Assembly (NCBI GenBank): GCA_006503475.1
Contig: RSEH01000087.1
Location: forward strand, 1-64,000
Length of the DNA: 64,000 nt
Direction of reading: 5' to 3'
Source of the DNA: Stentor roeselii
Lineage: Eukaryota; Ciliophora; Heterotrichea; Heterotrichida; Stentoridae
A model generated the notes under the pieces. That model saw nothing but the letters and a program-made list of their open reading frames with translations, was not told the origin of the DNA and did no database searches. This document shows positions 1-64,000 of the stretch, in pieces; the first letter of the stretch is position 1, and every line of letters begins with the position of its first letter. The translations under genes were made by a program, and so were the position numbers.

Positions 1-2661
1 GCATGTAGAGTTATCAAAATACTGATCGAAACTGCAGTTCCAATTGCATGAAGAGACTATTGTTTGATTGCATAGTGGATAAGCCCTAAAGACATCATCA
101 AACATATTATAACTCAAATAAAAATAATAAATGAATCCTTGAAATCCATTTACTTCATTTCCGATATAAAGTACAGAAAATTCATCTTCATATGAATAAT
201 CTACGATTTCACCATATTTTCTTCCATATGTTCCTATGTTTACAATTGTAGTTGTTGAAGTAATTTTAATTCCAAAATTAAGGAAGTAAAGAACCCAAAT
301 CCTATAATCAATTAAACCAGGTAATGTGAAGTTTTTATCGATTAGCTTTAACTGACCTGAAGTCGAAAGTGATAAATTGGCTTTTCGTATTATTGTCCCT
401 TGCTTATCTTGTCTTAACCAAAATCCAAAATTAATATTGTGAGGTAATAATATCGAATTAGTATAAATATAGGATGATCCTGTAAAATAAAATCCACGGT
501 ATTTAGCAGGAATAGGGTTAAATGCAGTGAGATTCGGGCTTTTGTGTTGATAGTAGCTTATGTAAGGATTTTCGACAAATATTGATGTATTTACAAATTC
601 AACCCTTGACATAATTTTCGTATATTGGAAGGTGGGCACACAATTTAAACCTGATATTTTAAATAGGACCGGACAATTAGAATAGCACATCCCATCTAAT
701 AGGTATAGACCTGGGTCACATTTTAAACAACTATGTTTAAATTTGTCAGCACATTCTGCACATCTTGGATGACAGCAGGTATTTTTATTCGGATTTAACT
801 TTAACCCTGGAATGCAAGGATTATATGAAGTGTTTTGAGTGCAATTTGAGTCGAAATATGAACATTCTTCGCAGGTAAGATTTTTACAGACATTGCAAGT
901 TCCCCAGGTGGTACATCCTAAAGTGCAATTGCTTTCACATCCACGTGAAATTTTAAAAAAAGTATTATAGAAATGCTTTCTACCCTCTCCCCAAAGGCAC
1001 GATATATCAAATAATATCGATGAGCAGGCGACAGAGGTAGAATTCAGACCCAGCTCAAAATAAGGCAAAATAGTAAGTTTATAAATAACCAGTTCAGTTT
1101 GAGGCTTTATCAGAATTTTACTAAGGTCATCATAAAAAGCATACCCGATAATACTATCAGTTACTAAAAGTGATCTACCGTAATAATTTCTAACTGTTGT
1201 AATCCCATTAATAAACACAACACTGAACCCTACAAATCTCCATTCCCTATAAACAGTCCCCGGATTTAATCTTTTTAATACATATTCTTCATCATTTCTA
1301 AGTTTAATAAGTGCTCTAGAATCACTTGATATGTCAAAGTTTGATTTGAAGAAAATATATGCATTTGATAATCCGAAGACCCAAGACGTCATCGTGAAAT
1401 TCACATTGAGTACAATTTTTTCTGATTCAAGGAAAGTGTTTCCATTGAAATAAAGCCCTCTATTCTTCAAGGGCAGAGGATCGTCAGATTCAGGAGAGCC
1501 AAGAAAGTAAAAAGTGGATTCATTTGCACCACTTCTAAAGAAATCTCCATACATTCCTTTTGATTCATTAAAAATCAACGAAATTGTTCTGTCAAGAAGA
1601 GGATCACCCAGACATAGTCCATCCTTCAGTGAAAACCCTTCTTTACAAGCAGAACAACTGAAACCACTACCGTTGAGACAATTTATGCCTGAAGGGCAAA
1701 GGTCAAGTTGAACATCTCCACAGTCAATGCAATCGTAGGGGCCGTACCCGCTGCAATCCAAACAATTCTCAGTATAACAAAGATTTGAAGAGTTCCTGAC
1801 ACAAGGCGGCCACATATCAAGCTTTGGGCAGTTAAAGCAGTTGCCAGACATAAAATATTGATTACGATCACAAAGCCTTTCAACAGTGATGCTAAAACAA
1901 GATAAATCATTGAATAATTTTGCATTATAAACAAATCCGCTAAAAGAATCATTCATCAAACTACCGAATATGAAGGTGAGGTTGTTGTAAGGCACCCTGA
2001 ATTCATAATCGGAAAGGTTGGAGACAACATTGCCAGATACTCTTAAAATCACTGAGTTCAAAAGTTGGGAATTCGTTATAATTATCTGGTTCCAATAAAA
2101 AAAATTGGAGTATAAATTTATTCTTTGAATTAAAAAACTAGAGGATTTTGTATAATTGATATCAATGACTACTGAGCTGTTTACTACAAAGAGTCTAAAA
2201 AATGTTGAGGAATCTTTGACAACTCTAAAAATTTCACCTGAGCTGTAAACTTTTACAATTAATGAAAAACAGAAATCAGGGCCTAGAACACCTCCAGACT
2301 CATCAACTAACCCACTAGCTTTGTTAAAGTAAAATCCTTGAAATTTGGTTGGAACTGGTGTTATTCTTCTTGAGTCGTTAAACTGGACATTCAAGGGATG
2401 ACTGAAGTTATCGAATCGACTCTCTGAAAACTTTGAGAATTTGTAAAAATCAGCTGAAAAGACCTTAAGACTTGCTCCAGCCTTGCATTGAGAGTTTGAC
2501 TGCAACTCAAATCCTGCTGGGCAATAAGGAAGACAGCTTTTGTTCTGATAAACAAAGTCTTTTGTGCAAGTTTCACAGCTGCTGGTGCTGCAGAAAAGGT
2601 TAGAATTGACAGCTGGGACGAGACTCAAAAGCATGGCTAAAAACATTTTATTATCAACCAT
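1..2661 (-). CDS. Large cysteine-rich secreted or surface protein, 5' part only
   Basis: The minus-strand frame is open from an ATG at 2661 to the window edge (887 codons), so the 3' end is missing. A second ATG at 2646 begins a clear signal peptide (MFLAMLLSLVPAV), so the protein should enter the secretory pathway. After it come modules rich in Cys pairs (CSTSSCETCTKDF, NCLDCSGYGPYDC, TCNVCKNLTCEEC, CCHPRCAECADKF), resembling the growth-factor-receptor-like/furin-type repeats common in ciliate surface proteins. Between these are stretches of 200 or so residues rich in aromatic and beta-prone sequence, with many N-x-S/T sites, which look like concanavalin/laminin-G-type folds. No membrane segment is seen in the visible part. 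The nearest neighbour upstream is a 2.8 kb gene-poor region. Family assignment is by composition only; function is unknown. Confidence 0.85.
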   Translation of the reverse strand, partial: MVDNKMFLAMLLSLVPAVNSNLFCSTSSCETCTKDFVYQNKSCLPYCPAGFELQSNSQCKAGASLKVFSADFYKFSKFSESRFDNFSHPLNVQFNDSRRITPVPTKFQGFYFNKASGLVDESGGVLGPDFCFSLIVKVYSSGEIFRVVKDSSTFFRLFVVNSSVVIDINYTKSSSFLIQRINLYSNFFYWNQIIITNSQLLNSVILRVSGNVVSNLSDYEFRVPYNNLTFIFGSLMNDSFSGFVYNAKLFNDLSCFSITVERLCDRNQYFMSGNCFNCPKLDMWPPCVRNSSNLCYTENCLDCSGYGPYDCIDCGDVQLDLCPSGINCLNGSGFSCSACKEGFSLKDGLCLGDPLLDRTISLIFNESKGMYGDFFRSGANESTFYFLGSPESDDPLPLKNRGLYFNGNTFLESEKIVLNVNFTMTSWVFGLSNAYIFFKSNFDISSDSRALIKLRNDEEYVLKRLNPGTVYREWRFVGFSVVFINGITTVRNYYGRSLLVTDSIIGYAFYDDLSKILIKPQTELVIYKLTILPYFELGLNSTSVACSSILFDISCLWGEGRKHFYNTFFKISRGCESNCTLGCTTWGTCNVCKNLTCEECSYFDSNCTQNTSYNPCIPGLKLNPNKNTCCHPRCAECADKFKHSCLKCDPGLYLLDGMCYSNCPVLFKISGLNCVPTFQYTKIMSRVEFVNTSIFVENPYISYYQHKSPNLTAFNPIPAKYRGFYFTGSSYIYTNSILLPHNINFGFWLRQDKQGTIIRKANLSLSTSGQLKLIDKNFTLPGLIDYRIWVLYFLNFGIKITSTTTIVNIGTYGRKYGEIVDYSYEDEFSVLYIGNEVNGFQGFIYYFYLSYNMFDDVFRAYPLCNQTIVSSCNWNCSFDQYFDNSTC

Positions 2662-5454
2662 TAGAACATTAATTCGCCAGGAACTTTTCACTGGCATTAT
2701 GAGTATATTTTAGAATTAGACTAAGTATTTCACTCAGAAGATAAATGAAGGGCTTTGATCTCTGATTAAGACTTTTGGATGCACTTGTCAATATCAATCA
2801 CCTTTTCAGTGTCATTCCACCTTGCCAGTAAACTTTTTGTATTAGGAAAATATTTCTTTGTTCTAAAAATGAATAAGGACTCTAGTGATGTGTCTCTAGG
2901 GCTTGGAGTACTTTTGATACTTTACTTGGTGAAATGCATTAATTATTACGAGTAAATTATTTTATCCCCTTTTCAATATTAGCCAAATTTGTAGAATCTC
3001 GAATGAAGAACAGAAAAAGGATAATTTTTGCATAAACCTGTTTGACTCTAGGCTTATAATCATTCACAGGTTTATCAAGTCAATTGATTTGGTAATCGTT
3101 GAGTTAGAATGAGTTTTATTCGGGAGAAATAATTAAAAGTTTAATTAAATATAAATATGACATATTTCATTAGTAGCTTTGAAACTTCTCTGACTAGTTT
3201 TTAGATAAATACATGAAAAAAAGTCTGAATACAGGAGAATTTTTGATTAATCTTACAAATTTAGTATTTAGTCAAATGTGAAATTTTAAATATTTTATAA
3301 ACTTTGAGCTATATTCATTCGTAAAAAGTTTTTCATAAGTAGCTTATTGTTTGAACTAACAGAATTTAGTCAAATTTTTGTTTAAGATTATTCTTTTTGC
3401 TTATAGTGACTTTGTGATAAAACTTTGTATAATAAACTATCATATTTATCATAATTGTCTTATAGAACATACTTATGCTTTCATCATCATGTGAATTATT
3501 CACTACAAATATTATAGCAAGATTGAGATAGACTGAGTAAAATAGTTCATTTTTAAAAGTTTATTTCATATTTTGCTTGAAATTTTTTCTGCTTAAATCG
3601 AATTTTTCTTGAATATGGTCTCAGAATACCTTTCGGATCTAGAAAATAATTTCAAAAAAATTAGTTGAAGCTCTATTTTATATTGTATATAGCCTATTTA
3701 TGTAAATATTTTCAGAAAATAATTTTTTCAAGGTAATCTGCTTTGAAAGAACGAAGAAATAATTCATCAATTAAAAACAAGGATTTTCCGGTCATTTTCA
3801 AAGAGACTGGGAAATAATATATTTTATTTATCTTAGAGTAATAACCTTTACGCCTTATTGATAATCAATTTTTAAAAATTTATGTTATTCGGTTAGCAAT
3901 TGTTTTTTATTTTGTTATTTTTAGTTTTTTATGATATGAGATGAAGTTAAATAAGTAGTATATAAGAAATTTCATCTATTTACTCTTTTATAGAAATATT
4001 ATTGTAAATGAATTTAGGTGATGAAAATAATACATTAAACTCATATTCAAAGTCTTATTCTTTTATTACTTTAATCATGGGCTATTAAAAAAAAATTAAC
4101 AATCCAAAACTTTTTTTCGATATAAAATTCTGTCTTTATTGAGCTATTAAAAGAAAAGAGTCTGTGATGGATATAGTTGAAATTTGTTAAATAGATGAAG
4201 CAAATCATCTAGCAATCAATTTATTATTTGATTCATGGGTTTGAATGAATAGATTTGAAAATTCTATTGTTTCAGACGAAATTCTTAGCATGGTTGGCAA
4301 GTAAATGAAAAATATATAAATTTTTCAAATCTTGGTTCAATATAGAAATCCAATCAAGAAATAGTGATTTCTAAGTATTTAAAAATATTTTTCTTATAGT
4401 GACATTGCTTTAGAATAGTTGAAAATGTTGTTTTCTATAATTAACCCAGTAAGAATGGTCATCATAACAAGATAATTTGTTATCAATAAACATTATAGTC
4501 TTCAGCTTTATAGTTAAATATAAACAAAGAATATCAATTATTATTTGAATAAGAATTATTATCATTCTTTCATAAAAAATTGTCAAAATTTACAAATACT
4601 CAATATCAAAAAAGTAATTATCATTATTCAAATTGCTTTAATTATAAAAGTGATTAACAACTTGAAGAAATTTATACTTCAATATCTTTTTTTTTGACAT
4701 AACTAACAAGAGCCAAAGGATTTATCAATAATACTATAAGTATCGGATTTATATTTATTAAACTATAATATTCAGAGATTCTTATGTTCTAATTAACTGC
4801 CTCAGATATTTTTAAAGTATGAACAGTTTGACTCACTTCGACATAATTGAATCTTTGATAAAATAAAACACTGTTAAATGATCAACTAAAATCATGAAAG
4901 TAAACAGCCTCTTGAATGACTAACACTGATTACACTAAAATAAGTATCTGACTCTAAAATTTTAAAGTATTATCAGTGCTATATCTAAATTTAAATACTT
5001 TATTAGAACATTATTTTTATCACTAATTACTAAACGTATACAATTTCATTTATACATTTCACTATTATTATTCTAATTGACTATTCAAATTATATTCCAA
5101 TTTCTCCTTTAATCAGATAATATCTTATGTTTCGATTAATAAAAATTCAAATGCCACAAGCTAATCTCATATTCTTTTCTAATCTAAATTTTAATCTCTA
5201 AATTTGATTCTAAACAAAGTTTCTTCTGTTATACCTGCAACTTTCTTGATTCTCTACTAAAGAGAGATTAATCAGATGTAGATTAAGTTGCATGGGATTT
5301 ATATAGCTTTAATTAAATTAACCTATTTGATAATAAATTCATTTACCTTTTAAATCTTATAAGAAAAACTATTCAGCATTAACATAATCAACCCAATAAT
5401 CTCTTCTAAATTACAAATATCACAAAATACTTTATAAAAACCTTAACCTAACTA
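2662..5454. other. Gene-poor AT-rich stretch
   Basis: About 2.8 kb with no frame open long enough to be a gene and no recognisable RNA gene on either strand. It is markedly richer in A+T than the flanking genes. In a window where genes usually sit 10-200 bp apart this gap is exceptional. I see no transposon ends or long repeats in it. Confidence 0.6.
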
Positions 5455-5979
5455 TCAATAAACTTCCCATAAAGAATCAACTGAATTACAATCGATTTTT
5501 TCAATATCCAACTCAAAAACATTAATCCCTTGAACTATCTCAATAACATGATTATTCTTGTGAATAGCATTCATTTGAAGGATATTCCGATAAAGCAAAT
5601 TAACACGCTTGATGTTATTAAGAAAAATGTTGATTTTCATAGCTTCATCCATCGATTCCAAAATCATTTCCTCTCGATTCAAGACATCCTCATCGATCTT
5701 TTGAAAAAAATTTTCATTGTTAATTGAAATTCTTTTCATTTCTTCAATCTTTTCATTCTGTTTTTTAACTTCTTTTGAAACGATTTCTAACTTTTTATTG
5801 AGACGTTGATAAGATTGATTAGCGGACTCAAGTTTCTTGTTCAGATCTTCGTTAATTATATTCAGGGTCAAAGAATTTGACTCTTGTGACTGGCAAAAAA
5901 TTACATAAAGTTCTTCAAGCTCTTCTATAATTTTCTGACTGATTTCTTCGGCTTTCCAAACAAGATCTTTTTGATTCAT
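5455..5979 (-). CDS. Coiled-coil protein of unknown function
   Basis: A 174-residue protein, Glu/Lys/Asn rich, with heptad-like spacing of Leu/Ile across most of its length (for example LEELYVIF, LNKKLE, QRLNKKLEIVSKEVKKQNEKI written in pieces along residues 20-85). No signal peptide or membrane segment. The last 40 residues are less charged and may form a small separate domain. It stands alone in a gene-poor region, and a decayed stretch on the other strand near 6958-7195 encodes a similar pattern (EENF...EEKLIE...KSIN). No family recognised; coiled-coil is the only structural call I can support. Confidence 0.6.
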   Translation of the reverse strand: MNQKDLVWKAEEISQKIIEELEELYVIFCQSQESNSLTLNIINEDLNKKLESANQSYQRLNKKLEIVSKEVKKQNEKIEEMKRISINNENFFQKIDEDVLNREEMILESMDEAMKINIFLNNIKRVNLLYRNILQMNAIHKNNHVIEIVQGINVFELDIEKIDCNSVDSLWEVY

Positions 5980-7449
5980 TTATATGTGCGTATCTTTATG
6001 AAAATAGGAAAGTCTTTAGTACTTGTAAGAAAGATACAGAGAAAATCGTCAGATATTTAATTTTCTATCAATTTTTGAAAGAGAGTGAATAAATACTTAG
6101 TATTCGACTTTAAAAGAGCTTAAAAATATAATTCTTTAGATATTTGGTTTAATATCATAGAAATAATTTTATACAGATAAATGCAATAGCACTGATTAAA
6201 ATACAAAGCAAATTATAAGTATTTTGGAAAAAATTTATAAATTTTTGAAAGTTCATGGGAGTGGTAGTGCTTTTCTACCAGAGTTTAAAAGAAGTATTCG
6301 ACGAAAATGAAAGTTTCACAGGTTTAAGTATATCTAAAATTTGTAGTGTCAGATGTTTATTCGTTTCTGTTCTGTAAAGTTATGAAGCCAAGCGAACAAA
6401 TTTGCCATCACCAAAAAGTACCTAGAGATCTCGATCAGTGTTCTTTTTATTATATTTGTATTAGGATTAACCTGATATTTTGCTATAGCTACCCTCAAAA
6501 GTTCAGTCTTTACATCTATCTTTTTGCTGTCATCAAAGAACTCTCAATATTCCTGAACCTTTACTCACTCATTCAGACAAGTTATCATTCAACTGGGTAG
6601 ATATGATTACTACTTGAAATATGAGGGTTTTCACTACTGAGACTTAAATTATAAAGTTATTCTTACAAGGCCGCTTATTTAATCTATAAACTGTATTGAC
6701 GGTATATGAATTTACTAATAAAAAGCTAATGAACCCTTAAACTCCTGAATATCATGTCGAAGACTCTAGCAAGAATTTTTCAGGAAATATTTCAATTTTT
6801 CCAAATTTATACACTTTTCTAGTGTATCTCAAAAAATTATGGAAAGGATAGGAAAAGAGTTGTAATTGAAATTATTAATTTTAAACGAGATGGATTTTAT
6901 ACTGAAGTTAAACTTGAAATACATTCAAGATATTCAAGATATTGAAATAAACTCTAAAAGATGAAGAAAATTTCAGTGAAAAAATTGGAGAATCGAAGAC
7001 AAATTAGGTAAGCTAATAAAAAAAAACAATGAAAACGCCTAAAGATTAGAAAATCTCGAAGAAAACTTTGAAAAATTTGGAAAAAAACTAGGAATCATTG
7101 AAGAAAAATTGATTGAAAACTTACAAGAAGTGAAGAGTATCAACAGTCTACTGCTGAGGCTTAATGAGTTCATTTGTGGTATAAAAAAAATATAACTAAA
7201 ATCATAGTTAATCATTATTTTTGATATCCCAGAAAACTAAAAAAAATGAAAGATTTCAGTTCCGGAGTTAATAAATAGAGTAGGTTGAACAATCGAACAG
7301 ATTACTCCACATTCATTTGAAAAAACTGAATTACAAACTTAAAAATAATCTAAAAATTCCCAAAGCCATTCCTCAAACTAAAATATGAAAAAAATGCAAT
7401 CATTTCAATCGGCAAGTAACTTAAGGCAAATCCTAAAAATATTCCAAAA
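5980..7449. other. Gene-poor AT-rich stretch with a decayed coiled-coil gene
   Basis: About 1.5 kb without an intact gene. The 84-codon frame at 6346-6600 lacks an ATG at its head and resembles no protein. The only coding-like signal is the broken coiled-coil remnant on the plus strand at about 6958-7195, listed separately. Confidence 0.55.
6958..7195 (+). pseudogene. Decayed relative of the 5455-5979 coiled-coil gene
   Basis: From 7043 the plus strand encodes about 50 residues of coiled coil (ENLEENFEKFGKKLG then IIEEKLIENLQEVKSINSLL), ending at TAA 7193-7195. Just upstream, DEENFSEKIGES is readable in the same sense but is followed by several stops. The order ENF..K, EE..LIE, K-IN--L matches ENFFQKIDED, EEMILES, MKINIFL of the intact minus-strand gene at 5455-5979. 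I read this as an inverted, degenerate paralogue. A functional gene with longer introns cannot be excluded, but no 15-nt intron restores the frame. Confidence 0.4.
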
Positions 7450-9450
7450 ATGGAAAACAAATCATCTCTAGATCAATCCGAAACAATCCATCAAATGGAC
7501 TTCGACATATTTTCAGCAACAGCCCGTTCATCAAAGCATTCAGAATCAAGAGGTTTAAAGAAGCTTTTAAGTTCTTTAACAATTCCCAAATCCAAATACA
7601 AAGAAGTCTGGAAGCGAGTGCGAATGAAGTTAAAGTTCAAATCGCACATCATAGATTTCATGAAATCTCAGCAGTTTTTGAACACATCGTCGCAGACGAT
7701 AAAAAACGAGGACCTGGTGCGAAAACTAGTGAAAAGAAGGAACCCAACAGAAGTCTTCACAAACATTGAGCACATTGAAGGGTTGATGATTCATCCAAAC
7801 AATGTTTTTAAGTCGATTTGGAACGGAATTATTTCAGTTCTTTTGTTGTACACTGCAACTATCATGCCGCTTTCAATGGCTTTTTTTGAGTCGGACTCTA
7901 CTGATGTTTGGTTTGATATTGACATTATGCTTGATTGTTTCTTCTTTGTGGATATTTTAGTGACTTTCAATTCTGCTTACTATGACACTTGTGGCGTGCT
8001 TGTTTCGAGTCGCAAAAAAGTGACTTTGAAGTACCTCAAGTCGTGGTTTTTTTTTGATATTCTTTCTTGTATACCTTTTAATCTTATCTCTGGAGCACAG
8101 GGAAGAGGGTTTAATGGACTGCTGAGATTGGCGAGGCTTCCGAGATTGGCTAAACTGTTTCGATTGTCAAGGTTGCTGAAGGTGCTGAAGTCCGGATCTG
8201 AGAGTGGATTGATTCATCGGTTGGAAGACCTGCTGGATATCAAGACGTCATTCATGAGGCTATTCCAAGGTTTCATGACAGCAATAATCCTAGTGCACTT
8301 AATGGCATGTCTCTGGTTCTACTCGGCAAGGTTCCAAGACTTCGAAGTCAACACCTGGGTAGTCCAATTCGGTTTCATCGACATGAGTGTCGGTTCTCTA
8401 TACCTTCGTTCTCTTTACTTCATCATGACAACTCTGGCGACAGTCGGTTACGGAGACATCTACCCTTGCAACGACATTGAAAGAATCCTGGTAATTGCCT
8501 GGATCATAATCGTGATGTTTTTCATGACTTTCAACATCAGTTCCATGTCAAACATAATCTCAAACATCGACACAAAAGAAAGCATTCTCCAATTCAAAAT
8601 CAATCTAATCGAAGACTTCTGCAAAGAACACAAACTTAACCGAGAACTTCGAATTCGTTTAAAAGAAGCTTTAAAGTACTCAACTGAAAACAACGGTGGA
8701 AGTCTTTACAATAAACAAGAACTCATTTTACAACTCCCGAAAAGACTGAGGTTTGAAGTCGCACTTGCCATGCACAAAGGTTTCGCTAAAGAAATTTCAT
8801 TTTTCCGCAGTTATAACTCGACTTTTGTGTCAAATGTGATTCCTTTACTCATCTCTCAACGATTTCGCAAAGGTGACGTGATTTACAAAGAAAAAGACCA
8901 TCCTGATGAAGTTTATTTCGTCGTCAGTGGAAGGGTCGGCTATGTTTTCTTTGAAAATCAAGTCGTTTTTCAGCAGGTCTCTAAAAGCGGCCATTTCGGA
9001 TTTTTCGAGATTTTTCTTTCAGCTCATCGAATGTTTTCCACTCGGGCAACGCAGAATACAGAAATTTTAACTTTAAGGAAAAATCTTCTGCTTGATATTT
9101 TAAAGCAATTTCCTAATGTTGAAGAAGAAATTCGTGAAATGATTGAGAGTGAAAAGCAGAAAACTCTTAGAAATATCATCGAGTTTAAAGTCATTTTAGA
9201 GTTGAAAAGAAGTGGAAAAATCAGAGATATGGATAATTTGGCGGTAAAGGATTATATTCATTTTCGTTTTTTAGAGTATCAGAAGATCTGGAGAGAACTT
9301 GATCCTAAGGAAATCGGAGTCGCGGACCTTGTTTTAACTTGTGGAACTCTTCAAGACAAGGTGTTAGGAATTATGAAGCTGTATCAAGGGACGAAAGGTG
9401 AAATTTTAAACCTTTCTGCGAAAATCGGGGTGAAAGAACCGGTTTGTTAA
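7450..9450 (+). CDS. Voltage/cyclic-nucleotide-gated type K+ channel (EAG/CNG/HCN superfamily)
   Basis: A 666-residue six-transmembrane channel subunit. S1 lies near residues 125-145 (IISVLLLYTATIMPLSMAFF), S2 carries DCFFFVDILVTFNS, S3 has SWFFFDILSCIPF, and S4 is a classic voltage sensor with regularly spaced Arg/Lys (RLARLPRLAKLFRLSRLLK). The pore helix and filter read TTLATVGYGDI, with GYGD near residue 333, which predicts K+ selectivity. S6 is followed by a C-linker and a cyclic-nucleotide-binding fold at about 450-560 (RFRKGDVIYKEKDHPDEVYF). The usual cAMP-contacting PBC signature is weak, so ligand binding is uncertain. Such channels set membrane potential and ciliary or contractile behaviour in ciliates. 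Only 24 bp separate its stop from the next gene on the same strand. Confidence 0.93.
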   Translation: MENKSSLDQSETIHQMDFDIFSATARSSKHSESRGLKKLLSSLTIPKSKYKEVWKRVRMKLKFKSHIIDFMKSQQFLNTSSQTIKNEDLVRKLVKRRNPTEVFTNIEHIEGLMIHPNNVFKSIWNGIISVLLLYTATIMPLSMAFFESDSTDVWFDIDIMLDCFFFVDILVTFNSAYYDTCGVLVSSRKKVTLKYLKSWFFFDILSCIPFNLISGAQGRGFNGLLRLARLPRLAKLFRLSRLLKVLKSGSESGLIHRLEDLLDIKTSFMRLFQGFMTAIILVHLMACLWFYSARFQDFEVNTWVVQFGFIDMSVGSLYLRSLYFIMTTLATVGYGDIYPCNDIERILVIAWIIIVMFFMTFNISSMSNIISNIDTKESILQFKINLIEDFCKEHKLNRELRIRLKEALKYSTENNGGSLYNKQELILQLPKRLRFEVALAMHKGFAKEISFFRSYNSTFVSNVIPLLISQRFRKGDVIYKEKDHPDEVYFVVSGRVGYVFFENQVVFQQVSKSGHFGFFEIFLSAHRMFSTRATQNTEILTLRKNLLLDILKQFPNVEEEIREMIESEKQKTLRNIIEFKVILELKRSGKIRDMDNLAVKDYIHFRFLEYQKIWRELDPKEIGVADLVLTCGTLQDKVLGIMKLYQGTKGEILNLSAKIGVKEPVC

Positions 9451-9474
9451 TATTAAAAAGTTGAGTGTGTAAAA

Positions 9475-11493
9475 ATGTCTAGTAAGGGAGTTTTCGATAT
9501 TCTCTTAAATATCGAAACTTTTAGGAATATTGATTTGTTTTATCAGGGACTGTATTACGTGCAGTTTACTTTATTTCAAGAAGTTTCTAATGGTGTGAAC
9601 AACGCGATTCCTTACGAGATTCAGACTGAAAACGATTCAGAAAACGCTTTTCATTCAGTGTTAAACCCTCAAATAATCGAAGAAACTTGTGCATACTGCA
9701 CAAAAATCTTCCTGATTAAATATTCCGAAGAAGTCGTAAAAATCCACGAATCCGGGATATTCCGAATAGAGTCATTTTTAAACACTCACCCAGAAATAAC
9801 TCTAGAAGCACAGTTGTTTTTCACAGACCTTTCAGGTGACTTGTCTCCTGAGAGTGTTTCTAAGTTCACAAGTAATCCTTCAAGTTTCTCATTTTCAAAA
9901 GTGGGAAGCTGTACATTCGCGAGTTCAAAATGGAAAGTAGGGATTTCTCAATACTGTCCAATAGTTTTCAATGATACTTACTCATCAGTGGTGAACATCA
10001 CACTTCACAGTCTTCTTCTTGACTTTAAATTCCGTAACGAAGAAGGTGAAATAACTGATTATTCCCTTATCAGTCAATGTCTTTTTCCTTTTTGTGGAAG
10101 AAATGTGCAGGATGACCACATTGACCGAATTTTCAAAGACTTTATCCTGTCCCTTTCAAATACTTTCAACACAACACGTAAGACTATCAAAAGAGTGAAC
10201 AAATTAAGTAAAAAGCGCTTTCGTCTCAAGCACCGAATAAAGCCTCCTCTGACCTTCGAAGGAACAGCACCTATCAGCAAGTGCATTGAAACAAGAAACA
10301 AGAAAAAAATCACGAAACTTTTAATGACTGAGATAAAAGAAGTCGCTTCTTACGTCTGTCAGATAAGATTCGAACTTTCAGCTCTGTTGAAAACAAGCAG
10401 TGGGGAACTTTGCAGGTACCTTGAAGAGAAATATCACGACAAAATCAAGAACTTGTCATTAGAACAAATGTACCGAGAAGTGCAAATTGGAGAACTCAGC
10501 ATTGTCAGTGATTCAAACCCTTTTCAATACCGAACAGCTCGAGCACATCGTAGAAGTCTTCACAGTTCAAAGAGGGAAATCTTAGAAGCTTATAATACAA
10601 ATGTCTTCGCTCCTGATAAACTTGCTGTTTTTTTTGAAGAGATCAATTTGAAGTCAGGGCAACTTCAGGATAACTGGAATCCTAAATGGTTCTGTAGTCG
10701 CAAGTTCACTGCGGAAAAACACTTGTTTGTTTTAGTTCATGGGTATATGGGATCTGCTTTTGACTTGAAAACTTTAAAGGATGTTATGATGCTTTATAAA
10801 CAGAATTTATTGGTCTTGGTTAGTGAAGCTAATGAAAAGTTCACGGAAGGATGTATTAGGGAAATGGGACAAAGACTGGCTGTTGAGGTTAAAAGGTTTG
10901 TAGAGGCGTTACCGGAACATATTAAAGTTACAAGGCTTTCTTTTGTTGGACATTCACTTGGGGGGATTATTATTAGGGCTGCTTTGCCTTATTTGCAAGA
11001 GTTTAATAAAGTCATGTACTCTTATTTTTCTTTTGCTTCTCCTCATCTGGGGTGCTCTACTTTTTCTAATAAAATTGTAGAGGCTGGACTTTGGATTATT
11101 TCGAAGATTAAGAATAGTACTTGTATCCAGCAACTCACTCTTCGAGACTCCTTAAATCCTAGAAACTCTCTTCTCTACGAGATGGCCAAAAACAACAAAA
11201 TGTCAGTCTTTGAAAAAGTAGTCCTGGTCTCTTCAACGCAAGACGCTTACGTTCCATTCGAATCAGCAAGACTAGAGATTAAAATGGAGTCGCCAGACAC
11301 GATCCAGTTAGAAATGGCTGATTTTTTAGTGTCAACCTTGAAAGAATTGTACAGAATCAACGTGGACTTCCCAATCAAGTCAACTCTGATAAGTAACATT
11401 CATGGAAGAGCGGCACATATTTCACTTTTGGACAGTCACAGTTTCTTGAATATTCTGATTTATCGATTTGCTGAGTTTCTGAATCCGCGCTAG
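9475..11493 (+). CDS. FAM135-like protein with C-terminal serine-hydrolase (DUF676) domain
   Basis: 672 residues. The N-terminus (residues 5-35, FDILLNIETFRNIDLFYQGL) matches the opening of FAM135 proteins, and the middle is the long variable FAM135 linker. The last 250 residues are an alpha/beta-hydrolase: oxyanion region LFVLVHGYMGS near 422, nucleophile elbow GHSLGG with the Ser near 493, then FASPHLG, an acidic candidate in STQDAYVP near 589, and the His in LLDSHSF near 654. The full Ser-Asp-His triad therefore looks intact, so catalysis is possible, although FAM135 substrates are unknown. No membrane segment or signal peptide is seen. It ends TAG, 15 bp before the next start. Confidence 0.88.
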   Translation: MSSKGVFDILLNIETFRNIDLFYQGLYYVQFTLFQEVSNGVNNAIPYEIQTENDSENAFHSVLNPQIIEETCAYCTKIFLIKYSEEVVKIHESGIFRIESFLNTHPEITLEAQLFFTDLSGDLSPESVSKFTSNPSSFSFSKVGSCTFASSKWKVGISQYCPIVFNDTYSSVVNITLHSLLLDFKFRNEEGEITDYSLISQCLFPFCGRNVQDDHIDRIFKDFILSLSNTFNTTRKTIKRVNKLSKKRFRLKHRIKPPLTFEGTAPISKCIETRNKKKITKLLMTEIKEVASYVCQIRFELSALLKTSSGELCRYLEEKYHDKIKNLSLEQMYREVQIGELSIVSDSNPFQYRTARAHRRSLHSSKREILEAYNTNVFAPDKLAVFFEEINLKSGQLQDNWNPKWFCSRKFTAEKHLFVLVHGYMGSAFDLKTLKDVMMLYKQNLLVLVSEANEKFTEGCIREMGQRLAVEVKRFVEALPEHIKVTRLSFVGHSLGGIIIRAALPYLQEFNKVMYSYFSFASPHLGCSTFSNKIVEAGLWIISKIKNSTCIQQLTLRDSLNPRNSLLYEMAKNNKMSVFEKVVLVSSTQDAYVPFESARLEIKMESPDTIQLEMADFLVSTLKELYRINVDFPIKSTLISNIHGRAAHISLLDSHSFLNILIYRFAEFLNPR

Positions 11494-11508
11494 TTTTAAT
11501 AATAATAT

Positions 11509-11967
11509 ATGAAAAATACTTCTTCGTTACGACCTGCAACTGGACTGGAAGGGTCAGTGTCTCCAAAGACGCAGTTTATTAATACCCAAGGGTCGTTAGG
11601 CTCTGCAGGAAACTCTGGTTCAGCATCTCTAAAAGGGAAGCTTTCATCCCTAGAAGAGCTAGTTCGATCAATAACCGAAGAAATGAACTTCCACAAAAAA
11701 GAAGTCCAGCTTCTAAGGTCAGAAAAAGACACCCTAGAGAAGGTCCTGGACATGAAAGTATCAGACGTTCGTAAAAGTCTGATGAACGAGATCAGTCGAG
11801 TAGAAGACGAGTTAAAACGTCATCTGGCTCATCAAAAAGCTGAGAACTCAAGACTTCAACAGCAAATCAACAAGTTAAAAGACGAAAAAACCGAATTGGC
11901 CGGTCAGATGATGCATCTTCAAAACCGCATCGACGAGCTTGAAAGACAAATAGGTTCAGATGACTAG
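11509..11967 (+). CDS. Small coiled-coil protein
   Basis: 152 residues. The first 45 are Ser/Gly/Thr rich and disordered, with several S/T-P-like sites. Residues 46-150 form one uninterrupted charged coiled coil (SSLEELVRSITEEMNFHKKE onwards to DELERQIGSDD). This head-plus-rod layout resembles SF-assemblin and other striated-fibre proteins of ciliate basal bodies, but I cannot match a specific family. It follows the FAM135 gene by 15 bp in the same direction and ends TAG. Confidence 0.7.
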   Translation: MKNTSSLRPATGLEGSVSPKTQFINTQGSLGSAGNSGSASLKGKLSSLEELVRSITEEMNFHKKEVQLLRSEKDTLEKVLDMKVSDVRKSLMNEISRVEDELKRHLAHQKAENSRLQQQINKLKDEKTELAGQMMHLQNRIDELERQIGSDD

Positions 11968-12070
11968 TAGTTAAGTTAACTTATTAGTAAGAAAGAAGAT
12001 GACTACATATTTCTAAAGCCTTCTAAATAAAAACAAGTTATTTTCTTATTTAATTCACACTTTCTATAAA

Positions 12071-13052
12071 ATGTCTAAAAAAATCCCTCCTCCGAAACTC
12101 AGCATCACTCCTCGTGAAGAAGTTAAAACTTTACCGTCACTTCAAAGGTCACGCTCTGGGAAATTGAGGATTAGTAGTCTTTCTGAACTTCAAGGAGAAG
12201 AAAAACTTGGACAGGGAAGTGCCGGGGTCGTCGAAAAGTGTCTTCATGTGCCTTCGAAAACGATTGTTGCTATCAAAAAGGTTCCGTTGTCGACTGACCC
12301 TCAGGTCAGAAATGCGATTATTCAGGAAGTTAATACTTTGAATTCTTGTAAGAACCAAAACGTGATTTATTCATTTGGAGCCATTGTTCAGAAGACTACT
12401 ATGAATATCATTATTGAATTTATGGATAAAGGCACTTTGGAAAGTGCTTTGAAGGTCTCTGGATGTCTTTCTGAAGATGTTATTGGACATATTGCTTTTC
12501 AGGTACTTACTGGATTGGATTATTTGCATGCGACTAAGAAAATTATTCATAGAGATATTAAACCTTCTAATTTGCTGCTTTCTTCTGAAGGGCTTGTCAA
12601 GATTTCTGACTTTGGCACTGCAGGGATAATGAGTCGTACAGACGCGACTAAAAGCACATTTGTAGGAACAATGATTTACATGTCGGTAAGAGTTAACTTA
12701 GTAGCCTGAGCGCTTTCTAGACGAAGGCTACCATTCAGACACAGACATCTGGAGTCTAGGTCTCACCCTTCTAGAATGTGCCATCGGAAGATTTCCCTAC
12801 CCAGATCCAGACTCCTCAGGAGTCATTCCAGTCCTAAATCTCTGGGACCTAATAAACCACATAACCGAGAAGCCATCACCATCCCCTCCAGCAGGATCAT
12901 CAGAAGAAATGCAAGATTTCTTAAAAATCTGTTTAGGAAAAACATCAGGAAGCAGAAGTTCAGCGAAAGCTCTTTTATCTCATCCATTTATCATCAAGAA
13001 TTCAAATCCAATAAGTTTCAGTTTGTGGCTTGAGTCTCTTCCTTCAAAATAG
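12071..13052 (+). CDS. MAP2K-like (STE7) protein kinase, two exons with a 19-nt intron
   Basis: Exons 12071-12685 and 12705-13052 give 320 residues. The first exon has the glycine loop LGQGSAGVV, VAIKK, HRDIKPSNLL, DFGTAG and GTMIYMS. Exon 2 resumes with PERFLDEGYHSDTDIWSLG, so splicing restores the conserved MSPE motif. It then runs to ALLSHPFIIK and a TAG stop. The intron, GTAAGAGTTAACTTAGTAG, is 19 nt, longer than the 15-nt introns elsewhere here. Using its first AG (16 nt) would put TAG in frame directly after MS. The Ser/Thr pair in SRTDATKST is the likely activation-loop target. The compact domain, SPE motif and basic N-terminal tail fit a MAP-kinase kinase, upstream of a MAPK. A MAP3K-like kinase lies at 47199 in this window, but no link between them is shown. 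Confidence 0.85.
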
Positions 13053-13097
13053 CTAATCCATTCATCAACTTTTCTTAAAATCTCATGATTTAGATAA

Positions 13098-14099
13098 ATG
13101 AATAAAAAACTGCAAAAAAATTGCATAGAATTCTCAGACAGTACCCAATCGCCGATTTCCTTCTCATCAATCGGACTTTCCCCAATTCCCAGTAAAAAAT
13201 CAGCGAAAGCAGTTTACAAGTCTCCAGAAAACACGCCCTGTTCATCTCCTAAAATAACTTCAATAAAATCAGCAGAAGAGTCTTTTCAGTTCCAGATAGA
13301 AAAAAGACTTTCATTGAGAAATACTTCAAGTCGACGAGACTCGTTATCAGCGCTAGTAAAAAAGCTGGAATATAAAGAAAAACATATAAAAGTTCTTGAA
13401 GAAGAAAATAAAAGACTTAATCGACTGAAGTCTTCAGATAAATGGGAAAAAGAACTAGTTCAAAGAAATGAAGACTTGAGAAAACTTGAGTCTCAACTTA
13501 ACTACTTTCGAAGAATTTTAAATGAAAAGATTGATGCGAGAAATTTGATTGAAACTATTGAGACTCAAAGTAAAAAAATCGCTGAACTGGAGATTTTAAC
13601 TGAACAGCTCCAAAAAGGTCTCTGTCGCCGACATGAGCAAGAAATAAAAGAACTGAGAACTGACAACATCGCATTAATCACCCTCATAAACGAATACGAA
13701 AAAGGCCCTTCTAAAGACGACTGGGAAAAAGTACTGAGTCGTTTAAACGACTCACAAAAAACCGCTCAGGTCTTATCTGATGAAAAAACGAGACTAATAG
13801 AAGAAATCAATAAAATCAAAAAAGAACTTCCAGCAGGTTCTTTAGTTTATTTTTCCCAAGACATCACAAAAATCAAGAAGGAAGTCGGAAAGTTGAAAAA
13901 GATCTCAGAAGATGTTCATCTTGGAAAAGCCATCACTTTAAATGGTCTTCTCGGCATCGATGTTGATCGAAACGTCGACGCCGTTCAACAGCTTTATAAA
14001 GACATTCAAAGTATAAAAAACGACTTAAACACTATTTCTAGCATTATTTCAGATGTTCTCGCTGGACAATGTGCAGAAATCGCGTGTAAATCGCAGTAA
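13098..14099 (+). CDS. Coiled-coil protein with phosphorylatable N-terminal tail
   Basis: 333 residues. Residues 1-75 are disordered and rich in S-P and S-x-K sites (SPISFSSIGLSPIPSKKS). From about 80 to 245 the chain is a long coiled coil (KKLEYKEKHIKVLEEENKRL and following). A final 70-residue segment with regular hydrophobics may form a second helix bundle. No known family recognised; the layout suggests a structural or adaptor protein. Its stop is 11 bp from the stop of the convergent gene at 14111. Confidence 0.65.
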   Translation: MNKKLQKNCIEFSDSTQSPISFSSIGLSPIPSKKSAKAVYKSPENTPCSSPKITSIKSAEESFQFQIEKRLSLRNTSSRRDSLSALVKKLEYKEKHIKVLEEENKRLNRLKSSDKWEKELVQRNEDLRKLESQLNYFRRILNEKIDARNLIETIETQSKKIAELEILTEQLQKGLCRRHEQEIKELRTDNIALITLINEYEKGPSKDDWEKVLSRLNDSQKTAQVLSDEKTRLIEEINKIKKELPAGSLVYFSQDITKIKKEVGKLKKISEDVHLGKAITLNGLLGIDVDRNVDAVQQLYKDIQSIKNDLNTISSIISDVLAGQCAEIACKSQ

Positions 14100-14110
14100 A
14101 TATGAATGTA

Positions 14111-15427
14111 TTAATAATATTTATGCGGAGACTGTCGGAAACTCTCCTCGTTACTTTCTTTGTAGAAAGATGCGCAGGAGTTAGGCCTTTTATGCCTGCT
14201 TTTCCTGTAAAGCTCTTCACCTTCCAGACGTTTTTTTCCTGTTTTCAGCAAAGTTCCTTTGTCGACTTGTGGAAGTCTTTTGAAGAGTTCGTCCATTTGT
14301 TCTAAAAAGCCTTCAAGGGTTAAACTTTCATCATTTTCTTCTATTTTTTTAAGGATCGGTTCAATAATTATCTTTATTTTTGGGTCGAGTCTTGACTTGT
14401 AAACAGTTTCTTTAAAGATTTTTCCTTTGTTATCCGGGAGAAGTTCAGAAAAAATCTCTTCAAATCTGGACTTTTTTATCTTTTTTATCATTAATTCAGA
14501 TTTTTCTGTTACTTTTTTAGGACTTTCTTGCTTTTTAGGACTTTCCTGGTCTTTCTGAATAAGATTTACTTCAGGGTAGAGAATTCGAAATTCTGAATCT
14601 CGTCGTTCTTGAGTACTGCATCTTGAAGGTTTATCCAGTAATTCCTGGGTTTTCTTTTTAGTCATTTCAAAGTTGGGTTCAAAAGGACAGAATATTTTTT
14701 TCCTAATTATTTTTCACAGTTCTTCAGATTTTTTCTGTAGTTTGTCTTGAATGGTTTTAGCATCTTTATACAAACTGCTGAATCTATCAGGAGACCGCAT
14801 TAAGCTTTTCTGCATATTTCCGCTGTTTTTGTTGATAGCAGGACTAAACGAGCACTCTTCCATGATTTTCGTTTCAAGTTCAGTTCTTTTTTTATTTAAG
14901 CTTTCAACTGTTTTTTTTCCTTTTTCAGTCAAATACTGTTCAGGAGGTTTAGGTCTTCTTTCAGGACTATTGACTCTTGGCTTAAAAGTCGCATTTTCAC
15001 TTTCTTTTAAACTTCTTTCGTTTCTTATTTTCTCTCTTTTTTTTTCAGCTCTTTCTCGAAGTTTCTGTCCTTTTGCGTAAAGTTCGACTCCTTTGTTAAG
15101 TTCTTCGAATTTGATGTCGTCGTTTGTTAGCTCTTGGTCAATTGAGTCGGGAATGTGGGAATTAACTGGAGGGTAGTAATAAACTATGCTCTTTTCAACC
15201 TCTTCTAATAAGTAGGCCTCAGCGTTTGGACCGATGTTTTGTTTGTTGCAAAAATCGTGGACTAGTTGCTCGATGTTGTCAGTTTCGTGAACTGTTAGGA
15301 TCTGCGTATTGTTTTCGCTTATTTCTACGTATAGAATTAGAAGCTCTTTGTCGGTATCGTATGAAGAGTTGTGGAATAAGTCGTTTGATGAGAGCTCGTT
15401 TAGCATCATTTTCCCACGGTTATCCAT
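14111..15427 (-). CDS. Ciliate cytoskeletal-type protein with F-x-P-x-I/N repeats, two exons
   Basis: Two frames join through the 15-nt intron at 14703-14717 (GTGAAAAATAATTAG on the coding strand). The splice gives KKSEELKKIFCPFEPNFEM and a 433-residue protein; exons are 15427-14718 and 14702-14111. The N-terminal 70 residues (LLILYVEISENN, IEQLVHDFCNKQNI) look ubiquitin-like. The middle carries repeated blocks of the type ATFKPRVNSPERRPKPPEQYL, CSFSPAINKNSG and CPFEPNFE, alternating with basic coiled coil and R-SPDRFSSLYKDA. Such F-P-x-I/N blocks are common in ciliate and flagellate axonemal or basal-body proteins. A C-terminal helical region (FEEIFSELLPDNKGKIF, LTLEGFLEQMDELFKRL) resembles a degenerate EF-hand pair. 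Function is inferred only as cytoskeletal. Confidence 0.75.
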
Positions 15428-15453
15428 CTATTACTTTATCCAACTTAATTTAT

Positions 15454-16650
15454 TCAAAGCCAGTTCTTCGCTTTGAAGAAGATAACAATGAAGATCAAAT
15501 AAGCAACACTAAAAATAATAATCGTGATAAACGGCCAATAGTTCTGAGTCTTATCAGCTTGAAACGGAACAGTGACGTTCATCCCCATGAAAGCCGCGAT
15601 GATATTCAAAGGCAAGAAAATCGCAGTAATGGCAGAAAAGACCTGCAACAGTCGATTCAATTTCTTTGAACTCTGACTGATCGCTTCATCCACATACGAG
15701 TTATAAACTTTTTCATTATTTTTCAGCATCCTTTTCGAAGAAATCACTTTTTTTTCCAACTTGCTCATATTCAAGCTCATACTTTTCAGATACTCATTGA
15801 AAGTCTTACTCAAAAATTTAGTATTTGCAAGTTGCGGCAACAACATGGCTTTTCGAGTTACAAAAGCTTTACAAAGTGACAATTCTTTCTGAGTTTTATT
15901 AATTTTAATAATAAACTCGTTATTTTCATCAACACTTAAGTTCTGCACATAATCAATGCAATTTCCAACTTCTTTATCCATCTTCTCAATGATTTCTTCT
16001 ATTCTCAAGAACATACTATGTAAAATTTTATACAAAACCATTTCCAGCTTTTTCAATCTAGAAGAGTCAGGAGCGAGTTGAACAGCTGAACGTCGAGAGG
16101 CTCTTATATTATTGTTCATTATATACAAACTGCGACGGTCAAGTAAATTTGTCGTCATCATGTCAAGTTCGCTAGCTTCAGGTATTTTAAAGCCCATGTC
16201 TTTTTGGAAAACCTCGCCGATGCAATCAAGTCTTTCCCCGGCGATGACGAACATGACACTTTTCATTAGAATTAGTTTTATTGAAGTAGGCTCTAGAAGG
16301 TTCTCACTTATTGGAATGTCGATTAGTGATAGGAAGAGACAGTCTTCGAATTTAAACATGTGGTCTATTGAATAAGGGTTTTTCACTGAACATTCGTAGT
16401 CCAGGATTGGGTGAAGGTTGTGCTCTTTACGGATTTTTGAAATGGATTCAGCTGATGGGTCGAGAATAAGGAAAACGTATTCTTCTTCTATCATTCGGAT
16501 CAGACCTGGGTTTAATATCTCGTCGATCATTGAAGTTCGGCATGTGTTACGGTTTAGGTTTATTATGTAGACTAGATTTCCACGTTTTTCTGTTAGGAGC
16601 TCACTACCGTTGTCCTCTGATGAGTCTAATGATTGAGAGTTGTCACTCAT
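15454..16650 (-). CDS. CorA-family Mg2+ channel/transporter
   Basis: 398 residues. The C-terminus holds two transmembrane helices, the first ending in the diagnostic GMN motif (IIAAFMGMNVTVPF) near residue 357, the second being WPFITIIIFSVAYLIFIVIFF. A long helical stalk precedes TM1 (KLEKKVISSKRMLKNNEKVYNSY), as in the CorA funnel. The N-terminal domain is alpha/beta (YVFLILDPSAESISKIRKEH). The family forms pentameric Mg2+ channels. No mitochondrial targeting peptide is apparent, so a plasma or internal membrane is more likely than an Mrs2-type role. Its start codon is only 18 bp from that of the divergent MORN gene. Confidence 0.93.
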   Translation of the reverse strand: MSDNSQSLDSSEDNGSELLTEKRGNLVYIINLNRNTCRTSMIDEILNPGLIRMIEEEYVFLILDPSAESISKIRKEHNLHPILDYECSVKNPYSIDHMFKFEDCLFLSLIDIPISENLLEPTSIKLILMKSVMFVIAGERLDCIGEVFQKDMGFKIPEASELDMMTTNLLDRRSLYIMNNNIRASRRSAVQLAPDSSRLKKLEMVLYKILHSMFLRIEEIIEKMDKEVGNCIDYVQNLSVDENNEFIIKINKTQKELSLCKAFVTRKAMLLPQLANTKFLSKTFNEYLKSMSLNMSKLEKKVISSKRMLKNNEKVYNSYVDEAISQSSKKLNRLLQVFSAITAIFLPLNIIAAFMGMNVTVPFQADKTQNYWPFITIIIFSVAYLIFIVIFFKAKNWL

Positions 16651-16668
16651 CCCTTAATTATAAAAATA

Positions 16669-17703
16669 ATGGGATCAAAGTGCACATCTTACGCCTGCAT
16701 AAACCGAGAGAGTGAGTTCGTAAACGAGATCTTCCTCCACGAGAACAAAAGTTCCATTCCCACCGCGAATTTTCCCGACCCGAAGTTGAGTCCAGATATG
16801 TTAGACCGATACAAGATCTTCATTCCAGAGATAACAAAGATCCAATCACTATGGCGAGGTTTCCGCGACCGTAAACTAATATCTTACATCCGAAAGTCCC
16901 AACGTACAAACATGCGTTACTTTACATTTGAAGAGTCACGAGAGACCCTCTCCTCCCAACTGAACATGGCAATGGAACGAGAAGAACGCCCGCCTTACAA
17001 GTTCGCAAGTGGCGCAGTCTACATCGGCCAATGGCTGGGCGGCTTCCGAGACGGCTTCGGCATTCAGACCTGGCCTGACGGCGCGCGATATGAAGGCCAG
17101 TGGAAGAATAACAAAGCTTGTGGAAAGGGAAAATTCTGGCATGTCGACGGAGATGTCTATGAAGGCGAGTGGAAAGATGACAAGGCAAACGGCAAAGGGA
17201 CTTACAAGCAGACTAATGGAGGGTGTTATGAAGGCGAATGGGAAAATGATGTGCAGGACGGCTTTGGAAAGGAAACTTGGGCTGATGGAAGCAGGTATGA
17301 AGGGTATTATCGAAATGGAAAAAAACATGGATTTGGAACTTATTATTGGAAAGATGGATCGAAGTATGTTGGACAGTGGATTGATAATAAAATATCAGGA
17401 AGTGGGACTTATTTTTGGCTTGATGGAAGGAAATATGAAGGTGAATGGAAAGCTGGAGTTATGGAAGGATTTGGAAGTTATTCTTGGAAAGATGGAAGGA
17501 AGTATGAAGGGATGTATAAAAATGATAAGAAACATGGAGAGGGAACTTATGTTTGGCCTGATGGGAAAAGTTATACTGGAAGCTGGAAAAATGGAAATCA
17601 ACATGGAGTTGGAGTCATGAAGTACCCGGATCGCACTGTTAAGAAGGGCGAGTGGAAGGATGGAAAAAGGATCAGATGGATTATTGATAATGATTTTGTA
17701 TAA
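16669..17703 (+). CDS. MORN-repeat protein with IQ motif and myristoylation/palmitoylation signal
   Basis: The frame is open upstream, but the best start is the ATG at 16669, giving MGSKCTSYAC: Gly2 for N-myristoylation and Cys5 for palmitoylation. The result is 344 residues. Near residue 60 an IQ-like helix (IQSLWRGFRDRKLIS) could bind calmodulin or centrin. From about 115 to the end there are ten MORN repeats (YIGQW, YEGQW, YEGEW twice, YEGYY, YVGQW, YEGEW, YEGMY, YTGSW, KKGEW), each with the usual G-x-G turn. MORN arrays bind phospholipid membranes or organise cortical scaffolds. An upstream ATG at 16633 would overlap the divergent CorA gene and hide the lipid signal. Confidence 0.9.
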   Translation: MGSKCTSYACINRESEFVNEIFLHENKSSIPTANFPDPKLSPDMLDRYKIFIPEITKIQSLWRGFRDRKLISYIRKSQRTNMRYFTFEESRETLSSQLNMAMEREERPPYKFASGAVYIGQWLGGFRDGFGIQTWPDGARYEGQWKNNKACGKGKFWHVDGDVYEGEWKDDKANGKGTYKQTNGGCYEGEWENDVQDGFGKETWADGSRYEGYYRNGKKHGFGTYYWKDGSKYVGQWIDNKISGSGTYFWLDGRKYEGEWKAGVMEGFGSYSWKDGRKYEGMYKNDKKHGEGTYVWPDGKSYTGSWKNGNQHGVGVMKYPDRTVKKGEWKDGKRIRWIIDNDFV

Positions 17704-17833
17704 TTATTAGTGAATTTAAAACCTTGAATTTTGAAAATTTCGAAATTTTTTTAAGTATTTCTGATTTTCATTTTCGTCTATAGTTTAAGATTTAAAGGGT
17801 TTTATTTCACGTAAAAATAAGTTTTTTAAATAA

Positions 17834-20800
17834 ATGCAGTTCAGCAAAAAAATAAACTCGGTCCGTTCAGAGTCCCTCGACACCGGACACATGAGTTTCC
17901 CTCAAAGTTCAAGTCGTTCATCAATATCCAACCCCGAAGACCAAGACAAGGTTTTTTCCTCAGATCTCGGTAAAACTTTTAAATCACACAAAAAAGTAGT
18001 AAGTTTCTCATGCATAACTTCAGAACTTCTCTACGGAGACTCATTTGAAATCACGTCAATCTCTCCATCAACAAGTGCAAGTTTATCACTTAAAAACCTT
18101 TCCAAGCTGATAAAACTAAAACTTTTATCAAAATTCAACAAGTGGAAATCAAATCAAGTCCCTAACAAGGCTCAGAAGTTATTCACGATGATATCAAAAC
18201 TTCATCAACTTTTCAGCAAAAGAGGAAAACGAGTCTTTCACCCTCCTAGAATCATTAAAGACGCTGATGAAATCATGAAAAGAACCATAAAAAAAATCAT
18301 TCAAATCAAACAGCGACTTCTTGAAACCGCTTTTATCAGATGGAAGTTTTTTAAACTCGCTCTTTATACTAAAGAAAAAGCTGTCGTCTTCTTCAAAGCT
18401 TGCCAACTCGCCGGCCATCTCTTTAAAGACGCGTTTTTCAAGTGGAAGTTAAAAGTTCTTGCCTTGGAAGCTGTTAAAAGAACTGCTGCTACTGAAAAAA
18501 CTGTCAGGGTGTTAAATAAAGCCTTTCGTGGAAGGTTTAAATTGTTTGTTTTTCAGACTTATTTGAAAATCGGACCGAAAAAAGCTGGAATGCTTTTTTC
18601 TGCTCTTTTGTTGAAAAAAGCTCAGGAAAATAAAAGACTTGCTTTGAAAGGATTTTATTGTTTTTTAAGAGTTGCTAGAAAAAAAAGTGCACAAAGAAGG
18701 GCTGATCGGAAAGTCTTTAAAATGGTTGCTGTTTGGGATAAGGTCGTCAAGGGGATGATGAGGAAAGGATGGAAAAAAATGAGACCTGGAAGACTGGATT
18801 TTGCTTGTCGGGTCGTTTTTCGAAGGGTTTTCATGAAAAGAAACTGGTTTTGGCAGTGGTTTAAAGAAATGATCTGGAGAAAAAATTGTAAGAGTAAAAT
18901 CTTCAAAATGCAGAATGTTTTGATGAGGGTCACGAGAAAAAGACAGAAAGTTGGATTTCGAGTCTTTGAGAAAAAAAAATTCAATTTGGGGAACTTTTTT
19001 GTTTTTCACAATGTTTTTAAAAATGTTGTAAAAGGTGCTTTTTTTGATATCAAGATGTTTATTACCAGTGCTCAAGTCGATGAGATCAAAGAAGCGACGA
19101 AGTTTATCAGGAAAAATCATCGAAAAAATGTGCTTCGAAGTGTGAAACTCACTGGAAAAACTATGAACTGCAGTCTTAAAAACCTTATTAAAAGAAAATT
19201 TCAGAAGATTATTCAAGCCTCTCATACACGAAGGTCTCAACTACTTTCTTTGAAACTTGCTACAAAATACCTGGTAAAAGGCCAAAAATCTATTTTTTAT
19301 CAATGGAAAACATTCACCTTCAACCAAAGTAAAAAAAAAATTAAATCAGCCTTAAACGGGCAGAAAATTCAAGTCATTTTATTGAAAGTTCTTAGAAGGA
19401 CTCTGAAAAATTCATGTTTTTTACTCTTTGAAAGAAAAGCTCAGGTTATTACAGCGACTCGAGTCGTTACGCGTCATTTGGGAAAGAAGCCGAAGTTAGT
19501 TTTGACCAGGTGGCAAAAAAATATCGAATCAATTAACCAAGGACTGCTATTTGATGCCTGTCGTAGTCAAAAACTGAAAGAAAAGCTATTAAAAGTAATC
19601 AGAGCCTCTTTGAAATCTTCATTTTCTAGAATTTTTTTGAATACTTCGAAATTTTTACCAAGTCTTCGGAATATCTTCAAGATTTCTCAAAACAGAATGA
19701 AAAACTATTTAAAAATCTGGGCATTAGCTTCAAAAGATTCAAAAACAACAAAAATCATGATTTCTTTAAAAGCTGTTGCTTTAAAAAATTCTTTAACTTC
19801 TCTTCTTTCTTTAAAATATTCCAAGATTTTTTCGAATCTATTAAAAAACAAGAAAAAATCCACAAAAACCCTAAGAAGACTTTTTTTCACCTTCTCAAAA
19901 AATCTCTCAAAAGTTTTAAAAATTTGGAAAAATTTTTCATTTTTATCAAAGAAAAATTCAGGAATTTATAAAGTTTACTTGAAACTCCTCCAAAAAAACC
20001 TAAAGAAAATTATTCATAGAAACCTTAAAATTTACTTCAAATCTTTTTTCAGTCAGTGTCAATCAAAACTTGTCAGGATTTTAGGAGTTTATTTATTTCG
20101 ACTTCAAGATGTTCCACGAAAAGTTTTTAACGTTTGGAGGTTTTTCGTTCTGGCTTGCAAGACAAAATTGATGCTTGATAACAAAAGATGTGAAAAAATT
20201 AGGCAAAAGTTAAAGAAAATCGTTCAAATTTCTTTAAGAGGCTCATTTTTCAGAGTTCTTGGAAATGGAAGACTGGTGAAAGGTTATTTTTTTAGGATGA
20301 ATTGTTTGTTTTCGAATAGATTTCGAAGAGTTTTTGAAAAATGGAAGGTTTTTTCATATCTTTGTGCGAATTTTAAGCTTCTTGACGCGTTTAGGCGACA
20401 ACAGCTGAAGATGGTCTTGGGGTCTTTAGTCAGTCGTGTCACTTTTTCAGCTTTTCATAGAATTAAAGGAGCAGGGAATATGATTAAATCGATTTTCAGG
20501 TCAATGATCGCAGCGAATGAGTTAAAACTGAAAAATTCATTTAAACAATGGAAGAGCTTTTCTGATTTAATCAGGTATAAAAGCTGCTTAATGTTTAGAC
20601 TGGTCTCTGATAAGCTGAGATCAAGACTTGAGCATTTGTTGCAGCTGAGACTTTCAGGGTACTTCAGCTTGTTGCATTCTAGAAGTGAGTTGAAAGTAAA
20701 GAATTCTTTTAGAGCGTTCTTCAGGATTTTTTATCTTTTCATTCGGAAATCTTTCTTGATATGGAAGAGAAATAGTGAACGGGATATAAAAAAACAGTTT

Positions 20801-23254
20801 CAGAGACAGACTGGGGGAATGAAATTGGTTTTTTTTATGAGAAATCTGGAAATTAAAAGAAATTTTGAGTTTTTTAATAGAGTTTTTTATGCTCATCGTA
20901 AAATTGTAGAAAAAATGAATCGTTGGATTTTTAATGGGGTGAGAAATGTGCTGATTATTTGGAAAAAAAATGGAAAAAAACTGAATATGAGGAAAATTAT
21001 TAGAGAAAAAAAAGGACTCAAATTTCAAATAGTTTTGAAAAGTTTTTTAGATAAAAGGATCAAAAATGTTCTTCAAATAATTACTTCTACTATTTTTGAG
21101 AAAAATATTATAAAGCTGGCTATTAAAACTCATACTTCAAACTTAAGAAATACTTTAAATAGATGGAAATTTTTAACTCTTCTGAGATATCAACATGATC
21201 AGAATTTCTTATTAAAGAACAAATTTTCTGCAGTAATTTTGCAAAAAGTTTTAACAAAAGTATTGAAATTTCGGGTTACTCAGGTTTTAAAAGAAAGAAT
21301 ATTCAGACCTTCGAAAGTTTTTGAAGTATTAAAAAATCTTGATTTTTCTTTATGCAAAACTTTGAGATCGAGATTTTATTACTGGTCACGAAAAGTACCA
21401 ACTCTTCACTTAAAAACCATCAGATCCAGAAAACTCCAAACATTCCTAAAAAATTCCTTACTCAAGTCAAACGAAAACACTTTCACAACCCTTCTCCTCT
21501 CCTCCAAAACCTTCTCATTACTCGAATTCCTAAAATCCTTAAAATCCTCCAAAATTTCCCCTGCATCAAGCCATAAAAAAGCAAAACAAGCAATGAACTC
21601 CAAAGTTCTTTTAAAATTTCTCCTCGGCCTCTGCCTGCGCTCATCATTATCTTCGATTCTAACAAAAAAATCTCACAATTTCTTCTATTCAATTCAAAAA
21701 GCAAGCAAAAATGCAAGTCCTATTCGAAAATTTTTCCTTTTATGGTTGAATCACTACAAAAAAACCTTATTTTCAGGTTTTTCTCGCTGGTCTCTCTTCA
21801 TTCAACTCTGTCAAAAAGGTGACTTACTCGACAGTTCCCGTTGTTTAAACCTTCGACATCATCTTGAAAAACTCTCGAAAAGACTCACAAGAGACGCTTT
21901 CAATCGGATGATAGGCCAGGGGAATAAAATTAAAGGACACATGAAAAGCTTCGCTTTTCATATTCAAAAATCTCTCAGTTTCGGGTTCGCTGCTTGGAAA
22001 ACCTGGATTTTTAGTCAAAAACTTGCAGAGGTCTGGCTTAGGTTCAGAGGAACGTCTCTTAGGACTTTTTCTAAAAAAATAATGAGCAGATATCTTAAAT
22101 CGACTCTTGAAAGAATCATTGGAAATGGAAAAAGGGTCTTTGGCCAAATGATGAGATTTTTAAGTCATTTCAAATACAAGTATCTTCTTTGTTTTAACTC
22201 TTGGAAGGAAAAAGTCATGAAACTTAAACAACGTGATTCCTTTCGAGTCTCGAAAATTCTCATGTTTTTCTCGAATATCAGTAAAAGGGTCGTGAAAGAT
22301 GTTTTAGAAGTTATCACAGGAGACACGAAAATAAGAAAAGCAATAAAAAAACTTGTTTTTTCCTTAAAAACAGTCCAAAAACACGTCTTGCAAGTCCTCT
22401 GGTCAAGAGTCGAAAAGCTAAAAACAATAAAAAAAATCAACAGTTCCTTTCTTATCTTGAAACACATCCAAATCCAATTAAAAAAAACGCTAATTTCCCG
22501 TTTTTCATTCTGGAAAAACATGGAATTTCTTCGTCGCAGACGCATTTTACGTAAATCAATAGGAAAAATGATCCAAAACATGTCAATTAACTTTGAAAGT
22601 GGTTTCTGGAAATGGAAATTCGTGTTAACAAGATGCGGAAAACAGTTAAATCCGCGACATTCAATCTTTTTCAAGCGAATCTCAGCAATAGCCTCGAGTT
22701 ACCAAACTCGTTTAGAGCAGTTCTCGTTATTCAAGTTAGTTTTGAATTACAAAACTCATCAACTGAACCATCGAGTCACTTTACCTAAAGCAATCGCTCA
22801 GTTGATAAAAGATTCTGAAAGCGACAGAAGCGATCCTAGACAAATTCAAAGTCGAGACCCAAACATGCCAGAAGAGAACTTATTTCGACTTGGAGCTCTT
22901 GAAATCCTGTTCTTAAGACTTGAATGTGCGAAACTTCGAAGACTTTCTTGGGTGTTATCAGCGATTTATTCAAATTTCAGACATTTTGACTGTTTTGAGC
23001 AAGAAAGAAAGAACTTTAAGGAAAAAATCGCTGAAATTAGATATGAAAGGCAGAGCTTGCTGGAAGATAATAATACTTTGAGACTTCATAATGATAACCT
23101 CATCAGTAGTCTTGAGAAAAACACTGAAGACTTGCAAGAGATTTCTTTGACGATGGACTACTTGAAAATCAACTCGATGGTTAAAGCGATTGAAAGAGTT
23201 TTTGACTATAACTTGTTGACTAGCTTTTATAAGCTGAATCAAAAAGTTGATTAA
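17834..23254 (+). CDS. Giant Sfi1-repeat (centrin-binding) scaffold protein
   Basis: 1806 residues in one open frame, extremely rich in Lys, Phe, Leu and Ser. Throughout, a module ending in F-x-x-W-K recurs: LLETAFIRWKFFKLAL, LFKDAFFKWKLKVLAL, FKQWKSFSDL, FAAWKTWIFS, FNSWKEKVMK and many more. The W-K core with hydrophobics seven residues upstream is the Sfi1 centrin-binding repeat. A longer unit of about 65-70 residues adds an R-x-x-G-x-G-x-x-x-K-G block (RVLGNGRLVKGYF, RMIGQGNKIKGHM, RIIGNGKRVFGQM). A short coiled coil (residues 1715-1760) follows the array. In heterotrichs, centrin/Sfi1 fibres make up contractile myonemes. The role here is inferred from the repeats. It is followed 26 bp later by a small gene on the same strand. 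Confidence 0.85.
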   Translation: MQFSKKINSVRSESLDTGHMSFPQSSSRSSISNPEDQDKVFSSDLGKTFKSHKKVVSFSCITSELLYGDSFEITSISPSTSASLSLKNLSKLIKLKLLSKFNKWKSNQVPNKAQKLFTMISKLHQLFSKRGKRVFHPPRIIKDADEIMKRTIKKIIQIKQRLLETAFIRWKFFKLALYTKEKAVVFFKACQLAGHLFKDAFFKWKLKVLALEAVKRTAATEKTVRVLNKAFRGRFKLFVFQTYLKIGPKKAGMLFSALLLKKAQENKRLALKGFYCFLRVARKKSAQRRADRKVFKMVAVWDKVVKGMMRKGWKKMRPGRLDFACRVVFRRVFMKRNWFWQWFKEMIWRKNCKSKIFKMQNVLMRVTRKRQKVGFRVFEKKKFNLGNFFVFHNVFKNVVKGAFFDIKMFITSAQVDEIKEATKFIRKNHRKNVLRSVKLTGKTMNCSLKNLIKRKFQKIIQASHTRRSQLLSLKLATKYLVKGQKSIFYQWKTFTFNQSKKKIKSALNGQKIQVILLKVLRRTLKNSCFLLFERKAQVITATRVVTRHLGKKPKLVLTRWQKNIESINQGLLFDACRSQKLKEKLLKVIRASLKSSFSRIFLNTSKFLPSLRNIFKISQNRMKNYLKIWALASKDSKTTKIMISLKAVALKNSLTSLLSLKYSKIFSNLLKNKKKSTKTLRRLFFTFSKNLSKVLKIWKNFSFLSKKNSGIYKVYLKLLQKNLKKIIHRNLKIYFKSFFSQCQSKLVRILGVYLFRLQDVPRKVFNVWRFFVLACKTKLMLDNKRCEKIRQKLKKIVQISLRGSFFRVLGNGRLVKGYFFRMNCLFSNRFRRVFEKWKVFSYLCANFKLLDAFRRQQLKMVLGSLVSRVTFSAFHRIKGAGNMIKSIFRSMIAANELKLKNSFKQWKSFSDLIRYKSCLMFRLVSDKLRSRLEHLLQLRLSGYFSLLHSRSELKVKNSFRAFFRIFYLFIRKSFLIWKRNSERDIKKQFQRQTGGMKLVFFMRNLEIKRNFEFFNRVFYAHRKIVEKMNRWIFNGVRNVLIIWKKNGKKLNMRKIIREKKGLKFQIVLKSFLDKRIKNVLQIITSTIFEKNIIKLAIKTHTSNLRNTLNRWKFLTLLRYQHDQNFLLKNKFSAVILQKVLTKVLKFRVTQVLKERIFRPSKVFEVLKNLDFSLCKTLRSRFYYWSRKVPTLHLKTIRSRKLQTFLKNSLLKSNENTFTTLLLSSKTFSLLEFLKSLKSSKISPASSHKKAKQAMNSKVLLKFLLGLCLRSSLSSILTKKSHNFFYSIQKASKNASPIRKFFLLWLNHYKKTLFSGFSRWSLFIQLCQKGDLLDSSRCLNLRHHLEKLSKRLTRDAFNRMIGQGNKIKGHMKSFAFHIQKSLSFGFAAWKTWIFSQKLAEVWLRFRGTSLRTFSKKIMSRYLKSTLERIIGNGKRVFGQMMRFLSHFKYKYLLCFNSWKEKVMKLKQRDSFRVSKILMFFSNISKRVVKDVLEVITGDTKIRKAIKKLVFSLKTVQKHVLQVLWSRVEKLKTIKKINSSFLILKHIQIQLKKTLISRFSFWKNMEFLRRRRILRKSIGKMIQNMSINFESGFWKWKFVLTRCGKQLNPRHSIFFKRISAIASSYQTRLEQFSLFKLVLNYKTHQLNHRVTLPKAIAQLIKDSESDRSDPRQIQSRDPNMPEENLFRLGALEILFLRLECAKLRRLSWVLSAIYSNFRHFDCFEQERKNFKEKIAEIRYERQSLLEDNNTLRLHNDNLISSLEKNTEDLQEISLTMDYLKINSMVKAIERVFDYNLLTSFYKLNQKVD

Positions 23255-23280
23255 TTAGTGTCTATGATGATTTATATTTA

Positions 23281-23880
23281 ATGATGGGGAATCAGAACTT
23301 AAAAGAAATTCCTGAGGACGGTGAAGATAAAGAAAACATCACAGTTATCATTGAAAAGGAAAAAAACTCGAAACTTTCAGATCATGCAGAAGGAACTTTT
23401 ATTATTCCGAATACTTCAAACTGTGTAAAAATCGCTGATTTGATATTTTCTATAGTCCAGTCGCCGATATCTTTATTTTTAGGAGGGCAGGACTATACTC
23501 ATAATTACACCCCTTTGAATATGCTGAATAGTCTGATGGAAGATGGTTGTTTATATTTGACCTACTCAGAAAAACTCAAGTTTTCTGAAGAATGTTTTAT
23601 TTTGGATGATTATGTTAAACCGAATGAAGTCAAATTTCATGGACCACCTAAGATTAAGATTAGACCAAGTCTTGATGGACAAGGACAAAAGGTTAAAATT
23701 ATTGCTTGGGATGAATGCAATGTTAGACAACTTGCTTTGATTGTTGAAAGGATTCTTAAAGTCAAGAATGTTGTTTTGTATTATAATGAAAAGATACTTA
23801 GTAGGGAGAAGTTGATTGGAAATCTTGTGAAATATCGGCAGATTGATGGAATTATTCATCTTGAATATAAAATTTGTTAA
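23281..23880 (+). CDS. Ubiquitin-like-fold protein, unknown
   Basis: 199 residues. The first 35 are acidic and disordered. Residues 35-105 (FIIPNTSNCVKIADLIFSIV onward) and 125-199 (PKIKIRPSLDGQGQKVKIIA onward to DGIIHLEYKIC) both have the strand-helix-strand spacing of a beta-grasp fold, so two tandem ubiquitin-like domains are plausible. The start could be Met1 or Met2; the second would give MGNQN, a weak myristoylation context. It lies directly behind the giant Sfi1 gene, so co-regulation is possible. No named family recognised. Confidence 0.6.
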   Translation: MMGNQNLKEIPEDGEDKENITVIIEKEKNSKLSDHAEGTFIIPNTSNCVKIADLIFSIVQSPISLFLGGQDYTHNYTPLNMLNSLMEDGCLYLTYSEKLKFSEECFILDDYVKPNEVKFHGPPKIKIRPSLDGQGQKVKIIAWDECNVRQLALIVERILKVKNVVLYYNEKILSREKLIGNLVKYRQIDGIIHLEYKIC

Positions 23881-24219
23881 TTATAGGACAGTTTAATTGC
23901 TTGAGGAATTTTTAATTTTAAATAATGGGATTTTCTTGATGATTTGTGAATGAGTATTGTGATAAGTGTTTGGTAAATATTTGAAAGAGTTATAACCTAA
24001 TGTTTAGTTGGCATATTTAAGCTTATTATTCAAATTACCACTTTGTTTATTTTAATCTTGATTCAAATGATATTTTCCTTTCTTAGATATTACTCTTCTC
24101 TATCACTGAGTTTCTTCTAATTTTTATATCAAAAACTATGAAAAACTGTCAGAAAATTAACTCAGAAATCATCAAGCTGGTGAACTAATTAAAAATCTAG
24201 TGGTAAGTTAATTGAATTT
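23881..24219. other. Intergenic AT-rich spacer
   Basis: 340 bp between a plus-strand gene and a convergent minus-strand small ORF. No gene, RNA or repeat seen. Confidence 0.5.
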
Positions 24220-24459
24220 CTACGAAAACATGTAGGGTAGCGAGTTTCGAGCATTTTTGCTACAAACCGCTTCGTCTTCCGAACCAACGCTAAGTCTTGG
24301 TTCAATGAGCGGCGAGCTGACAGATATAATCGGCTCTTGAATGATTTTAGGTGAGTATATAGCACTGGTCATTTTTCTTGCCCCTCGTTCAGTGATGACC
24401 TCTCTCGGACTAGAGTTATGCACATCTTTAATAAGGGTGAGGGAACAAAAGAGTGACAT
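24220..24459 (-). CDS. Small hypothetical protein
   Basis: A 79-codon frame starting at an ATG, with intergenic DNA on both sides, so it is not a shadow of another gene. The product is Ser/Pro-rich (SPKIIQEPIISVSSPLIEPR) with several likely phosphorylation sites and no membrane segment. Its local base composition is less AT-rich than the flanks, which favours coding. No family recognised. Confidence 0.45.
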   Translation of the reverse strand: MSLFCSLTLIKDVHNSSPREVITERGARKMTSAIYSPKIIQEPIISVSSPLIEPRLSVGSEDEAVCSKNARNSLPYMFS

Positions 24460-24812
24460 TTATAACTGGTAAAAACATTGGTCAATTAATGGATAAGTCG
24501 ACCTAAAAGATTCCATAAATTTTTAGATTTTAAATCTTTTAAGATATTAATCAAAATATAGACAAACTTTCAAGAAATTCATTATTTAATTCACAGAATC
24601 TTGATTTTTTAAGAATTTTGGTTATTTAGTTCATCCCTGACCTAAAATACAAAAAACTAGAGTTTTTATCATCAAAATAATTCAAATCAACTTTAAATAT
24701 CCTTTAAATAACTACCACTAATAACACCTTCTCAAATGATTCAAACATCTTAGCATATCTTAGTCACTCTACTCAACATCTACACAGCTTCTCTATGATA
24801 AAGTTAATTATT
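24460..24812. other. Intergenic AT-rich spacer
   Basis: 350 bp, very AT-rich, without recognisable coding, RNA or repeat signals. Confidence 0.5.
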
Positions 24813-25445
24813 CTAAAATATATTCTTAATTGGAGTAAATTCATTTGTCCTCATCGCCTGAGACAGCTGAATCGACAATGAATACGACCTGCATCTTTCA
24901 ACTTCTAGTTCTTTCTCCAGTCTTTGAATTTCTTTTTCTTTTTCGTTATTTTCACGGTGAGAGTCGTTTAATTTCACGATTGCTTTTTTCAAAATCTGGT
25001 TTTCATTTGTGACGTTTTTCAAATGATCTTGAAGAACTTTGATGTGCTCTTCCTTTTCTGACTTGTTTTCTGATTTAGGATGGCACTGGATGACTTTTTT
25101 TACGATAACCACCGCCTCGTCCATGGACTTTACCTGAGCCAGGTCTTTAACAACATCTTGAGCCTGTCTGGTCAGGATTTCATCTTGGAACCTTTGCTTT
25201 TCTATTGACTGGAAGTTCAACAAAGCAAGTTCAAAGCAATTCGAGCTATCTTCCAAGACCCTAGCCAGCTCCTCCGACGATTTGAAAGGAAAAAGTGTTT
25301 TGAGCCGGGCAAGATTATCACTGAAGAAAGGCGATACAAAGTTAATTACACTAGAAGGCTCGGTGTTTAAAGTATACCGGCCCCTTTTAGACTGCTCCGG
25401 AATGGAATCGATGTGATAGCGCTTCGAGCTTTCTATTGATACCAT
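24813..25445 (-). CDS. CUE-like domain plus coiled-coil protein
   Basis: 210 residues. Residues 38-82 (LARLKTLFPFKSSEELARVL, EDSSNCFELALLNF) match the three-helix CUE pattern: F-P in helix 1, a Leu-rich helix 2, and the A-L pair of helix 3. CUE domains usually bind ubiquitin. A coiled coil follows from about 130 to 190 (EEHIKVLQDHLKNV then EKEKEIQRLEKELEVERCRS). An adaptor role in ubiquitin-linked trafficking or degradation is an inference from the domain. The neighbour upstream is the AGC kinase at 25581, same strand. Confidence 0.65.
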   Translation of the reverse strand: MVSIESSKRYHIDSIPEQSKRGRYTLNTEPSSVINFVSPFFSDNLARLKTLFPFKSSEELARVLEDSSNCFELALLNFQSIEKQRFQDEILTRQAQDVVKDLAQVKSMDEAVVIVKKVIQCHPKSENKSEKEEHIKVLQDHLKNVTNENQILKKAIVKLNDSHRENNEKEKEIQRLEKELEVERCRSYSLSIQLSQAMRTNEFTPIKNIF

Positions 25446-25580
25446 TATTATTCAGATATTTTTCCCAAATTTTAAACCTTTTGAATAAGTAGAAAACCTT
25501 TCCCAACAAAATCCTTTCCACCAACAATGATTCCCCAGAAACGCTTTCAACAAACTGAAAACCAAAGATTTCTTTAATAC

Positions 25581-26753
25581 TTAAATAAGACTCAGTGATT
25601 TCTTATGCCTTGCACTTCCCTCAACCCTTCCTTCAAAGCTATACCCAATGAACAAGTTCTGAGAAGCAGGTAAGTCAATAGTCGGGTCGATCTCATCTTT
25701 CCATTCTCCCAAATTTCTCGGGTCAAAGTTATCCTGAGCCTTGGGGACAAAAGGCGAGACCAAAGTACCTTCTTGCAGTTCTTTCCAACTGAAATACCTG
25801 ACCCAAGGATGAGTCATTATTTCAGAAATCCCTGAATTTCCAAGTCTACTCGTGACTTTCCTTTGAACTAGTTTATTCGCGAAGTCCACTGCTTCAAAGC
25901 TCCATCCTTCAGGGACTTCACTGATTTTCGCTTGTTTCGATAAAATCTGGTCTCTTATTTCTTTACGGTCCCTGCCGACATAAGGTCTTCTTCCGACGAT
26001 GAGTTCAAACAAAATGATGCCAACAGCGAAGTAGTCCACAGCGAAGCCGTGATTTTGGCGAAACATGACTTCAGGCGCCATGTACCCTGGAGTCCCTGAA
26101 GTGTCTTTCGAGTTCTCAGCAGCCCAGGTGCGAGCGATTCCGAAGTCAGTTATAAAAAGATAGCCTTTTTCATCGAAGACTAAATTTTCAGGTTTTATAT
26201 CTCGATGAATGACGCGATTCGCATGGATGTAGGAAAGACCTGTCAACAGACAACAGATGAAGAACTTCGCCTGGGCTTCTGAGAACCTCTTGTTTTTTGC
26301 CATCTGGTAACGAAGGTCACCTCCAGTCTTCAGGTCTAGGACTAGGAAAAGGTTTTCACGGTCTTGAAAGGCGAAATGCATGTTTACAAGAAAATTGTGA
26401 TTCAGACTTTCCAGTATTTTTCGCTCGTTCATTACTGAATGAACACTTCGCTTGCTGATCACTCGTAATTTCTGCATTTCTTTCAGAGCGAACAACGTTC
26501 GCGATCGCTTTAACTCTACTTTCCACACCTTTCCGAAACCTCCTCGACCGATGGCGTAGTGGAAGTTAAAACTTATTCTTGATATTGTTCTTGATACGCT
26601 GGATGTCTCAGGACGTGCCAAGGTTAGAACACCTGAAAGTTGACGAGAATGAGTAAGACCTGACGGTACTCGCTTCAGAAGTTTTTGAGCTGATGCGGTG
26701 GGAGTGAAATTTGAATTGTTTACTTTCCGTTTTTGGTCAAATAGTCGCTGCAT
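25581..26753 (-). CDS. AGC-type Ser/Thr protein kinase (STK32/YANK-like)
   Basis: 390 residues. Kinase domain from about 70 to 325: IGRGGFGKVW, the VAIK equivalent FALKEM, the Glu in NERKILESL, HRDIKPENLVF, DFGIAR, and GTPGYMAPEVM. All catalytic residues are present. After the domain, the tail FVPKAQDNFDPRN matches the start of the AGC C-terminal tail, and the order and insert-free lobes resemble STK32/YANK kinases more than PKA or PKG. There is no regulatory domain upstream, just a 65-residue basic Ser-rich leader. Divergent to the aminopeptidase gene with 64 bp between start codons. Confidence 0.9.
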   Translation of the reverse strand: MQRLFDQKRKVNNSNFTPTASAQKLLKRVPSGLTHSRQLSGVLTLARPETSSVSRTISRISFNFHYAIGRGGFGKVWKVELKRSRTLFALKEMQKLRVISKRSVHSVMNERKILESLNHNFLVNMHFAFQDRENLFLVLDLKTGGDLRYQMAKNKRFSEAQAKFFICCLLTGLSYIHANRVIHRDIKPENLVFDEKGYLFITDFGIARTWAAENSKDTSGTPGYMAPEVMFRQNHGFAVDYFAVGIILFELIVGRRPYVGRDRKEIRDQILSKQAKISEVPEGWSFEAVDFANKLVQRKVTSRLGNSGISEIMTHPWVRYFSWKELQEGTLVSPFVPKAQDNFDPRNLGEWKDEIDPTIDLPASQNLFIGYSFEGRVEGSARHKKSLSLI

Positions 26754-26817
26754 AATGATTATGAAAGATTTTAAGAGTTTTAATGAGTGGAGAAAAGGGT
26801 TGATTATTTTGGTATAA

Positions 26818-28299
26818 ATGTTGGGTAGACTGAGGAAGGGTCTTAAGAATTCTCTTGATGTTCAGATTGGGAAAAAATCTTGTAACTCTCTTGTAATATT
26901 TGATAAAGAACCTCCTAAATGGGCAGTTTCTGCTGAATCTCGTGAGGATCTTATGAAGAACAAGTCAGTTTTCACTTACCCGAAACGATTATATGAAAGA
27001 AGTTTACTTTTTAAGTTAAATGAAGATAGTAGCGTCTTCTCATTAGCTAGCAAGGCAGTTAACATCCTGAACAGTAAAAAGTTAATTTCAGCAGATATAC
27101 TTATTCCAAAGTCCATGAAAGATGAAAAAGTGATTAAATTGGTTAACACAGCAATTCTAAGCAACTATGAATTCTCCCTCAAGACACCAGAAGAGCCTTC
27201 AAAAGATAACCCTGAGCCGAAAAAGGAAGAAAAGACTTTACAGACACTTTTCTTGGAAAGAGGCATTTCAGCACCTGATGAGTTAGAACTGTCAATGGCC
27301 TCAGCTTACTGCAGTCTCTACGCTCGAGACTTGGCAAATACCCGCGGGTCAGAAGCGACTCCTGCCTTTATGGTGGAAAAGGCTCAGGAGGTGTTTCAAT
27401 CAGCTCCTGATAAGGTGTCTATTGAAGTAATTTCAGGAAATCAGTTGAAAGAAAATGGACTTCATTTGTTGTATGCTGTTGGAAAAGGCGCTATTTGTCC
27501 TCCTCATTTGGTGGTTTTGAAGTATACCGGAAATGATGTTAATGCACCTTATACTGCAATTGTGGGAAAAGGACTCACTTTTGATACTGGAGGACTTAAC
27601 CTTAAACCTACCAATAGCATTGAAGAGATGTATTTGGATAAAAGTGGCGCTTGTGCTGCTTTAGCTGCTTTTAGATGGGCTGTTGAAACTAATTTTCAGG
27701 TTAATTTGATTTGTACTTTGGCTTTGGCGGAAAATGCTATTGGAAGTAATAGCTATAAACCTTTGGATATTATTACTTCGCTTAAAGGAAAAACTGTTGA
27801 AATTGGAAATACTGATGCTGAGGGACGGTTATGTTTAGCAGACGCTCTGACCTACACTCAAACCCTTCACAAGCCAAGCAAAATAATCGACCTGGCAACA
27901 TTGACAGGAGCTTGCGTAGTAGCCTTAGGAGAAGAAACAGCAGGTGGCTTCGGAAGTCCAGATTTAGTTTCTAAGTTATCAAGAGCAGGAAGATTTTACC
28001 AAGAAGAAGTTTGGCACCTTCCAATAAACAAAGAGCACGAAAGGAGCATCAAAGGGAAAGTAGCTGATTTGAGTAACACTGGAAAGAACAGATACGGAGG
28101 CGCGTCGACAGCAGCGGCTTTTCTCAAACAGTTCATCGAAAAAGACGTTGAATGGGCGCATCTGGACATTGCAGGGCCAGCTATGAACAAATCTCAAAGA
28201 GGTCAGTTTTCACCTGGCGGGACTGGCTTCGGAGTTCAACTGTTGACAAGGTATTTGATTGAAGAAAACACTAAAAACAAGAAGAATCGGAATAAGTAG
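26818..28299 (+). CDS. M17 leucyl aminopeptidase
   Basis: 493 residues, the normal length for cytosolic M17 aminopeptidases. The C-terminal catalytic domain has the metal and active-site motifs: VGKGLTFDTGGLNLKP near 257, DKSGACAALA, and the family signature NTDAEGRLCLADAL near 335, followed by ATLTGACVVALG. The N-terminal domain (residues 1-170) is the less conserved macro-like domain. The enzyme removes N-terminal residues using two divalent metals in a hexamer and works in cytosolic peptide turnover. No targeting peptide is obvious. Its stop lies 70 bp before an interstitial telomeric repeat. Confidence 0.95.
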   Translation: MLGRLRKGLKNSLDVQIGKKSCNSLVIFDKEPPKWAVSAESREDLMKNKSVFTYPKRLYERSLLFKLNEDSSVFSLASKAVNILNSKKLISADILIPKSMKDEKVIKLVNTAILSNYEFSLKTPEEPSKDNPEPKKEEKTLQTLFLERGISAPDELELSMASAYCSLYARDLANTRGSEATPAFMVEKAQEVFQSAPDKVSIEVISGNQLKENGLHLLYAVGKGAICPPHLVVLKYTGNDVNAPYTAIVGKGLTFDTGGLNLKPTNSIEEMYLDKSGACAALAAFRWAVETNFQVNLICTLALAENAIGSNSYKPLDIITSLKGKTVEIGNTDAEGRLCLADALTYTQTLHKPSKIIDLATLTGACVVALGEETAGGFGSPDLVSKLSRAGRFYQEEVWHLPINKEHERSIKGKVADLSNTGKNRYGGASTAAAFLKQFIEKDVEWAHLDIAGPAMNKSQRGQFSPGGTGFGVQLLTRYLIEENTKNKKNRNK

Positions 28300-28369
28300 A
28301 TTATTTATGTTTAGGGTTTAAGAGTGAAGGTTTTTTGAGTTGGATTTGAAGTTGATGGAGTTATTGGAA

Positions 28370-28397
28370 GTTAGGGTGTTAGGGTGTTAGGGTGTTA
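28370..28397 (+). repeat. Interstitial telomeric repeat (TGTTAGGG, about 3.5 copies)
   Basis: Positions 28370-28397 read GTTAGGG followed by two full TGTTAGGG units and a partial TGTTA. This is the complement of CCCTAACA, the telomere unit reported for the heterotrichs Stentor and Blepharisma. It sits in open intergenic DNA between the aminopeptidase stop and the tRNA-like RNA cluster. Three and a half perfect octamers in an AT-rich spacer are unlikely by chance. It may mark a former or alternative chromosome end or a fusion point. Confidence 0.8.
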
Positions 28398-28438
28398 ATT
28401 CTTGATTTGGATTTGAGATTGTGATATGGTTTGAGTGA

Positions 28439-28446
28439 TATTTAAA
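28439..28446 (+). promoter_or_regulatory. TATA-like box of tRNA-like RNA copy 1
   Basis: TATTTAAA begins 30 nt before the first base of the 66-nt element at 28469. The other two intact copies have similar boxes at nearly the same distance. Confidence 0.5.
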
Positions 28447-28468
28447 GTTTAAGCATGAAAAATGTTAA

Positions 28469-28534
28469 TCTAGAGCGTAGGGTACAAATACGAACTGCAC
28501 CTCTGTATTATCGGGTTCAACTCCCGACTCTAGA
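28469..28534 (+). ncRNA. 66-nt tRNA-like RNA, copy 1
   Basis: Bases 1-7 (TCTAGAG) pair perfectly with bases 60-66 (CTCTAGA). The 3' half holds a canonical T-arm: stem TCGGG/CCCGA around the seven-base loop TTCAACT, which also makes a good pol III B-box (GGTTCAACTCC). Next to the 5' stem is a tiny hairpin GTA-GGG-TAC in the D-arm position. A middle stem AATAC/GTATT closes a 13-nt loop (GAACTGCACCTCT). C and then ATTTT follow the closing stem, giving a pol III terminator. The overall layout is acceptor stem, small D-like arm, large-loop middle arm and T-arm, but there is no seven-base anticodon loop, so it is not an ordinary tRNA. Two further intact copies with the same length follow. Confidence 0.75.
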
Positions 28535-28639
28535 CATTTTGGGATTATTTTTACTGGTTAATAGTTTCTGTTGTGATCTGATGGCTCACTGATGAATAAT
28601 GAAGGAGAAGAATCAATAAATATCGAATTTATCTTTATT

Positions 28640-28706
28640 TTTGGATTGGAAGGTGCAATTCATTTCAATATTTCCTTCATCTATCAGGTTCAAATCCGAC
28701 CCTAGA
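28640..28706 (+). pseudogene. Decayed tRNA-like RNA copy
   Basis: Aligns along its whole length with the intact copies: GGAAGGTGCAATTCA matches the TGTAGGGTACAAATA block, and TCAGGTTCAAATCCGA matches the T-arm. It keeps the 3' stem strand CCCTAGA but has lost the 5' strand and the T-stem pairing, so it should not fold like the intact members. Confidence 0.6.
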
Positions 28707-28839
28707 GCTTTCATTCAGATTTAAACCCAACACAATTATATCTTTTCTGCATCACAATTAATTTAACTGAAAACTTAAACTAATGTTTAAGCTAGCTTTT
28801 CTCAATAAAAATACTAATACTCGAGTCAAAAAATATTAC

Positions 28840-28905
28840 TCTATCCTAAAATATCCAAAAAATGAATCTCCTTCCTTTATTTCAGCTTCAAATCCTAATT
28901 TTCAA
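28840..28905 (+). pseudogene. Decayed tRNA-like RNA copy
   Basis: GAATCTCCTTCCTTTATTTC matches the middle-loop region of copy 3, and the T-arm survives only as TCAGCTTCAAATCCTAA. The closing stem is lost. Its 3' flank (TTTCTGTTGAGATCTGATGG near 28932) closely repeats the flank behind copy 1 (TTTCTGTTGTGATCTGATGG near 28564), which shows that the two copies arose by duplication of a larger segment. Confidence 0.5.
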
Positions 28906-28979
28906 CATTTTGCGATATTTTGAAAACAAAAATATTTCTGTTGAGATCTGATGGATTCTATTGATAAATTCAAGAAACC

Positions 28980-29045
28980 AAAAGTATAAAAAAACATCAA
29001 ATCTAGCTTTCCTCTATAATATAAGCTTCATATCCAGTTTAATAT
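28980..29045 (+). pseudogene. Probable strongly decayed tRNA-like RNA copy
   Basis: CCTCTATAATATAAGCTTCA matches the middle region and T-loop of copy 1 with several changes. It lies behind the preceding decayed copy, as the copy at 28640 lies behind copy 1, so it is probably the other half of the duplicated segment. Weak on its own. Confidence 0.35.
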
Positions 29046-29159
29046 TTCTTCTTCTAAGATTTACTCCCTAAAACTCCAGATTCTAAGAAGTAAAAAAAAC
29101 TCCAAGTCATCATCTCAACCCCAAAGCCACACAAACATTTCTTCATGCAAATCGCTTAC

Positions 29160-29168
29160 TATTTAATA
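29160..29168 (+). promoter_or_regulatory. TATA-like box of tRNA-like RNA copy 2
   Basis: TATTTAATA begins 30 nt upstream of the element at 29190, the same spacing as in copy 1. An ATGCAAAT octamer lies near 29144, which may be coincidence. Confidence 0.5.
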
Positions 29169-29189
29169 TCAAAATCCAAGTACAGTTAA

Positions 29190-29255
29190 TCTAGGGTGTA
29201 GGGTACAAATAATGAATATCACATCTTTATATCGGGTTCAACTCCCGACCCTAGA
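29190..29255 (+). ncRNA. 66-nt tRNA-like RNA, copy 2
   Basis: Same length and arms as copy 1. Its closing stem is TCTAGGG/CCCTAGA: pair 6 is G-C where copies 1 and 3 have A-T, a compensatory change. The T-arm is identical to copy 1. The D-position hairpin is four pairs, TGTA-GGG-TACA. The middle stem ATAA/TTAT closes a 14-nt loop (TGAATATCACATCT). C and five T residues follow at 29256-29261. Confidence 0.78.
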
Positions 29256-29325
29256 CTTTTTAATAAACCCAAAAATCTAATCAACTCCAAAACGCCTAAA
29301 AACTTAAAATCAATTTTTCAATCAC

Positions 29326-29334
29326 TATATAAAA
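29326..29334 (+). promoter_or_regulatory. TATA-like box of tRNA-like RNA copy 3
   Basis: TATATAAAA begins 33 nt upstream of the element at 29359. It could instead serve the C2-domain gene that starts at 29449, but that is 115 bp away. Confidence 0.45.
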
Positions 29335-29358
29335 CCTAAACTTCAAAAAATAAATCAA

Positions 29359-29424
29359 TCTAGAGTGTACGGTACAAATAACGATTCTCCCTCCTTTATT
29401 TCGGGTTCAACTCCCGACTCTAGA
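29359..29424 (+). ncRNA. 66-nt tRNA-like RNA, copy 3
   Basis: Same 66-nt layout: closing stem TCTAGAG/CTCTAGA, D-position hairpin TGTA-CGG-TACA, middle stem AATAA/TTATT around a 14-nt loop (CGATTCTCCCTCCT), and the identical T-arm. CCTTTT follows. It ends 24 bp before the ATG of the next protein gene. A translated frame runs through it, but the fold and the conservation with copies 1 and 2 show the region is RNA-coding, not protein. Confidence 0.75.
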
Positions 29425-29448
29425 CCTTTTGTGAATCCGTTAATTAAA

Positions 29449-30294
29449 ATGAAATCAACCCCAAACCAAAACTTTTCAATCACAATCTGCCAAGCTTCAA
29501 TCCTGACACAGATCCCAGGCCTGATACTAAGTCCTCAAGTTCAGATAGACTACAGTTCTGTTCAAGTAAGAACTCGTTCTTTAAGCGATTTTCTTCCAGA
29601 GTTCAACGAAAAGTTCAATTTTGAAATGATGAAAGGCGAAATAGTTGTAACTCTGCTGAACAACCCGAAATTCTTTAAAGAGTCAGTCATCGGCTGCTGT
29701 TCGATTCCAGTTCGAAGGGTCTCAGGATGGTTCAACTTGACAAAGGAAGGAAAAAAAGTAGGCTCTATAAGGGTTATTGTTCAGGAAGACTCGGAAAATC
29801 AGTCACTTTTAATCGATTATCAAAAAAAACTCGCTGAAGCTAAAAAAATTCAAGAGCAGGTCAAAGAGTTGAAAAAAAAATATATGAATAAGGCTCAGGC
29901 CGTTAAAGAAAGGTCTTTGACTTGCAGAAGTAAACATTTAGAAGATATTGAAAATAATGATATTTGTAAAAATTCACTTTCAGTCAAACATGAAATGAAA
30001 GAATTGATCAGCAAAAAGGCCTTGATTAAAATGCAGGAGGAAAATTTGGAGATTGAAAAAGAAAGAATTCAAATCGCTTGGAATGAAATTGAAAATGAAA
30101 AGAAAGAAGTACAGGCTGCTATTTTAAAGATTAAGGATGGCTTGCAGGAAAGTCAAGCTGCCAAATGCAGGAATAATATTTTGAATCGAATTAGCGAGTA
30201 TACAAAAAATAGAGCTGCTACTCCGAAATCAGCTAAAAGTCATTTGTTTAGGAATTCAGAGTTTTCTTTAACACAGCCGAGGTTGGATGATTAA
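29449..30294 (+). CDS. C2-like domain plus coiled-coil protein
   Basis: The frame is open from 29365, but its first 28 codons overlap tRNA-like copy 3, so I place the start at the ATG at 29449 (281 residues). Residues 8-120 look like a C2 beta-sandwich (NFSITICQASILTQIPG, LLNNPKFFKESVIGCCSIPV, GWFNLTKEGKKVGSIRV). The Asp residues of Ca2+-binding C2 loops are mostly missing, so binding of protein or lipid without Ca2+ is more likely. A coiled coil fills 125-250 (KKLAEAKKIQEQVKELKKKY and following). It is convergent with the RNA-ligase-like gene. Confidence 0.7.
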   Translation: MKSTPNQNFSITICQASILTQIPGLILSPQVQIDYSSVQVRTRSLSDFLPEFNEKFNFEMMKGEIVVTLLNNPKFFKESVIGCCSIPVRRVSGWFNLTKEGKKVGSIRVIVQEDSENQSLLIDYQKKLAEAKKIQEQVKELKKKYMNKAQAVKERSLTCRSKHLEDIENNDICKNSLSVKHEMKELISKKALIKMQEENLEIEKERIQIAWNEIENEKKEVQAAILKIKDGLQESQAAKCRNNILNRISEYTKNRAATPKSAKSHLFRNSEFSLTQPRLDD

Positions 30295-30410
30295 AGGTAG
30301 GTAATTTTAATGGATTAGATTGGGTAATGATTGATGGAGGATGGTTTTATTATAGATTTTTTTTATTATTGGGTAATTTCAGAAGAGGGCTTGGGTTTTT
30401 TTTATCTTTT

Positions 30411-33014
30411 TCAAGGTGGAATAATAAAAAACTTTCTGAATCGTTCAGATAAGATGAGGGAATCATGGACTTCAGGAATTTCTAAAACTTTTACTTTTTC
30501 CACTAATTCTGAATAGTGATTATTAGAAAAATTATCTTGCACCAAACCTCGCACAAGATCAGAAACTTTTTCATCAGTGATCCAGTTTTCATCAAAGACT
30601 TTAACTTTAACTACGTCATCTACTCGTCTTTCAATGAAGGTTTTAGTTTCGATGCTGTAATCCTTGAAAATTTTCACGAAAACTTGAATATTTTCCTTTA
30701 ATTCTTCATCAAATGGTCGATTTTTCACGATGTTTTTTAAACCTGAGATTAAAAATAACTCTGAAAACATGAAGGACTGTTTTTTTTTTAAGTTGTATCC
30801 AGAAGTATCAGGGAAAATTCCAATTATATGAAAATCAGTTCGAATTACTTGTAAAAATTCGATAAAAGTCTTAAGATTATCATGATCAAACCTGTGATCT
30901 ATGAAAAAAACAGCTGTTTTCTTTGTTTTCTTTATATTTTCTGTAGATTTTATTCGAAGTTCTTGAATAAGTGAAAGAATTTCACCGTTTTGTATTTGAG
31001 TGTCTTGAGAACTTGGATCAGCCAGTGCATTTAAATTAATTAGTTCGTAATTTGAACTGATTTCAGTTGTTATTATCGAACTTATAGTAGAAATTATAAA
31101 GCTTTTGTTGAATGAGGGTAAAAAACAAGGAATGAATATAATTGAGGATTGTTTTTTATTAGATCTGGTCCAGTTTGATTGATCTTTCTGATTTTTCATT
31201 ATTTTTTTCACTTCTTTCATCAAATTTTTCTCATCAGGTGGGTCAAGCTGGTTGATATCAACTTCTGAAGAATACTTCTCAATTAAATTTCTGATTATTT
31301 TAAAAGAATCTTCAGTTTCTGGCTTTTTGGTGTTTTTTTTCGATTTATTATGTTTTTGTCTATCATTTGATTTATTTTTTAAAGAGTTTTGATACTTTTG
31401 CTCTGATTTTAAGCTGAAACCTGCGAAAATATAAATCGCTGAGTTAATGACTGGAAAGTTGTTTTTTCTTAGAATGTTATGATAAATATGACCTTGGACA
31501 AACTTGTGACAGTCTTTTTTGTTATCATAAAACATTCCTAGTTCCTCTGAAAGGGTATTCGGGTCAACCTCATATAAAGGAGATGTTTCTAGGAAAATAA
31601 TAGACTCGGAATTTTTGGACTCTTCGAAGACAAATGGTTCTTCGACTTCTTGGGTAACTTTTTTCGGTCCTAAGACTTTTTCAGCTGTTTTGATGAACTC
31701 ATTTATGAAAAATTCTGCATTTTTGGTTGAAGAATTGGTATCTATCATACTTTTAATGTCTTTGCTGAACTTTTCAATACTAGATTGAAGAGATCCAGAT
31801 CCTTTTTTTAGGAGTTTTAATTTTTCTCTTATTTTTCGGTAGATTCTATATTCTATTGTTTTGATTTTGGCTAAAGATAACGTCACCTGATTCAAAACAA
31901 CTTTTTCGATTTCTCCAGAAGTCAAATTTTCTACATTCCCTGAAAAAATTTCATTTTCTACTACTTCTTGGCATGCACTTAACTCTTCCTTACTTCTCAC
32001 AAAATATAAAACTGATCCTTCTCCAGAATTTTCCAAGGTTTGAGAGCTGATTTCTTTGAATAAATCTTTAATCTTGTTGTAAAGTTCAATCTTTTCAAAG
32101 AATCTTCCAAACTTATTTACCTGAACACTTGGCAGATTGAAGAGTTTGAAGTAGTAAAATGATTCTAAAACAGGCAGACATGAATAAGCTGAGCAGTTCT
32201 CCACTATAGCGAAAAACCTGATTTCTTCAATACTATAACTGACAATATGTTTAAATTGTTGATTTCCGATGTATTCACCTACTAAAGTCCTTCCATTTAG
32301 ATATCTTTTCAAATTTTCAACATTTTTAACAGTCCTTAAAATAGAAAACCACTGAACAGCTATACTTTTGGTAAATTTATACCGATCATTATGAAAATCA
32401 TCAATTTCTGAAGGATCTGATACAACAAGACTGCAATTTTTCGAAGAAATCATCCATTTTTGCAGTAGTTCCAAGTAAGAAACCTGCACATTTTCTCCAT
32501 TCGCCTTTTCAGTTACATATACATCAATTAAAAATCCCTGCAAAATTTGATTTTCAATACATTCAAAAGTCACCTGATGATGATCATTTTTACCTCTCAT
32601 CATTTTCCCAGATTTTTTCTTGTTTTGACTATGAAAGCCAGTTAATTGACTTAAAGCTTCAAAAGAAACATCAAAAAACTTAGTCAATCCTCTTCGAACC
32701 CAGAAAATTTCTTGAATATTCCCAACGTTAACATTTCCAAGACTTGAATAATTTTTGAAATCTGAAAACCTTCCAACGAGCATCAAACTATTGCCTCTTT
32801 TAATATTGGTCCTTAAAATCAAGTTTTTTAAATAAAGCTCATCTTCTTCATATCCTCTGACATCTAATTTCAAATCATAAATCAAAAACTTGTCTGATGT
32901 GTAAGTTTGAGTTGTTTTTAGATGGCGATTTGAAAGAAATGATGAAAACTTTTCAGGGTTCAAGGACCAGCTTAGAACTTCTGAGGGTTGGAATAAGGGA
33001 AGAGATATTTCCAT
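30411..33014 (-). CDS. RNA-ligase-like nucleotidyltransferase with degenerate C-terminal kinase-like region
   Basis: 867 residues. Around residue 168 is TEKANGENVQVS, a covalent nucleotidyltransferase motif I (K-x-x-G) with Lys170 as the likely adenylated residue; KANG is the form typical of tRNA-ligase-type enzymes. Downstream are GRTLVGEYIG (motif III-like) and SGEGSVLYFV (motif IV-like, E-G). The C-terminal third has a spot where a P-loop is expected (IIFIPCFLPSFNKSF) that keeps N-K-S but lacks the Gly-rich loop, followed by a Walker-B-like TAVFFIDHR. This suggests a Trl1-like ligase-kinase layout with an inactive or altered kinase part. The middle has a Lys-rich linker. The reaction (joining RNA ends with ATP) is inferred from motifs. 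It lies about 1 kb from the tRNA-like RNA cluster. Confidence 0.65.
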   Translation of the reverse strand: MEISLPLFQPSEVLSWSLNPEKFSSFLSNRHLKTTQTYTSDKFLIYDLKLDVRGYEEDELYLKNLILRTNIKRGNSLMLVGRFSDFKNYSSLGNVNVGNIQEIFWVRRGLTKFFDVSFEALSQLTGFHSQNKKKSGKMMRGKNDHHQVTFECIENQILQGFLIDVYVTEKANGENVQVSYLELLQKWMISSKNCSLVVSDPSEIDDFHNDRYKFTKSIAVQWFSILRTVKNVENLKRYLNGRTLVGEYIGNQQFKHIVSYSIEEIRFFAIVENCSAYSCLPVLESFYYFKLFNLPSVQVNKFGRFFEKIELYNKIKDLFKEISSQTLENSGEGSVLYFVRSKEELSACQEVVENEIFSGNVENLTSGEIEKVVLNQVTLSLAKIKTIEYRIYRKIREKLKLLKKGSGSLQSSIEKFSKDIKSMIDTNSSTKNAEFFINEFIKTAEKVLGPKKVTQEVEEPFVFEESKNSESIIFLETSPLYEVDPNTLSEELGMFYDNKKDCHKFVQGHIYHNILRKNNFPVINSAIYIFAGFSLKSEQKYQNSLKNKSNDRQKHNKSKKNTKKPETEDSFKIIRNLIEKYSSEVDINQLDPPDEKNLMKEVKKIMKNQKDQSNWTRSNKKQSSIIFIPCFLPSFNKSFIISTISSIITTEISSNYELINLNALADPSSQDTQIQNGEILSLIQELRIKSTENIKKTKKTAVFFIDHRFDHDNLKTFIEFLQVIRTDFHIIGIFPDTSGYNLKKKQSFMFSELFLISGLKNIVKNRPFDEELKENIQVFVKIFKDYSIETKTFIERRVDDVVKVKVFDENWITDEKVSDLVRGLVQDNFSNNHYSELVEKVKVLEIPEVHDSLILSERFRKFFIIPP

Positions 33015-33270
33015 TTATTTTATTATAAAATTGAAGGTGTTTTGGGAATTCTGTTGATTTAAGGGTGATCACTACTGATTCTTTGAAGATAAAGAACTTC
33101 ATAGTTTCTCCCTTTACAAAAATATCTGCATAGCAGGGGTGGGATTAATCCATCCACACAATATTTTCCTTACTCATAGTTTCAGGCAGGTTTTTTATGT
33201 TTTTTGGTTTAAATACTGCTTTTTTTCTTTAACAATATGGGACATTTCTTTCAAATAATCAACACCTAAA

Positions 33271-33576
33271 TATTAAAGTTTCATTGAAATGAACTCTACA
33301 TTAAATAAAATTTCATTGAAATGAACTCTAAATAAACAATGTTTCATTGAAATGAACTATAATTAAATAAATTTTCATTGAGTTTAACTCTAAATTATTA
33401 AAGTTTCATTGAAATGAACTATAATTAAATAAAGTTTCATTGAATTTAACTCTAAATTATTAAATTTTCATTGAATGAACTCTAGATTAAATAATGTTTC
33501 ATTGAAATGAACTCTAAATAAAATAAACTTCCATTTCTTAACTAAAACTCTACATTAAATAAAGTTTCATTAAATA
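33271..33576. repeat. 31-nt tandem satellite with internal palindrome
   Basis: Eight clear and two degraded units. The core TTTCATTGA starts at 33279, 33311, 33342, 33373, 33404, 33435, 33466 and 33497, a spacing of 31 (once 32). The better units contain TTCATTGAAATGAA, an inverted repeat able to form a six-pair hairpin, followed by an AT-rich linker ending in TTAAATAAA. The array begins 6 bp beyond the aspartic protease stop and may lie in its 3' UTR. Confidence 0.85.
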
Positions 33577-33582
33577 ACTACT

Positions 33583-34905
33583 CTACTCAACCACCTCATC
33601 CTTATTCATCCACTTCCAAATTCTCCAAACCATAAAATTGATAAAAACCATCAACAGACAAGACCCCGCAAACACAACAAAAACCCCAACATCAGAAATC
33701 CTATTTTTCGAGTAATCAACAGCAAGTTCAGCTAAAGACCGATTAGTAAAAATGCCATCAGAGCAACTAGCAGCAGCAAAAGCAATTTTCAATCCACTCC
33801 TATCAAAAAACACGTCATTTCCCCTCATAAAGGTACTTCCAAGAATATTCCCCCCATCAAAGTTACTATAAACTCCGACACAGTAATAATTCGGAGTATC
33901 AGGCCAAGCAAACAAGTAATTTTCAGGTCTCCAATAAACCGTCGCCTCGCCTTCAAAAACAATTCTAACAACGGGAAAAGTCCTAAAAAATTCATTCAAA
34001 TCAGTATCAGTTTTATAAACAAAGCATTTCTGCGGTTCTCCATAAACCTTAACCACTTCAGCCTGACAATTTCCAGGAACATCACAGAAACTATTAAAAA
34101 AATAAAGAAAACTTGAATATATCCCATTTGCCAAATAAGTAAAAGTAGTACCTGAGTCAACAACAGTACCAGTTGTGTAAATTTTCGGCAAGTCATCAGG
34201 CGATACGGGTATTTGGTGATAATCAACAAAGATCCTAGTGACTTTAACACTATAATAAACCTCGTCATACATATTAGTCCAGTTCATCTGTGAGAGATGA
34301 TTCGAACTGTTGAACCCTCCAACGGCTAGTAAGCCGTTTTCCTTTCCAAGACAAAGAGAGAAAGAATTTGAGTCAATTCTTTCAGTATCAAAAAGTGTGT
34401 CGACCAAAGAGTTGACATTATTTTTTTTCCGAGCAAGTCCCATAATACCATCAACTTTTTGAGACTTGAACAAATTAGTCTCCCGCAAATGACAGCCGAA
34501 AATATTCCGAGTTAAAAAGTTTGACTCGAGTCCTAAGTCGAAAGTAAGGATGTCTTCAACAAGGATGCCGAAAATTGAACTGCCTTCAGCGTAGGACTGA
34601 TGATATTCACAGATTCCATTGTTGCAGGATGAACAAGTCACCCCTGAATCACAGGAGATTTTTTCAAAGGTAGAAGAATGGGTGTAGTCGAAGTAACTGT
34701 CCATGTGTTCTCCGCAGTATGCACACCCTGTGCATGGAAAAGCTGTAAGACTTGAACCTGTGTCGACGATCACTGTTTGACGCACTAGAGGAGTCCCCAC
34801 GTAGAGGTCTAGGTAGTAATAACCGAGGGTCTCAGTACTTCCGTAGATTATTGTTTGGAAGATTGACTGTGAAAGGCAGGTGTCGAATAAAATAAGCAGA
34901 AACAT
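33583..34905 (-). CDS. Membrane-anchored pepsin-family (A1) aspartic protease
   Basis: 440 residues. A signal peptide (MFLLILFDTCLSQS) starts the chain. The two catalytic sites are VDTGSSLTAFPC near residue 48 and VDSGTTFTYLA near 253, both intact. Between them lies a Cys-rich insert (CTGCAYCGEHM, CDSGVTCSSCNNGICEYH), and flap-type sequences are present. After the second lobe a transmembrane helix (VGVFVVFAGSCLLMVFINFM) and a short basic tail follow, so the enzyme is probably a type I membrane protein facing the lumen or cell exterior, like plant nepenthesin-type or BACE-type proteases. No separate propeptide is obvious. The 31-nt satellite lies directly downstream. Confidence 0.93.
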   Translation of the reverse strand: MFLLILFDTCLSQSIFQTIIYGSTETLGYYYLDLYVGTPLVRQTVIVDTGSSLTAFPCTGCAYCGEHMDSYFDYTHSSTFEKISCDSGVTCSSCNNGICEYHQSYAEGSSIFGILVEDILTFDLGLESNFLTRNIFGCHLRETNLFKSQKVDGIMGLARKKNNVNSLVDTLFDTERIDSNSFSLCLGKENGLLAVGGFNSSNHLSQMNWTNMYDEVYYSVKVTRIFVDYHQIPVSPDDLPKIYTTGTVVDSGTTFTYLANGIYSSFLYFFNSFCDVPGNCQAEVVKVYGEPQKCFVYKTDTDLNEFFRTFPVVRIVFEGEATVYWRPENYLFAWPDTPNYYCVGVYSNFDGGNILGSTFMRGNDVFFDRSGLKIAFAAASCSDGIFTNRSLAELAVDYSKNRISDVGVFVVFAGSCLLMVFINFMVWRIWKWMNKDEVVE

Positions 34906-35005
34906 CTTTATTTAATCCAGAAAAATTTACAATTATTAGAAAATTTTTTTCAGAAGGAAATTTTTAAGATTTTTCAAGAATTTAGTTGAATTTTTAATAA
35001 TTTTA

Positions 35006-35869
35006 ATGTACTCGCTTTTCCAAAAAACCATGAAAGACTCCAAGTCCCAAGAACGACTGAAAAAGCCAAAGTCGATTAACCTGCAACTGGCAAGTGCCCG
35101 TCAAGACCGTCTGAATAAACTAGCAACTTCTACCTCTCCAAACCTGCTCAAAAGTAACACCTAATAAGTGATGAGCTCAGGAGTGATTCCTCATTTTCAC
35201 CCTTCCACAATAGAATACCGTGACAAGCCATACAAAGACAACATCTACCTGCGTAAGTACTTTTCATTCAGCTACAAGCCTGACAAGCAGCGAGTGACAG
35301 AAACAGAAGAAGCTTACAAATCTTCTCATCTTGAAAGTGAAAAATACTTCAAACTACGGCCTGATTATCTAAGAGAATCAGGTTATTCTTTCCGCCCAGA
35401 TAACCGTTTCAAGTAATTTTCACCAAGGCCGAAGCCAAATTTAAACTTGAGGGTCCAGAGCTCCGCTCTGGCCTGTTCAGGGCTGATGCTGAAGCCTCAT
35501 GGATATTCTCATACGTTTAGAGATGTTCAAAAGGAAAAATGGACTCAAGAAGTGACTTTTATGTAGAAAGACTTCGTTAAGACTGTCAAACAAATGAAAA
35601 AGTTTAAAGCTGGAATCAATTCTTGTGATATGTATGTGGATGGGTTTCAAGTCGTTGGAGATGTTTGTAGGAAAAGGGTGAAAGAACTTGAAATCGCTGG
35701 AGATTTTAAACCGAATCATGATAAAGATGCCTGGGGAAAGATGTTTGAGGACCCTGGGTCTTGTCATAATTTTAATACGAGGATGATTTTACAAGAGAAT
35801 CAGGGAGAGGGAAAGTGGTATCCTGCTACTTTTAAAAATTTCAATATTGGGAAGAATAAAAGTGGGTAA
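35006..35869 (+). CDS. Unknown basic protein, four exons with three 15-nt introns
   Basis: Exons 35006-35153, 35169-35412, 35428-35551 and 35567-35869 are joined by GTAACACCTAATAAG, GTAATTTTCACCAAG and GTGACTTTTATGTAG, all exactly 15 nt with A at position 10. Without splicing each short frame meets a stop; with it a single 272-residue protein results. It is rich in Tyr, Lys and Pro (YKDNIYLRKYFSFSYKPDKQ, YLRESGYSFRPDNRFK) with no membrane segment or coiled coil. Start could be the ATG at 35006 or the in-frame ATG at 35030. The last exon holds a conserved-looking block (DMYVDGFQVVGDVCRKRV) with no family I recognise. A ciliary or cortical role is only a guess from composition. Confidence 0.75.
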
Positions 35870-35959
35870 ATTTGAAGGATTAGGAATATTTTGTAGAGGT
35901 TTATAGAGATATTGATGAATTTATTCTTCAATTTAAAGAAAATCTAAATGATATTATCT

Positions 35960-36011
35960 AAACAGACTCAATGCACTACAGACTTTAGGAGTGCACATCA
36001 CTTGTCTGTTT
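35960..36011 (-). promoter_or_regulatory. SECIS element in the 3' UTR of the selenoprotein gene
   Basis: Read on the minus strand, an eight-pair stem AAACAGAC/GTCTGTTT closes the hairpin. Above it is the SECIS core, GTGATG on the 5' side and TTGAG on the 3' side, giving the tandem G-A quartet. Helix II follows (GTGCACT/AGTGCAT). The apical loop CCTAAAGTCTGT contains the conserved AA, exactly 11 nt after the core TGA, as in the eukaryotic consensus. It begins 13 nt after the TAA that ends the selenoprotein frame. Confidence 0.85.
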
Positions 36012-36024
36012 GTTTCTTGCAGAT

Positions 36025-36390
36025 TTACCCTCCTCATCCTCCTAAGCTGCAGCTGAGTTTGGAAGGGCCCATATTATCATATCCGAACATCATGTTAAAC
36101 CTTTTCTTAGGACCTGGCTGTGATCCGGGCAAGTCTCTCTTGTTGTTCGTTTGAAGATTCTGTCTTTTTTGAACTTCTTCTAAATCTTCTACTTCTGGGT
36201 TGAAATCTTTTTGTTTCTGTTCCCAAATTTTTCTTCTTGAAGTTTCATGTGTTTTTACCCGGTTACTATTGAAGACCAGGTGCCGGTTCCAAGCATCTAG
36301 GGCCTTGCTTCCAATGATTAGAACAATTATTCCGACTATCACTAAAAGCCAAAGAGGATGAACCGACCGCGGTATCCACTCCCCATCCAT
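36025..36390 (-). CDS. Selenoprotein of the SelS/SelK type, C-terminus GGUGG
   Basis: The frame has 118 codons, then TGA at 36036-36034, then GGA GGG TAA. Reading TGA as selenocysteine gives 121 residues ending CSLGGUGG, the hallmark ending of SelS (VIMP) and SelK, whose Sec lies next to Gly near the C-terminus. The topology fits: one membrane helix at residues 11-29 (HPLWLLVIVGIIVLIIG), then a charged helical cytosolic region (RRKIWEQKQKDFNPEVEDLE), then a Pro/Gly-rich tail. A well-formed SECIS follows the stop. SelS works in ER-associated degradation and redox control; Cys114 could pair with Sec119. The body is more like SelS than SelK. It is 27 bp behind the 14-3-3 gene, same strand. Confidence 0.85.
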
Positions 36391-36417
36391 TTATATCCTC
36401 ACTCTCTACTTACCTAA

Positions 36418-37110
36418 TTAAGCGTCTTCCGAAGTCCAAAGAGTCAAGTTGTCTTTAATCAATCCCAAAATCGAAGTAGCTTCCTTATAACTCCTTTCAT
36501 CAAGTTCCTCAAGTGTGGGTAGAGCCTCATCAAAGGTGGTTTTCGCCAGTTCACAAGCTTTGGTGGGTTCTTTTTTGAGCTCATAGTAAAACACTGAAAA
36601 GTTCAGAGCAAGTCCAAGCCTGACGGGGTTATTGACAGGCAAATTTTTGGCGGCTTCAGAGGCATGGTGATAAGCTTCGTAGCTTTTTTGGATCTCTTCT
36701 GCTTCGCCGGCCTCAGCCATGTATCTGTAATAGTCGCCCTTCATTTTCAAGTAAAAGACCTCGACTTCATCGACCGCGCCTCCCTTGATGAGCTTGCTAT
36801 CAATGAGACGAATGAGCTCAAGACAAAGGTTATGAAGCTCAGTGACGATCTTCCTCTTGTACTCTCCGATCAAATCAAGGTGCTCCGAGCCTCGAGTCTT
36901 CTGCTTCTCCTCATAAGAAGTGATCATCCTCCAGGCATTCCTTCGCTCGCCCACAGCCTGCTTGTAGGCCACTGACAACAGAGTTCTTTCCTCGTTGTTT
37001 AACTCGCCACTTGTCTCGTCGATTAGAAGCTTCATGTAGTTTATCATGTCTGAGTATCTTTCAGAGTGCTCTGCCAGCTTCGCGTTGTAGATCAGTTCCT
37101 CTTTTGACAT
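36418..37110 (-). CDS. 14-3-3 protein
   Basis: 230 residues, slightly shorter than usual at the acidic tail. Recognised by LAEHSERYSDMINYMK near residue 12, LLSVAYKQAVGERRNAWR near 45 (canonical Lys and the Arg pair that bind phosphopeptide are present), KMKGDYYRYMAE near 120, and the C-terminal ...SYKEATSILGLIKDNLTLW. 14-3-3 dimers bind phosphoserine motifs and integrate kinase signalling, relevant beside the many kinases here. Short acidic end SEDA. Confidence 0.96.
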   Translation of the reverse strand: MSKEELIYNAKLAEHSERYSDMINYMKLLIDETSGELNNEERTLLSVAYKQAVGERRNAWRMITSYEEKQKTRGSEHLDLIGEYKRKIVTELHNLCLELIRLIDSKLIKGGAVDEVEVFYLKMKGDYYRYMAEAGEAEEIQKSYEAYHHASEAAKNLPVNNPVRLGLALNFSVFYYELKKEPTKACELAKTTFDEALPTLEELDERSYKEATSILGLIKDNLTLWTSEDA

Positions 37111-37593
37111 TTATTGTCCATGAATTCATTTAAAGGTGTTAGAATTGGAGGGATTTTCAAATTGATATGGAAATTTAGAATCTTTCAAGTTTTCAAGTCC
37201 TTGAGTTTTGAGGTATTGTTAAGAAGATTATTTAGAGGAAAGGATGAAGACTGAAGGGTTGAAGGTTTTGGTTTGGGTTGTTTGAAATTAGTGGAATTTG
37301 TTGAATTTCCTTTGAATTCTTTTTGTTTATCTAAGATAAGCTTCAAGTATCACTTCGAATTTTGAACCTCAAACCTGAACCCTCAAAAAGTTGGAAATTA
37401 AAGAAAGTGCTGAACTATTCTAATTAAAACACTGTTTAAATAGTTAACTCTCTCAATCAACTCTTGGCGGCAAGGACTATAGACAAGAAGATCTACTAAT
37501 CATTTCCTATTTTCTAAATCTCACTTACATCTCTCAAAAAACTTAAAATCTCTGTAAAAACCCAGAACTCTTCCCTGTTGAACATAAGATAAA
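37111..37593. other. Intergenic region between divergent genes
   Basis: 480 bp between the 14-3-3 start and the 37594 start, so it should hold two promoters. AT-rich; I see no defined motif, RNA gene or repeat. Confidence 0.5.
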
Positions 37594-38196
37594 ATGAATA
37601 AAAGTGGTACATGGCGAACCTTATTTCCCGAGATGCAAGATCCTATAATTTCAACTCCAAGAAAAAAACAACTAAACAACACTCACCTCGAAAGTCACCT
37701 TGACGAGTTATTCACCTTAAAAACTCTTCCACTAGACCCAAAGCCATACAAAAAAATAATCAAGAACCAGTTAAGCCGAGAAAACCCTTTAAGCCAGTCA
37801 ATGTACATCGAACCTCCAAAAGTCTTAAAAAAATCCTTCACCAACAACCTAAGCCGAGACAATCCATTAAACTTAAAAACTGCTCGTTCAGGCCAAATCA
37901 AGCCTTTAAAGCCAGTGCGTACAAAAATCACTGAAAGTAAAATCGCCTGTTTGCCAGCTTCTAAAGTGCCACCATCGCCACCACGAGTGATAAAAACAAA
38001 AAACTCAGAGACTTACTTCGACTTTCTTCCAGGTTCACAGTTCGCGAAAGCCTTACCAGTGCGAAAAGCTTTAACAAAGATCTTAAACAAGCAGGTAAAG
38101 CCTTCAATCCCTGAAAATCCTCGTCCTAACTGTAAAAGACTACAGACTGATAAGCTTTCAAACAGCTTTTACATAAGTGAGCAGTTTATTAGTTAA
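37594..38196 (+). CDS. Small basic disordered protein
   Basis: 200 residues, rich in Lys, Pro, Ser and Asn. A short block repeats: KNQLSRENPLSQSMYIEPPK and TNNLSRDNPLNLKTARSG share L-S-R-(E/D)-N-P-L. No helices, membrane segments or known domain. The basic, Ser-Pro-rich nature suggests a microtubule- or scaffold-associated protein, an inference only. Its stop is 2 bp from the stop of the convergent gene at 38199. Confidence 0.55.
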   Translation: MNKSGTWRTLFPEMQDPIISTPRKKQLNNTHLESHLDELFTLKTLPLDPKPYKKIIKNQLSRENPLSQSMYIEPPKVLKKSFTNNLSRDNPLNLKTARSGQIKPLKPVRTKITESKIACLPASKVPPSPPRVIKTKNSETYFDFLPGSQFAKALPVRKALTKILNKQVKPSIPENPRPNCKRLQTDKLSNSFYISEQFIS

Positions 38197-38198
38197 GA

Positions 38199-38624
38199 CT
38201 AGTTAGTTTCTGCTGTAAAATGATTTATTTTGTCAGATTTCGGGGAGGAGCAGGTAGAATCGTATTTTTTTACTGAACTTTCCTTTCTTCGGTGAATGGT
38301 CTCGATTGAGTTTTTCTTGCGTTTGAACCTTTTGCATGGCTTTTTTTCTGGAGTTTTGTCGCGATTTGGACGGAAAATCGACGTGTAGGACTTTTTTAAG
38401 GTTATCAGGGTTTTTATGTACTCTCGCTCGATTGAAGCTAATGTTTCTAAACGCTCTTCAGGGGAGTTTAGTCTTGGCTTCACTGAACTACGGGCTTTCT
38501 TTGGTTTTGACTTTGGCTTTTGGATTACTGAGGTTCGTAGCTTTAGGGCTAATTTGGAAACTTTAGGTTTTGAGACTTTTAATTCCGATTTTGATGCGAA
38601 AGGTGTTGGAGACTGTTTTGACAT
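38199..38624 (-). CDS. Small basic disordered protein
   Basis: 141 residues, about one third Lys/Arg/Ser, with SPEERLETLASIEREYIKTL forming one short helix near residues 54-75. The N-terminus (KVSKPKVSKLALKLRTSVIQ) is highly basic with S/T sites. No recognisable domain. Convergent with the 37594 gene with only 2 bp between the two stops, so their 3' ends must overlap in transcripts. Confidence 0.5.
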   Translation of the reverse strand: MSKQSPTPFASKSELKVSKPKVSKLALKLRTSVIQKPKSKPKKARSSVKPRLNSPEERLETLASIEREYIKTLITLKKSYTSIFRPNRDKTPEKKPCKRFKRKKNSIETIHRRKESSVKKYDSTCSSPKSDKINHFTAETN

Positions 38625-39295
38625 TTAATATTTTGTTTGAATTAAACGTTTTGATTTAGGTAGGGTTGAGGATTGGGGTTTTTTGTGAAAGGGTTTTGAA
38701 GGATTTGAAGGTTTTGAAGGATTTGAAGGATTGGGTTGGAAGAGTTTGAAAGTTTAACAGAATTTTTTGGGTTTATTGAAATTTTAGGATTTGGGTTGTG
38801 CTTATTGAGGAGTATGATATTTTTCTGAATGTATATGAAGATACGTAAATAATAAATATGAATAATTGCCAGATAATTACTATTGAAGAAAACTAGAAGA
38901 TCTAAAAACTTATCTTTTCAAGCAACCCGTATCCAAAAATAGAAAAATTTATTTCAATAAAAGACTTTTCACTAAAATAACTTTTCTCGAAATTTCACCT
39001 TCCTATAACAATAAAATCTTCCCAAAAGTGCCTAATAATAATCCTAAAAACACTTAAACCCTATCTAATAACTCAACCATCCTTTAACCCCATTCTCAGA
39101 AAAGTGACTTTTGATCCTCGACCAAGAAACTGCATCTTCAATTTTTCCATATTTCCAATTTTTTCCAGAACAAATTACCCTTATCAAAATTCTCAAACAT
39201 CATCCTTTCAGCTAAATCCACATATCTTAAATTTCCCAAGTGAAGATTTCGTCCAGAATAAATGTCATTTACCAACCCTTTCACTCTCATAATTA
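38625..39295. other. Intergenic region with a short tandem repeat
   Basis: 670 bp between two divergently starting genes. It contains the 9-nt repeat listed below. A 62-codon frame at 39104 has no ATG at its head and is not supported. Nothing else seen. Confidence 0.5.
38691..38736. repeat. 9-nt tandem repeat (GGATTTGAA / GGTTTTGAA)
   Basis: About five head-to-tail units alternating GGTTTTGAA and GGATTTGAA. A simple-sequence tract in a 5' intergenic region; no function implied. Confidence 0.7.
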
Positions 39296-40786
39296 ATGGA
39301 ATTCGTCGATACTTGTCTCACTATTTCAATAAAAAGGTTCAGAAAAATTTCCTCTACAACTCTATTCAGCAAGTCATTCACTGTAACCTCTACTCAGGAA
39401 TACGAATTAACCTTAAACTTCCACTCTCTTAAAATCAAAAAATTCACTCGATACAGTCACTTACTAGAATTCAAATCAACCCTTCCAGAAACCCTTCAAC
39501 TTCCGCCTTTCCCCAAAAAAGCTCTTATTTCAAAAAGTTGCAAACTAGCTGAAAGTCGTCAAGGTCCGCTCGAAGCTTGGCTTCGAGCCTTGATTTTAAA
39601 CAAAGCTGCCCTTTCAAGTCTTCTCGAGTTCTTAAAAATTCCAGAGTCAATCATTTTTTCCGTTAAAAAATCAACAGGTTGTTTGTTAACCTCTTCAGAT
39701 AAAATCGTTGCAAGTTTCATAAAAAAACTAGGAAAAATCAGCAAAACAGGGAAAAAATTGATAAAAGACTTTGACAATCGTTTTTTTGAAAATTCTGAAG
39801 TTTGTCTAAGTCCATCAGTGTTGAGTTCTTTTTTTAGTTATTTTTTTCCTCTTTGCTCGAATTTTAGTGTCGCTTGTGAAGCGATTGAAGTTCTTTTTAA
39901 GATGTTGAGGATTGAATGTTATCGATTTGCTGATTTTGTAAAGGAGCAGCTTGTTGATAGTTTGGAGATTTTGAAGGAGGTTCAGCTTGAGAAGCATATT
40001 TTAAATGAATTTGGTCAACAGACTGGCATTCAAGGGTATTTTATTGCTGGGGTTGTTAAGGACTTACTTGATCGCAAAGGGTTGGAACAAAGGTTTCAGG
40101 AAATTTTGAATTTTAGGAATGATGCTTTTGAAATGTTTCAAAGAAAAGTTGAAGGAAAGGGCTGTGGTGGTGAAAGAAAAAGTTTTATGAGTAAAAGTCA
40201 GGAGTGGAATTCACTTTGTACTGATAATTACTCAGCAGGACTTAAAATTGCTTTTCGGAAAAAAGAATTTATTGAGGTTAGAGCTGAAGTTTTAATTGCT
40301 TCTAAGGTTCAGACGGTTGAAAAGTTCTTTTGTGATAGGGATAAAAGAAAGGCTTGGGATATGCTTTTAGATGATTTTTTTGTGGTGAGAAGGGAGAGGA
40401 ATGAGTCATTGGTTAAGTGCTACCTGAGGAAAGATAAAAAAACACTGTTTGACTTAAACTTAAAAATCATAACAACAAAAACACCTGAAAAAACTGTTTT
40501 TTCCTTCGAGAGTAATCAAGGAGAAGTTTCATTACATGAAAGTTTCTACGAAATCAGTCAAATAGAAGAAATTTCAAGAGTAAGTTCATCAAGTACTGAT
40601 GACCAAGAAGTAAACATCCAGGCCGAAGCAAGTCGATTGAAGTCATGTGAAGTTCTTTCAAAAGTAGTGCTTCAGTTGAAAATGAGTACATCTCTGGCAC
40701 GTTATTTTGTATCAGATCTTTCTGAAGAGACTTCTTTGTTAAAAGACTCTTTGAACAATCTGAGACATCTCTGCGAGAGTTGTTGA
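39296..40786 (+). CDS. PX-domain protein with C-terminal START-like domain
   Basis: 496 residues. Residues 15-120 carry a PX fold: FTRYSHLLEFKSTLP gives the RYSxF/L signature, and LPPFPKKALISKS the Pro-rich loop, so phosphoinositide binding is likely. A helical middle (150-280) has no assignment. From about 305 to the end, LCTDNYSAGLKIAFRKKEFI, KVQTVEKFFCDRDKRKAWDM and LVKCYLRKDKKTLFDLNLKI resemble a START/lipid-transfer grip. PX plus START in one chain would suit a lipid sensor or transfer protein at endosomal membranes. The START call is the weaker one. The gene is convergent with LSm8, 10 bp between stops. Confidence 0.72.
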   Translation: MEFVDTCLTISIKRFRKISSTTLFSKSFTVTSTQEYELTLNFHSLKIKKFTRYSHLLEFKSTLPETLQLPPFPKKALISKSCKLAESRQGPLEAWLRALILNKAALSSLLEFLKIPESIIFSVKKSTGCLLTSSDKIVASFIKKLGKISKTGKKLIKDFDNRFFENSEVCLSPSVLSSFFSYFFPLCSNFSVACEAIEVLFKMLRIECYRFADFVKEQLVDSLEILKEVQLEKHILNEFGQQTGIQGYFIAGVVKDLLDRKGLEQRFQEILNFRNDAFEMFQRKVEGKGCGGERKSFMSKSQEWNSLCTDNYSAGLKIAFRKKEFIEVRAEVLIASKVQTVEKFFCDRDKRKAWDMLLDDFFVVRRERNESLVKCYLRKDKKTLFDLNLKIITTKTPEKTVFSFESNQGEVSLHESFYEISQIEEISRVSSSSTDDQEVNIQAEASRLKSCEVLSKVVLQLKMSTSLARYFVSDLSEETSLLKDSLNNLRHLCESC

Positions 40787-40796
40787 AATCTTATAA

Positions 40797-41063
40797 TTAA
40801 TATAAAATTGATTGAAGCTTCTGTGCCTCTGCAGGTAGTTCCTCGGATTCGCGAATCGCGACAAGCACGACAGTATCTCCTCTAATTACTATGTCGTCTG
40901 TCTGAATGTCTTCCCTTAAAGGACTCCAAGTCGTGAGAAAACTTTCAGCTAAGACCAAGTTGGTAGCCTGGTCGAAGCCTTTAAGTATCCCAGTATAAAA
41001 GTTCCCATCAGTAGTGACAACATTAACAGCCTTCTCCAGGTACGTCTCAAGCTGACTCGACAT
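40797..41063 (-). CDS. LSM8: U6 snRNA-associated Sm-like protein LSm8
   Basis: 88 residues, the full length of the family. Sm1 motif: VNVVTTDGNFYTGILKGFDQ then ATNLVL; Sm2 motif: IVIRGDTVVLVAI. The opening SSQLETYLEKAV and the FDQ-NLVL pattern match LSm8 better than LSm1. LSm8 defines the nuclear LSm2-8 ring that binds the U6 3' end. Start and stop are unambiguous. Confidence 0.93.
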   Translation of the reverse strand: MSSQLETYLEKAVNVVTTDGNFYTGILKGFDQATNLVLAESFLTTWSPLREDIQTDDIVIRGDTVVLVAIRESEELPAEAQKLQSILY

Positions 41064-41083
41064 AATTATCTAAATCTTATTAC

Positions 41084-41512
41084 TTACTTCATCACAGGCA
41101 AAATTAACGAGTCTCTGATACTATTATGTGAGTCTAAAATCTCTTCACTGAATTCCGAGTACATCTCTTCTACTTCCTTCAAATCCTTCACAGAATTCAA
41201 CAAAGAAGAAGGTAAACCTTCATTCTTTTCTAACCTTTTCATATAATCCTCAACATTTCTCAAGATTTCCTCATTTTTCTTCTTTAAACTCAAAAGAATC
41301 GCAGAACCTTCCCCTTCTTCAACAACAGTATAAAACACCTTCTCTTTCTTTTTTCGACAGCATCGTGTTAAAAGATAAAGAAATCCAAAAAGATAAATAT
41401 AAAAAGTAGCAGCACCAAGTGGAGAAGCAAATCTGAAAGTTTTATAACAAGTCACAAACAAACTTTCAATCATCTCTGCAAATCTCAAGAAAGGCAGAAG
41501 AGCTTCCGACAT
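41084..41512 (-). CDS. Small membrane protein with coiled-coil tail
   Basis: 142 residues. One hydrophobic helix near 30-50 (PLGAATFYIYLFGFLYLLT) followed by RCCRKKKEK, which by the positive-inside rule places the C-terminus in the cytosol. The tail forms a charged helix (LLSLKKKNEEILRNVEDYMK). A second hydrophobic stretch near the N-terminus (LLPFLRFAEMIESLFVTCYK) may lie at the membrane surface. Unknown family. Divergent to the ankyrin-PH-kinase gene with 38 bp between starts. Confidence 0.6.
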   Translation of the reverse strand: MSEALLPFLRFAEMIESLFVTCYKTFRFASPLGAATFYIYLFGFLYLLTRCCRKKKEKVFYTVVEEGEGSAILLSLKKKNEEILRNVEDYMKRLEKNEGLPSSLLNSVKDLKEVEEMYSEFSEEILDSHNSIRDSLILPVMK

Positions 41513-41550
41513 TTATTTACATCAAAGCAAGACCCAATCTTTCAATAAAA

Positions 41551-43656
41551 ATGAGAATTCTATTCAAAATCCCTTCTTACATCTCTCAATCTCGCAGACT
41601 AAACCTCGACGTGGACCTGTCATATTCAGTAGGCGATATCCGGAAAAGGATAAGTCGATTGATAGGTTCTGCCCTTTCCAGCTTTCAACTGGTGACGAAC
41701 AAGCTGGGAGTGATCGTTCTTTTGACTGACTCTTGGCCTTTATCCTTCTTCGTGTCAGAGGAAAACCCGGTGATTAAGATCAAGATGCTTGAAAATACGA
41801 CTTCAACTCGACGTGATAGTCTTATTTCTCCACTTTTGTCTACTTTGTGTATCGCTAGTCAGTCTTCAGGGGTTTCGGAGGTCTTGATGACTTGCTGTAA
41901 AGTAGGGAATATCACCAAGTTAAGGGAAATCGTGGTCACTTGTGAAGATCAGGAATTTCTGAACTCTGTTGAAGAGAATAAATGGGGAGCTCTTCATTAT
42001 GCTTGCTTGGCTGGACATACTGATATTTTGCAGTTGCTGATTAGTAAAAGGCTTAATTGCAATAAAGTCACTATTGATGAATGGACTCCTCTACAACTTG
42101 CTAGTTACTTGGGAAGGACTGAATGTATTAAGATACTTTTAGAACATCCGAATTTGCAGGTTAATAAAATCACCAAGTTTAGAGGGACTGCTCTTCATTT
42201 GGCTTGTGAGGCTGGCCACTTCGAAATAGTGAAACTATTATTAGATAAAGGAGCTCACGTATCTTTAGAAGATCACCGTAAACGTAAGCCAATAGACCTG
42301 ACAAGACTAGTTCAAATCCGAGAACTTCTAACATCCTTTTCCGGTAAAAGCAAGAAACAAGAAGACGATTACACAACGCCCTTTTGCAGCGAGGTGTTCG
42401 CAATGAACTCATTCAGCCTGAACGACAAGCAAGTCTTTCTATACATGGACGTAGAAGCCGGAGTGATAAGCAGATTCAGTAACAAAGAGCAATTCCTTGA
42501 CAAGAAGAAGGCCGACCAAGTGATCCGAACAGTAGACATCCAGGACGTAAGCCACGACTTTCGCAAGAACCAATACGCGTTCAGCATTGAGACATCGAAG
42601 ACCGCTTTTAAGTTTTACACGAAGTTCGAGGCACTGACACAAGAGTGGGTCATTCGAATAAAGAAAGCGACGGAATTTATCATGGTCAATAAACAGAACT
42701 CTTTAATTGACCATCTTCATGAACCTGGTGAGGACCAGCCAGAAGAAGACTCAACTGAATCTACTAACCCTGTCGCAAATGACGGGGAAAATGTTGACTT
42801 TAACTCTTTTACTATCATTGAAGAAATCGGCAACGGGTCCTTTGGGGTGGTTTATAAAGTCTCGAAAAACTCGACAGGACAGATCTTCGCAATGAAGTCT
42901 CTAAGTAAAACTGCTTTACAAAAGCAAAAACAACTAAAGTACGCTATAAGTGAATGCAAAATAATGAAACAGTTAAATCATGTCTTTATCGTTCCTTTAT
43001 ATCATGCTTTTCAAACACCTAAGTACTTATACCTCATTCTTGAACTTTGCCCAAATGGCGACTTACTCGGCCTGCTGGAAAAAAAAGGAAGACTTGAAGA
43101 AAACATTGCGAAATTTTACGTAGCTGAAGTGATTTTAGCCTTGGAATATCTTCATGAAAGTGACATTATTTATCGTGATTTAAAACCTGCAAATGTACTC
43201 ATCGACCATGAGTTCCACGCGAAACTCGCAGACTTCGGACTAGCGAAGGAAAAAGTAAACACAATCAACCCGGCGATGACTATGGCCGGGTCGCCTGCTT
43301 ATCTCCCTCCAGAGATAGTCGCGAAAAAAGGAGCTACAGCAGCTTCTGATATTTATGGACTTGGGCCTCTTTTTTATGAACTGTTGACTGGAAAGACACC
43401 TTATTATGCTGATGATATTGACTTGTTGTTTCAAAATATCAAGACTGCAAAATTGTCGTTTCCTGATTTTGTATCGCCCAATGCTCGTGATTTTATTGGA
43501 CTGGTCATGAATAAAGACCCTACGAAAAGACCTCAAATCTCTCAAATCAAAAGACATGCGATTTTTAGGAAACTTGACTGGGAAGCTTTACTTGCTAAAA
43601 GAATTCGTCCTCCGAAGTTAGGAGTGACTGCAGAGAATGAAGATTCAGTTGTTTAA
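41551..43656 (+). CDS. Ankyrin-PH-AGC protein kinase fusion
   Basis: 701 residues with four parts. Residues 1-80 look ubiquitin-like (DLSYSVGDIRKRISRLIG). Ankyrin repeats occupy about 115-255 (GALHYACLAGHTDILQLLIS, TPLQLASYLGRTECIKILLE, TALHLACEAGHFEIVKLLLD). A PH domain spans about 275-378 (KQVFLYMDVEAGVISRF ending EWVIRIKKATEFI). The kinase domain runs 422-685: IGNGSFGVVYKV, FAMKSL, YRDLKPANVL, DFGLAK, GSPAYLPPEIV, with Lys, Asp and DFG intact. AGC-type sequence, without a hydrophobic-motif tail. PH and ankyrin parts probably place the kinase at membranes by lipid and protein contacts. This order is not one I know from animals or fungi. Confidence 0.9.
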   Translation: MRILFKIPSYISQSRRLNLDVDLSYSVGDIRKRISRLIGSALSSFQLVTNKLGVIVLLTDSWPLSFFVSEENPVIKIKMLENTTSTRRDSLISPLLSTLCIASQSSGVSEVLMTCCKVGNITKLREIVVTCEDQEFLNSVEENKWGALHYACLAGHTDILQLLISKRLNCNKVTIDEWTPLQLASYLGRTECIKILLEHPNLQVNKITKFRGTALHLACEAGHFEIVKLLLDKGAHVSLEDHRKRKPIDLTRLVQIRELLTSFSGKSKKQEDDYTTPFCSEVFAMNSFSLNDKQVFLYMDVEAGVISRFSNKEQFLDKKKADQVIRTVDIQDVSHDFRKNQYAFSIETSKTAFKFYTKFEALTQEWVIRIKKATEFIMVNKQNSLIDHLHEPGEDQPEEDSTESTNPVANDGENVDFNSFTIIEEIGNGSFGVVYKVSKNSTGQIFAMKSLSKTALQKQKQLKYAISECKIMKQLNHVFIVPLYHAFQTPKYLYLILELCPNGDLLGLLEKKGRLEENIAKFYVAEVILALEYLHESDIIYRDLKPANVLIDHEFHAKLADFGLAKEKVNTINPAMTMAGSPAYLPPEIVAKKGATAASDIYGLGPLFYELLTGKTPYYADDIDLLFQNIKTAKLSFPDFVSPNARDFIGLVMNKDPTKRPQISQIKRHAIFRKLDWEALLAKRIRPPKLGVTAENEDSVV

Positions 43657-43719
43657 TTAATGATTTAATCGTTAGGTGATTAAAGGATTGAATATTAAGG
43701 TTTTCAGGATTTTATAATT

Positions 43720-44187
43720 ATGGAACTTGAGGTACAAGGATTTAAATGCAAAAAAGTATCGCATAAGTCAGCAGGTCAAAAAAGAGCTCTGCATATTTCG
43801 CTGTATCTTCATAACCCTTCTTTCAATATTCAATGGAAAAGTGCCCGTCCTAAATCAACTGGACTTATCCTCAAACCGAAAAAAAATGAATCGAAATTAA
43901 AAAATTCTAAACTTGATTCGTTATTTCCTAACCTTCAAACTCGCCCTCAAAAGATACTCAGTAAAACTCCGACTCCTCTCAGATCTCCACAAAAATCAAG
44001 GAAAAAAGGAAAGATCTCGATGTATTCTCCGAAAAACTCACAAATTTCTCCTGAAATTTCAGTTTTTAGTTGTTTCGACACCCAGAATGTGCTGAAAAAT
44101 GCTTTAAATGCGAGTTTAAATATAGAAAAAATGCAATTTTCTCCGAAGTTGAAGAAAAATTTACTGAAAGACAAGTTGAAGAAGTGA
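43720..44187 (+). CDS. Small basic protein, unknown
   Basis: 155 residues, strongly basic and Ser/Pro-rich in the middle (KTPTPLRSPQKSRKKGKISM), with a beta-prone N-terminus (ALHISLYLHNPSFNIQWKSA). No known domain. Ends TGA. It lies behind the ankyrin-PH kinase in the same direction. Confidence 0.5.
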   Translation: MELEVQGFKCKKVSHKSAGQKRALHISLYLHNPSFNIQWKSARPKSTGLILKPKKNESKLKNSKLDSLFPNLQTRPQKILSKTPTPLRSPQKSRKKGKISMYSPKNSQISPEISVFSCFDTQNVLKNALNASLNIEKMQFSPKLKKNLLKDKLKK

Positions 44188-44301
44188 CTGAATTCGATAA
44201 TTAATAATAATCTTAAAAAACCAGAATCTAGTTAATATGAAGAAATCATTGAAATTTGATATCTTTAAAAAAATCTAATGAAAATAGTTAATCAGATCAA
44301 A

Positions 44302-44823
44302 CTAGTTAATTTTAATTCCTGGAACATCTACTGTAAAGTGACTTTTTGGCTTATTTGATAAATTCTGTGGACTTGAAGCGTAACTTTCTTCTACTGTCCA
44401 GTCTTCTAGAATCTTTTGGTCTTTGCAGAATCTTTTTACGACATGAAAAGACTGCTTTCTTGTTAAAGATCTTGCTAAGGATCCAGCTGGCTTTAAACAA
44501 CTTGAGTTAAAAGAAGTGATTCGGATTGAACCTCGTGATTTTGAAGATTTTAGAGAGTCTAACTGGCGGAAAGGGTTGATTTTTTGGGTAATTTTTGAAG
44601 GGCTGGTCTGTGATGATATTGATTGATTTGTTTTAGATCTGGTTATTGTAGAAAATTGCTTTCTTTTGATTTTGTCTGAAATTTCTACTCTTTTGCCGAC
44701 CACTCCTAAATGGATTTCTTTTGATTGAGATAAGAATTGTAGTGATCTACGGTTTTTTAACTGGTTGTTTAAGTTTGATGTGCTTTTTATGAGACTTTCG
44801 AACTGACTGTGCAGAGTTATCAT
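44302..44823 (-). CDS. Small basic disordered protein, unknown
   Basis: 173 residues, rich in Ser, Lys, Thr and Asn, with many S/T-R-K type phosphorylation contexts (KFSTIT-like runs such as KQFSTITRSKTNQSISSQ). One helix at the start (SQFESLIKSTSNLNNQLKN). No recognisable domain. Convergent with 43720. Confidence 0.5.
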   Translation of the reverse strand: MITLHSQFESLIKSTSNLNNQLKNRRSLQFLSQSKEIHLGVVGKRVEISDKIKRKQFSTITRSKTNQSISSQTSPSKITQKINPFRQLDSLKSSKSRGSIRITSFNSSCLKPAGSLARSLTRKQSFHVVKRFCKDQKILEDWTVEESYASSPQNLSNKPKSHFTVDVPGIKIN

Positions 44824-45145
44824 TTGGTGAATGGTTTTATTTATTATATTCTTGATCCTTAAGGGATAGTTTTTAACTCAAGAAAAATTTTATTTGGGTT
44901 ATTTTGGTTTTTCTTTGTGGAGGATTTAAGAATGAATTTATTTCGTTTGGACTTAGAGTTGCGATAAGTTAATTCAAATTGGAAGTGTTCTTAATACAAA
45001 CTCCCTATTTGTGGATTAATGAAATCACCCTAGCACCCTACTCAAATTCTAGATACCTAACCTAACAAAATCCAAAATATTTGATCTCTTATAACCTTCT
45101 AAAATTTATAAATCCCATCATTAACAAATAATTTCAATTCATCCT
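44824..45145. other. Intergenic AT-rich spacer
   Basis: 320 bp without coding, RNA or repeat signals that I can support. Confidence 0.5.
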
Positions 45146-45679
45146 CTACCTTAACTTTCCCGCAAAACTTTCAAACATCTGATTAACACCCTGTCCACTA
45201 GAAGCCGAAACTTCAAAATACTCAAAACTTCTAGAACTTGCCCAAGTTTCAGCTTCAGCCTTCTGAACAATCCTTTTATTTCCCAAGTCAACTTTATTAG
45301 CACAAACAGCGACCTGCACATTAGTAGCTCCGAATCTGTTGCCTTCACGAAGCCACATATCAAGAGCATCAAAGCTTTTGCGAGAAGTGACATCAAAAAC
45401 AAGCAAAATTCCAGTGGCTTCCTTATAAAACTCATTTCTGACCTCAAGGAAATCTGCATGACCCGACATGTCCCAAAGGTTAACAACTGAATTTTTCATT
45501 TCTTTGAAGATGTAGTCGATCCCGATTGTACTTTCTGATTTGTTGCTAAATTCGTTGTGAACCCATTGACGGGCGATGCTTGACTTGCCGACTCCACATT
45601 CTCCGGCGAGGACTAGTTTTATTTGAATACGTTCTCTGGGTTGTGAGATGTTGAGACTTCTGGTTGACCGCTCTACCAT
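45146..45679 (-). CDS. RJL-family (RBJ/DNAJC27-type) small GTPase lacking a J domain
   Basis: 177 residues. P-loop GECGVGKSS near 27, switch I ESTIGIDYIFKE, switch II LWDMSGHADF (the RJL M-x-G-H in place of the Ras D-x-x-G-Q), CANKVDLG (N-K-x-D) and VSASSGQG (SA). The blocks EVRNEFYKEATG and KSFDALDMWLREG are diagnostic for RJL and match DNAJC27. The animal protein adds a C-terminal J domain; here the chain stops right after the GTPase fold. There is no C-terminal Cys, so no prenylation. RJL GTPases occur mainly in organisms with cilia, and a ciliary role is proposed in the literature. The His in switch II predicts slow intrinsic GTPase activity. Confidence 0.88.
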   Translation of the reverse strand: MVERSTRSLNISQPRERIQIKLVLAGECGVGKSSIARQWVHNEFSNKSESTIGIDYIFKEMKNSVVNLWDMSGHADFLEVRNEFYKEATGILLVFDVTSRKSFDALDMWLREGNRFGATNVQVAVCANKVDLGNKRIVQKAEAETWASSRSFEYFEVSASSGQGVNQMFESFAGKLR

Positions 45680-46013
45680 TATTTGAAGAGAAAGAGGTTT
45701 ATATAGAGAGGATTTTTAAATTTTTTAGATTTTTAGATTTTTGTTTTGGTTGAATGAAATTCAGTGATTTTATGATTGAGAGGGGTGAAAATATTTTTTA
45801 GAGGGATTAGAGAAGGGCTTTCAAATCAATTAAAAATTTTTGTATTTTTAATCAATTTAATAGACTTATTATCATGGTATTCAATAATTTATCTATTTAA
45901 AGGCTTGTATTTAATAAAATTAACTTCTGGTTAGAGATTCTTTACCAAATAGATTGAAATCCACAACACTAAAACTAGAGATCGTAGAAAACTCTAGCTA
46001 TAAACGACTATAA
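45680..46013. other. Intergenic region between divergent genes
   Basis: 330 bp between the starts of the GTPase and the small membrane protein. AT-rich; no specific motif recognised. Confidence 0.5.
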
Positions 46014-46436
46014 ATGGAAGACACCAAAGAATTTTATTTGAAACTTGTATTCGTTTTACCAAGTTTACTGTCATTTATTACCGCGATTTACTCTTTAATC
46101 TACTGGGACGACCTGATATCCAAGATCCTTACAATTCATTTAGCGTAATATTCACTCAGCTGTGTGAGTTGTCTTCCATGTCTTCTTGAATTTTCTCCCA
46201 TATTCCGCACTTACGTCTTACAAAACTCTGATAAGGTAGAATCCAACTACTTCAGAGTAGGGGTCCTTTTGTACATCTGTGTTGCGACCTCAATTTTTGG
46301 AGTTGGAATACTTGCATCAGTATCCGCCATAATCACCCTGATAGCGGGAATTGGACTGCTTCTTTATCAATTCAAGCACCAGATCCTTGAGAAGTTCGGA
46401 TTGTCAGGAGGTCTTCAAACACTTGAATCAATTTAG
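46014..46436 (+). CDS. Small multi-pass membrane protein, two exons
   Basis: The ATG at 46014 leads to a short frame that ends at the 15-nt intron 46145-46159 (GTAATATTCACTCAG). Splicing gives 135 residues. The first helix is YLKLVFVLPSLLSFITAIYS, then a cytosolic or lumenal Cys-rich stretch (ACVSCLPCLLEF), then two helices (VGVLLYICVATSIFGVGILA and SAIITLIAGIGLLLYQF) and a short basic tail. The Cys residues could be palmitoylated. No family recognised. It precedes Rpn13 by 28 bp on the same strand. Confidence 0.7.
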
Positions 46437-46464
46437 ATATTCAATAATCCCCATCTCCATAAAA

Positions 46465-47169
46465 ATGATAGTCAAACTTTCCTTCCCAGCCGGTAAGATG
46501 CTGGTCGAAAACCTGAAAGTGAAGCCAGACCTTCGTAAAGGCAAGATCCAGCTAACAGTAGATGAATCTGAATGTTCTCACTTTCAATGGCTCCCTGATG
46601 GCTGTGACGTCGAAGATGACTTCATCATATTTCCTGGTGAGTTCTCATTCAGCAAGGTTGTTCAGTCTAAGTCAAGGGTTTTTCTTCTAGAGTTCCAAGG
46701 CGAGCGATATTTTTACTGGATGCAGGGACCTGATTCATCAAAAGACTTAGAACTCTGTGCCCAGGTCAATCAAATTTTAATGCCTAAACCAGAAGAGCCG
46801 AAAATCGACACATCTGGACTAGCCAAGATTCTCGAGTCATTTGGAAAAATCCAGAAAATTCCCGACATTGAAGAAATTTTGAACCCCGAAGCCCTTAAAT
46901 CTCTCTTAAACGACTTAGAAAACGATCAAGAACTAATAAGTTTACTTCCAGAAGAACAACGAACAAAAGAAAAAATGCGTGAAAATCTACTCTCGCCTCA
47001 ACTCCAACACGCGATGCAAGTTCTTTCAGAAGCGATTCGAAGTCCTGGAGGTTCTGCTATATTTGCCTCAGTAGGACTTCAAGATTCTCACAATCCTGGC
47101 ACGGACCCTCTCGAAAGATTTTTAAGAGCCTTGCAATCAAAAGTCGATCAAAGAGGAAACTTTAAGTAA
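46465..47169 (+). CDS. Proteasome ubiquitin receptor Rpn13 (ADRM1)
   Basis: 234 residues from the ATG at 46465; an in-frame upstream start would overlap the previous gene. The N-terminal Pru domain is clear: FPAGKMLVENLKVKPDLRKG, HFQWLPDGCDVEDDFIIFPG and RYFYWMQGPDSSKDLELCAQ are the strand patterns that bind ubiquitin and Rpn2. The C-terminal 80 residues carry a DEUBAD-like domain (LQHAMQVLSEAIRSPGGSAI, FASVGL), which binds the deubiquitinase UCH37. The subunit sits on the 19S cap of the proteasome and captures ubiquitinated substrates. Confidence 0.92.
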   Translation: MIVKLSFPAGKMLVENLKVKPDLRKGKIQLTVDESECSHFQWLPDGCDVEDDFIIFPGEFSFSKVVQSKSRVFLLEFQGERYFYWMQGPDSSKDLELCAQVNQILMPKPEEPKIDTSGLAKILESFGKIQKIPDIEEILNPEALKSLLNDLENDQELISLLPEEQRTKEKMRENLLSPQLQHAMQVLSEAIRSPGGSAIFASVGLQDSHNPGTDPLERFLRALQSKVDQRGNFK

Positions 47170-47198
47170 GTTTAACCTTTTAAGTCCCAATAATAATA

Positions 47199-48173
47199 AT
47201 GGGAAGCAACTGTTGCAAGTCAACAAAGGTTCATACCTCAAGCATAATGCCTCACTTTCCAGACCGTTCAATGGAGTTATCTCGTTCAGATTTCGACTTT
47301 TCATCAACCCAACGAGCGCCTTGGCGTCGAGGAAATTTGATTGGCGAGGGGTCCTGCGGGAAGGTCTACCAAGCGATGAATGAAGACACAGGACAGTTGT
47401 TGGCCGTGAAAGTTGTGAGACTTGACCCGAACCCATCAACAGCAGACAAGCAGTTCACGTCTTTATCACAAGAAATTTCAATTCTCAGGTCTTTAAGACA
47501 TGCGAATATTGTGAAGTACATTCACACTGACGTCGTCATCGACAAGCGAGAAGTAAATATTTTACTGGAGTACGTCCCTGGGGGAAGTCTTAGAAGTCTG
47601 CTTGAAAAATACGGAGGACTTTCAAGAAAAGTGATAAAAAACTACGGATATCAAATTGCAAGAGGGTTGCATTATCTTCATAGTCATAATGTCATTCATA
47701 GGGACTTGAAAAGTGCGAATGTTCTTGTCACTGATGATGCGGTTGTTAAACTCACTGACTTCGGGTGTAGTAAAAAGTGTTATGATGGAGAAATTATCAA
47801 GTCTGTCAAGGGCAGTCCGTATTGGATCGCCCCTGAGGTCTTGCTTCAGCAAGGTTATGACTTGAAGTCTGATATCTGGTCGTTCGGGTGCTTGTTGATT
47901 GAAATGGCCACTGGTAGACCCCCTTGGTCAGAATTATCAGACAGGGCCACTGATGTTATTAAAATGATTATGACGAAAGGAAGACTTCCTCGTATTCCTA
48001 CTGAACCTCAGGATTTCGCTGAACTTGTCAATGCTTGTGTCAATCGAAACCCTGAAGAAAGACCTACCGCTGAGCAGGTAATGAAAAGTCATTACTTTTT
48101 AACTCATAGTGCTGATTGTTCACAGTCTTTTATATCGAAGGACTCAAGCTTTACGTGGTATGAAAGTAAATAA
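47199..48173 (+). CDS. MAP3K-like (STE11) protein kinase with N-terminal lipid anchor
   Basis: 324 residues. The N-terminus MGSNCCKST has Gly2 for myristoylation and Cys5-Cys6 for palmitoylation. Kinase domain from about 43 to 305: IGEGSCGKVYQA, AVKVVRLD, HRDLKSANVL, DFGCSKKC, GSPYWIAPEVLL and WSFGCLLIEMATGRPPW. The K-S-A-N catalytic loop and GSPYWIAPE are typical of MAP3Ks of the MEKK/STE11 group. No regulatory domain beyond the short anchor. It follows Rpn13 by 29 bp. It could act above a MAP2K such as the kinase at 12071, but no pairing is shown. Confidence 0.9.
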   Translation: MGSNCCKSTKVHTSSIMPHFPDRSMELSRSDFDFSSTQRAPWRRGNLIGEGSCGKVYQAMNEDTGQLLAVKVVRLDPNPSTADKQFTSLSQEISILRSLRHANIVKYIHTDVVIDKREVNILLEYVPGGSLRSLLEKYGGLSRKVIKNYGYQIARGLHYLHSHNVIHRDLKSANVLVTDDAVVKLTDFGCSKKCYDGEIIKSVKGSPYWIAPEVLLQQGYDLKSDIWSFGCLLIEMATGRPPWSELSDRATDVIKMIMTKGRLPRIPTEPQDFAELVNACVNRNPEERPTAEQVMKSHYFLTHSADCSQSFISKDSSFTWYESK

Positions 48174-48365
48174 TGTGTTAATATCATGAATTGTTTAGTT
48201 TTGGGAAAATAAGTGAAGATAGAAATGGAATAAAATGAGAAATTTTATTGAAATGATTGAATATTGTAATTTTTTTATTGGTTTTTTTTTCTGATGACTG
48301 CAGAGGATTCTGTTTTCATTTACATTGAACTTTATTCGATTCAAATTAGAGTAAAGAATATAAAT

Positions 48366-49184
48366 ATGGGATGTGGATACAGTAAAAAGTGCAAAGAATC
48401 TAAGATTTCAGGTCAAATAATCAGTCGGATTATTCCTAAAATGAACCGAAGCAAGTCAAATATAACAGTGAACGGGACGATGTCAAGAGCCAACAGTGTC
48501 CGAGTGTTATCTTGTCTAAACATAAAAATCCAGGAAGAAAACTATAAAATATGTGGAAAAAATTTGAAATTATCAGGGACACAAGCCTACATTACAAGTT
48601 TCGAGTACTCAAAAGACTTCAATTTAATAAGAGACCTTTACTCAAGTTATCTCTCAGCTCAAAGTTTCTTTTGGCATCAAGTCCATGAAGCTTGTTTTTC
48701 TTCATTTCAAGTCGAGTACGGCTTGTTTATTCTTCTCATTTCTTTAAAAACCAACCCTTTAGTAGAGGTCAGGGTTCGACTTGACTCTCCATATATTGAA
48801 ACTAAAGGAAATCTTCATCAAGACTCTAAAACAATGCATGCCTCATGGGAAAACTATTTAAAAGAACTTGAAAATATCTCTAAAAACAAGGAAAAAATTA
48901 AAAAATCTATGAAAAAACTTGAAACTTTTATTGGAACTCTTGAAGATACTTTAGAACATTCGCAAAGACCTGGAAAAATCGAAAAAGCTATCAGGTTGTG
49001 TGAAGCTGCTGAAGAAATTGGAAATAAACTTTTGGTTGAAGTGGAAAAAATATTGGATGATGTCAAATTGTTTGTGAAAAGAATTCATTTGAATTCTAAA
49101 GAACTGGAAAATTTCGTGAATCAGGCGAAAGAAATTCAGGTCTTTTCGGGTGAGCAGATAGTTCATTCTTTGTTTGGTAATTAA
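48366..49184 (+). CDS. Lipid-anchored coiled-coil protein, unknown
   Basis: The frame opens at 48294, but the ATG at 48366 gives MGCGYSKKCKES, a strong myristoylation plus palmitoylation signal (Gly2, Cys3), so I choose that start: 272 residues. The middle (90-150) has beta-prone and aromatic stretches (LIRDLYSSYLSAQSFFWHQV). From 160 to 270 the chain is helical and charged (SWENYLKELENISKNKEKIK, LEDTLEHSQRPGKIEKAIRL). No family found. A membrane-attached scaffold is plausible. It follows another MGxxC protein. Confidence 0.65.
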   Translation: MGCGYSKKCKESKISGQIISRIIPKMNRSKSNITVNGTMSRANSVRVLSCLNIKIQEENYKICGKNLKLSGTQAYITSFEYSKDFNLIRDLYSSYLSAQSFFWHQVHEACFSSFQVEYGLFILLISLKTNPLVEVRVRLDSPYIETKGNLHQDSKTMHASWENYLKELENISKNKEKIKKSMKKLETFIGTLEDTLEHSQRPGKIEKAIRLCEAAEEIGNKLLVEVEKILDDVKLFVKRIHLNSKELENFVNQAKEIQVFSGEQIVHSLFGN

Positions 49185-49269
49185 ATTATGATAAAGTTAA
49201 GGATTTTTGAGGTGCAGAAAGTTTTGAGTTGAATTAGGATGAGATAAAAACGGACGGAAAAGTATTATA

Positions 49270-49539
49270 ATGAAAATTTACTTTAAATCTTTCTGCAAAT
49301 GTTTTGGTCTTTTCAATGAAGAGCCAAAAAATTCTCAAGAAACAATTCAAAAAGATGAAGATTACTCAGTCACCATTAACAACCCAAACGAACTGCAATC
49401 AGAGCCCGTATTCAGAGTAAAAGAAATCCGTCAAAGATCTGTGGATTACGTGATCCACTCCCCTCGTTTCGGAAACCCGAATCTTCCAGACTGCACAGGC
49501 GGAACCGACAACACCCTATCCAATAATAATAATCTCTAG
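49270..49539 (+). CDS. Small hypothetical protein
   Basis: 89 residues with a Cys/Phe-rich start (FKSFCKCFGLF) that might be acylated, then a disordered Asn/Ser-rich tail. No domain. Ends TAG. It lies in a same-strand run with the genes at 48366 and 49623. Confidence 0.45.
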   Translation: MKIYFKSFCKCFGLFNEEPKNSQETIQKDEDYSVTINNPNELQSEPVFRVKEIRQRSVDYVIHSPRFGNPNLPDCTGGTDNTLSNNNNL

Positions 49540-49622
49540 CTGTACCTCCCAATCTCTAAAAACTCAAAAAGCTCATCAAAATTTCTCTTTTTTGAATCAA
49601 TTTCCCATTCAAACAATTAAAA

Positions 49623-49940
49623 ATGATTTTATTCGAGTGGAATGAACAAGAAAGAATCGACTACGAGAATTGGATGCTCGAAGTTAGAGAACAGATCAAA
49701 GATAATATCTTCAGCAAATGCATTCAATGGTCTTACAACTTTCGCACTGATGAAATGCAAAATTATTCCAAGTACGAATGGGAAGAACCTGTCACTGTCT
49801 GTCCCCGGCTTTCATCGATTAGGACGACTTTGTCGACTATGCCCACCTTGTGTGAAGATGACACTCTTGAAGAAATTCCCTCAATATCTGAAAGCAATAT
49901 TCGCTTTTCACATAATCCGCCGAGAGAATGGAGAGAATGA
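49623..49940 (+). CDS. Small hypothetical protein
   Basis: 105 residues. An N-terminal acidic helix rich in Trp, Glu and Arg (WNEQERIDYENWMLEVREQI) precedes a Ser/Thr-rich, mildly acidic tail. An overlapping frame at 49642 exists but lacks an upstream context; the 49623 frame starts in the usual AT-rich leader. No family recognised. Ends TGA. Confidence 0.5.
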   Translation: MILFEWNEQERIDYENWMLEVREQIKDNIFSKCIQWSYNFRTDEMQNYSKYEWEEPVTVCPRLSSIRTTLSTMPTLCEDDTLEEIPSISESNIRFSHNPPREWRE

Positions 49941-50879
49941 CTTTAGAGTTATTTGTTGATTAATTTAGAGGAGAGTTTTGGAAGTGGCTTTGAAAATTAG
50001 AGGTTTTAGGTTTTTGATTTTATCGGTTTGGAGATTTTTAGAATGGAATGTTTGTGGGGAGGCTTTTTTGATAATTGTTTTCTTTCGGTTTAGAAAGAGT
50101 TGCATTTTTTTGGTTTATGTTCTTTAAGATAATTTGATGATATTCGATTTTTGTGCGTTGTTGTGAGTGATTAATACTTTATTTAGGTAAGCTAATTAGT
50201 CTATTCATTTTAAGAAGCATGTGAGAGTATTGAACTGAGAAATATTTAAGATTTTTTAGATACTTTTGAATTCTAAAATTTTAGCCATCGTAATATATTT
50301 TTAAGATTTAATGCAAAAGGTGTTTGATATTTTTTCAATTTTTAAACCATAAATGGAAGTAGGGACTTTGTATTACCTCGTAGGTATTAATTGGGAAGTT
50401 GGGAAGTTAGGAACTCTATGCAAAACTGCAGAAATAACATAAAAGATATTTAGATTGTAAGTCTTTATCTTGATTTGATCCTATGATTAACATTTGTGAC
50501 CAGGATAATTCAAATAACTAAGATTCTTGATAACCTTCATATAATTTTCCCAGATTCTATCAAATAAAACATCTATAATCTCTGAATCCAGTTAAATCCC
50601 TTTAACCTCCATATCTGAAAACAAATTACCCAAATAAACTCCTCTCTAAAAATTTCCATCAAATCAAATCATAAAAAAATACCTGATCGAATCCAAGACC
50701 CACTTCCTTCCATTCCCATTCAGTCAAATTCCCCTAGTCCGACATATTGAAAAACAATTCCAGACCAGACATATTTATAAAAATTACATGATGACCTACA
50801 AGCATATGCCTGACAAATGATGCATAAACACCTTTTCACTGATATTTATCTAAACTCCACCCACTAATCCACTCCAAAT
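49941..50879. other. Intergenic region, nothing recognised
   Basis: 940 bp between two convergent genes, AT-rich with short G-rich tracts near 50390-50410 (AATTGGGAAGTTGGGAAGTT). No open frame of note, no tRNA-like arm and no tandem array. Confidence 0.5.
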
Positions 50880-51428
50880 CTAATAAGCAATCGATTTAAT
50901 TAAAATAAACTTTTGAATACTTTCCACTTGCGGAGGTCGAAAGTTCTTAGCGATTCTATTGACCCTCAACTCGACTTCTAAATAATCCTTACTTTCTTTT
51001 GGCACACCTGAGCCTTTCTGAACACTCGGCATGGACTCTTCTCTGGAAAAAACAGGAGTGAAAGGCAATTCATCAATGAACTGCATTGTTTTATACACAG
51101 GAAAATCTTCATTCATGATCCTGACAGTCTCCCTTTTAGCTCTTTTGAACTTTTGGCCGTTGTTTGACTCAGCGTGTCTTTTCGAGGGAATATTTTGAGA
51201 CTTGTATACAAGAGTGTCAGCGACTTTCTTATTTTCTGTTTGCTCCGTGATCAGAAGTTCTTTTTCCACTTGTCGATAAGGGCCTAGGGTGTAGTCGTCG
51301 ATTTTCGTTTTTCTCTTGACTTCGACTGTGATGTTGTTTTTGACTGAGAGATAAACTTTTTCATTGAAGAGCTGATTCAGGATGAGACTTTGAAGAGTGA
51401 CGAAAAGAAGGGAAAGATTTTCAGACAT
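50880..51428 (-). CDS. Hypothetical protein
   Basis: 182 residues. The first 45 form a hydrophobic N-terminal region with alternating strands or helices (LSLLFVTLQSLILNQLFNEK, VYLSVKNNITVEVKRKT). The middle is basic and disordered (KRHAESNNGQKFKRAKRETV) and could hold a nuclear signal. No domain recognised. Divergent to 51485 with 56 bp between starts. Confidence 0.55.
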   Translation of the reverse strand: MSENLSLLFVTLQSLILNQLFNEKVYLSVKNNITVEVKRKTKIDDYTLGPYRQVEKELLITEQTENKKVADTLVYKSQNIPSKRHAESNNGQKFKRAKRETVRIMNEDFPVYKTMQFIDELPFTPVFSREESMPSVQKGSGVPKESKDYLEVELRVNRIAKNFRPPQVESIQKFILIKSIAY

Positions 51429-51484
51429 TATTAAAGGTCCCCCTGGAAATTGAAAAATTTAATTATTTTATTAAGAATATTTTT

Positions 51485-52426
51485 ATGGAAGTTTTGAATC
51501 ATCATCGCAAGTCAGTAAAAGTCAGAGCTTTTCATCATGGGCAGGAATTTAGAGGGACTCGGTCTTTAGCAAGGAAGGTCCAGGTCGTTCGGAAGTTAAA
51601 TGGGAAATACTCAATTGATGATAGCATTGAAAAGGACTTTTTGTTTGAAAAAGACGACCCGAGTCTTTTTTTAAAAGCTCCTGTTGATAAATACGCACAG
51701 ATGGGGTATCTTCAGGTTAAAGACCCGTTCAAAGAAATGAAAAACAACAAGAAGACCAATAAAAACTACCTGAAACTTGACCAACAACCTCAAATCTCAG
51801 AAAGAACTTCTGAATTTCAAATCAACTTCAAACCTCGTCCTTCTGCCAACTTAAAAGAAGAAGAAGACCCGAAAAAAGACCTGGATTCTCGAATCAAAGT
51901 GATAAATGACAGGATACAAAAATTCAAAAGTCTTAAAGTTCCTAAAACTTTTAAGTCTGACTCAAATTTTCTGTTTAGACAGGAAAAATCACTGAAAAGG
52001 TTCGACTTTGCTAAGAACAAGTGGGAAAAAATTGAAAAAGGACTCATGTTGAAACTCAAAAGGCTACCTGGAGAACTACTTGGAAGGAAACAAAAGGAAG
52101 AATTTGAAAATGTTGCGGAAAGAGTCCCGAATTGGATCACAACTCTTAGAAGTGACCCTGTTGAGAAGAAGTTTTATGAATTTATACCTGTTGGGAATAA
52201 ATTGTCAGGAATTTTTATTAGAGATGTTGTTTCTTACTCTCCTGAATATAGGTTTCATTCGAAGAGCTGTCCGGATTTGAGTATTGCTGGAATGTCTAAG
52301 TTGCCTCTTGAAATTTCTGCTGTTCAGAAAACTGGAGCGAGGGTTTTGAGAGATCTTCAAACTGGAGAGGTTGAGATTGAGGAGGTTTTTGCTGAAGATT
52401 ATAGGAAGGAATTCTTGAAAAAATAG
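51485..52426 (+). CDS. Basic protein of unknown function
   Basis: 313 residues, Lys/Glu/Arg-rich. Residues 80-125 are disordered, and helical segments follow (DLDSRIKVINDRIQKFKSLK, KRFDFAKNKWEKIEKGLMLK, RLPGELLGRKQKEEFENVAE). No known domain. The C-terminus is acidic (TGEVEIEEVFAEDYRKEFLK). Likely structural; uncertain. Confidence 0.55.
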   Translation: MEVLNHHRKSVKVRAFHHGQEFRGTRSLARKVQVVRKLNGKYSIDDSIEKDFLFEKDDPSLFLKAPVDKYAQMGYLQVKDPFKEMKNNKKTNKNYLKLDQQPQISERTSEFQINFKPRPSANLKEEEDPKKDLDSRIKVINDRIQKFKSLKVPKTFKSDSNFLFRQEKSLKRFDFAKNKWEKIEKGLMLKLKRLPGELLGRKQKEEFENVAERVPNWITTLRSDPVEKKFYEFIPVGNKLSGIFIRDVVSYSPEYRFHSKSCPDLSIAGMSKLPLEISAVQKTGARVLRDLQTGEVEIEEVFAEDYRKEFLKK

Positions 52427-52571
52427 ATTTATTGTAAGGATTTTGATTTTTAAGGAAATTAAGACTTTCGTGCTTTAAATATTACCAGAATATATAACTA
52501 AACTAAAACTTCTTATATATCATCCTCTGATCAACTCAAACTCAATTATTAAATGAACTATTCTAGTCTAA

Positions 52572-52937
52572 CTATTTTCCTTTAGGCATTAATTCCCTCT
52601 GAAGTTTCATGATTTTTTCCTGTTTTTCCTCATTCTTCTTCAAAAAGTCTCCCTTAAGTTTTTCAAGTCTCGAGATTTCCTTATTAATAAACTCAAGTCT
52701 TTTTTCGACATTAGACCGAGCATCTTCTAAACTTTGCGGAATCAAGGCAGGGCCAATAAGCTTGAAAACTTTTCCATCTTGAACAAGTCCAAGTTCCTAA
52801 ATATTTTGTACATCCCTGACCATCTCGTTTTCATGTTTTTTCAAGATGTAGTCTTGGATGCTTGTTACAATCCTGGCAAGTTCTTTTTGGATTTTCCTCA
52901 AATCGCTTGATTCTTTTTCCATTGCTTGCTGGGCCAT
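52572..52937 (-). CDS. Prefoldin subunit 6, two exons
   Basis: Not visible as one open frame because of a 15-nt intron at 52797-52811 (GTACAAAATATTTAG on the coding strand). Exons 52937-52812 and 52796-52572 give 116 residues. The N-terminal helix (KESSDLRKIQKELARIV), the beta-hairpin ELGLVQDGKVFKLIGPALIP and the C-terminal helix (EDARSNVEKRLEFINKEISR) match prefoldin 6, where the equivalent human hairpin reads VFKLLGPVLV. Prefoldin hands unfolded actin and tubulin to the TRiC chaperonin. Ends TAG. Confidence 0.93.
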
Positions 52938-53268
52938 ATTTATGAAGGATTTGTTTGGGAAGGTTTAGTGCTGGGAATTTTTATGGAATGAATGTGGTTA
53001 ATAGAATGGATATAATAATAAGAGATTTATTTAATAAGGGACTTTTAATGGCTTACTGCATTCTTTTGTTAGAAAGAGAGTATTTATGATTTTTTTTCGG
53101 AATATCTTTAAAAAATCGTGAAATTTTATTAGTTTATTTATTTTAAATGGTTTCATCATCTGCAGAGCGTCAAGTTTTTGAATTTTTATTTGATTCAAAT
53201 GACCCTCATTCATAATTCTACTCTTCCCTCACTTGAAAATCAAATCCAATAATTATCTATCTATCTGT
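52938..53268. other. Intergenic AT-rich spacer
   Basis: 330 bp with no supported feature. The 60-codon minus-strand frame at 53031 is low complexity and not supported. Confidence 0.5.
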
Positions 53269-53850
53269 CTACATCAAAAGACAGTTACAGGAAACCTGGC
53301 TTTCTTCTTTAGTTTCAATAATGAAACGATTGATATTTCCTTCAACCTTCAACATTTTATCCTTTAATTCAACTTCTTCCTCTTCAGTATTTCGAATCTC
53401 TTCCTGAGTTTCAAGCAGTTTCATTTGAAGTTTCGAAAACTCTTTCTGTAACTGTGAAATCTTTTCCAAAATACCTTTAATAAAGATTTCATTAGTCTTA
53501 TCCTGTTCTTCAATGCAAGATTTCAAAGTAATATCAAGAGACTTTTTAATTTTTTCCAATTCTCTGTTGCCTTGAACGAAATTTTCTTCATCAAGGCAAA
53601 GTTTGCTCATATACATGAAAGCTGTTAGTCTCGCAGTGACCATTTCTTTGATTTCGCTTGATTTTTTAAGCACTCTGTCCACGTCGACTGACTCTGATGA
53701 ACTGTCTTTGTAGCTGCTTGAGAGGGAAAAGCTCTCAGCGAGGACTGAGCTGTAGAGAGACTCGACTGATGCTTTTATTTTGTGGTGGTAAAAGGTCCTT
53801 GGAGATTCTTGATGTGAATTACCTGGGAAGATCGAAGGGTCGTTACTCAT
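53269..53850 (-). CDS. Coiled-coil protein with C-terminal CaaX box
   Basis: 193 residues. A Ser-rich head (LSSSYKDSSSESVDVDRV) is followed by a long coiled coil from about 60 to 180 (GILEKISQLQKEFSKLQMKL). The last residues are VSCNCLLM: CLLM is a CaaX motif of the farnesyl type (X = Met), and the Cys two positions upstream could be palmitoylated. The protein is therefore probably membrane-attached by its C-terminus, a layout seen in some basal-body and scaffold proteins. No family recognised. Confidence 0.65.
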   Translation of the reverse strand: MSNDPSIFPGNSHQESPRTFYHHKIKASVESLYSSVLAESFSLSSSYKDSSSESVDVDRVLKKSSEIKEMVTARLTAFMYMSKLCLDEENFVQGNRELEKIKKSLDITLKSCIEEQDKTNEIFIKGILEKISQLQKEFSKLQMKLLETQEEIRNTEEEEVELKDKMLKVEGNINRFIIETKEESQVSCNCLLM

Positions 53851-54138
53851 TAAAAGGATTGTATTAAATTAATCGGATTTGAAAAATAAGAGGTTTTTTG
53901 AGGTAGATTAGTTTGGAGTTGATTTTGAGGGATTAGGATTATGATTTAGGATAAATAAAGAAAGGTTAAAGATTTTTAATTCGAGGTGTTTTGATTTGAT
54001 TTTTTTATTGTGTGATGATTGGAAGGTTGTAATTTTGATGATGTTTTGGTATTGGTTTACGGACCTGATAAATCTCTATTATTCCACACTAATTACGGTT
54101 AGCCATTAGAGTAAAATATGAACAGAATGGCCAGATAA

Positions 54139-54642
54139 ATGTCTCACCCACCTCCAGGCTATCCAGCTCCAGGTTATCCTCCACCTCCAGGTGGTTATCC
54201 TCCACCTGGTGCATATCCTCCTCCACCAGGTGCTTATCCACCCCCACCTGGTGCATATCCTCCCCATGGCGGACATCCACCTGGGCATGTTCCACCTCCC
54301 GGTGCATATCCACCTCCCGGCGCATATCCCCCTCCCGGAGCATATCCACCTGGACATGTTCCCCCTCCCGGCGCATATCCCCCCCCTCCAGGTGCATATC
54401 CTCCAGGTGCCTACCCACCTCAAGGTGGACATTCACATGGAGGTCACCATCCAGGTGGTCATGCCCCAGCTGGCTACCCTCCAGCAGGCTACCCAGCACA
54501 AGGCTATCCTGGAGCCAGACCTGCCTGGGCCAACCCTAAGTGCAAGAAATGTCACGGAGCAGGTTACAAAATCAAGAACGGCACCCAAAAACAATGCAAG
54601 AAGTGCTTAAAGAAGGCTGAAAAGCATAAAAAGCATCACTAA
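54139..54642 (+). CDS. Pro/Gly/Tyr-rich repeat protein with DnaJ-type CxxCxGxG motif
   Basis: 167 residues. The first 125 are a run of PPPGAYPPPG-like units with His near the end (HSHGGHHPGGH), a low-complexity, PPxY-like region similar to annexin A7/A11 N-termini and plant glycine-rich A3 proteins. The C-terminus has CKKCHGAGYKIKNGTQKQCK then KC, a CxxCxGxG plus CxxC zinc-ribbon of the DnaJ type, and ends in a Lys/His tail. GC content is higher than in the neighbours because of the repeats. Such chains can phase-separate or bind membranes; function unknown. Confidence 0.75.
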   Translation: MSHPPPGYPAPGYPPPPGGYPPPGAYPPPPGAYPPPPGAYPPHGGHPPGHVPPPGAYPPPGAYPPPGAYPPGHVPPPGAYPPPPGAYPPGAYPPQGGHSHGGHHPGGHAPAGYPPAGYPAQGYPGARPAWANPKCKKCHGAGYKIKNGTQKQCKKCLKKAEKHKKHH

Positions 54643-54909
54643 AGCTAGATAGATTACTAATTTTTATTAATTCTCCTGCTTTATTTCGTTAAATTTAAAG
54701 AAGTTAAGTAATTATAGGGAATAATGACCTGCAAAATAGCTCTTCGAAAGATTTTAGATTTTATAGGAAAGAATTAAGAATTGGCTTATAGATAATTAGT
54801 GAAAAGCATACTGGCTGACTCATCCAGTAAATAATTAATAGGGTGTAATGAATAATAAGCACTTATCTGTAATTGGTTCAAGAAAAATGTGATGGCGGTA
54901 TAATTAAAG

Positions 54910-55104
54910 ATGAATACATCTAATACCTATACTCCTTCGAGCTATCGAAAAAACAGAGTAGCGCTTTCACCACTCACTTCTGAGTACTCACCATACGTCA
55001 AGCCTCGTCAAACAGATGAAGAAAAAGAAAACCAATTTCACACTCCTTCAACATTTGAATCTCCTCTATCCGACATGGAATCGCCTTACTTTACCCTGAG
55101 GTAA
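54910..55104 (+). CDS. Small phospho-site-rich protein
   Basis: 64 residues, with an ATG start in intergenic DNA. Nearly every Ser/Thr is followed by Pro or Tyr-Pro-like context (SPLTSEYSPY, FHTPSTFESPLSDMESPY), so it is a good candidate for proline-directed kinases. Contains the KEN box KENQ and so might be an APC/C target. No fold expected. Confidence 0.5.
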   Translation: MNTSNTYTPSSYRKNRVALSPLTSEYSPYVKPRQTDEEKENQFHTPSTFESPLSDMESPYFTLR

Positions 55105-55157
55105 CTAAACTAATTCAAGGCTATCTTTAAACCAATTCAAAGAAAGCCCTTAAATAA

Positions 55158-56159
55158 TCATTCATTTCCATCAATTCCCTGACCCAGAATTTTAACACAT
55201 TTTTTCCCTTCATCAACAAGAATTCCAGTTCCAATCTGTCGATCATCTTCCCATTCTCCACAATAACAAGACCCATCAACAAAAGTCATTTCACCCTTTC
55301 CAGATTTTTTTCCATCCTTGAACCCGCCAATATAAACATTTCCATCCTTCCTTAAAATTCCTTTTCCATTCATAAGGTCATTGAAAAACTCTCCGAAATA
55401 TTCCAAGTCAAGACTTTTGAAAACTCCGAGTCCTTGTTTTTTTCCATTTTCCCAGCTGCCTTTATAAGAGCTTCCGTCTGCATATTTGTAAACTCCGACC
55501 CCATCAAAGTTTCCGGATTTGTATTCGCCGAAGTACTCTTCGCCTTTCGTTGCGAACTTTTCTAGACCGACTCCGTGTTTGTTGTATTCGACCCAGTGGC
55601 CTTCGTAGGAGTTTCCGTTGGTCCAAACATATTTGCCCCAACCTTCTGCTTTTGAGTTTTTCCAGAAACCGATGTAGTAGTCGCCTTTTTCACTTTTGAA
55701 GATTCCTTTACCGTGCTTTAGACTATCTTTCCATTCACCTTCGTAGATCTCTCCGTTAGCCCATCGAAAAATTCCCAGGCCTTCGGCTTTACCTCGGACG
55801 AAGTAGCCTTTATAGTTATTGCCGTTGGTGTAGTGCTCCATACCCCTGCCTTCCCTAAGATCATATCTCCACTCTCCAAAGTAATACCTACCCGAATCAT
55901 AATACATCCTTCCCAGTCCATGTCTTCGATCATTCATCAAATCTCCTTCATAAGAGCTATCCGCAAATTTTTTCTTAGTCTTAAAAACCATCTGTCCCAG
56001 TTCATCCTCAGAAATTTTCTCAGCATAATCAGCTTCAACCCCAGCTTCAAAGTTATTAAAAAGCGGAAAAATAAACTCAGAAATATCATGTTTATCCAAA
56101 ACGACCATAGAAACCCTGCGATCAACAATCTTTTCAATTTCCGTTTCACAAAACTCCAT
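55158..56159 (-). CDS. MORN-repeat protein
   Basis: 333 residues from the ATG at 56159; an upstream in-frame ATG at 56213 would overlap the kinesin end. A 75-residue N-terminal region (CETEIEKIVDRRVSMVVLDK) precedes about 11 MORN repeats (YEGDL, YFGEW, YKGYF, YEGEW, YIGFW, YEGHW, YFGEY, YKGSW, YFGEF, YIGGF, YCGEW). It lacks the lipid signal of the MORN protein at 16669. It follows the kinesin gene by 10 bp in the same direction, hinting at linked expression. Confidence 0.88.
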   Translation of the reverse strand: MEFCETEIEKIVDRRVSMVVLDKHDISEFIFPLFNNFEAGVEADYAEKISEDELGQMVFKTKKKFADSSYEGDLMNDRRHGLGRMYYDSGRYYFGEWRYDLREGRGMEHYTNGNNYKGYFVRGKAEGLGIFRWANGEIYEGEWKDSLKHGKGIFKSEKGDYYIGFWKNSKAEGWGKYVWTNGNSYEGHWVEYNKHGVGLEKFATKGEEYFGEYKSGNFDGVGVYKYADGSSYKGSWENGKKQGLGVFKSLDLEYFGEFFNDLMNGKGILRKDGNVYIGGFKDGKKSGKGEMTFVDGSCYCGEWEDDRQIGTGILVDEGKKCVKILGQGIDGNE

Positions 56160-56169
56160 AATTATATCA

Positions 56170-59100
56170 TTAAATAATGACGCAAGCACAAGACTTTTCC
56201 CTGACAGTTTCAACTTTTTGATTGCGATTTAAGTTGCTATCAATAATTAACTGATTTTCCAACTTGGCATGTTCCAGTTTGAGTCTTCTAATTTCTTCCT
56301 TCTGAGACTTGACAATAGCTTTAAGGTCTCCTTCAGGGACTTCGCTTTGGTTGAGGACACTTTGATTTAAAGAGAGTCCAGCCGCGATGCTTTGATTTCC
56401 TGACCTGAGTTCATTGTGGATGGTGTAGTTAAGTAAACCGTGAGATCGCTCAATGATTGACTTGTTCCCACCAACGGAGTTCATCCTCAGGTCGTAGCCT
56501 GAAAGCATTTCTTCAGCGGCTTCCATTTGAGTGAAGCTTCTCATTGCTTTTAATGACTCTCCTCGGTTTTTCGCTCTTGACTTTAACTGGTCGATGCCTC
56601 TCATTTTACGGTCCTCGCTGATGTCGCCGAAGACGGAAATTACGAGCATGTTAGTCAGGATCTTGTCGATTAAACTCTCGCTTATTAAGAAGTTGTGAGT
56701 CATTTTATAGTGAAAGGCTGGAGAGGTTGATTGGTCTAGACATGCTAGTGTTCGACATACTCCGGAATTTAGTAAGTTGTACTCACAGTAAACGTTTGTT
56801 GAGTAATTCGCTGGAATACCCTGGGCGTCTTTTATTGATAGGTGAAAATCGATGCTTCGGCTCAGCAGGTCTCTGAGACTTTCAGGCTCGTCTTTTAAGT
56901 TCTCTACTTCAGGACTGATAGAAACTTTGAGAAAACCTTGATGCTGTCCATGATCATCAATGATAGGAAAAGCATCTTCGTCAACAGTCATATAATAAAA
57001 AAGTACCTCAAGAAATACATAAGCATTTCCAATGAGCTGATAAGTTCTCTGGCTCTGGTCAATCTGATCATAAAAAGGATCATATCCCAAGTCAATATCT
57101 TCCGGATTGACTCCATAAGCAAGTTGATTGCAAACTTCTCTCATATCAACAAGCCGTTCTTCCAGCTTGTCAACAGCCCAAGTGATAGGAAAGTCTTCTT
57201 CAATATCAGGATAAATCAATTTAACTCTAACATTAGTGCTTGCAAGTCCCGGTTTCGCTCCTTCTCTATAAAGCTCAGGCTGAAAAAAGACATTTTTTCC
57301 AAGTAAAACAGCTCGTTCATTAGCTTCATTGATCTCTGAAACCGCTTTACTCAAAATTTCTGTCAATCTCTTCAATGCAAGTCTATTATCTTCATACTGT
57401 TCAAGCATTTTCTGCTTATTCAAGATATCCTTCTCAATCTCCTGATGCTTCTTCATCAACTCCTTTTCCCTCTCCTGCATCAAAGCGGCAGCTGAGCCTT
57501 TTTCATTAAGTAATTTCTGAATCTGCATTTTTTCTTCTTCCATCTTAGCCCTAGCTTCTTCCCATTCCGCCTGAAACTTAGCCTTAATTTCCTGTTCCTT
57601 TCTAACAAGTTCTTCATTTTTTTCTCCTAAAATTCCTTTGACCTGTTCAGAGTTCGCTTCTTTAACAGCGAACTCCCAGTCAAAAGTTTTATTAGAAAGT
57701 TCATCAGGGTCGATAAACAAGAAATAATTATGATTCCCAAATCTCAGCCTGTCTTGATTTTCCAGCAAAACAGGCTGGTCGATGATTTTTCCATTTCTCA
57801 TCGTTTTCAAGTTGCTATCTGTGGAAGGGATGAGCAGGCAATTTTCGTTTTCAAGCCTGACAATGCAGTGGTCTTGCCCGATCCCCAGGCCGTCGATGGC
57901 CATGTCGGGTTGCGAGTTTGGATTTTTCTTGCCGATGCGATTGACGCCTGCTTTGAAGCTGTACTTCAGGTACCCGCTCAGAAGAGGGTCTTCGTTTAAG
58001 TTGCTGATAAACGGCCCGGTGGGCCGTTTGATGTTTTCGACTATCATCGGAATGACTGTCATTCTTACACCGTGTGAACGAAGCTTTTGCTGCCAGTTGG
58101 AATCGGTTTCTTCTTTTGCTTTACGTAAAGCCTCGATTTCTCGCTCGTAGGCTAAACGGGCTTCTTCGGTCATGCTGTCGTTTGGCCGGCTTAGCTTGTT
58201 TTCTAGCATCGCTTTTAATTTTTCGTTTTCTTCTTTTAGCTCGCGGATTAACTTTTCTTGGGCTGTTTCGTTTACTATTGCTTGGTTTTTTATGCTTTTT
58301 ACAGCGTCGGCGTATCTTAGGGTGCTGAGAGATTCTTCGAAGTTGAATAGAGCAGGACTGATAGCAGCAATCATGGTAGTCTTGCTATTCCCTCCCAACG
58401 CATTCTGTAAAATTCTCGTTAATTTGCTTTCACGATAAGGAATAACCTCATTTTTTCCCAACAGCCCAGCAGATTTCTTAGCAAGAGTAGTGATAACCTT
58501 TCCTAAAGTCGAGAGTGACTTATTGATACTACTACCTTCTTGAAGCCGTTCACCAGTGGCTCCAGTTTTACCAGCTCTTTCCGACCCAGCAAGGTCAACC
58601 AGGTTAATATTGCTTTGTTTACGGTTTAGCGGTTTACCCGTGGACTGTTCATAGAAAATCTGAGTGAAGGAAATAGTAAGAATAGTATGTGCACGTGAAG
58701 AGGTCGCATTCATGTTGGTAGCTGCCACAGTTCTATGCTTATTTCCCAGTTCCAGGACTCTATTGATCTCTTCATAGCTCTGACAGTTTTCCTTCGTGAG
58801 GTTCTCAACGAAAACGCCTTGGGTCTTGTCCTGACGAACTTTCAAGCCGCCCTGGACCCTATTCGAAGGATGGACGAGCAGGTCATGGACCTGCTCATTG
58901 TAAATCTCAAGCATGCTCGCATTCACGATGTACTCAATGTGAGGGTCAGTCCTTTCTTCGATTTGTTGAAAGATCTCTTCGCAAGTTATGGGAATAATGC
59001 CTTTGTTCCCTCTGTAGCCAACCATTGAGTAACTCTTGCCTGAGCCTGTTTGACCATAAGCGAAAAGACAACAATGGTAACCTTCCCAGGCATTGTTCAG

Positions 59101-59376
59101 CACTCCTTTGCCGATGTCCTCGAAGACTCGGTTCTGATCGGCGTAGGTGGAGGAAGGACTGGACTTTTTAAAGAAACCAGTTTCTTCTTCTTCTCGGAAA
59201 CCATCGTGAGACCAGTAGCTGTAGTCGAAAATGAACTTACGAGAAAAATTTGTGGAATTATTGAAAATCGTTGTAGACTGGCCTGACATTGATATGCAAA
59301 GTTCTGCACCTTCTTGATGCTCTCTTTGATTGAAAGGCCGGACTCTGACTGCTACCTTTACAGAAGACTCAGACAT
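56170..59376 (-). CDS. Kinesin-3 (FHA-containing) with C-terminal CaaX box
   Basis: 1068 residues. The motor domain (5-375) has VKVAVRVRPF, the P-loop GQTGSGKSYSM, switch I NATSSRAHTI, switch II VDLAGSERAG and the neck region. An FHA domain lies near 480-560 (GLGIGQDHCIVRLENEN), placing it in kinesin-3 (KIF1/KIF13 group). A coiled coil (600-680) and a KIF1-type tail with C2-like sequence (FHLSIKDAQGIPANYS) follow; no PH domain is seen. The chain ends CACVII: CVII is a CaaX box of the geranylgeranyl type with a nearby Cys1063 for palmitoylation. This would tether the motor to membrane without a PH domain. All motor residues look intact, so it should be active. Confidence 0.92.
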   Translation of the reverse strand: MSESSVKVAVRVRPFNQREHQEGAELCISMSGQSTTIFNNSTNFSRKFIFDYSYWSHDGFREEEETGFFKKSSPSSTYADQNRVFEDIGKGVLNNAWEGYHCCLFAYGQTGSGKSYSMVGYRGNKGIIPITCEEIFQQIEERTDPHIEYIVNASMLEIYNEQVHDLLVHPSNRVQGGLKVRQDKTQGVFVENLTKENCQSYEEINRVLELGNKHRTVAATNMNATSSRAHTILTISFTQIFYEQSTGKPLNRKQSNINLVDLAGSERAGKTGATGERLQEGSSINKSLSTLGKVITTLAKKSAGLLGKNEVIPYRESKLTRILQNALGGNSKTTMIAAISPALFNFEESLSTLRYADAVKSIKNQAIVNETAQEKLIRELKEENEKLKAMLENKLSRPNDSMTEEARLAYEREIEALRKAKEETDSNWQQKLRSHGVRMTVIPMIVENIKRPTGPFISNLNEDPLLSGYLKYSFKAGVNRIGKKNPNSQPDMAIDGLGIGQDHCIVRLENENCLLIPSTDSNLKTMRNGKIIDQPVLLENQDRLRFGNHNYFLFIDPDELSNKTFDWEFAVKEANSEQVKGILGEKNEELVRKEQEIKAKFQAEWEEARAKMEEEKMQIQKLLNEKGSAAALMQEREKELMKKHQEIEKDILNKQKMLEQYEDNRLALKRLTEILSKAVSEINEANERAVLLGKNVFFQPELYREGAKPGLASTNVRVKLIYPDIEEDFPITWAVDKLEERLVDMREVCNQLAYGVNPEDIDLGYDPFYDQIDQSQRTYQLIGNAYVFLEVLFYYMTVDEDAFPIIDDHGQHQGFLKVSISPEVENLKDEPESLRDLLSRSIDFHLSIKDAQGIPANYSTNVYCEYNLLNSGVCRTLACLDQSTSPAFHYKMTHNFLISESLIDKILTNMLVISVFGDISEDRKMRGIDQLKSRAKNRGESLKAMRSFTQMEAAEEMLSGYDLRMNSVGGNKSIIERSHGLLNYTIHNELRSGNQSIAAGLSLNQSVLNQSEVPEGDLKAIVKSQKEEIRRLKLEHAKLENQLIIDSNLNRNQKVETVREKSCACVII

Positions 59377-59382
59377 ATTTTA

Positions 59383-60276
59383 TTACTCAAACAACTGAAG
59401 CAACTTTTCAGCTTCCTTGATTGTGTCTTGTTCATATCTTGAAGCAGAGGAAAGAATTCTGTGTAAGTTCCCGACAATTCCTAAAGCGACTAAGTCCTTC
59501 TTTATATCCATTTGCACTAAATCTTCTGAATCTAGCATCAAATCAAGAACATTTAAAATAGTCTCAAAAACAACGACAGAGTCATCAGAGTCTAGAAGTC
59601 TAATAAGCAGTTCTCCTCCACCTTCCCTCATAAACGCCTTTTGAACTTTAGGCCTTGCATAATAAAGATTTCGAGAACATAAAGCCGCAGTAGCTCTAAG
59701 TCCTTCTTTCTGGTCATTCATGAACTTAACAATCCACGGCATTAAATTAAGTGCGATGACTTCCTCAGCAACTTCTTCAAGATTTTCAGTTAAAAAGCTA
59801 AGAGCGAGGACAGCCGCTTCAAACTGGTCCCTTTGATCACTTTTAATAAGACGAGCCAAGACTTCAACAACTCTGAACTTTTTTAAGTCATTCAAAAAGT
59901 TTGAGTTTCTGTAGCTTTCCTTGTCACTCGCGAAGATGCCCAACTGAATCACGGCCAAAGTCCCGATGGACCTGGGGTTGTCGGCCCATGTGTGAAGACT
60001 TGAGTCAGGCTGCATGTCGACAAGCGTGTCGGAGGTGAAGAGCTTTGAAAGTTTTTCAACTGATGAAGACTCTCGGGCCTTTGACAGTTCTCTGAATAGT
60101 TTTTACTCAAGTTCTTCATTTAGTTTCTTGTTCTCACTTGCGGTCACGTTGAAGGTTTTCTTGTAAAAGTTCTGTTTATTCGACAAGTAGTTGCTGTGAA
60201 TACTTGAAAAATGAGACTTTTCTACTTGTCCTACGGTTTCGAGTGGTTTATTGAATCTTCCTGAACAACATCCCAT
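59383..60276 (-). CDS. Myristoylable armadillo-repeat protein, two exons
   Basis: The ATG at 60276 begins MGCCSGRFNKP, with Gly2 myristoylation and Cys3-Cys4 palmitoylation sites. The frame reaches a 15-nt intron at 60092-60106 (GTAAAAACTATTCAG on the coding strand) and continues to 59383, 292 residues in all. From about 80 onward there are helical ARM/HEAT-type repeats (FEAAVLALSFLTENLEEVAE, EGLRATAALCSRNLYYARPK, VVFETILNVLDLMLDSEDLV). The palmitoylated, myristoylated N-terminus and ARM array resemble Vac8 or ARO-like adaptors of other protists. Its stop is 6 bp from the kinesin start. Confidence 0.82.
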
Positions 60277-60293
60277 GATTATTAAGAGGAAGT

Positions 60294-60749
60294 TTAACGA
60301 TAACTCTTTTGTCTTCTTGCTCTTGCTCCTCGGCCTCCGAACTTCTTGGGCTCTTTTCGTCTCGGGTCGGCGACGAGTAAGGTTCTGTCGTAGGTGATCA
60401 GCATATCCTTCACCTGTTTTTTAGAGGCTTCATCAACATATTTCTGATAAAACGCCACAATACCTTTAGCAATCGCTTGTCGAATGGCATAAATCTGGCT
60501 GACATATCCTCCTCCATGAACTCTAACTCGAATATCAACATTACCAAATCGTTCATTTCCAAGAAGCAACACAGGTTCCAAGACTTTGACTCTAAGAACA
60601 GCCGGTTCGACAAGATGAAGAGGTACTCCATTGACTCTAATCATTCCTTTGCCTCTAGTAACGAGAGCCACAGCATGAGCGTGCTTTTTATTGCCGAAGG
60701 TCTGTACACTCTCGATCTTGGGAAGGTGAGTATGAAGAGGTTGAGCCAT
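60294..60749 (-). CDS. RPS16: 40S ribosomal protein uS9 (RPS16)
   Basis: 151 residues, full length. [20 protein letters not shown] opens the domain, [20 protein letters not shown] and [20 protein letters not shown] are nearly invariant, and the C-terminus [10 protein letters not shown] enters the decoding centre. It is highly basic. The P-site tRNA contact is the final Arg. Start at ATG 60749; its stop is 17 bp from the start of the ARM gene. Confidence 0.97.
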
Positions 60750-60811
60750 TTATATGGTCATTTTTGGTGTGCCTCTTAACCTGGATTCCTTAAGAATACC
60801 TAAAACCTTAA

Positions 60812-61015
60812 CTAGTTATTAGTAAAATATTGAGGCTTAACTCGTGTTTCTCGGTTACGCCGAATTTGTTCACGATAGTCTTCAAGAGTGTATTCTTGTG
60901 GAGAGACCCAGAGACTAAGCATGATAAAAAACAAGTATCCAAGAAGAGAATAAAGAATCATTCCTGGAACACTGTAAAGGTCTGGTAACAGGTTGATAAT
61001 CCCTTCGAAATCCAT
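60812..61015 (-). CDS. Small single-pass membrane protein
   Basis: 67 residues. One long hydrophobic helix (VPGMILYSLLGYLFFIMLSL, residues 17-37) and a charged C-terminal tail with YREQIRRNRETR, so the tail is likely cytosolic. No signal peptide. Its start is only 11 bp from the DOP1 start on the other strand. No family I recognise. Confidence 0.6.
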   Translation of the reverse strand: MDFEGIINLLPDLYSVPGMILYSLLGYLFFIMLSLWVSPQEYTLEDYREQIRRNRETRVKPQYFTNN

Positions 61016-61026
61016 AATAATACTTT

Positions 61027-64000
61027 ATGGACTCAACATCCAAGAAAAAAATCGCTCGAGTCTTAGAACTGATGAGATCTCACAACTCAAACCCTGTAAG
61101 AGTCTCTGAACTTACCCGGGAAATCAGTTCTTTCCTGGTCTTCACCTTGCCAAAGCCAATGCGCGTGGAAGACTCAGACATTTTATTTGAGTTCCTTGAA
61201 AACTTCATCGAATCTGCCCCTTTGGACTTTCTGATACCAATCAGTCCTTATTTCAGTCATGGACTCAACAGACACAAGCCAATCATTTTAAAGTTTTACA
61301 AAAAGTTTTATTTTTCTAATCATCGGATTCTTAGCACTGCTGCCTTGCCTCTGGTCTTCAGTTCTTTAAAAGCGGTTTCAGAGTCAAATGACATTTCAGC
61401 TCAAGTCACTGAAATGATTGACAGGGCTTCGAGAACAGTCAACATTCATGACCGTGTCTGGAAAATCGTTCTTTTGTCGCCCAAAGCGAGACTTCCTGCT
61501 CTTAACTATTTGATGTATCGACTCGTTGTTGATAATAAAACCAAAGCTCTTCATGCTCTGGTCGTCTCTTTGCAAGACCCAGCGATTCCTATTCGAAAAG
61601 CTGCTCTTGTGCTTATTAAAAGGATTTTTTCGTTTGTGAGTCCGGAGGTTGAAAGTTCTATTAAAAAATATCTGCTGGTTCAGGTTTTTCAGGTTTTTAG
61701 GGAAAATGATAGGAATTTAATTGCCAGGGCGATTGAATGGGTTCAGGATGGGTCTTGTCTTAGTCAGACGGGGATTGAAATTGTTGTCAGTGCTTTTATT
61801 GAGTTTAGTGCGAAGGGAAAACAAGATGATTTGGTTTCGATTCTTAAGAATTTTCTTGCGGAACTTATGGATTATAAAGAGATTTTAAAGAGAATTTTAA
61901 TGAATTTGTCTGTCAATTTTTTAACTCAGGAAGGGAGTTTGCCTGATTTTCTTCATAACTTGATCCTTTCGAATAAAGATGTATTTTGGGATGAATATAA
62001 AAGGATTTTTCTTCAAGCTACAAAAAATAACGAGGTTGATACAATTTTAGTTGAAATTGGAGAACAGCTGTTTTTAATGAGTCGAGAGCAGATCGTTATT
62101 GAGTTTATGGTTTTAACACTTTTGCAACACATTAAACAGAACCCTGAAAAATTCTTGAAATTTTGCATTCATCTTCTGGACAACATAAAGAAAACTGACA
62201 TTCATCTTTACGAAGTAGAAAATTTTGCTTATAATTCCAAAGTGGACTGGAAACTAAAAGTAGAACTTCTGATAAAATTCCACGAAATCTCATTAAACTG
62301 TGAAGAACTAATCAATTCTATCATAGAAGATAACATCGAAACTGAAGAAGACAAAATAAAATCAATAGAATTTTACTTAAACTGCAATCCTCAGAAGATA
62401 ACCAAAGACGACATTACCTTCGTATTCGAATTTTCAATCGCTACTCACGAAACCGCTTTAATCTCAGCTATATTAAAAAAAATCCCAAACAAAACCACAA
62501 AAGAACTAAAAATTCTTGTCGCTACTGAAAGTGACTTCGCCCTGGAATGTCTTCTTTTCTTGAATTCTCTCGGAATACGTTATAAGTCCGGCCTTCTTCA
62601 CGAAATTTCAAAACTTTTCGAAGATGAAGACTATTTTACCCGATTTTTATCAATAAAATGGTTGACTTTGACAATCCATCAAAAAATCGACATTTTTTCA
62701 GAACTTGCGAAAGATCTCGAGTCAGGAGATCGAAAATCAGGAAAAAAGTACCCGAAAGTCCTGGAAACATTGAAAAAATTCATAAAGTCAGGAGGTTGGC
62801 CAATGATTCAGTTGATGATAGACCAGACCCAATCGCGTATTCCTGTAAAAGTCGAGCAGCTTATATTGAAGCCTCCAAATAACAGTCTTCAAATAAGGAT
62901 CTTGGCTTGTGAACTGTCCTCAGAAATCATTTTAAACAGCAACTCTTTATTTTCAACTAGTCTTGTAGATGCAGGTTTAGAAGTACTTTTAATGGCGATA
63001 GACCAACAAGAAGTGACCCTTCAGCTGGTAATGATCGGCTTCTTCGACAGCCTTCTGGCAACTCTCACTCTAGAAGCGGAAAACGAGATAAAAAGCAAAG
63101 GTCTTGTTTACATCCTAGACCCTCTTACTAAAATCCTCATGTCTTCTAACCTTTTGGTCAGAAATGCTTGGCTTGACTTCGTCAAGCGTTTAGTTCCTTT
63201 TCTTCTGAAATACTTAGACAGCAGTACATCTTTAAACTACATAAACAGCATTCTTCGTACTTTTTTCTCTCTTCTTTCTAAATCCCCTGACATGCGAATC
63301 TTGATATCTCTTCAAGACCTGACAAGAAAATTGATAGACATGACTGACAGCTTTGATTTATCAAAAACAGGAAAAAAACTTCTTTATTTTTTTCTTCAAA
63401 AGTTCATCGATTTAACAGGGTCGAAAAACGAGGAACAAATCATTTCAAAACAAATTCTTCGAGATATTTTTTCAAGTAATCCTCAAAAGTTCATTAAAAA
63501 AATCATTTCGTTGTGGGTTGAGGACTGCATGTACAGCACTGAAAACTCGGATATTCTTGAAAGGTATGTCGAAATCACGCAAGAGTTTGAACTTGACTTG
63601 TTTGAAATCTTTAAGAAGGTTAAAACGATTTTATGTAAAAATTTCGAGGTTAATTTGGAAAATGATCAAAAAGTTCTAACTGTTTCTTGTGCACTTACGA
63701 AGTTTCAGGAAAGACTGAAAACTAATAATGTGAGGATTTGGACTGAAGCGATTTTTGTGTATGAAAGGATTATTTCTATTAAGTTACCAGAAATTTGCTT
63801 TTTGGTTAGCTATTCTTTTGTCTTGCTTAAAGAGCAGGTTAGCTGGAAGAGCGTGACGAACGAGGAACAAATAGCTTTAGCTGGTATTGTGAAGACCTGC
63901 ATGCAGACTACTTTAACTAGTTTGAACTGTTCTTTAAATGCTTTCAAATTGCCTTATCCACTATTGAAGACCAACCAAAGAGTGCAAGTTTCTACCTTGT
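61027..64000 (+). CDS. DOP1 (Dopey) family protein, 5' part
   Basis: Open from the ATG at 61027 to the window edge, 991 complete codons, so the 3' end is missing. The N-terminal 180 residues match the Dopey N-terminal domain: LDFLIPISPYFSHGLNRHKP, LKFYKKFYFSNHRI, VTEMIDRASRTVNI and VWKIVLLSPKARLPALNYLM parallel the human DOPEY stretches around YEKYFLPL and VLTSPAVRLPG. The remainder is helical, HEAT-like. In yeast and animals DOP1 works with MON2 and a P4-type flippase at the trans-Golgi and endosomes, and binds kinesin-1 in mammals. The family match is by pattern, with no database search. Confidence 0.85.
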   Translation, partial: MDSTSKKKIARVLELMRSHNSNPVRVSELTREISSFLVFTLPKPMRVEDSDILFEFLENFIESAPLDFLIPISPYFSHGLNRHKPIILKFYKKFYFSNHRILSTAALPLVFSSLKAVSESNDISAQVTEMIDRASRTVNIHDRVWKIVLLSPKARLPALNYLMYRLVVDNKTKALHALVVSLQDPAIPIRKAALVLIKRIFSFVSPEVESSIKKYLLVQVFQVFRENDRNLIARAIEWVQDGSCLSQTGIEIVVSAFIEFSAKGKQDDLVSILKNFLAELMDYKEILKRILMNLSVNFLTQEGSLPDFLHNLILSNKDVFWDEYKRIFLQATKNNEVDTILVEIGEQLFLMSREQIVIEFMVLTLLQHIKQNPEKFLKFCIHLLDNIKKTDIHLYEVENFAYNSKVDWKLKVELLIKFHEISLNCEELINSIIEDNIETEEDKIKSIEFYLNCNPQKITKDDITFVFEFSIATHETALISAILKKIPNKTTKELKILVATESDFALECLLFLNSLGIRYKSGLLHEISKLFEDEDYFTRFLSIKWLTLTIHQKIDIFSELAKDLESGDRKSGKKYPKVLETLKKFIKSGGWPMIQLMIDQTQSRIPVKVEQLILKPPNNSLQIRILACELSSEIILNSNSLFSTSLVDAGLEVLLMAIDQQEVTLQLVMIGFFDSLLATLTLEAENEIKSKGLVYILDPLTKILMSSNLLVRNAWLDFVKRLVPFLLKYLDSSTSLNYINSILRTFFSLLSKSPDMRILISLQDLTRKLIDMTDSFDLSKTGKKLLYFFLQKFIDLTGSKNEEQIISKQILRDIFSSNPQKFIKKIISLWVEDCMYSTENSDILERYVEITQEFELDLFEIFKKVKTILCKNFEVNLENDQKVLTVSCALTKFQERLKTNNVRIWTEAIFVYERIISIKLPEICFLVSYSFVLLKEQVSWKSVTNEEQIALAGIVKTCMQTTLTSLNCSLNAFKLPYPLLKTNQRVQVSTL

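What the first reader, a model, noticed from the sequence alone, without database searches (positions are those of the whole stretch)
28469..29430. New family of 66-nt tRNA-like RNAs with pol III style promoters
Three copies share the same length, an identical T-arm that doubles as a B-box, a 7-bp closing stem, a 3-4 bp mini D-arm, a TATA-like box 30-33 nt upstream and an oligo-T end. Copy 2 changes A-T to G-C in stem pair 6, keeping pairing. The middle arm has a 13-14 nt loop of variable sequence instead of a 7-nt anticodon loop, so they are not tRNAs of any class I know. They could be a regulatory RNA family, an RNA mimicking the tRNA top half, or tRNA-derived elements under selection.
Basis: partly seen in the sequence, partly recalled or inferred. 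Interest (0 to 1): 0.92.

Follow-up and report, generated by a model that had tools for sequence, protein, structure and literature searches.

The report
Mini tRNA-like RNA gene cluster
A stretch of probable ciliate DNA carries three intact and some decayed copies of a small RNA gene whose product would look like the upper half of a transfer RNA but has no convincing anticodon, so it is probably a non-coding tRNA mimic rather than a translator of codons.

Summary
Three 67-nt copies (28469-28535, 29190-29256, 29359-29425) align without gaps. Their two end blocks are 44-45/47 identical, the middle 6-13/20. Each has a TATA-like box starting at -30, -30 or -33 and a T4-5 run 0-1 nt after the last base. 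The 7-bp closing stem varies at one pair only, and that is compensated. RNAalifold finds acceptor stem, mini D-hairpin and T-arm, no middle arm. Default ARAGORN and Rfam find no tRNA. The copies sit in a tandem array with two decayed members and probably a third.

Best reading: stand-alone pol III genes for a tRNA-mimicking RNA that keeps the acceptor/T-arm top half and a GG in the D-loop and has dropped the decoding half. In plan it resembles vertebrate mascRNA/menRNA (PMC11693755, first part read), but as an independent gene with a large variable middle loop. The host genome is not held and no relative was found in the collections searched, so expression, processing and function are inferred; the D and middle arms are only weakly supported.

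The parts
28469..28535 (+). copy 1 of the tRNA-like RNA (67 nt incl. 3' C): acceptor 28469-28475/28528-28534, D-hairpin within 28476-28486, middle arm 28487-28509, T-arm 28511-28527
29190..29256 (+). copy 2 (compensated pair 6, A-T to G-C)
29359..29425 (+). copy 3; ends 23 nt before the ATG (29449) of the C2-domain gene
28439..28446 (+). TATA-like box of copy 1 (TATTTAAA, starts at -30)
29160..29167 (+). TATA-like box of copy 2 (TATTTAAT, starts at -30)
29326..29333 (+). TATA-like box of copy 3 (TATATAAA, starts at -33)
28537..28540 (+). oligo-T (T4), presumed pol III terminator, copy 1
29257..29261 (+). oligo-T (T5), presumed terminator, copy 2
29427..29430 (+). oligo-T (T4), presumed terminator, copy 3
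28639..28708 (+). decayed copy: B-box-like T-arm and 3' acceptor strand recognisable, 5' strand and D region decayed
   Evidence: (16.6 bits, E 0.088, no better than reverse strands of intact copies)
28840..28906 (+). decayed copy, closest to copy 3 in the middle region; stems broken
   Evidence: (full-length matrix score 28.1, best site outside the array 4.3; its 3' part alone ranks only fifth)
29013..29079 (+). probable, strongly decayed copy in register with the array period
   Evidence: rank 6, score 3.8, not significant alone; its unit beats all shuffles against 1 of the 5 other units, that of the 28639 copy (82 against shuffle maximum 53)

Best explanation
The region is a small tandem array of RNA polymerase III genes. 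Each intact gene makes a 66-67 nt RNA: TBP/TFIIIB would bind the TATA-like box at about -30, TFIIIC the B-box in the T-arm (the A-box is degenerate), and pol III would stop at the T4-5 run directly after the 3' end. The RNA would fold into a 7-bp acceptor stem stacked on a canonical T-arm, with a tiny D-hairpin whose GG can dock into the T-loop (UUCAACU) as in the tRNA elbow. The anticodon arm is replaced by a weak stem with a large variable loop. It is thus a tRNA mimic that can be seen by proteins reading the tRNA top half (RNase P, RNase Z, CCA enzyme, La, elongation factor, synthetase-like or transport proteins), but it does not decode. Most likely it acts as a stable decoy, scaffold or regulator for such a protein. 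Shown: sequence, copy pattern, where the constraint lies, promoter and terminator spacing, partial covariation. Inferred: transcription, elbow docking, processing, binding partner, function. The confidence is for 'pol III-made non-decoding tRNA mimic under selection', not for a particular partner.
For: Between intact copies the end blocks (positions 1-22 and 43-67) are 44-45/47 identical and the middle 6-13/20 (Fisher p 1.9e-7, 1.4e-6, 0.0057; block limits set after seeing the alignment). Copy 1 against copies 2 and 3 is at shuffled background from -41 to -80 and in the 40 nt downstream, so recency alone does not explain the identical ends. TATA-like start within a 13-nt span: 4-6% by chance; TTTT at offset 0-1: 2.6-3.4% by chance; all three copies have both. 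Acceptor and T-arm pairs are kept in all three copies, with one compensated change. RNAalifold returns acceptor + 4-bp D-hairpin (fourth pair missing in copy 1) + T-arm. Mean pairing probability: acceptor 0.96-0.97, T-arm 0.83-0.84. Rfam at E up to 10 over the array gives no tRNA match, only a T-arm match to tmRNA at E 0.32; ARAGORN at default threshold 0 genes. The region plan 7/11/24/17/7 resembles mascRNA 7/11/15/17/7 (mascRNA numbers from PMC11693755).
Against: No expression data and no homologue outside this array. Only 3 intact sequences: 18 of the 20 pairs counted carry no covariation support, and its shuffle control is weak (53/500); the covariation term of RNAalifold is only -0.11. 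In single-sequence folds the D-hairpin has mean probability 0.03, 0.22, 0.34 and the middle stem 0.06, 0.25, 0.35; the drawn cloverleaf is 1.6-2.7 kcal/mol above the minimum. D-hairpins as long arise in 29%, 4% and 8% of shuffles. Whole-RNA folding z-scores are only -1.2 to -1.8. The A-box fits its consensus poorly (consensus recalled). A C discriminator is disfavoured for CCA addition by the human enzyme (abstract of PMC4477674). The TATA pattern was chosen after the sequences were seen.
Confidence: 0.55

Rival explanations
1. DNA-level element: B-boxes that recruit TFIIIC (like extra-TFIIIC sites or tDNA insulators) or mark a chromosome break/telomere-addition site between two genes; any RNA is incidental.
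For: The T-arm with the B-box is identical in the three copies. The array fills a gap of about 1.15 kb between two genes. A tract of three to four TGTTAGGG-type telomere-like repeats lies at 28370-28398; Blepharisma has many internal telomere-addition sites with repeat CCCTAACA (passages of PMC9942806).
Against: Does not explain the 7-bp closing stem kept with a compensated change, nor T4-5 runs right after all three 3' ends. The telomere-like tract is beside copy 1 only.
Confidence: 0.15
2. Relics or members of a tRNA-derived SINE or other selfish pol III element; what is conserved is the promoter and the tRNA-like head.
For: Type-2-promoter-like layout; several copies, at least two of them decayed.
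Against: Copies lie in one direct array with steps of 173, 198, 350 and 169 nt, as expected from tandem duplication rather than dispersed retroposition. No tail and no target-site duplication noticed by eye. No convincing copy elsewhere in the 64 kb window.
Confidence: 0.12
3. Aberrant but decoding tRNAs with reduced D-arms: in copies 1, 2, 3 ARAGORN's metazoan-mitochondrial model places anticodons GCA, CAC and CTC.
For: That relaxed model calls all three copies, ends within 1 nt of those given here; its mammalian variant calls copies 1 and 3; the ordinary model with lowered threshold calls copy 3 as Glu.
Against: These modes are not specific here: 19, 9 and 199 calls in this window. The drawn anticodon stems contain mismatches and two of three calls have no D-stem. 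The three would have different anticodons on the same body. Default ARAGORN and Rfam find no tRNA.
Confidence: 0.1
4. Dead, decaying tRNA-like pseudogenes; the resemblance of the three is due to recent duplication only.
For: Neighbouring array members are decayed; copies 2 and 3 still share downstream flank (1 of 500 shuffles as good), so those two did separate rather recently.
Against: Identity is concentrated in two end blocks around a diverged middle, which recent duplication or contiguous gene conversion would not give; all three keep acceptor and T-arm pairs, TATA-like box and T-run.
Confidence: 0.08

Closest known systems
mascRNA / menRNA (tRNA-like RNAs cut from vertebrate MALAT1 and MEN-beta)
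   Same: 7-bp acceptor stem, 17-nt T-arm, D stem-loop of 10-11 nt (in mascRNA with two G just before the 3' D strand that dock into the T-loop), no linker nucleotides, non-decoding middle arm (mascRNA/menRNA facts from the first of two parts of PMC11693755).
   Different: Stand-alone units with their own TATA-like box and oligo-T instead of a segment of a long RNA; middle arm about 24 nt with a weak stem and a 13-14-nt loop instead of 15-17 nt with a longer stem and compact loop; no such Rfam match. Common descent is not suggested.
Nuclear tRNA genes (type 2 pol III promoters)
   Same: Acceptor and T-arm geometry, B-box, oligo-T; a TATA box near -30 as in plant and S. pombe tRNA genes (passages of PMC7279448).
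   Different: No normal D-arm, no convincing 7-nt anticodon loop, 67 nt, C at the discriminator, not found by tRNA models at default thresholds.
Other short pol III type-2 ncRNAs (vault RNA, nc886, 4.5S RNAs, SINE heads)
   Same: Pol III-style layout with upstream TATA-like element (abstract and passages of PMC7279448 for 4.5S RNAs and SINEs; nc886 from search listings only).
   Different: Those are not closed by a 7-bp acceptor stem on a T-arm at the 3' end (recalled).
Reduced mitochondrial tRNAs of nematodes and mites
   Same: Strongly reduced tRNAs that remain CCA substrates (section 19 of PMC4477674).
   Different: Here the gene lies in nuclear-type DNA with B-box and terminator-like T-run, and no convincing anticodon arm.

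Membership tests
transfer RNA | recognised by tRNA models | tested here: not met
   ARAGORN at default threshold 0 genes; Rfam gathering threshold 0 matches and no tRNA match at E up to 10; only relaxed modes call them, with 9 to 199 or more calls in the window
transfer RNA | 7-nt anticodon loop on a sound stem | tested here: not met
   drawn stems carry mismatches, loops not in the same columns
transfer RNA | T-arm and 7-bp acceptor | tested here: met
transfer RNA | aminoacylation, CCA end | not testable with these tools
   needs RNA
mascRNA/menRNA | cloverleaf plan with minimal D-arm, GG in D-loop, no linkers, non-decoding middle arm | tested here: inconclusive
   plan fits but D- and middle arms are weak in single folds and the D-hairpin is not beyond chance by itself
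mascRNA/menRNA | match to the known family's model | tested here: not met
   no such match among the 5 Rfam matches at E up to 10 over the array; that Rfam holds a mascRNA family is recalled
mascRNA/menRNA | cut out of a long RNA by RNase P and RNase Z | not testable with these tools
   gene anatomy suggests an independent unit instead
pol III type 2 gene | B-box | tested here: met
pol III type 2 gene | A-box | tested here: inconclusive
   a conserved GTANGGTACAAATA block fits the consensus poorly (consensus recalled, judged by eye)
pol III type 2 gene | oligo-T terminator just after the gene | tested here: met
   3 of 3 copies, chance 2.6-3.4% each
pol III type 2 gene | transcription by pol III | not testable with these tools
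   no RNA data
tRNA-derived SINE | dispersed copies with tails and target-site duplications | tested here: inconclusive
   no convincing copy outside the array in this window; genome not held

The most novel reading that the evidence does not exclude
A ciliate RNA family in which a fixed tRNA-like 'handle' (acceptor + T-arm + GG D-hairpin) presents a copy-specific loop of 13-14 nt in place of the anticodon: a set of pol III-made adaptors or guides that use the tRNA handling machinery to position different loop sequences, rather than one decoy RNA.
Probability: 0.12. Interest if true: 0.88.

Novelty: new variant of a known kind. Interest (0 to 1): 0.6.

Why it matters
If transcribed, this would be a free-standing gene family for a tRNA mimic, something otherwise known to me mainly as a by-product of two vertebrate long RNAs (recalled). 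It would show that cells far from vertebrates also use the tRNA top half without decoding, and it gives a compact natural substrate to test what RNase P, RNase Z, the CCA enzyme and elbow-binding proteins really need. The decayed neighbours give a built-in control for what is under selection.

Tried and rejected
Normal tRNA, with or without intron: ARAGORN at default threshold finds none. Lowering the threshold gives 199 and 213 calls over the window (one of them copy 3 as Glu, seen in the scan of the array stretch), the mitochondrial mode 19 at its default and 1883 when lowered, the mammalian mitochondrial mode 9, so these are not evidence.

Rfam: no match at gathering thresholds in the window; at E up to 10 over 28300-29560 five weak matches: partial tmRNA on the T-arm E 0.32, snR33 3.8, SNORD51 5.7, SCARNA7 7.3 twice, all far below their gathering scores.

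Relatives elsewhere: the combined D/T pattern gave 2 viral contigs. The match in L001 looks by eye like the encoded-CCA end of a tRNA or tmRNA gene; ARAGORN tRNAs elsewhere on L001, none at the match, and none on L002. A second pattern gave 16 contigs. A covariance search of all 18 loci gave 12 matches up to E 10. The best, L005:275-341 at E 2.8e-5, pairs the closing stem and carries the D block, but has no T-arm in the alignment, lies inside a 337-aa viral reading frame and rests largely on the stretch used as search pattern; I reject it. Next come seven 73-nt matches (L003, L007, L009, L010, L013, L014, L018; 18.7-19 bits); of these only L003 was read, and it is nearly the same sequence as L005. 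The other four (L012, L001, L015, L006) are weaker. No match in genome contigs, nor in plasmids for the whole array. Two neighbour proteins found no relative in viral contigs.

Covariance search of the window: the decayed copies at 28857 and 28639 (E 0.066, 0.088) score no better than the reverse strands of the intact copies (E 0.068, 0.13, 2), so they rest on the ungapped matrix scan, the fourth B-box and unit-to-unit alignments, not on this model. In the matrix scan of the 3' part alone, 28840 ranks fifth and 28642 twelfth, among unrelated sites.

Array: 9 of 15 pairs of units beat all 200 base shuffles; 6 (u1-u2, u1-u4, u2-u3, u3-u4, u4-u5, u4-u6) did not. Unit borders were set by me.

Tiny-intron tally to name the organism was not decisive: one convincing 19-nt intron in a kinase gene (judged by eye against the recalled kinase motif) and one possible 15-nt intron. 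The heterotrich assignment is an inference.

Papers: the Stentor genome paper (PMC5659724) is not held. No paper on such RNAs in ciliates was seen in the listings of searches (1 of 1 listed; 6 of 6; 17 of 17; 15 of 50; 12 of 12; 12 of 2,278; 15 of 6,738); only titles and starts of abstracts were seen there, so this is weak evidence of absence.

Full report
What was given. I re-read the region and tested each statement.

Setting. The window is AT-rich (GC 0.24-0.43 in 2-kb steps) with long open frames under the standard stop codons. The array lies between a leucyl-aminopeptidase gene (26818-28299, Pfam Peptidase_M17) and a C2-domain gene with an ATG at 29449, both on the + strand. Gene content, very short candidate introns (not decisive) and a telomere-like TGTTAGGG tract suggest a heterotrich ciliate of the Stentor type; this is an inference. 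Blepharisma, another heterotrich, has CCCTAACA telomere repeats (passages of PMC9942806). No whole genome is held for the window.

The three copies. They are 67 nt each including a 3' C and align without gaps. Positions 1-22 are 20/22 identical in each pair, positions 43-67 are 24, 25 and 24 of 25 identical, positions 23-42 only 6, 8 and 13 of 20 (Fisher p 1.9e-7, 1.4e-6 and 0.0057; the block limits were set after seeing the alignment). The 40 nt directly upstream show weak residual similarity in each pair (17, 6 and 28 of 500 shuffles as good). From -41 to -80 and in the 40 nt downstream, copy 1 is at shuffled background against copies 2 and 3, while copies 2 and 3 still share downstream sequence (1 of 500 shuffles as good). 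Two conserved blocks around a diverged centre argue for selection on the blocks; recent duplication or a contiguous conversion tract would not spare the centre.

Signals. TATA-like boxes start at -30, -30 and -33; a run of T4, T5 and T4 starts 1, 0 and 1 nt after the 3' C. By chance a TATA-like start in a 13-nt span has probability 0.04 (window) to 0.06 (this gap), and TTTT at offset 0-1 has 0.034 (window) to 0.026 (this gap). The TATA pattern was set after seeing the sequences, so that figure is optimistic. The B-box GGTTCAANTCC occurs 4 times in 64 kb, each time in this array, 0.13 expected. Plant and S. pombe tRNA genes carry a TATA box at about -30/-24 (passages of PMC7279448).

Fold. Acceptor and T-arm pairs hold in the three copies; acceptor pair 6 changes on both sides in copy 2. 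The middle stem shows one A-U/C-G exchange; copies 2 and 3 need a 1-nt register shift against copy 1, and without it only 73% of its cells pair. Closing stems of 6, 4 and 5 bp (G-T allowed) arise in 0.4%, 11% and 0.5% of shuffles; D-hairpins of 3, 4 and 4 bp in 29%, 4% and 8%. The copies are related, so these are not independent. RNAalifold yields acceptor, a 4-bp D-hairpin with a 3-nt loop (fourth pair missing in copy 1), and T-arm, leaving the middle open; its covariation term is small (-0.11). Against the cloverleaf, single-sequence folds favour other pairings for the D and middle regions, and the cloverleaf lies 1.6-2.7 kcal/mol above the minimum. The top half is therefore well supported, the rest only suggested.

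The array. A matrix from the three copies, scored at every position of both strands, ranks the copies first (by construction), then 28840 (28.1), while the best site outside the array scores 4.3. A further decayed copy at 28639-28708 keeps the B-box and the 3' acceptor strand. The site at 29013 is in register and its unit aligns with that of the 28639 copy (82 against shuffle maximum 53) but not beyond shuffles with the other four; it is weak by itself. Successive T-arm sites at 28511, 28684, 28882, 29232 and 29401 give steps of 173, 198, 350 and 169. So the locus probably grew by tandem duplication; three units stayed intact and two or three decayed.

What it is not. ARAGORN at default threshold and Rfam find no tRNA. 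The relaxed metazoan-mitochondrial mode draws D-armless or D-poor tRNAs with anticodons GCA, CAC and CTC on the three copies, but makes 19 calls in the window and needs mismatched stems. I do not accept them as decoding tRNAs.

What it works like. mascRNA and menRNA keep a 7-bp acceptor, a 17-nt T-arm and a 10-11-nt D stem-loop; in mascRNA two G next to the 3' D strand dock into the T-loop. They lack the linker nucleotides of tRNA and have a non-decoding middle arm (first of two parts of PMC11693755). The present RNA can be divided 7/11/24/17/7 in the same way, with GG invariant at positions 13-14 directly before the 3' D strand. It differs in having its own promoter-like and terminator-like signals and a large variable middle loop. 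I read it as a convergent, stand-alone tRNA mimic. A partner among proteins that bind the tRNA top half is the natural guess; CCA addition is open, since a C at the discriminator is disfavoured by the human enzyme (abstract of PMC4477674).

Limits. No RNA data, no orthologue, three sequences. Searches of viral contigs, prokaryote genomes and plasmids gave no accepted relative, as expected for nuclear DNA of a protist; they say nothing on how widespread the family is. The one striking hit, L005 (E 2.8e-5), lies in a viral reading frame and lacks the T-arm.

Verdict. A real and unusual feature, probably a small cluster of pol III genes for a non-decoding tRNA-like RNA; a new variant of a known kind, with function unproven.

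Noticed in passing
window 28370-28398: Interstitial telomere-like tract, three to four TGTTAGGG-type repeats (a permutation of CCCTAACA, the Blepharisma telomere repeat, passages of PMC9942806), about 70 nt upstream of copy 1; outside it the script found only two single motif hits, at 58317 and 18160.
   Followed up: partly
window 28332-28427: 23-nt direct repeats at 28332 and 28399 (83% alike, 67 nt apart; two weaker members at 28428 and 28633) around the telomere-like tract; the stretch 28339-28359 matches, in reverse, the T-arm region of two decayed copies (I1 and I2), possibly an inverted decayed copy or chance.
   Followed up: no
window 28565-28584 and 28935-28954: Spacer repeat of 20 nt (95% identical, 370 nt apart) that ties the units of two decayed copies together.
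   Followed up: partly
window 12686-12704: A 19-nt GT-AG candidate intron in a protein-kinase gene whose removal gives the usual kinase sequence (motif recalled, judged by eye); points to very small introns.
   Followed up: partly
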